From the NCBI GenBank assembly GCA_945873755.1, contig CAMCEM010000014.1, positions 1 to 34,565 on the forward strand: 34,565 bases of DNA, given 5' to 3'. The DNA is from Chitinophaga pinensis. Its GTDB lineage: Bacteria; Bacteroidota; Bacteroidia; UKL13-3. The position numbers and the translations under genes are program-made. Of the stretch, positions 1 to 34,565 are shown piece by piece (positions within the stretch are counted from its first letter, which is position 1; the number at the start of each line of letters is the position of its first letter). Below the pieces are notes generated by a model. That model ran no database searches. It was not told the origin of the DNA and saw nothing but the letters and a program-made list of their open reading frames with translations.

Positions 1-31
1 ATTTTTAATTGGCGTTTTTGTTTTAATTAAA

Positions 32-997
32 TTAGTTTTTAAAAAACTCTATAACCTTTTCAGCTAATTCTATTCCAATTCTATTTTGAGCTTCTTTAGT
101 GCTTCCTCCAATGTGTGGACTTAAACTTACATTGTTATGTTGAAGAATATCCATATTTAAAGGTGGTTCTTTTTCAAAAACATCTAGCCCAGCAAAAGCA
201 ACTTGGCCAGAGTTTAAAGCAGCTAACAAGTCAATTTCACTAATAACTCCACCACGTGAACAATTAACTAAACCAACTCCATGTTTCATTTTAGCCATTT
301 TAGCTGCATCAACAATTGGTTTATCGCCTTCACTAAATGGTAAGTGAAATGTTATAAAATCAGCGTGAGTTAAAACGCTTTCATCGCTAACAGTATTAAT
401 ATTAACTTTTATTCGAGAATTCAATCCAAGAGCAGGTAAATTTAAACTAATGTCTACTTTATCAACATAGGGATCGAAAGCTAACACCTGCATTCCTAAA
501 CCAATAGCCATTTTAGCAACTTCTTGTCCAATACGACCAAAGCCAAAAATACCCATAGTTTTTCCTTGTAATTCAATTCCGTTTGAGGCCACTTTTTTTA
601 AATCATTAAATTTTGTATTGCCTTCATTTGGCATTACTCTATTGGTAATTTGAATTAAGCGAGCTGCTGAAAATATGTGCGCAAAAACTAATTCAGCAAC
701 ACTTACCGAAGAAGATGCAGGTGTATTAACTACTTTAATGCCTTTGTGTTTTGCATACTCCACATCTATATTGTCCATTCCAACTCCACCGCGGCCAATA
801 AGCTTTAAGTTCGGACAAGCATCAATTAATTCTTTGCGAACTTTTGTTGCACTTCTAACTAAAATTGCATCAAAATTATTTAATTCACTTATAAGGTTTA
901 CTTGTTCAATTTTTTCTGTTATTACAGTAAAACCAGCATTTTCAAGTATTTTTTTTCCATTGGCATCAATGCCATCATTTGCTAATATTTTTATCAT
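32..997 (-). CDS. serA: D-3-phosphoglycerate dehydrogenase (short form)
   Basis: Oxidises 3-phosphoglycerate to 3-phosphohydroxypyruvate with NAD+, the first step of serine synthesis in the cytosol. The 321-residue protein has the D-2-hydroxyacid dehydrogenase layout: a split substrate domain around an NAD-binding Rossmann core with GFGRIG at about 152-157. Expected catalytic residues are visible as Arg248 (CSRGG), a Glu in DVFEKEPP (about 272-279) and His295 (SPHIGG). It ends after the catalytic domain, so it lacks the C-terminal ACT domain that gives serine feedback control in longer SerA forms. serC lies 82 bases upstream on the same strand, which supports the serine role over another 2-hydroxyacid dehydrogenase. 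The ATG start directly gives the usual MIKILANDG beginning. Confidence 0.9.
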   Translation of the reverse strand: MIKILANDGIDANGKKILENAGFTVITEKIEQVNLISELNNFDAILVRSATKVRKELIDACPNLKLIGRGGVGMDNIDVEYAKHKGIKVVNTPASSSVSVAELVFAHIFSAARLIQITNRVMPNEGNTKFNDLKKVASNGIELQGKTMGIFGFGRIGQEVAKMAIGLGMQVLAFDPYVDKVDISLNLPALGLNSRIKVNINTVSDESVLTHADFITFHLPFSEGDKPIVDAAKMAKMKHGVGLVNCSRGGVISEIDLLAALNSGQVAFAGLDVFEKEPPLNMDILQHNNVSLSPHIGGSTKEAQNRIGIELAEKVIEFFKN

Positions 998-1079
998 TTT
1001 TATTTTTATTTAAAAGTTTGAAAAATTGATAGATTAGAATGTTGATCTAGGAAATTAATTCAACATTTAACATTCAAAA

Positions 1080-2150
1080 TTATATTTTACTTGCTTCAAA
1101 TTCCTTCATTGTATCTACTAAAACTTGAACACTTTCTATAGGTAAAGCGTTATATAAACTTGCGCGTAATCCTCCAACTGAGCGATGGCCTTTTAAACCG
1201 CTTAAGTTTTTATTTTCACATAATTTTAAAAATTCAGCTTCATGTTCTTTATTAGTTGTAACAAAATTTACATTCATGCGGCTTCGGTCTTCTTTAACAA
1301 CTGTACCTTCAAATAATGAGTTTCTATCAATTTCGGCATACAATAAATCTGCTTTAGCTTTGTTTCTAACTTCCATTGCTTCTAAGCCCATTTCCTTTAT
1401 CCAACGTAAAGTATGCATACAAACAAAAATGGCAAACACACTTGGTGTATTATACATACTTCCATTTTCAACTTGTGGCTTGTAGTCGAGCATTGTTGGC
1501 ACTTTACGTTTTGCTTTACCTACTAAATCTTTTTTTATGATTACTAATGTTGTTCCAGCAGGACCCATATTTTTTTGGGCTCCAGCATAAATCATATCAA
1601 ACTGATTTGCATCAAAAGGGCGACTAAAAATATCAGAGCTCATATCGCAAATAAGTGGAACTTCGGTTTTTGGAAATTCAAACATTTCGGTGCCATAAAT
1701 AGTATTATTACTAGTGCAATGAAAATATTTAACATCTGTAGGAATAGTATAATTTTTAGGAATATAGTTAAAATTTTTATCCTCACTACTAGCTAATACA
1801 TTTACGTTTCCAAACATTTTTGCTTCTTTAATAGCTCTGCTAGCCCAAACACCAGTATTTACATAAGCTGCAGTTTCTCCTTCTTCTAATAAATTCATTG
1901 GAATCATATCGAATTGAGTAGATGCGCCTCCTTGTAAAAATAATATTGCATATTCATCGCTTAAATTTAAAATATCTTTAACTAACTGACATGCTTCGGC
2001 AACTACTGCTTCAAATTCTTTACTTCTATGGCTTACTTCTAATAGTGATAAACTAGTTCCAGAAAAGTTTTTTAAAGCTTCAATACTTGCATCAATTGCC
2101 GATTGAGGTAAAATAGCAGGACCTGCTGAAAAATTGTGTACTTTTGTCAT
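1080..2150 (-). CDS. serC: Phosphoserine aminotransferase
   Basis: Transfers an amino group from glutamate to 3-phosphohydroxypyruvate, giving phosphoserine; it may also act in pyridoxal phosphate synthesis. The 356 residues match the usual SerC length. The N-terminus HNFSAGPAILP is the family hallmark. The PLP-binding lysine is Lys193 in YAGAQKNMGPAG, and GGAST (74-78) contributes to phosphate binding. The C-terminus has the typical GHRSVGGLRASLYNA segment (substrate-binding His and Arg). It precedes serA on the same strand, so the two probably form a serine operon. It is transcribed divergently from the barrel protein that starts at 2252; the 100-base gap holds the promoters for both. Confidence 0.95.
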   Translation of the reverse strand: MTKVHNFSAGPAILPQSAIDASIEALKNFSGTSLSLLEVSHRSKEFEAVVAEACQLVKDILNLSDEYAILFLQGGASTQFDMIPMNLLEEGETAAYVNTGVWASRAIKEAKMFGNVNVLASSEDKNFNYIPKNYTIPTDVKYFHCTSNNTIYGTEMFEFPKTEVPLICDMSSDIFSRPFDANQFDMIYAGAQKNMGPAGTTLVIIKKDLVGKAKRKVPTMLDYKPQVENGSMYNTPSVFAIFVCMHTLRWIKEMGLEAMEVRNKAKADLLYAEIDRNSLFEGTVVKEDRSRMNVNFVTTNKEHEAEFLKLCENKNLSGLKGHRSVGGLRASLYNALPIESVQVLVDTMKEFEASKI

Positions 2151-2197
2151 AATGCAACTTTGATTGTTTGATAATTGTCAAAGTAATAATTAAGCAA

Positions 2198-2228
2198 TTG
2201 AATTACCAAAATAAACACAATAAATTTG
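2198..2228 (+). promoter_or_regulatory. Putative Bacteroidota-type promoter for the barrel protein
   Basis: A perfect -7 element TAAATTTG (2221-2228, consensus TAnnTTTG) follows a TTG at 2198-2200 after 20 bases, the spacing expected for the Bacteroidota housekeeping sigma factor. Transcription would start near 2234, downstream of the earlier in-frame start codons and upstream of the ATG at 2252. That supports the shorter reading frame. Confidence 0.5.
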
Positions 2229-2251
2229 AAACAATTAATGAACAATTTAAT

Positions 2252-2851
2252 ATGAATAAACTATTTTTAACAATTACTTTACTATTATTTTATGCAAATG
2301 TATTATTTGGTCAACGAAAAACACCCGAATTAGATACTCAGAAAAAAGATGAAGAAACAGAAGCGAATGAAAAATTTGGCAGTAATGATTCGTGGAAAGA
2401 CAAAATGATTTATGGTGGAAATATGGATGTTTGGTTTTCTTCTAATTATTCAATAGTTTTAATTCAACCACTTATAGGTTATAAAATTACTGATAAATTC
2501 CAAGTTGGATTGAATCCATTATATATTTATAATTCCCGAACATTCAGAAATTTAAGTACAGGTGCTGATTTTAAACTAAACATAAACGCATACGGGCCAG
2601 GTGTTTTCGGTCGATATTTTATCAACGAAAATATTTTTGCACACACAGAATATTTAGGGTTAAGTTATAACTATTACATAGAAAATACAGGACAAAACAT
2701 TTCAAGATTTAGTAATAGCGCTTTTGTTGGAGGAGGCTATATGCCGGGTGGATCGGGTGTTTACTTTATGGCATTATATGATTTATTATATGACGCTAAA
2801 ACCAGCTTTTATCCTGACCCATTAGTTGTAAGAATTGGATTTGTATTTTAA
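2252..2851 (+). CDS. Secreted outer-membrane beta-barrel-like protein, function unknown
   Basis: The frame is open from 2168, but the ATG at 2252 gives a clean signal peptide, MNKLFLTITLLLFYANVLFG, cleaved before Gln (Gly-Gln), and lies just downstream of a good promoter. The 199-residue product continues with a charged linker (about 21-45) and then alternating hydrophobic/polar strands rich in Tyr, Gly and Asn, ending in VVRIGFVF. A terminal aromatic strand like this is typical of small outer membrane barrels. I do not recognise a named family beyond outer membrane protein beta-barrel. Its stop overlaps the convergent rhomboid gene's stop by 4 bases. Confidence 0.75.
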   Translation: MNKLFLTITLLLFYANVLFGQRKTPELDTQKKDEETEANEKFGSNDSWKDKMIYGGNMDVWFSSNYSIVLIQPLIGYKITDKFQVGLNPLYIYNSRTFRNLSTGADFKLNINAYGPGVFGRYFINENIFAHTEYLGLSYNYYIENTGQNISRFSNSAFVGGGYMPGGSGVYFMALYDLLYDAKTSFYPDPLVVRIGFVF

Positions 2852-3450
2852 TTTTTAAATATATTATTAAAAAAAGTTATTAATAAATTAGGTTTAAAAA
2901 TAACGGGTAAAAAAAAGCCATAGATAGCACCCCAAATATGAGCATCGTGAGCAATATTACCTAAATTTTTTTTAGAGGCATAGCTTGATAATGCTAAATA
3001 AATAAAACCATAAAGCCAGCCGGGTAAACCCATAATTATTAAATTTGGTTCAAATAAAATACAGCAAAAAACAACTGCCGATACAGCACCTGAAGCACCT
3101 AAAGAATAATAATTAGAATTGTTTTTATGTTTTATAAAAGTATAAATATCGGCAACACCAATGGCACTAATGTAAAATAAAATAAAAGCAACTTTATAGT
3201 AATTATTAAAAAGTATGGGAAAATAATTTGTTTCTAAAAAAACACCAAAACTATACAATGCAAACATATTAAAACCAAGGTGCATATAATCGGCATGAAT
3301 AAAACCACCACTTATAAAACGAAACCATTGACTAGGGTCATTATTAATAGTATTAGGGTGAAAAATTAGCTTTAGCTTTGCATCATTATTATTAAAACAA
3401 ATAAAACTTATACCACAATTTAAGAGTATAATAAATAAAGTAATTGTCAT
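2848..3450 (-). CDS. Rhomboid family intramembrane serine protease
   Basis: A 200-residue, six-helix inner membrane protease of the rhomboid family, which cleaves substrates within or next to transmembrane segments. The catalytic serine is Ser120 in GASG (118-121) and the catalytic histidine is His171 in HIWGAIYG (171-178). The oxyanion/loop motif HADYMHLGFN (52-61) ends in the conserved Asn61. Hydrophobic stretches fall at about 3-20, 56-72, 86-104, 117-134, 140-157 and 168-190. Length is typical of minimal bacterial rhomboids, with no N-terminal cytoplasmic domain and no C-terminal extension. The natural substrate cannot be read from the context; the neighbouring secreted protein on the other strand is only a neighbour. 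Confidence 0.9.
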   Translation of the reverse strand: MTITLFIILLNCGISFICFNNNDAKLKLIFHPNTINNDPSQWFRFISGGFIHADYMHLGFNMFALYSFGVFLETNYFPILFNNYYKVAFILFYISAIGVADIYTFIKHKNNSNYYSLGASGAVSAVVFCCILFEPNLIIMGLPGWLYGFIYLALSSYASKKNLGNIAHDAHIWGAIYGFFLPVIFKPNLLITFFNNIFKN

Positions 3451-3512
3451 TTATAAAATAAGATTTTTTTAAATTTAAGAGCATCAATATTATTAAAAAA
3501 AAGCTAAACATA

Positions 3513-5330
3513 TTGTCTTTATTTTCTTGTGTTTTTTATTTTAATATAAATGCACAAGTTAACTATGTTCCAAATGGAAGTTTTGAAGATTTTAATAAAT
3601 GTCCTACAAGTAATTCGGCAATAGATTCATCGGCAAACAATTTTATATTTTTAAACAATTGGTATAGACCCACCCTAGGCACACCCGATTATTATAATGG
3701 TTGCAATAAAGTTTTAAATACTGTTGGCGTGCCTCAAAACGAAGCTGGTTATCAATTTGCAAATGAAGGCAATGCTTACATTGGTTTAGTAACTTATTAC
3801 AAATTTAACTTGTCAATTGATGGTTATAGAGAGTATATTCAAGTAAAACTTACTGAAAAATTAGTAGCTAACAGAGAGTATGAAGTTACCTTTTTTGTAT
3901 CGCCTACTGGTTTTAAAAGTGTAAGTAATATTTCTGCATTAATTACTTCAAATAAAGTTGAAGATTATTTATTAAAAACTGAACTAAAATATAATCCACA
4001 AGTAACCAATACCGAATTATTTGTTGATTCGAGTATTTGGTATAAAGTAACAGGAGTTTTTAAAGCAGCGGGAGGTGAAAATTGGTTAACAATTGGAAAT
4101 TTTGTAAATGACAATAGTTGCACTCCTATTAGCTTGGCCAATGGAAAGCCTGATGCTAACTTATTAGGCCAATCGTATATTTATATTGATAATGTAAGCT
4201 TGGTTGAAACACTAGCAAAAAGAACTTTTTATTTATGTAATGAAAACGATAGTGTAAGAATTGATATAAAAAATGGGTTTAATAAATTTGAATGGTTTGA
4301 TGGTGATACTTTAAATAGATTTAGGTATTTTAAAAATGAAAGTAACTTATGGATTAAAAATTACTTAGCTAGCGGGAGTAATATTATTGATTCAATTCAA
4401 ATACTTAAAACGCCAAATATTTTTAATAAAATAATAAACGATACCAATATTTGCGAAGGTGAAAGTGTTATTGTAAAACTAAAAAATAATGCACCTCAAT
4501 ATGAATGGAGTGACAATACAAAGGATAGTTTTTTTACAACAAATAATGCAGGAAAATATTGGATAATAGCAAAAGAAAATGGCTGTATTAGAATTGACAC
4601 ATTTGAAATAAATTTAAGACCAAAACCATTATTGTTAAATTACTCGGACACTTTTTTTTGTAAAAATGAAAGCATAGAAATAGGCAATAATAACTACCCC
4701 AATAATTATACTTTTATATGGAATAATGGTTTAAAAACTGAACAAATAACTGTAAATAAAACTAGCATAAATATACTAGCAATAAAAGACAAAGACTGTT
4801 GGAATTACGATACAATAAATGTAGTTGAAAAAGATAAACCACAAATAAATATTACTGGACCAAGATTTTTATGTGAGGATAACAGCGAAAAGATTACCTT
4901 AAAATCGAATCAATTTTTAAAAAACATTTGGTATCCAAGCAATGAATTGAATTTAAATTTGGAAGTAAACAAAGCAGGGAAGTATTGGCATTATGTTATG
5001 GATAATTTTGGCTGCCAAAACACAGATACTATTACCATTAAAGATGCTTGCAATCCAATATTTTATATGCCAAATGCTTTTAGCCCCAATGCAGATAATT
5101 TGAACGATTATTTAAATTTTACGGGAAAATACATTGATATTTTTGATATAAAAATATATAATAGGTGGGGCGAAATGGTTTTTGAAACCAACGATTTTAA
5201 TGCAAAATGGTATGGAACTTTTAATAATAATACATTGCCAGTAGATGTGTATTTTTATACTGTAAAATACGCTTCTTTTATAAGTACTGAACCCGAAATT
5301 TTAAATGGAACTTTGAGTATTATTAGGTAG
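3513..5330 (+). CDS. Type IX secretion (type B) sorted protein with gliding-motility C-terminal domain
   Basis: A secreted protein of about 605 residues. After a signal peptide ending in NINAQ, residues about 16-235 form a jelly-roll-like domain beginning NYVPNGSFEDFNKCP, of the type found before OmpA domains or alone in Bacteroidota surface proteins. Several Ig/PKD-like segments with WSDN and WNNG motifs follow (about 240-510). The last 90 residues (FYMPNAFSPNADNLND onward, NRWGEMVFET, ending NGTLSIIR) are the CHU_C / gliding motility-associated C-terminal domain used by the type IX secretion system. The nearest standard start is TTG at 3513, but the open frame extends back to 3462, and an ATT at 3489 or 3492 would add the basic n-region IKKKLN that signal peptides need. 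No ATG lies upstream. Confidence 0.88.
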   Translation: MSLFSCVFYFNINAQVNYVPNGSFEDFNKCPTSNSAIDSSANNFIFLNNWYRPTLGTPDYYNGCNKVLNTVGVPQNEAGYQFANEGNAYIGLVTYYKFNLSIDGYREYIQVKLTEKLVANREYEVTFFVSPTGFKSVSNISALITSNKVEDYLLKTELKYNPQVTNTELFVDSSIWYKVTGVFKAAGGENWLTIGNFVNDNSCTPISLANGKPDANLLGQSYIYIDNVSLVETLAKRTFYLCNENDSVRIDIKNGFNKFEWFDGDTLNRFRYFKNESNLWIKNYLASGSNIIDSIQILKTPNIFNKIINDTNICEGESVIVKLKNNAPQYEWSDNTKDSFFTTNNAGKYWIIAKENGCIRIDTFEINLRPKPLLLNYSDTFFCKNESIEIGNNNYPNNYTFIWNNGLKTEQITVNKTSINILAIKDKDCWNYDTINVVEKDKPQINITGPRFLCEDNSEKITLKSNQFLKNIWYPSNELNLNLEVNKAGKYWHYVMDNFGCQNTDTITIKDACNPIFYMPNAFSPNADNLNDYLNFTGKYIDIFDIKIYNRWGEMVFETNDFNAKWYGTFNNNTLPVDVYFYTVKYASFISTEPEILNGTLSIIR

Positions 5331-5427
5331 TTATTTCGGTGGTTAATGTCTTTACCAATCCACTTAAATTCGTTTGGTGAGGAAATTTGTTTAAGATATC
5401 GAAGTATAATTTTGCAAAATAATAAAA

Positions 5428-5979
5428 CTATTTATTTAAATATTTAACTAAGTCGTTGTTCAAATCCTCATAAAACAAGTTTTTTGCAATTATTACACCT
5501 TTGGGATTTATTAAAAAGTTACTTGGAATATTTTCAATATTAAAACTATCAATTAGTGGGCTATTCCAACCAGTATAATCGCAAATATGGTATTGCCAAG
5601 GATACAATTCTCGTTTTAAAGTTGTAATTAATGTTTCTTCTTTTTGGTCGATACTTATAGAAACAACATTAAATTTTTTTCCATCAATAAACTTAATATC
5701 TTTAAATTTTCCGTAAGTTTTAATCAGTTCCGATTGAATTTTTAATGAAGGTAAATCCCAACTAGCCCAAAACTGAATTAAGGTATAACTCCCTAATAAA
5801 CTCGTTATTTTAAAATCTTTATTGTTTATTAGTTTGGTTTCAAAAAATGGAATTTTATCACCAATTTTTAATTCGGTTTCTTCTGCAACAAAACTACTGT
5901 TAAATAAAAACAGTAAAAGAAAAACACAATATTTGATTATGAGCTTAGTCAATGCGAGTAATATCAGCACCAATGGCAT
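5428..5979 (-). CDS. TlpA/AhpC-like thioredoxin-fold protein lacking the CXXC motif
   Basis: An exported thioredoxin-fold protein. It has a hydrophobic N-terminal signal (about 12-31), then KIGDKIPFFETKLI and the fold's core strand TLIQFWASW (residues 66-74). Where active TlpA/ResA proteins have WCxxC, it reads WDLPS: Asp75 and Ser78 replace both cysteines, so it cannot do thiol-disulfide exchange. The cis-proline region is present (NIENIPSNFLINPKG). The first ATG at 5979 lies inside the 3' end of murA (35-base overlap). An in-frame TTG at 5952, overlapping the murA stop, gives a better signal peptide (MTKLIIKYCVFLLLFLF). It follows murA on the same strand and is probably cotranscribed. It may be a structural or binding protein; its role is unknown. 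Confidence 0.8.
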   Translation of the reverse strand: MPLVLILLALTKLIIKYCVFLLLFLFNSSFVAEETELKIGDKIPFFETKLINNKDFKITSLLGSYTLIQFWASWDLPSLKIQSELIKTYGKFKDIKFIDGKKFNVVSISIDQKEETLITTLKRELYPWQYHICDYTGWNSPLIDSFNIENIPSNFLINPKGVIIAKNLFYEDLNNDLVKYLNK

Positions 5980-7252
5980 TTAAACGGGTATCAATAAATT
6001 GATAGCCTCTATCTATTTGAACAATATTGTTAATGGTACTTGTACCTTCGGCAGCCAATGCTGCAATAAGCATGGCTACACCTGCCCTTATATCGGGGCT
6101 ACTCATAGTTATTCCGCGCAATTTTTGTTCGCGATTGCTGCCAATAACTACAGCTCTGTGTGGGTCGCACAAAATTATTTTAGCACCCATGTCAATTAAA
6201 TTATCTACAAAAAACAAACGGCTTTCAAACATCCATTGATGAATTAAAACAGAGCCTTTTGCTTGGGTAGCGGTAACTAAAGCAATTGAAATTAAATCAG
6301 GGGTAAATGCTGGCCAAATGCCATCTCTAATAGTTAACATGGAACCATTAATTAGACTTTCAATTTTGTATGAATCTTGTTGAGGAATAAAAATATCATC
6401 GCCTCTAAATTCCATTTGAATGCCCATTCTGCCAAATATTTTAGGAATATTTCCTAACGCAGGAATGGAACAATTTTTTATGGTAATTTCAGAATTTGTA
6501 GCCGCTGCTAAGCCAATAAAACTTCCAATTTCTATCATGTCGGGCAACATTCGGTGAGAACAACCACCTAAACTTTCCACTCCTTCTATCGACAATAAGT
6601 TTGAACCCACACCACTAATTTTTGCACCCATGCTATTTAGCATTTTACAAAGTTGCTGTAAATATGGTTCGCAGGCAGCATTGTAAATAGTAGTAGTTCC
6701 TTTTGCCAATACCGCAGCCATTAAAATATTTGCAGTACCAGTTACCGATGCTTCATCAAGCACCATGTAATCGCCTTTTAAGTTTTTTGCATCAATGCTA
6801 TAAAACTTTTCTTCGTGGTTATAATTAAAGTTAGCACCTAAAGCTTCAAAGCCTCTAAAGTGAGTATCTAAGTGTCGTCTACCAATTTTATCACCTCCGG
6901 GTTCAGGAATAAAAGCTTTTCCAAATCGGCCTAAAAGCGGGCCAATAATCATTACTGAACCTCTTAAACTAGCACCTTTCTTTTTAAATTCATCACTCAA
7001 TAAATATTCTAAGTTTACATTACTAGCTGTAAAAGCGTATGTATTTTCATTTATTTTTTCAACTACTACACCCATATCGGCTACTAGTTCAATCAACTTC
7101 ATTACATCTCTAATATTTGGAATATTTTCAATTACTACTTTTTCAGCAGTAATAAGTACAGCACTAATAATTTGTAATGCTTCGTTTTTTGCACCTTGTG
7201 GAATTAACTCGCCTTTTAGTTGTATACCGCCTTTAACTTTAAATGATGACAT
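5945..7252 (-). CDS. murA: UDP-N-acetylglucosamine 1-carboxyvinyltransferase, with Asp at the fosfomycin-target position
   Basis: Adds enolpyruvate from PEP to UDP-GlcNAc, the first committed step of peptidoglycan synthesis. The 435 residues span the two inverse alpha/beta domains; PQGAKNEALQ (18-27) contains the conserved Lys-Asn. The active-site loop reads PEPGGDKIGRR (117-127 region): Asp121 stands where E. coli MurA has Cys115, the residue alkylated by fosfomycin. Enzymes with Asp here (Mycobacterium, Chlamydia) are active and naturally insensitive. The C-terminal half has SSPDIRAGVAMLIAALAAEG and ends in the typical RGYQ(F)IDTRLNAIGADITRI. The start ATG gives MSSFKVKGG. A thioredoxin-fold gene overlaps its stop. 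Confidence 0.96.
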   Translation of the reverse strand: MSSFKVKGGIQLKGELIPQGAKNEALQIISAVLITAEKVVIENIPNIRDVMKLIELVADMGVVVEKINENTYAFTASNVNLEYLLSDEFKKKGASLRGSVMIIGPLLGRFGKAFIPEPGGDKIGRRHLDTHFRGFEALGANFNYNHEEKFYSIDAKNLKGDYMVLDEASVTGTANILMAAVLAKGTTTIYNAACEPYLQQLCKMLNSMGAKISGVGSNLLSIEGVESLGGCSHRMLPDMIEIGSFIGLAAATNSEITIKNCSIPALGNIPKIFGRMGIQMEFRGDDIFIPQQDSYKIESLINGSMLTIRDGIWPAFTPDLISIALVTATQAKGSVLIHQWMFESRLFFVDNLIDMGAKIILCDPHRAVVIGSNREQKLRGITMSSPDIRAGVAMLIAALAAEGTSTINNIVQIDRGYQFIDTRLNAIGADITRID

Positions 7253-7381
7253 TTTTATAATATTTGTTACGAAAATAGAATTTAAAATGAGTTGTAGTAA
7301 AATATTTTTACCACAGTTTGTATTAATTGAATATTAAATTGAATAAAAATGTTTGATATTATTATTTAGTAAATTGATTTA

Positions 7382-8452
7382 TTAAAAAGCAAAAGCTTTT
7401 CCAACCGTTAACACATTTAAATTGGCATTTAAGTTACCGTTTTTACTTTCGGCTTCCAGTATTTGTTGAGGCAAGCCAATTGGCTCATCGCTTAAATCGA
7501 AAGTTCCAAAATGCATGGGGATAAGTGTATTTGCTTCCATTTCATTCACTGCTATTACAGCATCTAATGGCGAAATATGGTTTGCGCCCATAAACCATTC
7601 GGGTTTAAAAGCTCCTATACCTATAATACATAAATCTATTTTTCCAAAAATTTCATTTATTTCCTTCAAATGACTTCCATAACCAGTATCGCCACTAAAG
7701 AAAATACGTTTGCCATTAGCTTCAATTACAAATGAGCCCCACAAATGTTTATTGGTATCCGTTAATCCTCGCTTACTCCAATGGCGTGCAGGCATAAAAT
7801 AAATTTTAATTTGTGAATTGTCGGTTTTGTATTGTTGATACCAACCAGCTGTTTGAACTTGAGGTTTATTTAGCATTTTATTTAACCATTCATCCATTTT
7901 TAAACCAGTTAAAATAGGGGCATTTGGATTGTTTTTATAAACAATTTGAATACTTTTTTCATCTAAATGGTCTCTATGGTCGTGGCTTAACAAAACATAA
8001 TTTAGACCTTTAATAATTTCAGGATTAAAAGGCATGGGAATTTTACGTTTTAAAAAAGTACTAGGATTACCAAAAACAGGATCAGTTATTAAACTAATGC
8101 CATTAATTCTAATAAAAAAAGTTGCGTGACCTAGCCAAACTATAACATCGTTTTTATTTTGTAAAAATGTAGTGTCGTTTTGCAGTAAAGCCAATTGAAA
8201 AGTATCTTTTTTCTTAAATTCTTTTTCACTATTGGTTTCGCGTTGCCATTTCCAAACCTCGCTAAACTTTGGATAAAAAGGAAACTCGTGGTTCATAAAC
8301 AAACCTTTTTCGTCTAAAGGATTGCCTTTCCAATTTGTTGAATCAATAATGGTTTTTAAATTAGGATTAGAAGTATAACTGTTAATTTTCATTTGTTGGG
8401 ATTGCACATTAAATGCAATATTGGAAAGTAATATGAATAAGAATTTTTTCAA
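7382..8452 (-). CDS. MBL-fold metallo-hydrolase, NAPE-PLD/RomA-like, exported
   Basis: A 356-residue metallo-beta-lactamase-fold hydrolase of the Lactamase_B_2 type, the group that includes N-acyl-phosphatidylethanolamine phospholipase D and the RomA/UlaG-like proteins. It has a signal peptide (MKKFLFILLSNIAFNVQSQ). VWLGHATFFIRI and LITDPVFG (about 105-128) precede the metal motif SHDHRDHLD (156-164: His157, His159, Asp161, His162). Later ligands are His in MPARHWSKRG, Asp in FSGDTGYG and His in IPMHFGTFDL. PARHWSKRG is characteristic of the NAPE-PLD-like branch. The substrate is not established for bacterial members; a phospholipid or other lipid phosphodiester is possible. The gene stands alone on its strand. 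Confidence 0.88.
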   Translation of the reverse strand: MKKFLFILLSNIAFNVQSQQMKINSYTSNPNLKTIIDSTNWKGNPLDEKGLFMNHEFPFYPKFSEVWKWQRETNSEKEFKKKDTFQLALLQNDTTFLQNKNDVIVWLGHATFFIRINGISLITDPVFGNPSTFLKRKIPMPFNPEIIKGLNYVLLSHDHRDHLDEKSIQIVYKNNPNAPILTGLKMDEWLNKMLNKPQVQTAGWYQQYKTDNSQIKIYFMPARHWSKRGLTDTNKHLWGSFVIEANGKRIFFSGDTGYGSHLKEINEIFGKIDLCIIGIGAFKPEWFMGANHISPLDAVIAVNEMEANTLIPMHFGTFDLSDEPIGLPQQILEAESKNGNLNANLNVLTVGKAFAF

Positions 8453-8552
8453 TAAAAAGCTTTTAAATAGTTGTTTGCGAATATCACAAATGGTTAAATA
8501 ATTTCAACTACATTTTATAATTGATTTTAAACAACTAAAAAAAAGTATTATC

Positions 8553-8590
8553 AAAACAAAATTTCAAAAATTGAAAATCAATTTTGTTTT
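8553..8590. other. 11-bp perfect inverted repeat upstream of the desaturase
   Basis: AAAACAAAATT at 8553-8563 pairs with AATTTTGTTTT at 8580-8590 around a 16-base loop, in the gap between two divergent genes. It could be an operator, an mRNA leader hairpin or a chance AT-rich palindrome; nothing else in the sequence distinguishes these. The rest of the 227-base gap shows only near-consensus promoter matches, for example TTTG, 19 bases, TATTGTTG before 8680. Confidence 0.25.
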
Positions 8591-8679
8591 ACAAAAGCTT
8601 TAGATTTTTATCAATTTCATTCATTTTGAATAAACAATAAATTAGGTTATTGTTGCTAATTAAATTTATTTTATAAAAA

Positions 8680-9657
8680 ATGCAACAATTGAGCGCAAGT
8701 AGATCAGAAGTAATGCTTCATATAGGAAAAGATGTGGAGAATATTAATGATGAATATTTAAAACCTATTGAAACAAATTGGCAAGCATCTGAATTGCTTC
8801 CATTAACATCTGATAAAACTTTTATAGCTGATTTAAAAACAATACAAGATCAAGCTCAAAGTTTATCATACGATTTTTTAGCAGTTTTGGTAGCTGATAC
8901 AATTACAGAAGAAGCCTTACCTACTTATGAAACTTGGTTGGCTGGCATTCAAGGAATAAACCAATATGAAAATAATGGTTGGATGAAATGGTTACGAGGC
9001 TGGAGTGCAGAAGAAAATAGACATGGAGATGCTTTAAATCGTTATTTATACTTAAGTGGAAGAATAGATATGCGCCAGTTTGAAGCTTCTACCCAATATT
9101 TAATTTCAGATGGATTTGATAATGGTGCTTCAAACGACCCATACAAAAATTTTGTTTATACTAGTTTTCAAGAATTAGCAACAAATATTTCGCACCGAAG
9201 GGTTGCATCTATTGCAAAACAAGAAGGAAATAATATTTTATCGAAACTTTGCGGATTAGTTGCTGCAGATGAAGCAAGACATGCAAAAGCATATAAAACT
9301 TTTGTAAGTAAAATTTTTGAAATAGATACGAACGAAATGATGTTGGCTTTTGAAGCCATGATGAGAAAGAAAATTTTAATGCCTTCTCAATGTTTGCGTC
9401 AGTTAGGTGAAGAAGTAGGAATATTTTCTAATTTTAGCGATGCAGCTCAAAGATTAGGAGTTTATACTTCTTTCGATTATGTTGATATTTTAAAGTCGTT
9501 AATTGAAGAATGGAAAATTGAAAGCTTGGAAGGCTTAAAAGAATCTGGTGAAAAAGCAAGAGATTATGTAATGAAACTGCCAGATAGAATGTATAAAATT
9601 GCAGAAAGGATAAAAATTCCTGAAACCGAATACAAGTTTAATTGGATTTTAGCATAA
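8680..9657 (+). CDS. Acyl-ACP desaturase (stearoyl-ACP 9-desaturase type)
   Basis: A soluble di-iron desaturase of the plant/actinobacterial acyl-ACP family, which introduces a cis double bond into acyl chains on acyl carrier protein and so tunes membrane fluidity. The di-iron ligands are readable: Glu in TEEALPTYE (about 77-84), EENRH (111-115), Glu165 in SFQELAT, and DEARH (197-201). The 325 residues match bacterial members, and there is no transit or signal peptide. W(S/T)AEENRHGD and GLVAADEARHAKAY are diagnostic of the family. It is a single-gene transcription unit closed by a strong terminator at 9666-9700. Expected partners are a ferredoxin and its reductase, which are not in the window. 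Confidence 0.93.
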   Translation: MQQLSASRSEVMLHIGKDVENINDEYLKPIETNWQASELLPLTSDKTFIADLKTIQDQAQSLSYDFLAVLVADTITEEALPTYETWLAGIQGINQYENNGWMKWLRGWSAEENRHGDALNRYLYLSGRIDMRQFEASTQYLISDGFDNGASNDPYKNFVYTSFQELATNISHRRVASIAKQEGNNILSKLCGLVAADEARHAKAYKTFVSKIFEIDTNEMMLAFEAMMRKKILMPSQCLRQLGEEVGIFSNFSDAAQRLGVYTSFDYVDILKSLIEEWKIESLEGLKESGEKARDYVMKLPDRMYKIAERIKIPETEYKFNWILA

Positions 9658-9665
9658 TAAAATTG

Positions 9666-9700
9666 AAGAGGCTGTTAAATAAATAACAGCCTCTTTTTTT
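9666..9700 (+). terminator. Rho-independent terminator after the desaturase gene
   Basis: A perfect 12-bp stem (9666-9677 with 9684-9695, core GAGGCTGTTA) closes a 6-base loop and runs into T7 at 9694-9700. It starts 9 bases after the desaturase stop codon. Confidence 0.92.
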
Positions 9701-9788
9701 ATGGTAATTTTTTAGTACATAAAAATTAAAACTGTTCAAAACACCAATTATAGTTTTTTAATAAAAACAGTATTTTCGTTTAGTTAAA

Positions 9789-12344
9789 ATGGCAAAGAAA
9801 AATACTGGAAATAAAGTTTTATTGGGCGATGTTAAAGACTTTGAAGAGTTAGACGAACCTGTAAATAAAAAAAATAGTTCAAAAAGTAAAAATCCTATTG
9901 GTTTTTTTTCTTTTTTAAGTGATGAAAGATTCTTAAAATCATTGGGAATAACATTCATTTTGTTTTCGGTTTTTTTATTATTAGCAGGAATTTCGTTTTT
10001 ATTTACTTGGCAAGCCGATCAAAGTTTAGTTAAAAACATGAGCTTTGGTTACTTTCAAATTTCAACCGAAACAGTTGCAAAAAATGCTTTAGGAAATTTA
10101 GGTGCTTGGTTAGGATTTATATTTATTTACAAAGGATTTGGTGTTGCATCGTTTGCTATTTGTATAATTTTCTTTTCTATTGGGCTTTATTTATTAACTA
10201 AATTACAGCCTATACCAATAATTAAAACTTTAAAATATTCTTTCTTTTCAACCATTTGGCTTTCGCTTGTTTTTGGACTAATATTTAATCAAACCTATCA
10301 AATTTTAGGTGGAGTTTTCGGTCATTTTGGAATAATTTATTTAAAAATTATTGTTGGCGATATTGGAACAGTACTTTTTTTAATTTCATATATTTTAATA
10401 TTTGCTGTTGCATTATTTAATATTGAATTCTATCAACCTAATTTTAAATTAAAGTCTGAACTTTTATTTGAACCTAATTTATCAAATAGTCAAGCAGAAG
10501 ATAGTTTTAAAAATAGCAATAAAGAAAATACAGTAAACGGAGAAATTACAATAGCAAAAGGTATTGATTTACCACCTTTGGACAGTGAAGATTTTATATT
10601 AATAGAAAAGCCAATTGAAAACATAGTTCCCATTGAGGAAGACAATTTTCCGGAAGATAAAACTGCAAACGATTTGTTATTAAACGAAGTTGAAAAACAA
10701 AATGATTTAAACCAAAATTCAATAGCTGAAGTTCCTAATTTAAAAATAGATAGTGGTTTAGTTTTACAAGTAAATGAATTGCCAGAGGAAGAGGTTATTG
10801 AAACAAATAAAAAGCATTTTGGCATAGATGAAGCATACGATCCAACATTAGAGTTTAGTGGCTACAAGTTTCCGGGAATAGATTTACTTACAGATTATGG
10901 TGACAATAAATCGAAGATTGATACCAATGAGTTAAGTGAAAAAACCCGAATGATTGAGGAAACACTTAAAAATTATAATATTGGAATTAAAAAAATATCA
11001 GCTACAGTTGGGCCAACTGTTACTCTTTATGAAATAATACCACAAGATGGCGTAAGGATAGCAAAAATTAAAAACTTAGAAGATGATATTGCGCTTAGTT
11101 TGGCAGCGTTGGGAATAAGGATAATTGCTCCAATTCCGGGAAGAGGAACTATAGGTATTGAAGTACCAAACTCTAACCCTGCGATGGTTCCAATGCGGAG
11201 TTTAATTAGTTCAGCAAAATTTGCAAATACCGATATGGATTTACCAATAGCTTTTGGCAAAACTATTTCGAACGAAGTGTTTGTAGCTGATTTAGCCAAA
11301 ATGCCACATTTATTAATGGCAGGTGCTACTGGACAAGGAAAATCGGTTGGGTTAAATGCTATTTTAGTTTCATTATTATATAAAAAACATCCTTCGCAAA
11401 TTAAGTTTGTTTTAGTTGATCCAAAGAAAGTAGAATTAAATATTTATAAAACAATTGAGCGACATTTTTTAGCTAAAATACCCGGTGATGCTGATGCAAT
11501 TATTACCGATACAAAATTAGTTGTAAGTACATTAAGTTCACTTTGTAAAGAAATGGACGAAAGGTATGATTTATTAAAAGACGCCCAAGTAAGGAACTTA
11601 AAAGAATACAATGCTAAATTTTTGAGCAGAAGATTAGCACCGACTGACAAATTAGCCCATCGTTTTTTACCTTATATAGTTGTAGTTATTGATGAATTAG
11701 CCGATTTAATGATGACAGCCGGTAAAGAAGTAGAACTGCCAATTGCCCGTTTAGCACAGTTGGCTCGTGCTATTGGAATTCATTTAATATTAGCAACTCA
11801 AAGGCCATCAGTTAATATTATTACAGGTACTATTAAAGCTAATTTCCCTGCAAGGTTGGCTTTTAGGGTTTCACAAAAAATTGATTCAAGAACTATTTTA
11901 GATGCCAATGGTGCTGATCAATTAATAGGAAAAGGCGATATGCTTTTTAGTAATGGAAACGATTTAGTAAGGATTCAATGTGCTTTTGTTGATACACCTG
12001 AAGTAGAAAGAATTGCTGAATTCATTGGAAGTCAAAAAGGAAATGAACCTTACTTATTACCATTAGTAAGTTTAGAAGGTGATGAAAGTGGAATAGGTGG
12101 TGAAATGTTTGATAGCAAAGACAAAGATGAACTATTTAACGAAGCCGCTCACTTAATTGTTTCTAGTCAACAAGGCTCTACATCGCTACTTCAACGTAAG
12201 CTAAACTTAGGTTATAATAGAGCAGGACGATTAATTGATCAATTAGAAAAAGCGGGAATTGTTGGCCCTTTTAAAGGTAGTAAAGCAAGAGAAGTATTAA
12301 TAATTGATATAGTTGAATTGGAAGAAAGGTTGAAACATTTGTAA
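9789..12344 (+). CDS. ftsK: DNA translocase FtsK/SpoIIIE
   Basis: Septum-anchored ATP-driven DNA pump that clears and sorts chromosome ends during division. The 851-residue protein begins with a short basic segment and about four transmembrane helices (about 52-73, 103-135, 150-170, 178-212). An acidic linker of about 140 residues follows (Glu/Asp/Asn rich, about 225-360), then the motor. The motor has Walker A GATGQGKS (about 512-519), DPKKVELN, and Walker B VVVIDELADLMM (about 628-640). The C-terminal winged-helix gamma domain (SLLQRKLNLGYNRAGRLIDQLEKAGIVGP) reads KOPS-like orienting sites. It ends immediately (0 bases) before the stop of a convergent small gene, so no terminator separates the two. 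Confidence 0.96.
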   Translation: MAKKNTGNKVLLGDVKDFEELDEPVNKKNSSKSKNPIGFFSFLSDERFLKSLGITFILFSVFLLLAGISFLFTWQADQSLVKNMSFGYFQISTETVAKNALGNLGAWLGFIFIYKGFGVASFAICIIFFSIGLYLLTKLQPIPIIKTLKYSFFSTIWLSLVFGLIFNQTYQILGGVFGHFGIIYLKIIVGDIGTVLFLISYILIFAVALFNIEFYQPNFKLKSELLFEPNLSNSQAEDSFKNSNKENTVNGEITIAKGIDLPPLDSEDFILIEKPIENIVPIEEDNFPEDKTANDLLLNEVEKQNDLNQNSIAEVPNLKIDSGLVLQVNELPEEEVIETNKKHFGIDEAYDPTLEFSGYKFPGIDLLTDYGDNKSKIDTNELSEKTRMIEETLKNYNIGIKKISATVGPTVTLYEIIPQDGVRIAKIKNLEDDIALSLAALGIRIIAPIPGRGTIGIEVPNSNPAMVPMRSLISSAKFANTDMDLPIAFGKTISNEVFVADLAKMPHLLMAGATGQGKSVGLNAILVSLLYKKHPSQIKFVLVDPKKVELNIYKTIERHFLAKIPGDADAIITDTKLVVSTLSSLCKEMDERYDLLKDAQVRNLKEYNAKFLSRRLAPTDKLAHRFLPYIVVVIDELADLMMTAGKEVELPIARLAQLARAIGIHLILATQRPSVNIITGTIKANFPARLAFRVSQKIDSRTILDANGADQLIGKGDMLFSNGNDLVRIQCAFVDTPEVERIAEFIGSQKGNEPYLLPLVSLEGDESGIGGEMFDSKDKDELFNEAAHLIVSSQQGSTSLLQRKLNLGYNRAGRLIDQLEKAGIVGPFKGSKAREVLIIDIVELEERLKHL

Positions 12345-12602
12345 TTATATTTTATTACTAACTACATAAAAATACTTCCAACATTTTAAACATTTAAATT
12401 TTTTGACAGTTTTAAAAAACAAAATAACTTTTATAAATAATCCTCTTTGAGTTCTTTCTACATCATTAGCTTTGCAATATGGGCATTCAATGTTTTTAGT
12501 AAATTTTTTTGAAAAACCAATAATGTAATTAATTATTAATATTGATATTGCTAAAATTAAAATTATTTTGTAATTTGATACAATGTAATCTATATAATTC
12601 AT
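12345..12602 (-). CDS. Small membrane protein with a zinc-ribbon-like cytosolic domain
   Basis: An 85-residue protein with one hydrophobic helix (about 12-30) and then a basic domain with two Cys pairs, CPYC (40-43) and CLKC (71-74), the pattern of a treble-clef or zinc-ribbon fold. The spacing of 27 residues between pairs and the many Lys/Phe residues suggest a compact zinc site near the membrane. I do not recognise a named family. It is coded convergently with ftsK; its stop codon directly abuts the ftsK stop. The length, in-phase ATG and paired cysteines favour a real gene over a chance frame. Confidence 0.6.
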   Translation of the reverse strand: MNYIDYIVSNYKIILILAISILIINYIIGFSKKFTKNIECPYCKANDVERTQRGLFIKVILFFKTVKKFKCLKCWKYFYVVSNKI

Positions 12603-12703
12603 GGATGCAAAAAACGAGTAATTTAAGGATAATTCAATTAATTCTATAATAATTTTATGTTATCAAATTTTATAAGCATAAAAACAGCAATTTACATTTA
12701 TTA

Positions 12704-13828
12704 ATGAAGAAAATATTTATACTTTTTTTCTATATTTTTTTTGCAATTAGCTCCGCTTTTTGTCAAAAACAAGAAACTAAAATAGGCATAAACGGCTCAC
12801 TGATGAAAGGTTACAGTTTTGCTCCAAATAAAGTTGAAAAAACAGGTTTAAGTTTAAATGGAACTGTAACTGGTTTTGATTTAGGAATCACTAAGCAGGT
12901 TAATGGAAAAAAACAATGGCAAATAGATTTAGGTAACCCACGCTTTGGATTAAATATTCAAACCATTTTAATGAATAAACCCGATACTTTTGGTTTTAAT
13001 GTTTCTTTATTACCATGGGTACAAATTCCTTTAATTAAATATAATAATGGAGAAATAGTTGGTAAAATTGGACTTGGTTTAGCTTATGCTAGTGAAGCGT
13101 TTAATAGAAAAAAAAACTTTGATAACAGAGCGGTTAGTTCCCCAATAAATTTTGCACTTGAGTTTGGACTAGTTTTAAATCAGAAATTAACTTATAACTT
13201 TGATTTTAATGCAGAGTTAGGTTATTATCACTTATCAAATGGTAGCTTTCGAATACCAAATGGAGGGTTCAATATTTACTTTATTAAAACAGGTTTAACT
13301 TATTTTATTAATAGAAATCCTTATGCAAATAGGATAAAAATAAATAAAAAAATAGATGATAAAAAAATCTATTACTCCGCTTTCACTGCTTTTGGCTATA
13401 GAGAATTTGGTACTTTTGCTTTAATTCATCAATTTCCTGTTTTTACCTTTCACCAAGCATTATATAAACCAATAAATAAGTTATACAATTTAGGAATTGG
13501 ATTTGATTTATTTTACGATGCTACCAATGCTTTGAGAGTAAATAAAAATTTAATGGTGAGCGATGTACCTGAAGCTGATAAAATTTTACTTGCTGTTGGG
13601 ATTTGCAATGAGTTTACTTTTGGTAAGTTAGCATTGCCTTTTGAAATTTATAATTATTTTAGTTTTGTTAAAAAAATTGAAAATAAAAATTATTTAAGAT
13701 TTGGGTTAACTTATTATGCGAATAAAAAAATGTTTTTTGGTTGTTATTTTAAAGGAAGTATTGCCAATTCAAAATCGTTAGAATCGGATTTTATGGAGAT
13801 TGTAATTGGATATAAATTCAAAAAGTAA
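12704..13828 (+). CDS. Acyloxyacyl hydrolase / PagL-like lipid A 3-O-deacylase
   Basis: Predicted outer membrane barrel enzyme that removes an acyl chain from lipid A. It begins with a signal peptide (MKKIFILFFYIFFAISSAFC, about 1-20). The PagL signature is visible as GYYHLSNGSFRIPNGGFN around residues 173-190: His176 and Ser178 match the catalytic His-X-Ser, followed by Asn and the conserved Pro-Asn. In Pseudomonas PagL the catalytic Glu lies 14 residues after His; here that position is Asn190. At 374 residues it is about twice the length of proteobacterial PagL; the extra C-terminal half continues with barrel-like strands and ends in IVIGYKFKK. Long forms with this layout are commonly annotated as acyloxyacyl hydrolase in Bacteroidota. 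Confidence 0.75.
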   Translation: MKKIFILFFYIFFAISSAFCQKQETKIGINGSLMKGYSFAPNKVEKTGLSLNGTVTGFDLGITKQVNGKKQWQIDLGNPRFGLNIQTILMNKPDTFGFNVSLLPWVQIPLIKYNNGEIVGKIGLGLAYASEAFNRKKNFDNRAVSSPINFALEFGLVLNQKLTYNFDFNAELGYYHLSNGSFRIPNGGFNIYFIKTGLTYFINRNPYANRIKINKKIDDKKIYYSAFTAFGYREFGTFALIHQFPVFTFHQALYKPINKLYNLGIGFDLFYDATNALRVNKNLMVSDVPEADKILLAVGICNEFTFGKLALPFEIYNYFSFVKKIENKNYLRFGLTYYANKKMFFGCYFKGSIANSKSLESDFMEIVIGYKFKK

Positions 13829-13844
13829 AATGTAATATTTTTAA

Positions 13845-16258
13845 TTAAAATTTTATTCGAATACCTACCCAAATATTTCTACCAGCAGCACTAACACCCG
13901 ATGAAAAAACTCGGTATTGAATATCTGTAATATTATCAATACCTGCTTGAAGTTGTGTTTTAAATTTTTTACCTAATGTGTATTGTGCTTTCATATTAAT
14001 AATATACCATGCAGGCGAACCTTTAGGAGTAGCATACATGGCATTGTCTTCGCCATTAATATTAAAATCATTTAAGTATTTCCAACCATTATAAACTAAA
14101 CTAATTTCAGTATTTAGTTTATTTTTATTAAATGAAATTGCACTTTTACCAAAAATTGGAGGAATATGGTCTAATGGAGTTTCAGTGTTGTTTGTAATAA
14201 TTCTTCCATACGTATAGTTAAGCGAAGAATATAACATAACAGTTTTCCATAAATCGATTGAAAGTTGCATGTTATACCCATATATATAAGCTTGTTGCGC
14301 ATTTTGATTGCTATAAATCTTTGTATTTATTCCATTATAAAAAGCAGAATCTTGTCCATTTAACGTACTTTCCTTTACTACAATGGCATTTTTTATATCT
14401 GTAAAAAACAGAACTCCTTCCAGTTTTATTTTAGTAATAGCAATAGCACTAAAACCTAATTCGTAATTTATGGTATTTTCAGGTTTTAAATTAGCATTGG
14501 GAATAATTATGGCTTCTCCTGCTTTGCTATCAAATACTTTGCTCACATCATCTACATTAGGCGCTCTAAATGCAGATGATAAATTACTATATATTTTAAT
14601 ACTTTTATTGGGATTAAATACCAAACCCAAATTGCCATTTAAGGCAGTGTTATTTTGTACTAAACTATTATTTAAAAATGGAAAAAAGTTTTGTTATTAA
14701 AGTTAGATTTTAAGTTTACATAATTTAACCGCAACCCATCACTTACAATAAATTTTTTCCCAATTTCCCACGAATGACTAACAAATACGGCCATATAAAC
14801 CATATTACTTCCTCCATCAGGATAGCGGGTTGGAATCATTGTAATTCCACCATTTTTTATATTTTCATCGTGAGCATTTGAAGCAACATAATTGTACTGT
14901 CCATCTATTCCATATCTAATTTCATGGATAGAATTTTTATTTTGCTTAATTGACTTTATTATATCTAAATTTAAACTAGTTACATGAACATATTCACTTC
15001 GTTTGTTTAAATAAACTTCTTGCCAATTTCTATCAAATCTACTTTCTTCAATATATTGGAAAGCCAATGTTAATTTATAGTTATCAGCTAATTTGCTTTT
15101 AACAAACTTGTTTAAGTTATATGATGTTAAAAAATGTAATTCTGGACCATAATACCACTCAGCACTTCTATAATTTTTAGTACCTTTCCATTGATTTAAT
15201 CTATCGAATCGGGGAACATTACCAGTATTACTTAATTGAAAGGTTAAAACATGATTGGTTTTTTTATTGGCTGCAAATAATAATTTATACATTAAATTGT
15301 ATTGGCTGTAAGCAGAACCAATTTGTAAGCTAGGGTCACTATTTTTAAGCATAGTATCTCTATTATTTATTCGCCCTGCATAATAATTGCGTTGGTAAAT
15401 GCTATCGCCATCAATACTTTCTTTATTTGTTCCTTGGCGTAAATCATAAAAATTACTATTTGTAAAACTTAAAAGGTGAGCCCATTTTTTAAATCCTAAA
15501 TTTACATGATAATGAAATTTAGATTCATTATTTACATTACCAAATCTATAAAATGCATTGTTTTCAATTGAATTAAGTTTTGGCTTTAAAGTTTCGAAAT
15601 ACAAAACCCCGCCTAAAGCATCGCTGCCATATATTACGCTACCACCGCCAAATAATACCTCTGTTCTATTTAAAGTATTTTGGTCAATACGCAGTACGTT
15701 TTGCAAATGTCCTCCTCTGTAAATGGCATTGTTCATTCTAATACCATCAATAACTAATAAAACTCGGTTCGATTCAAAACCTCTTAAAACCGGACTTCCG
15801 CCACCTTGCTGACTTTTTTGTACAAACACAGCACCACTGTTTTCTAATAAATCGGCTGTATTTTGTCGGTTTTGGAAACTAATTTCCTTTTGATTAATAG
15901 AATAAATTTGTCGCGGTAAATCTTTTTTATATTCATAAAATTTATTGGCTGAAACAACAATTTCATTTAATTTTAGAATAGAAGGAACTAAATAAAAAAT
16001 TAAAGTATCAACTTTGGTAAAAATTGATTTTGTTTGTTCTTTATAATCACTATTTTTTATTGTAAATAGTTTGTACTTGAATAATTCGTATTGGTTTTTG
16101 ATTGTATTATTTTAAAAAATAGTACTATCAGTAATTTCTAATTGATATTCTAAAATTGGTTCTTTAGTGTTTTTATCGAAAACTAAAATATTTTGTGCTT
16201 TTGAAAAATTGAAAATAAAAAGTAATTGAAGTAAAAAAAATTGTTGTTTTATTTTCAT
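13845..16258 (-). pseudogene. TonB-dependent outer membrane receptor (haem-receptor-like), broken by a stop and a frameshift
   Basis: Reading from ATG at 16258 gives a signal peptide (MKIKQQFFLLQLLFIFNFSKA), a partial carboxypeptidase-like domain, then TAA at codon 49 (16114-16112). The same frame continues through LNEIVVSANKF and the plug domain (GGGSPVLRGFESNRVLLVID, 15807-15748) to a premature stop at 14672. Adding one T in the minus-strand T6 tract (14682-14687) joins this to the last ORF (14630 to 13845), which includes AFRAPNVDDVSK and the terminal strand NIWVGIRIKF. With that base the span is exactly 805 codons, so only these two lesions exist. The plug resembles receptors of the haemin/haemoglobin group, but the ligand is uncertain. 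As written it cannot make a full receptor. Confidence 0.88.
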
Positions 16259-16347
16259 AATAAATTAATGGAAGCAATATTATAAAACTATTTTAAAGTT
16301 ATAAATAAAAAAAGCTAATAATAATTTATCCTATTTCATTCCACATG

Positions 16348-16379
16348 TTTGATAAAATTATTAAAAACAGTTACGTTTG
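16348..16379 (+). promoter_or_regulatory. Canonical Bacteroidota promoter for the E1 dehydrogenase gene
   Basis: TTTG at 16348-16351, then exactly 20 bases, then TACGTTTG at 16372-16379 (consensus TAnnTTTG). This is the best full promoter match seen in the window. It places the transcript start near 16385, about 20 bases before the ATG at 16404. Confidence 0.65.
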
Positions 16380-16403
16380 ACCAATATAAAAAATTATTGA
16401 CTC

Positions 16404-18806
16404 ATGAGCACCGTGCAAGCCAACTTATCGTTTACTAATTTTAAAACAATAGTTTTAGAAGATTATAAAATTGCCTTTACTAGCCGAGCAGCCAGTTTAC
16501 TTGGTCGCAAAGAAGTATTAACCGGAAAAGCCAAGTTTGGTATTTTTGGCGATGGTAAAGAACTGCCTCAAATAGCAATGGCCAAAGCTTTTAAAAATGG
16601 AGATTTTAGAAGTGGATATTACCGCGACCAAACTTTTATGATGGCAGCAGGATTACTTACCGTTCAAGAGTTTTTTGCACAACTGTATGCACACACCGAT
16701 GTAATTGCAGAGCCAGCCAGTGCAGGCCGAATGATGAATGGACACTACGGAACCAGAAGCATTGACGAAGATGGAAATTGGAAAGATTTAAAAAACCTTA
16801 AAAATTCATCGAGCGATATTTCGCCAACTGCTGGGCAAATGTTGCGCTTGGTTGGATTAGCGCAAGCAAGTAAATATTACAGAACCCATGCGGAAGCAAT
16901 AGGTCAAAACAATTTTAGTAACAATGGCAACGAAGTGGCTTGGGGAACAATAGGCAATGCAAGCAGTAGTGAAGGGCATTTTTTTGAAGCCATAAATGCA
17001 GCTGGAGTATTGCAAGTGCCTATGGTAGTTTCTGTTTGGGACGATGCCTTTGGCATTTCGGTACCTGCCAAATACCAAACTACTAAAGAAAATATTAGCG
17101 AAATTTTAAAAGGATTTCAAAGAAATGAAAACCACAATGGCTATCAAATTTATACTGTTAAAGGTTGGGATTATGTAACGCTTTGCAGTGTGTATGAAAA
17201 AGCAGCAAACATTGCTAGACAAGAACATGTACCTTGCTTAATTCATGTGAACGAATTAACCCAGCCACAAGGACACAGTACCAGCGGGTCGCACGAGCGT
17301 TATAAATCGAAGGAAAGGTTGGCTTGGGAAATAGAATACGATTGCAACGCACAATTTAAAAAGTGGATTTTAGAAAATGAAATTGCAACAGAAGAAGAAT
17401 TAAGTACCATAGAAAATGAAGCGCAAATTCATGTAAATGTGAGTAAAAAAGCTGCATGGGAAGCGTATTTAAATCCTATAAAACAAGATATAACGGTTGC
17501 ATTAGATTTATTAAATGACTTGGCAAATGCAACTCAATTAACTGCAATTGGTAATTTAAAAAACGAACTTCAAAATATCAATGAACCAATAAGAAAAGAC
17601 ATTGCCACAGCAATAAATACCGCTTTGCGCTTAACTTATAAAAACCAAAGCATGGAGCGTGAACGTTTAATTAGTTTTAAAAATTTATTTTTAAAGCAAA
17701 ATGAGGAACGTTATAATTCTTATTTGCATAGCCAATCGGCACAAAATGCTTTGTTGGTTGAAACCGTAAACCCTATTTATGCTGATGATGCAAAGATTGT
17801 AGATGGCCGTGAAATTATGGTGGCTTGTTTTGATAACTTACTTTCCACCAACCCAAAAGTATTGGCCTTTGGCGAAGATTTAGGTAAAATAGGCGATGTA
17901 AACCAAGGCTTTGCAGGGATGCAAGAAAAACATGGCGAAAGCCGAGTAAGCGATACTGGAATTAGGGAATTAACCATTATAGGGCAAGGAATAGGAACTG
18001 CTTTGCGTGGCTTACGCCCAATAGCCGAAATACAATATTTAGATTATTTGCTATATGGTTTGCAACCACTTAGCGATGATTTGGCAACATTACAATACCG
18101 CACCAAAGGCGGACAAAAAGCACCATTAATTGTAAGAACTCGCGGCCATAGATTAGAAGGTATTTGGCATTCGGGTTCGCCAATTGGTATGATTATAAAT
18201 GCTTTGAGGGGAATGTATGTATGCGTTCCAAGAAACATGACCCAAGCAGCTGGAATGTACAATACATTAATGCAAGCTGATGAACCAGCTTTGGTAATTG
18301 AATGCTTGAATGGTTATAGATTAAAAGAAAAAATGCCCGATAATATTGGGGAATTTACTGTTGCTTTAGGCAAACCAGAAATACTGGTTTCAGGAACTGA
18401 TGTTACTGTAATAACTTATGGAAGCACCACCAGAGTGGCTGAAGAAGCCATCAAACAATTGACAGAAATAGGCATCAATGTAGAGTTAATTGATATACAA
18501 ACGTTATTGCCTTTTGATATAAATAACAGCATTGTAGAATCAATAAAAAAGACTAACAAAGTAGTGTTTTTAGATGAAGATGTACCCGGAGGAGCAACTG
18601 CATATATGATGCAACAAGTGTTAGAAAACCAACAAGCTTACCAATATTTGGATTATAAACCCATTACTATTTCGGCCAAAGCACACCGCCCGCCTTATGG
18701 CACCGATGGTGATTATTGGAGCAAACCCAATGCAGAAGAAATATTTGAGGTAATTTGCAATATGATGAGCGACTACGAACCAGGGTATTTTCCGAAGTTT
18801 GTTTAA
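16404..18806 (+). CDS. Fused 2-oxoacid dehydrogenase E1 component, alpha and beta subunits in one chain
   Basis: Thiamine-diphosphate E1 of a 2-oxoacid dehydrogenase complex (branched-chain or pyruvate type), which decarboxylates the 2-oxoacid and acylates the E2 lipoyl group. The 800-residue chain carries the alpha subunit (about 1-430), with phosphate/ThDP region GTIGNASSSEGHFFEAINAA and a DD in place of the usual NN (VWDDAFGIS). It is followed by the beta subunit (about 440-800), with GEDLGKIGDV, Glu in the position that activates ThDP, and TLLPFD and HRPPYGTDGDYW near the end. The fusion is common in Bacteroidota. It stands alone; E2 and E3 are not in the window. The gene looks richer in G and C than its neighbours by eye, as expected of a well-expressed gene. 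Confidence 0.9.
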   Translation: MSTVQANLSFTNFKTIVLEDYKIAFTSRAASLLGRKEVLTGKAKFGIFGDGKELPQIAMAKAFKNGDFRSGYYRDQTFMMAAGLLTVQEFFAQLYAHTDVIAEPASAGRMMNGHYGTRSIDEDGNWKDLKNLKNSSSDISPTAGQMLRLVGLAQASKYYRTHAEAIGQNNFSNNGNEVAWGTIGNASSSEGHFFEAINAAGVLQVPMVVSVWDDAFGISVPAKYQTTKENISEILKGFQRNENHNGYQIYTVKGWDYVTLCSVYEKAANIARQEHVPCLIHVNELTQPQGHSTSGSHERYKSKERLAWEIEYDCNAQFKKWILENEIATEEELSTIENEAQIHVNVSKKAAWEAYLNPIKQDITVALDLLNDLANATQLTAIGNLKNELQNINEPIRKDIATAINTALRLTYKNQSMERERLISFKNLFLKQNEERYNSYLHSQSAQNALLVETVNPIYADDAKIVDGREIMVACFDNLLSTNPKVLAFGEDLGKIGDVNQGFAGMQEKHGESRVSDTGIRELTIIGQGIGTALRGLRPIAEIQYLDYLLYGLQPLSDDLATLQYRTKGGQKAPLIVRTRGHRLEGIWHSGSPIGMIINALRGMYVCVPRNMTQAAGMYNTLMQADEPALVIECLNGYRLKEKMPDNIGEFTVALGKPEILVSGTDVTVITYGSTTRVAEEAIKQLTEIGINVELIDIQTLLPFDINNSIVESIKKTNKVVFLDEDVPGGATAYMMQQVLENQQAYQYLDYKPITISAKAHRPPYGTDGDYWSKPNAEEIFEVICNMMSDYEPGYFPKFV

Positions 18807-18960
18807 AATAGCTGCTGGCTTCTGGACGATAGCTAATGGACCATGGACGATAGAAAAACACGACACAGTTCATGCTGGAAGCATCTACCTTGTTTAGGAT
18901 TTGGTTAGCTAATGGGTTGGTAAAATTAAACAAGGAGTCCCGCAAGGCGGGACTATGGAA
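18807..18960. repeat. Mosaic of short interspersed palindromic repeats
   Basis: The spacer after the E1 gene is built of repeat-like pieces rather than plain AT-rich DNA. TGGACGATAG occurs twice (around 18824 and 18844). CCTTGTTTA (18888-18896) pairs with TAAACAAGG (18927-18935). Directly after it, AGTCCCGC (18936-18943) pairs with GCGGGACT (18947-18954) around a 3-base loop. The latter could also terminate transcription, though only a weak T tract follows. The CTGGCTTCTGG and CTAGC-like words recur at 33074-33112 and in modified form at 28358-28390. Confidence 0.6.
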
Positions 18961-19013
18961 TGACTAGAGGATTTAATTTTATTTTTTTAATATTATAATA
19001 AAACCCTAAGCCA

Positions 19014-19021
19014 TATATTTG
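19014..19021 (+). promoter_or_regulatory. Promoter -7 element for the TPR lipoprotein
   Basis: TATATTTG matches TAnnTTTG exactly and lies 30 bases before the ATG at 19052. No TTTG occurs at the expected upstream spacing (only TTTA at 18986), so the -33 element is weak. Confidence 0.4.
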
Positions 19022-19051
19022 TTGACTAATATATATACATAACAATATCTA

Positions 19052-19741
19052 ATGAAAAAAATAATATTAAGCATTTGTGTTATTGCCAGTTTGGCTTCAT
19101 GTAATAACAAAACTGAAAGTAATTTAAAAAATAATTACAAAAAACTATTCGATAAAAGTATGAATAGTAAAGATTTTCAAACGGCAATAGTTGCAGCTCA
19201 ATTATTGTTAATTGAAGACAGTACTCAATTTGTTTATGCTGATACTTTGCCCGAATTATACGCTGCCACTAATAATATAATGGCTTGTAACGATGCTGCT
19301 GAAGCAGCTTTAAAACGTAATCCTAAAAGTGAAAGATTGCTTTTAATAAAAGCTTTATGTGCAGAACAAATGGGTAGAATAGATGAACAAATGAGTTTAT
19401 ATAACCAACTATATGCCATAAACAAAAAACCAGAATATTTGTACAGAATTACTGCTGCACATTTTGGTGCTGGAAATTTTGAAGCTGTAGATAACAATAT
19501 AAAAGAATTGGATGAATTGGCTTTAACAAGTAAAGACAGTATAGACTTTATGTTAAGCGAATCGGAAAAGCAAAAAGTACCATTGAAAGCAGCATTATTA
19601 AATATGAGAGCTGTAATGGCTGTTCAAAAAGACAGAGATGTAGTAAAAGCAAAAAAATATTTTGAAGCAGCAATTCGCGAATACCCTGATTTTATTGTTG
19701 CCAAAGAGTATTATAAAAGATTGATGACTGGAGGAAAATAA
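19052..19741 (+). CDS. TPR-containing lipoprotein
   Basis: A 229-residue exported lipoprotein. The signal peptide ends in the lipobox LASC with Cys17 as the predicted lipidated residue. The mature part is helical with tetratricopeptide-like repeats: Ala/Leu/Tyr spacing in about 40-70 and 75-130 (AAEAALKRNPKSERLLLIKA, EQMGRIDEQMSLYNQLY), and a last repeat at 195-222 (AKKYFEAAIREYPDFIVAKE). Such lipoproteins serve as scaffolds at the periplasmic face of a membrane; the partner is unknown. A -7 promoter element lies 30 bases upstream. It is followed after 72 bases by a universal stress protein gene on the same strand. Confidence 0.8.
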   Translation: MKKIILSICVIASLASCNNKTESNLKNNYKKLFDKSMNSKDFQTAIVAAQLLLIEDSTQFVYADTLPELYAATNNIMACNDAAEAALKRNPKSERLLLIKALCAEQMGRIDEQMSLYNQLYAINKKPEYLYRITAAHFGAGNFEAVDNNIKELDELALTSKDSIDFMLSESEKQKVPLKAALLNMRAVMAVQKDRDVVKAKKYFEAAIREYPDFIVAKEYYKRLMTGGK

Positions 19742-19813
19742 TTTTTTTAACAAAAATTTGACAATAGTCGTTTTTTTTTGTTATTTGTAAAATAATTTTA
19801 AACAAATATTGAT

Positions 19814-20599
19814 ATGGTTTTAAATATTTCAAATATTGCAATTGCTTGTAACAATTCATCAAACTTTGATTCAATTATAAAATTAAGCAAAGAGTTAAGT
19901 ACAAAGTTTAATGCAAAGCTGCATTTAATTTTATATGAAAATACAAAGATTGATTTGTCGTCAAAACTATCAGGAATAGATTACGAACTTGAAACAAGAA
20001 GTTCTGTTTCATACAAAGATTTGGCAACTAGATTAAATGAAATTAATCCAGATTTATTGGTATTAAGCATTAAATTAAAAGATAGTAACGAAGGGTTATT
20101 TTCTCATTCTGAAACATGTAAAATAATAGAACGTGCTGATAAGCCAGTTTTAACTATTCCAGGAAATTATAATTATGAAAAATTTAGTAAAATAGTTATT
20201 CCTATAGATACAAGTTTTGAAACCAGGCAAAAAGGGCCAATTACAATTGTTTTTGCTCAAAAATTTAATGCCAACGTAAATATAATTGGAGTTAGTACCG
20301 ACAAAGGAAAAGACAGTGAAGTAACTGTTGCCAATTATTGTCGCCAAGTAAGTAATAAAATAGCTGAAAATGGAGTTGATAATGAAATTGAATTTAGGCT
20401 AGGAGGAAACATTACAGAACAAACTTTGGTTTATGCTAAAGAAGTTAAAGCAGAACTTGTTGTAATTATGACTGAACAAGAAGTTAATTTTAAATCGTTT
20501 TTTACAGGCAAATTTTCAGAACAATTTATAAAACAAGCTGATTTTCCTGTATTAAGTGTTAACACAAAAGACTTAATTGTAAGTGAAGCTCGTTTATAA
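19814..20599 (+). CDS. Universal stress protein with two UspA domains
   Basis: A 261-residue tandem Usp protein. The N-terminal domain (about 1-118) starts NISNIAIACNNSSNFDSIIKL and ends in RADKPVLTIPGNY; the C-terminal domain (about 122-255) starts KIVIPIDTSFETRQKGP and ends FIKQADFPVLSVN. Both have the alternating strand/helix pattern and the terminal (K/D)xPVL(T/S) strand of the family. Single Usp domains are about 140 residues, so two are fused. The ATP-binding GxxG-(9)-GS/T motif is not obvious in either half, so it may be a non-ATP-binding form. The function is stress tolerance in general terms only. The gene is closed by a hairpin terminator at 20623-20658. Confidence 0.88.
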   Translation: MVLNISNIAIACNNSSNFDSIIKLSKELSTKFNAKLHLILYENTKIDLSSKLSGIDYELETRSSVSYKDLATRLNEINPDLLVLSIKLKDSNEGLFSHSETCKIIERADKPVLTIPGNYNYEKFSKIVIPIDTSFETRQKGPITIVFAQKFNANVNIIGVSTDKGKDSEVTVANYCRQVSNKIAENGVDNEIEFRLGGNITEQTLVYAKEVKAELVVIMTEQEVNFKSFFTGKFSEQFIKQADFPVLSVNTKDLIVSEARL

Positions 20600-20622
20600 T
20601 TAATTGATAATATTAAAAGTAT

Positions 20623-20658
20623 AAAAAAGGTAATTAAATTATTAAATCACCTTTTTTT
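20623..20658. terminator. Bidirectional terminator between convergent genes
   Basis: AAAAAAGGTAATT (20623-20635) pairs with AATCACCTTTTTT (20645-20657), one mismatch, loop of 9. The A and T flanks let it work for the stress protein gene (plus) and for the lipoprotein gene ending at 20661 (minus). Confidence 0.82.
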
Positions 20659-20660
20659 AT

Positions 20661-21212
20661 TTAAAAGTTATAGTTTAACTCGAATATGCGGTAACTTTTT
20701 CCTTCGGGTTTAAACCAAAGTTGCCCATCGTTACCTGCCATGCAACCATTTTTATTTCTGTAAAGTTCAAATGGGTTTTGTTCTAAAAGTTCTCTTTTAA
20801 ATTCATTATGAAAAATACTATCATAGTTTTTTAAGAAATCAGATTTAGTTAATTTATCTCTTAAAGGGAATTTAATTAAGTTTGCAATAACCTCTTTCTC
20901 ATTAAACTTAATATTTAATTGTAAGTTTTGATAAAACTTAATAGCAGCATTTCCATTTTTAAAACCGGCATCACTCCAACTCATACTTACTGTGCTATCA
21001 ATAAATAACTGTGATTTGTTTTGATATTCATTAGGTAACTCTGTACTTTCTGGTTGATAGTCTAAACTAGGAATTCTTGGGTCGTATTTTTGAACTTTAA
21101 TATTTGGAGTCCATTGAACAGAATCTAATCCTGCATAAGCAATACCTTCATCGCTACATGAGTAGTTAGCAGTTATTATAAAAAACAGTAAGATTAGAAT
21201 AATAAATTTCAT
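20661..21212 (-). CDS. Hypothetical lipoprotein, last gene of the chrA-purB run
   Basis: A 183-residue exported lipoprotein: hydrophobic MKFIILILLFFIITANYSC gives a lipobox-like YSC with Cys19. The mature part carries DSVQWTPNIKVQKYDPRIP, then an acidic, Asn-rich domain of alternating strands ending in the aromatic YRIFELNYNF. The pattern resembles gliding-motility-associated lipoproteins of the GldH type in length and composition, but I cannot name it firmly. It begins 12 bases after the purB stop and shares the terminator at 20623-20658. Confidence 0.7.
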   Translation of the reverse strand: MKFIILILLFFIITANYSCSDEGIAYAGLDSVQWTPNIKVQKYDPRIPSLDYQPESTELPNEYQNKSQLFIDSTVSMSWSDAGFKNGNAAIKFYQNLQLNIKFNEKEVIANLIKFPLRDKLTKSDFLKNYDSIFHNEFKRELLEQNPFELYRNKNGCMAGNDGQLWFKPEGKSYRIFELNYNF

Positions 21213-21224
21213 AATATTAATTTG

Positions 21225-22562
21225 TTAAGCACCTGTGTAATTAAACGGTGTAATATTAAGTAATTCTTCTTTTACATCGTTGCTTACATTCAACATGTTA
21301 ATGAACAACTGTATGCTTTTTAAGTCAATTTTATTATTCGTTCTAGTTAATTCTTTTAAAGCTTCGTAAGGTTGTGGGTATGCTTCTCTTCTTAATATGG
21401 TTTGTATTGCTTCGGCAACTACAGCCCAATTGTCATCCAAATCTTTTTCAATTGCACTTTTGTTAAGTAACAATTTATTTAATCCTTTTTGAATTGATTT
21501 AAAAGCTATTAAACTATGAGCTAACGGAACACCTACATTTCGTAAAACGGTACTGTCGGTTAAGTCTCTTTGAAGTCTGCTTACTGGAAGTTTAGCCGAT
21601 AGATGTTCAAAAATAGCATTTGCAAAACCCAAATTTCCTTCTGCATTTTCAAAATCAATAGGGTTTACTTTATGAGGCATAGCACTGCTGCCAATTTCGC
21701 CTGATTTAAGCTGTTGTTTAAAATAATCCATTGAAACATATTGCCAAACATCTCTTGTAAAATCAATTAAAATAGTATTTATTCTTTTTAAACAATCAAA
21801 CAATGCTGCTAAGTTGTCGTAATGTTCAATTTGGGTTGTAGGATACGAACGTTTTAAACCTAAACTTTCGCAAAATTTATTTCCGAAATCGTGCCAATTT
21901 ATATGGGGATAGGCCAAATGATGGGCATTAAAATTACCAGTTGCACCGCCAAACTTGGCCGAGTAAGGAATATTATTTAAGTGATTCAATTGTTCTTTAA
22001 TTCTACTTGCAAAAACCATCCATTCTTTTCCTAATTTTGTAGGAGAAGCTGGCTGACCGTGTGTTTTTGCTAACATTGGAATTTCTTCCCAGTCTTTTGC
22101 TTGCTCTAATATTTTACTTAAAACTAAATTTATATTTGGAATTATTACATCGATTAAAGCATTTTTTATACTGAGTGGAATAGCAGTGTTATTTATATCT
22201 TGACTAGTTAACCCAAAATGAACAAACTCTTGTGCTTCTAATATATTTAATTTATCAAAAGCTTGTTTTATAAAATACTCAACGGCTTTTACATCGTGGT
22301 TAGTAGTTTTTTCTATTGTTTTAATAATTTCTGCATCAGCAATTGAAAAATTTAAATAAATAGCCCTTAATTTTTCGACATCAATTGCATGTTTACTTAA
22401 TTCACTTAAATTTTGTTTATGTAAGAATATAAAATATTCTATCTCAATTAAAACTCTATATTTTATTAAAGCAAACTCCGAAAAGTACAATGATAATTCT
22501 ACAGTTTGGTTTCTATACCTGCCATCAATTGGGGAAGTTGCAGTTAAATTTTCTAATAACAT
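21225..22562 (-). CDS. purB: Adenylosuccinate lyase
   Basis: Cleaves fumarate from adenylosuccinate and from SAICAR in purine synthesis. The 445 residues have the fumarase/aspartase superfamily plan: TSQDINNTA (119-127), the His-containing AKTHGQPASPT (165-175, His168) and the mobile signature loop GSSAMPHKVNP (291-301), whose Ser is catalytic. The start PIDGRY (11-16) is typical of the E. coli-like PurB clade. It begins 4 bases after the stop of the carboxypeptidase-regulatory-like gene and so sits inside an operon that also holds chrA and two envelope proteins, an unusual set with no obvious shared task. Confidence 0.96.
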   Translation of the reverse strand: MLLENLTATSPIDGRYRNQTVELSLYFSEFALIKYRVLIEIEYFIFLHKQNLSELSKHAIDVEKLRAIYLNFSIADAEIIKTIEKTTNHDVKAVEYFIKQAFDKLNILEAQEFVHFGLTSQDINNTAIPLSIKNALIDVIIPNINLVLSKILEQAKDWEEIPMLAKTHGQPASPTKLGKEWMVFASRIKEQLNHLNNIPYSAKFGGATGNFNAHHLAYPHINWHDFGNKFCESLGLKRSYPTTQIEHYDNLAALFDCLKRINTILIDFTRDVWQYVSMDYFKQQLKSGEIGSSAMPHKVNPIDFENAEGNLGFANAIFEHLSAKLPVSRLQRDLTDSTVLRNVGVPLAHSLIAFKSIQKGLNKLLLNKSAIEKDLDDNWAVVAEAIQTILRREAYPQPYEALKELTRTNNKIDLKSIQLFINMLNVSNDVKEELLNITPFNYTGA

Positions 22563-22566
22563 TCTA

Positions 22567-23211
22567 TTATTTTTTCTTTTTATTTCCTAACGAGTTTAAA
22601 AATCTGTACCAAGCTCCTAAATCAGCAATTGGTATAGGCTGAGGTTGACCGTTATAATATAATTTTTCGGCTTGTGCTTGTTGATACCATCTTGCATTTT
22701 CAGTTCCATCGGCTAGTAAACCTTTTTCTAAAACACTATTTGGTACTCTATTTAAATTATCATAAGCAATAGATAAATTGCTATTTGGAATTTTTACTTT
22801 TGCAAAATAATAATCTAATTCCTGAGGCGTAGAATACGGTCTAATAACTACATCTCTTAAAAAAAAGGTATCTTCTTCCATTCTAATAATCGAAGTTAAT
22901 TTATTATTTTCAATTGAGTTTGGTAAATTAAAATATAATTTTTTTTGCCCTAATGCTGAAAATACAATTCTATCTGTTTGCTTACATACCAAACTAAAAA
23001 AACCACTCATATCAGAATACACTCCTCTATTAGTGCCTTCAATTCTTACTGTTACATAAGGTAAAACTTGTGTACTATCATAGTTTAAAATAAAACCACT
23101 TAATTGAACTAAAACGGTATCGTTTTTACTTTGTTGAGTTTTTTGTGCATGCACCAATTGTGTAATTAAAAAACAAAAAAGGATTAAAAAAAATTTTTTT
23201 ATAAATTTCAT
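22567..23211 (-). CDS. Secreted protein with carboxypeptidase D regulatory-like domain
   Basis: The frame opens at 23241, but ATG at 23211 gives the cleaner signal peptide MKFIKKFFLILFCFLITQLVHAQ and begins just past the chrA stop (23214). The mature 190 residues start with a CarboxypepD_reg-like beta sandwich: VQLSGFILNYDSTQVLPYVT, VRIEGTNRGVYSDMSGFFSL and VFSALGQKKLYFN. This is the domain that often precedes TonB-dependent receptors but here stands without a barrel. The C-terminal half (about 130-214) is helical and ends in a basic GNKKKK tail. It is cotranscribed with chrA and purB. It is probably periplasmic or attached to the outer membrane; its function is unknown. Confidence 0.78.
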   Translation of the reverse strand: MKFIKKFFLILFCFLITQLVHAQKTQQSKNDTVLVQLSGFILNYDSTQVLPYVTVRIEGTNRGVYSDMSGFFSLVCKQTDRIVFSALGQKKLYFNLPNSIENNKLTSIIRMEEDTFFLRDVVIRPYSTPQELDYYFAKVKIPNSNLSIAYDNLNRVPNSVLEKGLLADGTENARWYQQAQAEKLYYNGQPQPIPIADLGAWYRFLNSLGNKKKK

Positions 23212-23213
23212 AA

Positions 23214-24400
23214 CTAATAAATAAAGCTTGCCAATATACAAATTATTACTATTACTGGACTTGGTACTCTTGTTGTCAAAAGTAAAAATAAAGTGAGTAA
23301 AAGTACAATCATATTTGGTTGATTTAAAACAACTGGTTTAAAAAGTAAATAAGCCGAAGCAATAACTAATCCAGCACTGGCAGCATTTATACCTTCAATT
23401 GCATTTTTAATAGGGGTAAAATTTTTTATTTTATTCCAAATTGGGTAAACAAAAAATATGAGCAATGCCCCTGGTAAAAAAATAGCAATAGTGCCAATTA
23501 TTGCGCCAATTAATTGCCCACCTATTCCCAACTCCTTTAAAGCCATAGCATTACAATAAGTGGCAATACTAAAAACCGGACCAGGCATTGCTTGAACCAA
23601 ACCAACACCAGCCAAAAATTCATTTGCTGTTAGGTATTGTTTAATTTCTACAAACTGATTAAACATTAAAGGAATTAATACAAAACCACCACCAAATACT
23701 ATGCTTCCATACCTGTAAGTATTTTCAAAAAGTAATGAAAATTTATTTTGTGTAAATGCTCCCAAAATTGCTGCAAAAAGTAAAACGCTTAGAAATAGAA
23801 TAAAATTACTCCAATTAATATTTTTAATAGGTTTTACTTTTACTCCTTTTTCTTTATTAACTTGGTTTGAAATGATACCACCAATCAATAATAATATTGG
23901 AAATAAATATGGAGTTTGAAAAATAATTGCAACTATGGCAGAGAGTAAAAGTAAAATCCAATGAAATGTTTTTGAAATAAACATTTGTATAATTTGATAA
24001 GCAGCATATATAATAAACCCAACAGCCATTGGTTGCATGTATTTTAAAAAATCTAGTTTAGGATTATCAATATTATACCAATGAATAATTATTGCAAAAA
24101 AAGTCATTATTAAACAAGCTGGCAAAACCCAAATTGCTAAAGTAAAAAATGCCAATGTTGGTCCACCTATTTTAAAACCAATAGCAGTAATAGTTTGTGT
24201 TGAAGTAGGGCCTGGTAACATGCTACACAAAGAGTTTAGTTCTTTCAAATCATCATCATTAATAAATTTCTTTTTTTTAACTAATAATTTTTGAAACATT
24301 ACTAAATGTATTTGTGGTCCGCCAAATGCTGTTAATGCTAGTTTTAATACATTAATTAAAAAAAGAATATTTCTAAATTTTTAATTTTTGATAGTTCCAT
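23214..24400 (-). CDS. chrA: Chromate transporter ChrA, frameshifted near its start
   Basis: A CHR-family inner membrane transporter that exports chromate. Both CHR halves are present: LKLALTAFGGPQIHLV in the first and GSIVFGGGFVLIPLMFNQFV with QAMPGPVFS in the second. About ten hydrophobic helices are visible. The in-frame ATG at 24299 cuts off the conserved first helix. That helix is encoded just upstream, but no ATG, GTG or TTG lies in frame before a stop. Adding one T to the T7 tract (plus-strand A7 at 24358-24364) joins it to an ATG at 24400 and gives MELSKIKNLEIFFF followed by the helix, a 395-residue protein of normal length. As written the gene is shifted; see the finding. Confidence 0.82.
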
Positions 24401-24454
24401 TTACGAAATAATATATGCAATATTAATTCTAAAATAATTGTTTTATTTATTAAA

Positions 24455-24491
24455 AACAAAAAAGGCTAAATTTTAATAAATTTAGCCTTTT
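24455..24491. terminator. Terminator after folE (works on both strands)
   Basis: A perfect 14-bp stem, AAAAGGCTAAATTT (24460-24473) with AAATTTAGCCTTTT (24478-24491), has a 4-base loop. Read on the minus strand it follows the folE stop by about 25 bases and ends in a T run (T5-7 down to 24455). Confidence 0.88.
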
Positions 24492-24515
24492 AATAAATAA
24501 AAATGAAACCTTTTA

Positions 24516-25172
24516 TTAAGATTTAAGCGTTATATATTTCATTAGCTCTTCTCTAGTGCTATTGTCTAAAAATTTTCCAGTAAATTCACTTGTAACAGTA
24601 CTGCTATTGATATCTTGCACTCCACGCATTGCAACACACATGTGATCGGCTTCAATGATAACTGCAACACTTTCAGAATTTAACTCTTCTCTTAGCATAT
24701 TTACTATTTGTATAGTCATTCTTTCTTGAACTTGTGGGCGCTGAGCAAAGTATTTTACTATTCTATTTAATTTTGATAAGCCTACTACTTTACCATTGGG
24801 AATATAAGCTAAATGCGCTTTTCCTACAATTGGCACAAAATGATGCTCGCAAACGCTATGAAATGAAATGTTTTTTTCCAATAAAATATTTTTATAATTA
24901 TATCTATTTTCAAACAACTTTACTTCAGGTTTATTTTTAGGATTTAAACCACTAAATATTTCGTTAACATACATTTTAGCTACTCTGTTGGGTGTTCCCT
25001 TTAAGCTATCGTCACTTAGGTCTAACCCTAGTATTTGCATTATCTCTTTAAAATGCTTACTTATTAACTCAATTTTTAATTCATCATCAAGTTTAAAAGC
25101 ATCTTCTCTTAGCGGTGTTTCAAGTGAAAAACCTTCTAAATTATTTTCTAAAATTTCTTTATTAATTTCCAT
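24516..25172 (-). CDS. folE: GTP cyclohydrolase I
   Basis: Opens the GTP ring to make 7,8-dihydroneopterin triphosphate, the entry to folate, biopterin and queuosine. The 218 residues match type IA enzymes. Zinc ligands are Cys108 and His111 in SVCEHHFVPIVG, and the Cys of DHMCVAMRGVQ (about 175-185). PNGKVVGLSKLNRIVKYFAQRPQVQERM is the family's signature. The extra N-terminal 35 residues are typical of Bacteroidota forms. Its start overlaps the end of the pterin synthase gene by 11 bases, so the two are translationally linked. A strong terminator follows. Confidence 0.95.
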   Translation of the reverse strand: MEINKEILENNLEGFSLETPLREDAFKLDDELKIELISKHFKEIMQILGLDLSDDSLKGTPNRVAKMYVNEIFSGLNPKNKPEVKLFENRYNYKNILLEKNISFHSVCEHHFVPIVGKAHLAYIPNGKVVGLSKLNRIVKYFAQRPQVQERMTIQIVNMLREELNSESVAVIIEADHMCVAMRGVQDINSSTVTSEFTGKFLDNSTREELMKYITLKS

Positions 25173-25572
25173 TGTATTCTACAAAATTGCGTTCTGTTTC
25201 AAACAAAACTACTTTCAGTTTTAAATTGGTGTTTATTTTATTTTTAATTATGTTGTATATTACTATTGCTATATTTTCTGCTGTTGGATTTAAATTTTTA
25301 AATTCTTCAGTGTCTAAATTTAAGTTTTTGTGGTCAAACTTATCCTCAACATCTGTTTTAATTATATCTTTCAATATTTTCAAATCAAACAAATACCCTG
25401 ATTCTTCATCAAGTTGACCCGTAACTGTTACAACCAATTCGTAGTTATGGCCATGAAAGTTTTCATTGTTACATAAGCCAAAAACAGCTTTATTTTTTTC
25501 TTTACTCCAACCATCTACATTTAATCTATGCGCTGCATTAAAATGCGATTTTCTGGATACTGATATCTCCAT
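25162..25572 (-). CDS. queD: 6-pyruvoyl/6-carboxy-tetrahydropterin synthase
   Basis: Converts the folE product, dihydroneopterin triphosphate, to 6-carboxy- or 6-pyruvoyl-tetrahydropterin. The 136 residues hold the three zinc histidines, His15 (FNAAHRL), His40 and His42 (FHGHNY), and the catalytic Cys34 in GLCNNENFHGH. The spacing of Cys to HGH (five residues between) and the words CNN, HGHNYELVVTV and DHKNLN match animal 6-pyruvoyltetrahydropterin synthase more closely than E. coli QueD, which has three residues between. Later residues TAENIA and FETERN supply the active-site Glu. Linked to folE by overlap; whether the path goes to queuosine or to a biopterin is open, hence the symbol is tentative. 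Confidence 0.88.
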   Translation of the reverse strand: MEISVSRKSHFNAAHRLNVDGWSKEKNKAVFGLCNNENFHGHNYELVVTVTGQLDEESGYLFDLKILKDIIKTDVEDKFDHKNLNLDTEEFKNLNPTAENIAIVIYNIIKNKINTNLKLKVVLFETERNFVEYNGN

Positions 25573-25584
25573 TTATTTTTTTTT

Positions 25585-25615
25585 CAAAGTTATAATAATA
25601 TTAAACTCAAATGTA
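25585..25615 (-). promoter_or_regulatory. Two tandem -7 elements upstream of the pterin synthase gene
   Basis: On the minus strand TAACTTTG (25592-25585) and TACATTTG (25615-25608) both match TAnnTTTG, 13 and 36 bases before the ATG at 25572. The TTTG of the second is only 15 bases from the first, so they are more likely two start sites than a -33/-7 pair. Confidence 0.4.
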
Positions 25616-25828
25616 CGTTTAAAGTTTTATAAGAATAATTTAATTTTTAAATTAAACTTAAATTAAATTTTACGTATTTATATTTAATTAATATTAAAAA
25701 TAAATTTTCATTATTTATTTATTTTAAAAGTTTAAATAAATTTTTTTTAATATATTTAATAAATCCAATGTATTTAATATATTGTATATTCAATTATAGA
25801 AATTAAATGCCTATAATACAATAAACTA
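25616..25828. other. Very AT-rich divergent intergenic region
   Basis: The 359 bases between the pterin synthase gene and the sigma factor gene (25573-25931) hold no gene I can support. This middle part has very few G or C bases. TTTAATATATT occurs twice as a direct repeat, at 25746-25756 and 25773-25783, 27 bases apart. That could be a pair of operator half-sites or just low complexity. Confidence 0.4.
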
Positions 25829-25836
25829 TAACTTTG
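25829..25836 (+). promoter_or_regulatory. Promoter -7 element for the sigma factor gene
   Basis: TAACTTTG matches TAnnTTTG exactly. A clear -33 TTTG is not present at normal spacing. The implied transcript has a leader of about 90 bases before ATG 25932. Confidence 0.35.
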
Positions 25837-25931
25837 TTTAACTTATTTTGATATTTATTAAACAAAACATTTGTTTATTCCAAAAATAATGTGGAATCTT
25901 GTTGAACAAAATTATTAAAAAGTTAAACAAC

Positions 25932-26477
25932 ATGACTGCAATCCATTTTAAAAATACTGTACAACGTGAAGCAAAAAGTTTAAGAAAATATGCATATCAA
26001 TTAACTAGGAATATTGAAGATACTAACGATTTAGTTCAAGAAACTATGTTAAAAGCATATACTTATCAAGATAAATTTGAAGAGGGTACAAACCTTAAAG
26101 GATGGTTATATACCATCATGAAAAATACTTTTATAAATAATTATAGAAGAATGATTAAAAGAAATACTTTTATTGACAATACCGACAATGAATATTTTAT
26201 AGATTCATTTGCAATAACAGAAGTAAATAAAGGAGAGCAAAGATTTATTATGCAAGATATTGAATCTGCTATTGATAAATTACCAATCAATTTAAAAAAA
26301 CCATTTACTATGAGTTTTAAAGGTTTTAAGTACCACGAAATTTCATCGATATTAAATATACCAATTGGAACAGTAAAAACTAGAATTTTTGTTGCCAAGC
26401 GACAACTCAGAGACGATTTAAGCGTATATGCCAAAAATTTTGGTTACAATAAATATTTAGAGGAGTCAGCAGCTTAA
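25932..26477 (+). CDS. ECF-type RNA polymerase sigma factor
   Basis: A 181-residue extracytoplasmic-function sigma factor. Region 2 runs from about 5 to 75 ([26 protein letters not shown] and [22 protein letters not shown]), a linker follows, and region 4 is at about 115-170 ([43 protein letters not shown]) with its helix-turn-helix. The frame is open from a TTG at 25899, but the ATG at 25932 begins at the usual position before region 2. No anti-sigma factor gene follows; a strong terminator lies directly downstream, so it is a unit of its own, next to but not clearly part of the metal efflux operon. Confidence 0.93.
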
Positions 26478-26483
26478 AATTTT

Positions 26484-26514
26484 AAAAGCCAGATATTTTA
26501 TATCTGGCTTTTTT
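26484..26514 (+). terminator. Rho-independent terminator after the sigma factor gene
   Basis: AAAAGCCAGATA (26484-26495) pairs perfectly with TATCTGGCTTTT (26501-26512) around a 5-base loop, with six T residues at 26509-26514. Confidence 0.9.
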
Positions 26515-26545
26515 GTGTATAAATTAAAATATTTTTATACATTTG
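26512..26545 (+). promoter_or_regulatory. Putative promoter of the metal efflux operon
   Basis: TTTG at 26512-26515 and TACATTTG at 26538-26545 (consensus TAnnTTTG) are 22 bases apart. The promoter overlaps the end of the preceding terminator, a compact arrangement. The start site would fall close to the TTG at 26551. Confidence 0.4.
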
Positions 26546-26550
26546 TGCTA

Positions 26551-26937
26551 TTGAAAAAGGTAATTGCTATATTGTTTTTAAGTACTTATTTGTTTTCGGC
26601 AACTGAGTTTAGCCAGCTTCTGAAGTTACCATTACTTATAGAACATTTTATAGAGCATAAAGAAGAAAATAAACAAATTACATTTTTCGAATTTTTATGT
26701 CTTCATTACAAAACTACTAATGTAAAAGATGCCGATTATGAAAAGGATATGAAATTGCCTTTTAAATCTCAAAATAATTTAATTTCATCAATAACTATTT
26801 TTCATTTATTCCCCAATTTTGATAATTTGTTTAATAACATTTTTCCTTTTAGTAAAAAAAGCTATGTTATAACTTCTTCTCATTTTATCACTTCTTCAGC
26901 TGTATGTGTTATATGGCAACCACCCAAGTTAAATTAA
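26551..26937 (+). CDS. Small exported protein of unknown function ahead of the RND pump
   Basis: The frame opens with GTG at 26515, but that codon lies at the tail of a terminator. TTG at 26551 gives MKKVIAILFLSTYLFSATEF, a good signal peptide, and a product of 128 residues. The mature part reads LLKLPLLIEHFIEHKEENK, then FFEFLCLHYKTTNVKDADYEKDMKLPFKS, a Ser/Phe-rich stretch, and ends in VCVIWQPPK. From memory, proteins of this pattern precede CusA/CzcA pumps in Bacteroidota, but I know no assigned function. Paired His residues (EHFIEH, CLHY) would suit metal binding in the periplasm. It lies 79 bases upstream of the pump gene on the same strand. Confidence 0.65.
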   Translation: MKKVIAILFLSTYLFSATEFSQLLKLPLLIEHFIEHKEENKQITFFEFLCLHYKTTNVKDADYEKDMKLPFKSQNNLISSITIFHLFPNFDNLFNNIFPFSKKSYVITSSHFITSSAVCVIWQPPKLN

Positions 26938-27016
26938 TAATTTAGTTTTTTTAGCAATTCAAATTTTATTAGGGTTGTTTCATTTTTATTTTAAATAATT
27001 TAATCACTATCACATT

Positions 27017-30000
27017 ATGCTTAATAGTATTATTTCAATTTCTGTAAAACAGAAATTGATCATAGGGCTTTTTACAATTGCCTTAATTGGTTATGGTAGT
27101 TACCAATTTACTAAACTGCCAATAGATGCAGTTCCAGATATAACAAATAATCAAGTACAAATTATTACTGCAGTTCCTTCGCTTGGTGCTGCTGATATAG
27201 AACGTTTAATTACTTTTCCAATTGAACAAGCAAATAGCAATATACCCGGTATTATTGAGTTAAGGAGTTTTTCTCGTTTTGGATTATCGTTGGTTACTAT
27301 TGTTTTTAACGATGAAACAGATGTTTATTGGGCTCGGCAACAAGTTAGTGAACGTTTACAATTAGTAAAAGATGAATTACCAAAAGGAATAGGCAGTCCT
27401 ACTTTGGCGCCAGTTACCACTGGGCTTGGCGAAATTTATCAATATACTGTGACTGCAAAAAAAGGATTTGAAAATAAGTTTGATTTAACTGAACTTAGAA
27501 CAATTCAAGACTGGGTAGTTAGGAGACAATTACTTTCCGTAAAAGGTGTTGCCGATGTTAGTAGTTTTGGAGGTAAATTAAAACAATATGAAATTGCAAT
27601 AAACCCAACTAAATTACAATCATATAATTTATCAATTGCCGATGTTTTTAATGCATTGGAAAGTAACAACCAAAATACTGGCGGTGCATATATCGAAAAA
27701 CAATCAACAGTTTTATCAATAAGAAGTGAAGGTTTAATAGGATCTATTGCTGATATTCAAAATATTTCTATAAAAAATTTAGTAAATGGAAGTCCACTAT
27801 TTATTAAAGATGTGGCAGAGGTAAAAATTGGTTTTGCAACAAGATATGGGGCTGTAACTTTTGATGGAAAAGGTGAAGTTGCAGGTGCGGTAGTAATGAT
27901 GCTAAAAGGAGCAAACAGTAGCGATGTTATTAAGAATGTAAAGCAACGAATAGAGTTAATTAAAGAAACTTTACCTGAAGGAGTAGAAATTGAACCATTT
28001 TTAGACAGAACTAAAATGGTAAATAATGCCATTGGCACAGTTGAAAAAAATTTAATTGAAGGAGCTTTGATAGTTGTTTTTGTTTTGGTGCTTTTTCTTG
28101 GAAATTTTAGAGCAGGTTTAATAGTAGCTTCTGTTATTCCTTTATCCATGTTGTTTGCAGTTATTTTAATGAACATGTTTGGAGTTGGAGGAAATTTAAT
28201 GAGTTTAGGGGCATTAGATTTTGGATTAATTGTAGACGGTGCAGTAATTATTGTGGAAGCAGTAATGCATGTGCTTATTTCAAACAATAGGCAATTGGCA
28301 ATTGGCAATAAGGCAACAGAAAGTAATGAACTAATTCAACCTAATAATAATAACCATGCTAGCAGCCAGTTGCCAGCAGCCAGCCGCCAATACACTCAAA
28401 ACGAAATGGATAAACAGGTAACTAGTTCTGCAAGTAAAATGATGAACAGTGCAGTTTTTGGTCAAATAATAATATTAGTGGTTTACTTACCTATTTTTAC
28501 TTTACAAGGCATTGAAGGAAAAATGTTTAAACCAATGGCTCAAACTGTTGCTTTTGCTTTGTTAGGTGCTTTTGTTCTTTCACTAACTTATATACCTATG
28601 ATGAGTGCATTGTTTTTGAAAAAAAAATTAAGTACAAATAAAAATTTCTCAACGCGAATGATGGATTTTTTAGAACATCATTACAAAAATTTATTAAGCA
28701 AAGTATTAAATTATAAAAAAATTGTTATTGGTTTAACAATTATACTTTTTACAGTGTCAATTTATATTTTAACAAGTTTAGGAGGTGAATTCATACCGGC
28801 TTTAGAAGAAGGTGATTTTGCTGTAGAAACTAGAGTTCTATCTGGCAGCAATTTAAATGTTACAATTCAATCAACTACTAAAGGTGAAAAGATATTAAAG
28901 GCTAAATTCCCAGAAGTAATAAAAGTAGTAAGTAAAATTGGTAGTGGCGAGGTACCTACTGATCCTATGCCAATTGATGCAGCTGATATGATGATTATTT
29001 TAAAAGATAAAAGTGAATGGACTTCGGCAAAAACTTTTGATGAATTAGCCGAAAAAATGACTAAAGAATTAGAAGCAATTCCAGGAGTAACTTTTGGATT
29101 TCAATATCCAGTTCAAATGCGATTTAATGAGTTAATGACAGGCGCAAAACAAGAAGTAGTATGTAAAATATTTGGCGAAAATTTGGACACATTAGCATTT
29201 TATGCTGCTAAGCTAGGACAATTAATAAATAGTGTAGATGGGGCTGTAGATTTATACGTGGAACCCGTTGCAGGAATGCCGCAAATAGTAATTAACTATA
29301 ATAGCGCTTCTATGGCTCAATATGGATTGAAAATTAGCGATGTAAATAAAATAGTAAACACAGCTTTTGCTGGCCAAAGCACTGGTAAAGTTTATGAAGG
29401 GGAAAAACGTTTCGACTTAATTGTTAGATTAGATAATGATCAAAGAAATGACATTTCGGACGTTCAAAATTTATTAATTCCTACTGAAAATGGCACACAA
29501 ATACCTTTAAGTCAAGTAGCCGATGTGCAAATAAAAGAGGGGCCAAATCAAATACAACGCGAAGATACAAAACGAAGAATTATAATAGGCTTTAACGTTC
29601 GTAATAGAGATGTGCAAAGTATTGTAAATGAATTACAAGAAAAAGTAGAAGCACAGATAAATTTTCCAGCTACTTATTACGTAACTTATGGAGGATCGTT
29701 CGAAAATTTAATAGCGGCAAAAAAACGATTAAGCATTGCAGTTCCAGTTTCGCTATTACTAATATTATTGTTGTTATACTTTGCTTTCGGTTCATTGAAA
29801 CATAGTTTATTAATTTATTCTGCCATACCACTTTCGGCTATTGGAGGTATTTTTGCTTTAGCTTTGCGTGGATTGCCTTTTAGTATAAGTGCAGGTGTAG
29901 GTTTTATTGCTTTGTTTGGTGTTGCAGTACTAAATGGAATTGTGCTAATAGCTGAGTTTAATAGATTAAAAAAAGAAGGCATGACCGATTTAAAAGATAT

Positions 30001-30250
30001 AGTTTTAAAAGGAACAAAGATGCGTTTGCGCCCAGTATTAATGACAGCTTTAGTAGCTTCGCTAGGATTTTTCCCTATGGCATTAAGCAACGGTGCTGGA
30101 GCAGAAGTTCAACGCCCACTTGCCACTGTAGTTATTGGGGGTTTATTAGTAGCTACTTTCCTTACACTTTTCGTGCTTCCAATGTTGTATATACTTTTTG
30201 AAAAAGGCGTTTTATCCCGCAGATTTCGCAGAAAATCGCAGATTAATTAG
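27017..30250 (+). CDS. czcA: Heavy-metal efflux RND transporter (CusA/CzcA family)
   Basis: The proton-driven inner membrane pump of a tripartite metal exporter. The 1077 residues have the HME-RND plan: TM1, a large periplasmic loop (about 35-335), TM2-6 with LGALDFGLIVDGAVIIVEAV (TM4, intramembrane acids), PIFTLQGIEGKMF, a second periplasmic loop (about 590-870) and TM8-12 (GVAVLNGIVLIAEFNR, FFPMALSNGAGAEVQRPLATVV). Two parts look foreign. Residues about 423-459, in the cytoplasmic TM4-TM5 loop, are encoded by repeat-like DNA. The last dozen residues (SRRFRRKSQIN) are encoded by the inverted repeat at 30216-30243. Both keep the frame. Which metal it exports cannot be read from the sequence. 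Confidence 0.93.
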   Translation: MLNSIISISVKQKLIIGLFTIALIGYGSYQFTKLPIDAVPDITNNQVQIITAVPSLGAADIERLITFPIEQANSNIPGIIELRSFSRFGLSLVTIVFNDETDVYWARQQVSERLQLVKDELPKGIGSPTLAPVTTGLGEIYQYTVTAKKGFENKFDLTELRTIQDWVVRRQLLSVKGVADVSSFGGKLKQYEIAINPTKLQSYNLSIADVFNALESNNQNTGGAYIEKQSTVLSIRSEGLIGSIADIQNISIKNLVNGSPLFIKDVAEVKIGFATRYGAVTFDGKGEVAGAVVMMLKGANSSDVIKNVKQRIELIKETLPEGVEIEPFLDRTKMVNNAIGTVEKNLIEGALIVVFVLVLFLGNFRAGLIVASVIPLSMLFAVILMNMFGVGGNLMSLGALDFGLIVDGAVIIVEAVMHVLISNNRQLAIGNKATESNELIQPNNNNHASSQLPAASRQYTQNEMDKQVTSSASKMMNSAVFGQIIILVVYLPIFTLQGIEGKMFKPMAQTVAFALLGAFVLSLTYIPMMSALFLKKKLSTNKNFSTRMMDFLEHHYKNLLSKVLNYKKIVIGLTIILFTVSIYILTSLGGEFIPALEEGDFAVETRVLSGSNLNVTIQSTTKGEKILKAKFPEVIKVVSKIGSGEVPTDPMPIDAADMMIILKDKSEWTSAKTFDELAEKMTKELEAIPGVTFGFQYPVQMRFNELMTGAKQEVVCKIFGENLDTLAFYAAKLGQLINSVDGAVDLYVEPVAGMPQIVINYNSASMAQYGLKISDVNKIVNTAFAGQSTGKVYEGEKRFDLIVRLDNDQRNDISDVQNLLIPTENGTQIPLSQVADVQIKEGPNQIQREDTKRRIIIGFNVRNRDVQSIVNELQEKVEAQINFPATYYVTYGGSFENLIAAKKRLSIAVPVSLLLILLLLYFAFGSLKHSLLIYSAIPLSAIGGIFALALRGLPFSISAGVGFIALFGVAVLNGIVLIAEFNRLKKEGMTDLKDIVLKGTKMRLRPVLMTALVASLGFFPMALSNGAGAEVQRPLATVVIGGLLVATFLTLFVLPMLYILFEKGVLSRRFRRKSQIN
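28285..28394. repeat. In-frame insertion of repeat-like DNA within the RND pump gene
   Basis: GGCAATTGGCAATTGGCAAT (28290-28309) is a 7-base unit repeated almost three times. AGCAGCCAGTTGCCAGCAGC and its continuation (28361-28390) are a second, GC-richer repetitive stretch. Between them lies an Asn-rich coding tract. The words resemble those in the mosaic spacers at 18807-18960 and 33074-33258. The segment codes for the cytoplasmic TM4-TM5 loop, which from memory is shorter in related pumps. Confidence 0.55.
30216..30243 (-). repeat. Left copy of the 28-base CTGCG repeat (inverted)
   Basis: On the minus strand it reads ATCTGCGATTTTC followed by TGCGAAATCTGCGGG. It matches the copy at 30708-30735 in 24 of 28 positions, in opposite orientation. 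It forms the last coding bases of the RND pump, ending 5 bases before the end of its stop codon. Confidence 0.85.
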
Positions 30251-30283
30251 TTTATTATTTATACAATTAATTTATAATTTAAA

Positions 30284-30661
30284 ATGACAGAAAATGATGT
30301 TTCATATAAAATAAGAAATGCAATTTTTAAAGTATATAATGTGCTAGGTCCTGGTTTGTTTGAAAGTGTTTATGAATCTGCACTAATTTACCAATTAAAG
30401 AAGGATGGACTTAAAGCAATTGCTCAAGTTGAGGTTCCTGTTTATTACGATGAACAAAAATTAGAAATAGGATTTAGAATTGATATTTTAGTAGAAGATT
30501 TAGTAATAATTGAAATTAAATCAGTAGAAGAAATTTCAAAAGTTCATCATAAACAGTTATTAACTTATTTGAAGTTAACAGAAATAAGGTTAGGTCTTTT
30601 GGTAAATTTCAACACCGATAATATTTCGGAATCAATAATTAGAAAGGTAAATGGTTTATGA
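30284..30661 (+). CDS. GxxExxY protein, PD-(D/E)XK nuclease-like
   Basis: A 125-residue member of the GxxExxY family (named for GLFESVY: Gly24, Glu27, Tyr30). It carries the core of a PD-(D/E)XK nuclease: Asp67 in RIDILV, Glu77 and Lys79 in VIIEIKS, and the downstream QxxxY motif (Gln91, Tyr95 in KQLLTYLK) seen in RecB-like nucleases. The family's function is not established. It is placed between the RND pump and its outer membrane channel, where such operons normally have nothing, and a 28-base inverted repeat bounds it. Its TGA overlaps the next gene's ATG (ATGA), so the TolC-type gene may depend on its translation. Confidence 0.9.
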   Translation: MTENDVSYKIRNAIFKVYNVLGPGLFESVYESALIYQLKKDGLKAIAQVEVPVYYDEQKLEIGFRIDILVEDLVIIEIKSVEEISKVHHKQLLTYLKLTEIRLGLLVNFNTDNISESIIRKVNGL

Positions 30662-32079
30662 TAAAAATATTTAATATTAAGAAAGCAAATCAAGAATCTA
30701 TAAATGTCTCTGCGATAATCAGCGAAATCTGCGGGCAACTATTCAATTGTCGCAGACAATCATTCAATAAATTCATTTACAAAGCAACAAGAATATCTGC
30801 GCTAATCAGCGGAAACTGCTGGCTAGTATTCTATTGTCGAAGACAATCATTCAGTAAATTCGTTTATAAAGCAATAACATTATCTGCGTTTTTCTGCGTT
30901 ATCTGCGGGCAAACCTTTGCACAAAAAATCAGTTTACAAGCAGCAATAGACTCAGCTTTGATTAACAATCTTAATGTAAAAAACGAAAAGCTAAAAGCTG
31001 ATTACCAGAAAAAGTTAATTCAAACGGGTGTTAATTTGCCACAAACCATGATAAATGGTGAATACGGACAAATAAATAGTGTTTATAATGATAACAGATT
31101 TGGTATTGCGCAAAGTCTTCAATTTCCAACAGTTTATGTGCATCAGAAAAATGCCTTAAAAGCACAATGGCAAAAAAGTTTAACCAATGTAGTTTTAAAA
31201 GAAACTGAACTAAAAAAACAAGTTAGACAAACATTTTTTCAATATTTGTTTTTAATTCAAAAAAAACAATTGCTGCAAAGCAACGATAGTTTATATGCTG
31301 AATTTTTAAATAAATCGAATAGCAGGTTTAAAGCGGGTGAAAGTAATGTGCTAGAACTTGCAACTGCCGAAAATCAAAGGACACAAATCAGCATTCAGTT
31401 AAACCAATTGAATACCGAATTAGAGTTAGTTTTGATGCAATTTCAGTTGTTGTTGAATTCAAAAATCATACTGATTCCAACAGGAAATAATTTTAAAATA
31501 AACGATGATTTAAAAATAGATAGCAGCGAAATTTTAAATCACCCAACTGTCAAATTGTTACTACTGCAAAAGCAAATTGCACTACTAAATAAAAAGGTAG
31601 AAAAATCACGATTACTTCCTGATTTAACTCTATCTTACAACAATATGACTATGCAAGGAATTGGAGCAGATGATGTAAACTATAATACTTCAAAACGATT
31701 TCAGTCGGCTCAAATTGGCTTAGGAATTCCTTTGTTTTTTGGAGCAAACAAAGCCCAAATTGGGGTTTCAAAAATTGATGTTTTAATAAATGAAAATAGA
31801 CTTCAAAATGAAATTAATTTAATGAAAAATGAATGGAACAAAGCCAAGTATCAATATCAATTAAATATTAAAACAATTAAATTATTTGAAAGTAAAACTT
31901 TAAACAATGCCCAAATAATTATTGAAACAGCTAACAAACAATTTGCCAATGGAGATATTAATTATATCGAATGGGTGATGCTAATCAATCAAGCAATTTC
32001 TATAAAAAATGAATACTTAAATGGTGTTTATAATTTAAATGAAAGTATCATTCAATTGAATTATTTAAGCAATAAGTAA
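30658..32079 (+). CDS. TolC/CusC-type outer membrane efflux protein with repeat-encoded N-terminus
   Basis: The outer membrane channel for the metal exporter. From about residue 90 (KISLQAAIDSALINNLNVKN) it is a normal OEP protein with two long coiled-coil repeats (LRQ-type TELKKQVRQTFFQYLFLIQKK, NRLQNEINLMKNEWNKAKYQ), ending NESIIQLNYLSNK. The 89 residues before it are unusual: three copies of a 29-residue unit (Ser18, Ser47 and Ser76 start them), encoded by DNA with an exact 87-base period. The third copy, SAFFCVICGQTFAQ, is the only segment that can serve as the signal peptide. ATG 30658 is the only start codon in frame before it and overlaps the previous stop. The true processing is uncertain. 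Confidence 0.85.
   Translation: MIKIFNIKKANQESINVSAIISEICGQLFNCRRQSFNKFIYKATRISALISGNCWLVFYCRRQSFSKFVYKAITLSAFFCVICGQTFAQKISLQAAIDSALINNLNVKNEKLKADYQKKLIQTGVNLPQTMINGEYGQINSVYNDNRFGIAQSLQFPTVYVHQKNALKAQWQKSLTNVVLKETELKKQVRQTFFQYLFLIQKKQLLQSNDSLYAEFLNKSNSRFKAGESNVLELATAENQRTQISIQLNQLNTELELVLMQFQLLLNSKIILIPTGNNFKINDDLKIDSSEILNHPTVKLLLLQKQIALLNKKVEKSRLLPDLTLSYNNMTMQGIGADDVNYNTSKRFQSAQIGLGIPLFFGANKAQIGVSKIDVLINENRLQNEINLMKNEWNKAKYQYQLNIKTIKLFESKTLNNAQIIIETANKQFANGDINYIEWVMLINQAISIKNEYLNGVYNLNESIIQLNYLSNK
30708..30909 (+). repeat. Tandem 87-base (29-codon) repeat, two full and one partial copy
   Basis: Copies of the 28-base motif start at 30708, 30795 and 30882, exactly 87 bases apart. The first two match in 23 of 28 positions. 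Each of the first two units also holds a palindrome, ATTGTC-GCA-GACAAT at 30746-30760 and ATTGTC-GAA-GACAAT at 30833-30847, again 87 apart. The motif orientation is opposite to the copy at 30216-30243. Confidence 0.9.
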
Positions 32080-32080
32080 T

Positions 32081-33073
32081 ATGCAAAAACAAAAGGTAAA
32101 TACCATTCAAATGCAGCAAATATTAGTAGCGGTTTCCGTTATTTTATTTGTAATGAAAATGATAGCTTGGATGCTCACTTCATCGGTAGCTATTTTAACA
32201 GATGCACTAGAAAGTACTGTGAATGTAATTGCAGGCTTTATAGGTTTGTACAGCATTATTTTATCATCGAAACCAAAAGATAAAGAGCATCCATATGGAC
32301 ATGGAAAAGTTGAATTTATTTCATCGGCTTTCGAAGGTTTGTTAATCAGTTTTGCTGGACTAATTATTATATATGAAGCCATTAATAATTTTATTCACCC
32401 GCATGAATTAAAGCAATTAGATTATGGTTTGATTTTGATAGCCATTACATCGGCTGTAAATTATTTTGTAGGTCATTTATGTGTTACAAAAGGTAAAAAA
32501 GAAAACTCGCCAATATTAATTGCTAGTGGCACGCATTTAAAATCAGATACCTATTCAACCCTTGGATTATTAGTTGGTTTGGGTTTAATTATGATTACAG
32601 GATATGCATGGATTGATAGTTTAACAGCTATTATTTTTGCTTTTGTAATTATTTATACTGGCTACAAAATTATTCGCAAATCGCTTTCAGGTATGATGGA
32701 TGAAACCGATGAAGAAATTATTGCTGATATTGTAAAAGTACTGAACGAAAACAGGAAAAATGATTGCATTGATGTTCATAATATGCGTGTAATAAATTAT
32801 GCTGGAAATTATCACATCGACTGTCATTTAACGGTACCGTTTTTTATAAACGTAAATGAAGCACACAATATTTTAGATACTTTAACCGATTTACTTAAAA
32901 AACATTTTGACGACAGAGTTGAATTTTTTATCCATGTTGATGGCTGTCTATTTACCCAATGTACTATATGCAATGTTCAAAATTGCGAAGTTAGAAAAGA
33001 AAAATTTGTTCATAAAATCGAATGGACACAAGAAAACATTTTATCAAATAAAAAACACATTTTAGAACAATGA
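32081..33073 (+). CDS. Cation diffusion facilitator with a cysteine-rich C-terminus
   Basis: A proton-coupled metal exporter of the CDF family, moving divalent metal from cytosol to periplasm, where the RND complex could take over. The 330 residues have six helices (about 12-32, 46-62, 84-101, 114-132, 158-175, 180-197) and a cytosolic ferredoxin-like domain. Metal-site residues are His152 and Asp156 (HLKSDT) in TM5. TM2 has Asp41 in TDALEST but lacks the second Asp four residues on, as in one CDF subgroup. The C-terminal tail adds CLFTQCTICNVQNC, four cysteines suited to metal binding. It starts 1 base after the TolC-type gene's stop, and its own stop overlaps an ATG (33070). Confidence 0.92.
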   Translation: MQKQKVNTIQMQQILVAVSVILFVMKMIAWMLTSSVAILTDALESTVNVIAGFIGLYSIILSSKPKDKEHPYGHGKVEFISSAFEGLLISFAGLIIIYEAINNFIHPHELKQLDYGLILIAITSAVNYFVGHLCVTKGKKENSPILIASGTHLKSDTYSTLGLLVGLGLIMITGYAWIDSLTAIIFAFVIIYTGYKIIRKSLSGMMDETDEEIIADIVKVLNENRKNDCIDVHNMRVINYAGNYHIDCHLTVPFFINVNEAHNILDTLTDLLKKHFDDRVEFFIHVDGCLFTQCTICNVQNCEVRKEKFVHKIEWTQENILSNKKHILEQ

Positions 33074-33258
33074 AAAATCAGCATCTAGCAACTAGCTTCT
33101 GGCCACTAGCAAAAAACAATAAGCTCCCGATAAGTCGGGTTGTCATCCTGAGCGGAGTCGAAGGAGGCAATAAACAATATGCAATAAGTAATGAGCAATT
33201 CGTTAATGAACGTCATTGCGAGCGAAGTGTGGCAATCTCAAGTCAATCAAATACAATC
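33074..33258. repeat. Mosaic of interspersed repeats upstream of the fusion-protein gene
   Basis: Pieces in order: CTAGCAACTAGCTTCTGGCC and flanks (33085-33111); the small palindrome CCCGA-TAAG-TCGGG (33126-33139); TCATCCTGAGCGGAGTCGAA (from 33143), a word I know as a common Bacteroidota interspersed repeat; GCAATA/GCAATT words (33167-33200); and GTCATTGCGAGCGAAGTGTG with GCAATCTC after it (33212-33239), another widespread repeat. The stretch is open in the frame of the next gene from ATG 33070, but the encoded words (VILSGVEGG, RHCERSVAIS) are simply repeat translations. Confidence 0.75.
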
Positions 33259-34392
33259 ATGCAAAAAATAAAAACCATTTTATTATTTGTAGTATCAACT
33301 TTTATTGTTGCCTGCGGCAATGATAAAACAGAAAAAAAAACTGCGGAAACAGCTAATCCTGCAATGGTAAGTTTAACCAATGAGCAACTAACTAATGCCA
33401 ATGTGGTGTTAGGAAAATTTGAGCAAAAAAGCATATCAAGTATTTTAAAAGTAAATGGAAAAATAGATGTTCCACCACAAAACATGGTATCGGTAAGTGT
33501 GCCTTTGGGTGGTTATTTAAAATCGACCAAACTATTACCAGGCATGCATGTAAGCAAAGGAGAGGTGATTGCAGTAATGGAAGACCAACAGTACATTCAA
33601 TTGCAACAAGATTATTTATTGGCCAAAGCCAAACTAAATTTTATTCAAAGTGAATACAACCGACAAAAAGAACTAAACCAAAGCAAAGCCAGTAGCGATA
33701 AGATTTTTCAACAAACCGAATCAGAGTTTATTTCTCAAAAAATTACTTTAAAATCATTGGCAGAAAAGTTAAAATTAATTGGCCTTAATCCTGAAACAGT
33801 GAATGAAAATACAATTTCAAAAAGTATCAATATTTATTCGCCCATTAACGGATATGTTACCATGGTTAACGTAAACATTGGCAAATACTCACAACCAAGC
33901 GAGGTATTATTTGAACTAGTAAATCCCACGGATATTCACTTGGCATTAACTATTTTTGAAAAGGATTTGGCTCAAATAGAAATTGGACAAAAATTGGTGG
34001 CTTATACCAACAATAAACCTAATGAAAAACATCCATGTGAGATTATTTTGGTGGGTCATTCGGTATCAAAAGATAGGATTACAGAAGTGCATTGCCACTT
34101 TTTAGATTACGACAGAACCTTGCTTCCGGGCATGTATATGAATGCCGAAATTGAACTAAAAAACAACAAAGTAAATTCACTTCCTGTTGATGCCATTGTT
34201 AAGTTTGAAGGCAATCAATATGTGTTTGTAGCTATTGATAAAAACAATTTTGAAATGATACCAGTAACTGTTGGTGCAACTGAAAATGGTTATATTGAAA
34301 TAGTAAATGCCAAAGATTTTGATAACAAAAAAATTGTAACACAAGGTACATATAACTTACTAATGAAAAGCAAGAACAAAGCGGAGGAATAA
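33259..34392 (+). CDS. Periplasmic membrane-fusion lipoprotein (CusB/CzcB/HlyD family)
   Basis: The adaptor that links the RND pump to the outer membrane channel. The frame is open from 33070, but the first 63 residues are repeat-derived; ATG 33259 gives a proper lipoprotein signal, MQKIKTILLFVVSTFIVAC, with Cys19. The 377-residue product has a beta-barrel strand (VLKVNGKIDVPPQNMVSVSV), a lipoyl half-motif (GGYLKSTKLLPGMHVSKGEVIAVMED), a coiled-coil hairpin (about 110-180), the second lipoyl half (IYSPINGYVTMVNVNIGKYS) and a terminal domain (LPVDAIVKFEGNQYVFVAI). No His/Met-rich metal-binding N-terminus is seen. It closes the operon. Confidence 0.9.
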   Translation: MQKIKTILLFVVSTFIVACGNDKTEKKTAETANPAMVSLTNEQLTNANVVLGKFEQKSISSILKVNGKIDVPPQNMVSVSVPLGGYLKSTKLLPGMHVSKGEVIAVMEDQQYIQLQQDYLLAKAKLNFIQSEYNRQKELNQSKASSDKIFQQTESEFISQKITLKSLAEKLKLIGLNPETVNENTISKSINIYSPINGYVTMVNVNIGKYSQPSEVLFELVNPTDIHLALTIFEKDLAQIEIGQKLVAYTNNKPNEKHPCEIILVGHSVSKDRITEVHCHFLDYDRTLLPGMYMNAEIELKNNKVNSLPVDAIVKFEGNQYVFVAIDKNNFEMIPVTVGATENGYIEIVNAKDFDNKKIVTQGTYNLLMKSKNKAEE

Positions 34393-34464
34393 AAATTGAT
34401 TTGTGATTTTTGATTGATGATTTGTGAAATATACTTTGTCAAAATTTTGGACTTTGACTCAACT

Positions 34465-34498
34465 ATCCGAAGAGTTAGCGGAGCGCTCTTCGGATTTT
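34465..34498 (+). terminator. Hairpin downstream of the efflux operon
   Basis: ATCCGAAGAG (34465-34474) pairs perfectly with CTCTTCGGAT (34486-34495) around an 11-base loop, followed by TTT. It may end the operon or be another interspersed palindrome; the T run is short. A smaller hairpin GTGTC-TTG-GACAC lies at 34511-34523. Confidence 0.5.
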
Positions 34499-34565
34499 AA
34501 ATGAATTGTAGTGTCTTGGACACGGGCTAATTGAAACGAGTTACAAACTCTTATTTCATTTATTA

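Follow-up and report, generated by a model that had tools for sequence, protein, structure and literature searches.

The closest described relatives of the gene considered here are the two-domain members of the CHR (ChrA, chromate transporter) family, with which it shares two PF02417 domains in one frame; its sole departure from that family is a frame break near the start, seen in this one draft genome. A parallel for the break itself is offered by the 5' poly(A) tract (A7/A6) of inlA in Listeria monocytogenes, where, according to the available part of the report (PMC2831843), an A run with one base fewer a few codons past the start likewise yields a very short peptide. For inlA, strain polymorphism and a reversion rate were measured, with A6 returning to A7 at about 5.5e-7, whereas for chrA there is one sequence, with a shorter run that is not conserved among the relatives. 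The words chromate transporter, phase variation and homopolymer also come together in a Mycoplasma bovis genome paper, one among the matches listed. Ordinary one-base frameshifts, such as those of draft genomes and recent pseudogenes, resemble chrA in that a gene conserved in all other respects lacks one base at an A/T run, and chrA is set apart from them only by the closeness of its break to the start.

Frame and start of chrA

The window, i.e. the whole stretch of DNA that was analysed, is contig C14 in its entirety (34,565 bases) and belongs to the draft genome of an uncultured member of the Bacteroidota (3.13 Mb in 202 contigs, 91% complete). The features in and around chrA are as follows:

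23214 to 24380, minus strand: transporter gene of the CHR family (PF02417), open main frame with 388 codons and a stop
24299 to 24352, minus strand: codons of the conserved first CHR helix, which would be lost with a start at 24299
24356 to 24400, minus strand: true start, ATG 24400-24398, deposited in another frame, with 14 codons and then TAA (from the orthologue alignment)
24358 to 24364, minus strand: T7 run named in the preliminary description, in register and not the break site (DNA alignment and frame-change scoring)
24375 to 24382, minus strand: A5T3 stretch, one base shorter than in same-genus orthologues, where the frame break is placed (DNA alignment and frame-change scoring)
24460 to 24491, minus strand: terminator-like hairpin of 14 pairs between folE and chrA (1 found vs. 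0.0 expected in shuffles)

The main frame stays open from 24380 to 23217, counts 361 codons from ATG 24299 and has no ATG, GTG or TTG ahead of that codon. As the preliminary description had it, the conserved first CHR helix (LKLALTAFGGPQIH) is encoded upstream of ATG 24299 in this same frame with no standard in-frame start codon before it, and the gene is one base out of frame near its start: ATG 24400 and the main frame differ, the frame of the former terminating at TAA 24358-24356 after 14 codons. A net change of one base fuses ATG 24400 to the main frame and gives 395 codons, the same length from ATG to stop as in all eight full-length same-genus orthologues.

The whole protein matches PF02417 with an E value of 1.2e-65, both Chromate_transp domains lie in one frame, and their scores of 122.7 and 110 bits pass the curated cut-off of 28.6, which places the gene in the family. 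Its predicted product is an ordinary two-domain CHR-family protein; a putative role in chromate transport or resistance may be assigned to it from the family name.

The genus set comprises ten genomes including this one, and the gene is present in all ten. Eight full-length orthologues were aligned, G001 being left out (its gene is split over two contigs and the start was not read). All eight begin at an ATG that aligns with 24400 and precedes the residue matching 24380 by seven codons, and the alignment thus shows ATG 24400, to which the preliminary description had joined the gene, to be the true start of chrA.

Position of the missing base

The T7 run to which the preliminary description had drawn attention does lie at 24358-24364, and one more T within it was proposed to restore a protein of 395 residues. 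One additional net base indeed gives 395 codons, but the site is the A5T3 stretch, and T7 is in register. In the DNA alignment of the eight orthologues the single gap falls in the A run at 24378-24382, with T7 aligned free of gaps; the exact site could also be the adjoining T3 (24375-24377). The residues KFRNILFL, encoded from upstream of T7 into T7, already read in the main frame and agree with the orthologues, and the break must therefore lie upstream of T7. When the point of frame change was slid along the sequence and scored against six orthologue N-termini (28 residues, BLOSUM62), the best fit was a change at 24379, with 19-22 identities out of 28 and BLOSUM62 sums of 92-107, and the worst was a change within T7, with 15-17 identities and sums of 71-78. 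T7 was rejected as the break site by both the alignment and this scoring, which show the break to sit in the A5T3 stretch, seven to eight codons past ATG 24400.

The A run reads A5 here, A6 in G003, G004 and G007, AAACGA in four others and AAACAC in G006; neither it nor T7 is conserved within the genus. The case may serve as a lesson, in that the eye-catching T7 keeps register and an inconspicuous A run close by is the one that lacks the base: in an AT-rich draft, a one-base break should be placed with the help of orthologues before a tract is named a switch.

Origin of the loss

Very probably, chrA is an ordinary CHR-family gene with a chance one-base loss at a short A run rather than an evolved switch. 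An ordinary two-domain gene has been deposited one base short in A5T3 (24375-24382), and initiation at 24400 as written gives a peptide of 14 residues and no transporter. On this reading the base dropped out by chance, through either a consensus error or a recent private mutation. We infer this chance origin, and also that the allele yields no functional protein.

The picture is that of a recent pseudogene or a consensus error, one disabling change in a gene that is otherwise conserved and that the relatives have intact. Compared with G004, chrA has a dN of 0.094 and a dS of 1.05 (dN/dS about 0.09), and these substitution rates show the rest of the gene to be under normal purifying selection. 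Faster evolution of chrA on this branch was considered and rejected, its dN to G006 (0.159) lying within the range of the other seven genomes (0.153-0.170). With the rest of the gene intact and no faster change on the branch, the event must be either very recent or not real. An error in the consensus of the draft genome, which the preliminary description had also named as a possible cause, stays a live option with roughly an even chance of being correct; a recent mutation confined to this population is somewhat less probable than that. Runs of A5 or A6 are short for a typical base-calling error. The shortness of the run, an in-frame stop in a TonB-dependent receptor gene of the window and the missing exact -7 element, both described below, lean towards real decay over error.

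Other readings of the break were weighed against this one. The gene might work as written, either from an ATT start (24368 or 24356) or by slippage of RNA polymerase or the ribosome at the A run, restoring the frame in part. Two in-frame ATT codons do precede the first helix, and normal purifying selection on chrA would agree with a working gene, but ATG is the start codon in eight of eight orthologues, a very recent event or an error would account for the selection just as well, and the A run is five bases long as compared with the nine from which selection against A/T runs, read as a sign of slippage, is evident in many bacteria in the available part of PMC1088944; such expression is accordingly improbable. 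Even less credence can be given to ATG 24299 as the normal start with no frameshift at all, a reading with next to no probability. Being the first ATG in frame, it is the gene caller's likely choice; however, the full-length same-genus orthologues rule it out, since all eight start 34 codons upstream, and the preliminary description's provision that orthologues might begin at 24299 applied, when checked, to none of them. The matching residue is Q rather than M in seven of the eight, and the conserved first helix would be cut off. The annotated start of chrA should be 24400 and not 24299.

Reversible slipped-strand phase variation, toggling the transporter on and off at T7 or at the A run, was the more striking suggestion of the preliminary description, which had placed it at T7. 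A run near the start is where a frameshift abolishes the product, and inlA (PMC2831843) shows that an A7/A6 run within the first few codons is able to switch between lengths. Against this, the break does not fall within the long mononucleotide run that was named, T7 being in register with the orthologues, while the A run is only five to six bases long and is replaced by AAACGA or AAACAC in five of eight same-genus orthologues, so that no run is kept in relatives with on and off states. Runs of such size are everywhere in this AT-rich genome (A5 422 and T7 29 times per 100 kb of its sampled coding DNA; the first 60 nt of an ORF contain 0.033 T7 runs on average), and the remaining frameshifted genes of the draft look alike. 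Orthologues occur in 63 of 64 family genomes, and full-length copies, taken as matches from residue 6 or before to residue 382 or beyond, in 57 of the 62 other genomes (G001, G033, G070, G081 and G082, with partial or split matches, were left out); an off state is seen in none of these 57 other copies, whose open frames run to 395-451 codons vs. 388 here. On-off switching at T7 is thus not supported, the site being wrong, the run not conserved and all 57 other copies open, and the sequences make phase variation unlikely and an evolved switch not the apparent explanation; our estimate for toggling at either tract is very low. It is just as doubtful that in this species chrA is reversibly turned on and off, at low frequency, through the A run that follows its start by seven to eight codons, much as at the A7/A6 run of inlA.

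Upstream region and other frameshifts

Upstream of chrA, the folE gene (GTP cyclohydrolase I) and a gene of the PTPS family overlap by 11 nt on the minus strand (24516-25572), and the strong terminator-like hairpin separates this pair from chrA. An RNA element was considered and rejected, no Rfam family reaching its gathering score in the window. A -7 promoter element, TANNTTTG, stands 9-11 nt before the ATG in seven of eight relatives (consensus from the accessible part of PMC6847099), and a conserved TATTTTTG of the -7 type is seen at that distance from the chrA ATG in the same-genus loci L004-L010 (seven of eight orthologues). In the window there is no exact -7 element before chrA, the best match being inexact and 17 nt away. 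G006, with an intact chrA, is likewise without an exact one, which makes the missing element a weak argument for a real mutation.

Frameshifts were surveyed in 40 stretches of the same genome (813,565 bases including the window), and the survey covered those genes for which the fetched stretches contained a relative at 60% identity or more. On this basis, which may miss short breaks near gene ends, three of 172 genes are frameshifted (chrA, a TonB-dependent receptor and a CorA-like protein), each lacking a single base at an A/T run; the corresponding figures are two of 197 in G004 (both in L172) and 0 of 123 in G007. Further flags were dropped on reading the alignments, since the stops lay where the query ran too long at its end or where the frame was probably antisense: window 33022-34389, window folE, L150 and L121 in the own genome, L163 and L090 in G004, and L069 and L195 in G007, together with L070 of that genome as the counterpart of window 33022-34389. 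Two of 24 genes in the window are frameshifted vs. one of 148 elsewhere (Fisher P = 0.051), a difference that we do not press because the comparison of the window drew in addition on stretches selected for lying beside chrA.

The TonB-dependent receptor gene (13848-16213, minus strand) has its Plug and barrel domains in two ORFs. It is interrupted twice, by the loss of one base near 14594-14693, next to a T6 run, and by an in-frame stop close to the start; in G004 the homologue reads through as one open frame. The membrane-protein gene at L139:17463-18361 (contig C1 of the same genome), which from its sequence features we take to be CorA-like, has a frameshift towards its 3' end, where a T8 run lacks one base relative to G007. 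The two genes of L172 (contig C12 of G004) lie near 11390 and 19520 and are frameshifted relative to their homologues in the present genome, the first being one T short outside any long run.

Follow-up and report, generated by a model that had tools for sequence, protein, structure and literature searches.

The window analysed here, a stretch of 34,565 nucleotides, is part of a draft Bacteroidota MAG (genome G000, contig C14) from a freshwater lineage, and the genome-wide statistics given below are based on searches. HMM matches give an operon in the order cusA, a GxxExxY gene, a cusC-like OEP gene, a CDF transporter gene and cusB (Table 1), the CDF cation efflux gene sitting between cusC and cusB. 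An AT-rich tandem repeat with a period of 36/23 (25660-25764) lies upstream of an ECF sigma factor gene at 25899. The cusC-like ORF matches PF02321 over two stretches, which meets membership of the OEP/TolC superfamily, and it stays below the cut-off of the type I secretion family TIGR01844 (36 bits, cut-off 225), to which it is thus not assigned. The GxxExxY protein is well above the curated cut-offs of both of its families (TIGR04256, 140 versus 35 bits; PF13366, 138 versus 22 bits) and carries GLFESVY and RID...EIK motifs, from which, in the absence of anything but sequence, nuclease activity can at most be inferred.

Table 1. Features of the cus operon and of the element at the cusA-cusC junction
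Feature	Position	Strand	Evidence or remark
cusA, CusA/CzcA heavy-metal RND permease, 1077 aa	27017..30250	+	TIGR00914 1159 bits; PF00873
cusA tail SRRFRRKSQIN and stop (last ~12 codons)	within 27017..30250	+	encoded by the left arm of the putative element
Left terminal inverted repeat arm CCCGCAGATTTCGCAGAAAATCGCAGAT	30216..30243	.	28 nt, 89% complementary to 30882-30909; shuffled control
GxxExxY gene, PD-(D/E)XK-like, 125 aa, carried by the element	30284..30661	+	TIGR04256; PF13366
ATGA, GxxExxY stop overlapping the cusC start codon	30658..30661	+	identical overlap in G001
cusC-like outer-membrane channel ORF, OEP/TolC superfamily, 473 aa	30658..32079	+	PF02321 110 bits
Repeat copy 1, 87 nt, degenerate hydrophobic segment SAIISEICGQ	30709..30795	+	repeat finding
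Repeat copy 2, 87 nt, 84% to copy 1, degenerate hydrophobic segment SALISGNCW	30796..30882	+	
Partial repeat copy 3, encodes SAFFCVICGQ, then native-like TFAQK	30883..30927	+	
Right terminal inverted repeat arm ATCTGCGTTTTTCTGCGTTATCTGCGGG	30882..30909	.	inverted repeat and dispersed copies in genome
Inferred signal-peptide h-/c-region ITLSAFFCVICGQTFA followed by Q, residues 73-89, inferred cleavage after A88	30874..30924	+	hydropathy, orthologue comparison
CDF cation efflux transporter, next operon gene	32081..33073	+	TIGR01297 208 bits
cusB periplasmic adaptor	33070..34392	+	TIGR01730 131 bits

The first-pass annotation of this DNA described three repeat copies at an exact 87-base period in the 5' end of the cusC-like ORF. 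This periodicity is borne out by a 44-nt core that recurs in the window at 30695, 30782 and 30869 (spacing 87 and 87), and Tandem Repeats Finder reports 2.1 copies of period 87 at 30709-30888 with a score of 262. The third copy is partial: only the portion encoding SAFFCVICGQ is present, and of the 45 nt compared it shares 26 with copy 1 and 24 with copy 2. Three copies of the unit are found in G000 and two in G001, an independent MAG of the same genus. In each 87-nt unit (30709-30882) the arm-like cores are separated by a stretch that includes a small palindrome, TTGTCGCAGACAA / TTGTCGAAGACAA.

The annotation had placed the export signal of the channel protein within the third copy, and hydropathy agrees, as the highest-scoring 11-residue window of the CusC N-terminus is ITLSAFFCVIC (residues 73-83, mean Kyte-Doolittle 2.54). 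It had also likened the corresponding segments of the other two copies to this signal; they are present but degenerate, reaching only about 1.6, and the only hydrophobic stretch that adjoins a cleavage-like site is the one in copy 3. Judged by its predicted translation, copy 3 alone, aided by adjacent spacer residues, gives a convincing hydrophobic core. Reading the window sequence from 30658 up to the hydrophobic segment shows no further in-frame ATG, GTG or TTG, which leaves 30658 as the sole in-frame start, as had been proposed. The 74-codon extension ahead of copy 3 is free of stops (base-shuffle P = 0.0015, the window being 30% GC), as is the shorter extension in G001 (base-shuffle P = 0.017), and the other two frames of the 74-codon extension contain 7 and 5 stops. 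A frameshift hiding a conventional start, which would have refuted the co-option of the repeat, is unlikely, as is an assembly artefact, since G001 has the same architecture with an intact frame.

The earlier annotation missed an inverted copy of the repeat in the terminal part of cusA; the two arms enclose the GxxExxY gene. The inverted repeat scores 19, compared with a maximum of 10 in 60 shuffles, and thus exceeds chance; the right-arm motif has 16 matches dispersed in the G000 genome versus 0 for the reversed pattern, satisfying the multiple-copy criterion for a MITE-like/TIR element, and the genome holds four GxxExxY genes. Chance as the origin of the repeat was rejected on the tandem repeat score, the dispersed copies and the shuffled controls. 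Because the inverted copy in the cusA end pairs with the right arm around the GxxExxY ORF, we count 30216 to 30909, as far as its sequence organization tells, as one element made up of an arm, an ORF and a second arm with internal tandem copies. The insertion of a tandem repeat inferred earlier is therefore right in that the repeat is real, and wrong in that the repeat belongs to a GxxExxY element, as its terminal arm, and is not a free tandem repeat. Residues 1-72 of CusC are a long n-region read from this element.

The arms of the element in both G000 and G001 are of the CGCAGA/TCTGCG type. Read inward, the left arm in the window gives the basic tail at the end of CusA, suited to the cytoplasmic side, and the right arm, read outward, gives SAFFCVICGQ. 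The outward strand is T-rich, and frames that are both open and hydrophobic make up 24% of outward frames and 2% of inward ones, compared with 17% and 5% for shuffled arms. The case for a coding bias specific to the base order of the arms is thus weak, as base composition explains most of the asymmetry.

In relatives without the insert, cusA and cusC form a single ORF of ~1450 aa with an ordinary internal signal peptide. An open frame longer than 1400 aa is present in 26/35 genomes (those with a best match at E < 1e-30), the partial ORF of G005 matches both ACR_tran and OEP, and the fused G005 protein has an internal signal-like segment after a short tail, ENFESKRMNKLDVKKVISTLLVISFFVFSSNVNAQ followed by NTITL. 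Within the genus of the window, two fused genomes (G005 and G006) lack the element, while all seven split genomes (7/7) have an element at the junction. A sequence like SAFFCVICGQTFAQ in repeat-free orthologues would have argued against the replacement of the ancestral signal; none is present, G005 having VISTLLVISFFVFSSNVNAQ and G006 TTLSIILVLVLSTYSQQSQAQ. The earlier inference that the repeat replaced the ancestral signal peptide and that its frame was co-opted is therefore supported, except that the ancestor was a CusA-CusC fusion with an internal signal and not a stand-alone gene. The repeat-derived signal cores (hydropathy 2.5-3.2) are as hydrophobic as the native fused cores (2.6-2.8), and the cleavage-like site likewise equals that of the native relatives. 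Fusions of CusA and CusC with an internal signal-peptide-like segment are common in the family and class (L007-L010, L012-L019, L021, L023-L030), and from these predicted segments signal-peptidase cleavage of a CusA-CusC polyprotein would be implied.

In G002, G003, G004, G007 and G009, of the same genus, the cusA/cusC junction holds an IVP element instead. Its ORF is of the 23S_rRNA_IVP four-helix type (PF05635, 105 bits versus a cut-off of 33.8 for the L003 ORF), and the cus-locus IVP ORFs exceed the TIGR02436 cut-off in five genomes. The repeats of this element, GCAATA/TTGCC (ATTGCC repeats), are read as the CusC signal peptide CLLLIANCQF(V/T)(F/N/L)AQ, giving CLLLIANCQFVFAQ / CLLLIANCQFTNAQ. 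Within clades the IVP genes are 91-100% identical at four-fold sites versus 61-82% for their flanks. The cus-junction IVP genes are far more alike than the flanking genes (L006 versus L011, L002-L004), suggesting recent exchange. At IVP/TIGR02436 loci of the genus (L306-L335), inverted repeats of short tandem units often flank the four-helix genes; these units vary between loci and match within a locus, an architecture like that of the GxxExxY elements.

The GxxExxY element of G001 occupies the same junction as that of G000, and the equivalent DNA is identical at 40/45 positions. The two GxxExxY genes are mutual closest relatives (tree support 1.0), with 97% amino acid identity and 83% identity at four-fold sites, compared with 52% for cusA and 55% for cusC, values like those of other between-clade comparisons. 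The G001 cusA is of the clade-B type almost throughout, whereas in its cusC the first nine diagnostic sites (about 27 nt) are of the clade-A type and are followed by a long unbroken clade-B run. To the left of the GxxExxY arm, G001 retains GCAATAAGCAAAGGGCAATAAGCAAT, an arm sequence of the IVP element. From the four-fold sites, the recombination tract and the leftover GCAATAAGCAAAGGGCAATAAGCAAT, it therefore appears most likely that a clade-A-like GxxExxY element took the place of an IVP element in G001 through recombination over a short tract. Simple vertical descent of both GxxExxY copies from a single origin is rejected by the four-fold sites and the tract. The G001 copy thus came laterally through a recombination tract; transposition is not shown, and there is no evidence of a target-site duplication, the flanks having diverged too far from the fused allele for an empty site to be defined.

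The association extends beyond the cus operon. Inverted repeats scoring at least 4 above the shuffled maximum were found at 51/104 GxxExxY loci in Bacteroidota, and in an enlarged set 94/181 loci had an inverted repeat score of at least 13, a cut-off for which there was no shuffled control. An unrelated gene, for the secreted peptidase DPP-IV (PF00930), has a GxxExxY gene immediately upstream in several genera of the family, and the right arm is the predicted signal peptide, which GxxExxY elements supply in about a dozen related genomes. Three arm classes occur there (CTGTGCCTC, CTCTGCGCC and TTGCGCCTT), and each gives a signal peptide of its own (ILILCALCASAF, LILTLCLCASVV, LRLCAFAVLFL). At most loci the right arm pairs best with left arms of its own class; at L079 it pairs poorly even with its own, and for L240 the stretch compared was incomplete. 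DPP-IV orthologues without the element have ordinary signal peptides, and in G082 the DPP-IV signal persists although GxxExxY is a truncated pseudogene. At the 94 GxxExxY loci, 29 ORFs cross element arms, and those scored as signal-peptide-like, by a home-made hydropathy rule, are almost all DPP-IV and cusC; two such calls, L142 and L146, probably do not correspond to real genes, and L066 encodes an ordinary membrane protein with its hydrophobic part outside the arm.

Most other copies of the repeat are intergenic. At the other sites inspected in the genus, the TCTGCG repeat is intergenic without read-through, and the right-arm motif is read through only at cusC, so that the repeat was rejected as a genome-wide signal-peptide cassette. 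GxxExxY elements also lie upstream of the cysteine desulfurase gene at SufS loci (L032, L233, L254, L256, L266), where a GTG inside the right arm would give a possible start, VKSVA.

Based on these comparisons, we propose that the linker of an ancestral cusA-cusC fusion, together with its internal signal peptide, gave way to a short element in which terminal inverted repeats flank a GxxExxY ORF. The left arm of this element, read inward, would supply CusA with a basic C-terminal tail and a stop codon; the element ORF would end in the ATGA that contains the CusC start codon, probably coupling cusC translation to that of the ORF; and the right arm, read outward, would form the hydrophobic core of the CusC signal peptide just before the conserved AQ cleavage site. 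Topology can be preserved by an element at this junction because the T-rich outward strand tends to be hydrophobic and the inward strand hydrophilic, so that the CusA tail would stay inside and CusC would be exported. In G000, the 87-nt unit behind the right arm was duplicated again.

We regard this explanation as a whole, an element-split fusion gene with the right arm as the putative CusC signal peptide, as highly probable. The sequences compared show the arms and the reading frames, the fused ancestor, lateral transfer of the element into G001 and its recurrence at other loci. Function of the segment as a cleaved Sec signal is inferred from hydropathy, the cleavage motif and homology only, and export in vivo is not shown. 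Translational coupling of cusC to the GxxExxY ORF is likewise inferred, as is movement of the element by a mechanism of its own, since mobility is not demonstrated and the transfer was by a recombination tract. Several points count against the whole: the n-region, with 72 residues, is unusually long, the score for the TIGR01844 TolC model falls short of the cut-off despite a clear Pfam OEP match, the sequence comes from a draft MAG, and a target-site duplication was neither found nor tested for, so that transposition itself is not shown.

Signal peptides are of low complexity and evolve fast, and the AQ cleavage site and the residues downstream of it look native, so the hydrophobic segment could in principle be the native CusC signal, with its resemblance to the repeat due to chance or convergence. 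We find this barely credible, given that the 28-nt arm pairs with its inverted copy at the cusA end and recurs across the genome, that native orthologues have unrelated signals, that nearly the same DNA in G001 has a lateral history, and that DPP-IV repeats the pattern with three arm classes. It is also very unlikely that the element simply broke the gene, leaving cusC as a decaying pseudogene or its product in the cytoplasm or anchored in the membrane. An N-terminus as long and odd as this one, in which two additional hydrophobic segments of lesser strength occur, would fit such a loss of export, and no experimental data are available; against it stand the intact OEP domain, 83% identical to clade-A orthologues, the stop-free extension in two lineages, and the hydrophobic core and cleavage motif retained in all seven split species.

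The remaining alternatives concern the order of events. Splitting does not always need an element, because the distant genomes G020 and G054, outside the genus, have cusA and cusC split without one, and an ordinary stop and restart might have separated the genes before elements entered the new intergenic gap. This order is improbable for the genus, in which every split genome has an element and both element-free genomes are fused, no element-free split is seen, and it is the arms that encode the tail of cusA as well as the start and signal of cusC. A single old insertion in the ancestor of the genus, followed by swapping of element types through recombination and the regain of a fused allele by G005, is a serious possibility, if not one that we would favour. 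Between the two clades, the IVP genes have diverged to the same degree as their flanks (42-44% identity at four-fold sites), G001 keeps IVP-type repeats left of the GxxExxY arm, and its element came by recombination, all of which fit; set against them are the loss needed in G005 and left boundaries that differ between the clades. This reading concerns history only and is compatible with the proposed replacement of the fusion linker by an element.

The closest precedent that we found is in Yersinia, where a YPAL/RU-2 MITE partly forms the predicted signal peptide of YPO1552 (Delihas, reviewed in PMC2229807). There, as here, a small inverted-repeat element gives an ORF part of its predicted signal peptide. 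However, YPO1552 is a hypothetical new protein of one genus, whereas the proteins here, an RND outer-membrane channel and DPP-IV, are conserved; moreover, the elements described here carry an ORF of their own and split a fusion gene, and element-free orthologues serve as controls for a pattern that recurs with different elements. Rickettsia palindromic elements are in-frame inserts in conserved genes (PMC2229807, PMC10969869) and similarly show repeat DNA tolerated inside conserved coding sequence by an open frame, but they add an internal peptide, while the element at the cus junction ends one protein, starts the next and supplies its export signal. Intervening sequences of 23S rRNA genes with an S23p/IVP ORF are known from Coxiella and Leptospira, and that of Coxiella has short tandem repeats before its ORF (PMC4990558). 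The junction element of the sister species resembles these in encoding a 23S_rRNA_IVP protein (PF05635) between repeats; unlike them, it lies in a protein-coding operon, and we have no evidence of RNA excision.

In the open-access literature, where coverage of GxxExxY mentions is incomplete, we found no description of GxxExxY mobility or function and no mention of PDDEXK_3; GxxExxY is named once each in two papers, one of which treats it as a neighbouring domain only. Searching for element-derived signal peptides in those words gave no direct match, the Yersinia case being found through MITE reviews, and nothing useful was found on RND-TolC fusions. The protein in the window is a clear HMM member of the GxxExxY/PDDEXK_3 family, which is linked here to inverted repeats at many loci. 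New in our results are the transition from a fused to a split gene, the provision of tail, start and signal by a single element, the repeated occurrence at cusC (two element types) and at DPP-IV (three arm classes), and the association of GxxExxY and IVP ORFs with inverted-repeat elements. More tentatively, as a reading that we consider less likely than not, we suggest that GxxExxY and IVP/four-helix ORFs may mark a class of small mobile elements whose arms (7-10 nt units; hydrophobic outward, hydrophilic and basic inward) allow insertion within or next to reading frames, because they end the upstream protein and give the downstream one a coupled start and a working signal, so that the host gene would come to depend on the element end.

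Overall, the cus junction offers a natural, well-controlled case of a repeat-flanked element whose end turned into the putative export signal of a conserved protein, repeatedly and with different element types. It illustrates how a single step can create both a new signal peptide and a new gene boundary, and it accounts for odd N-termini in Bacteroidota annotation. The case also indicates that a CusA-CusC fusion with an internal signal peptide is the usual state in the group, and it ties two uncharacterised families, GxxExxY and IVP, to inverted-repeat elements.
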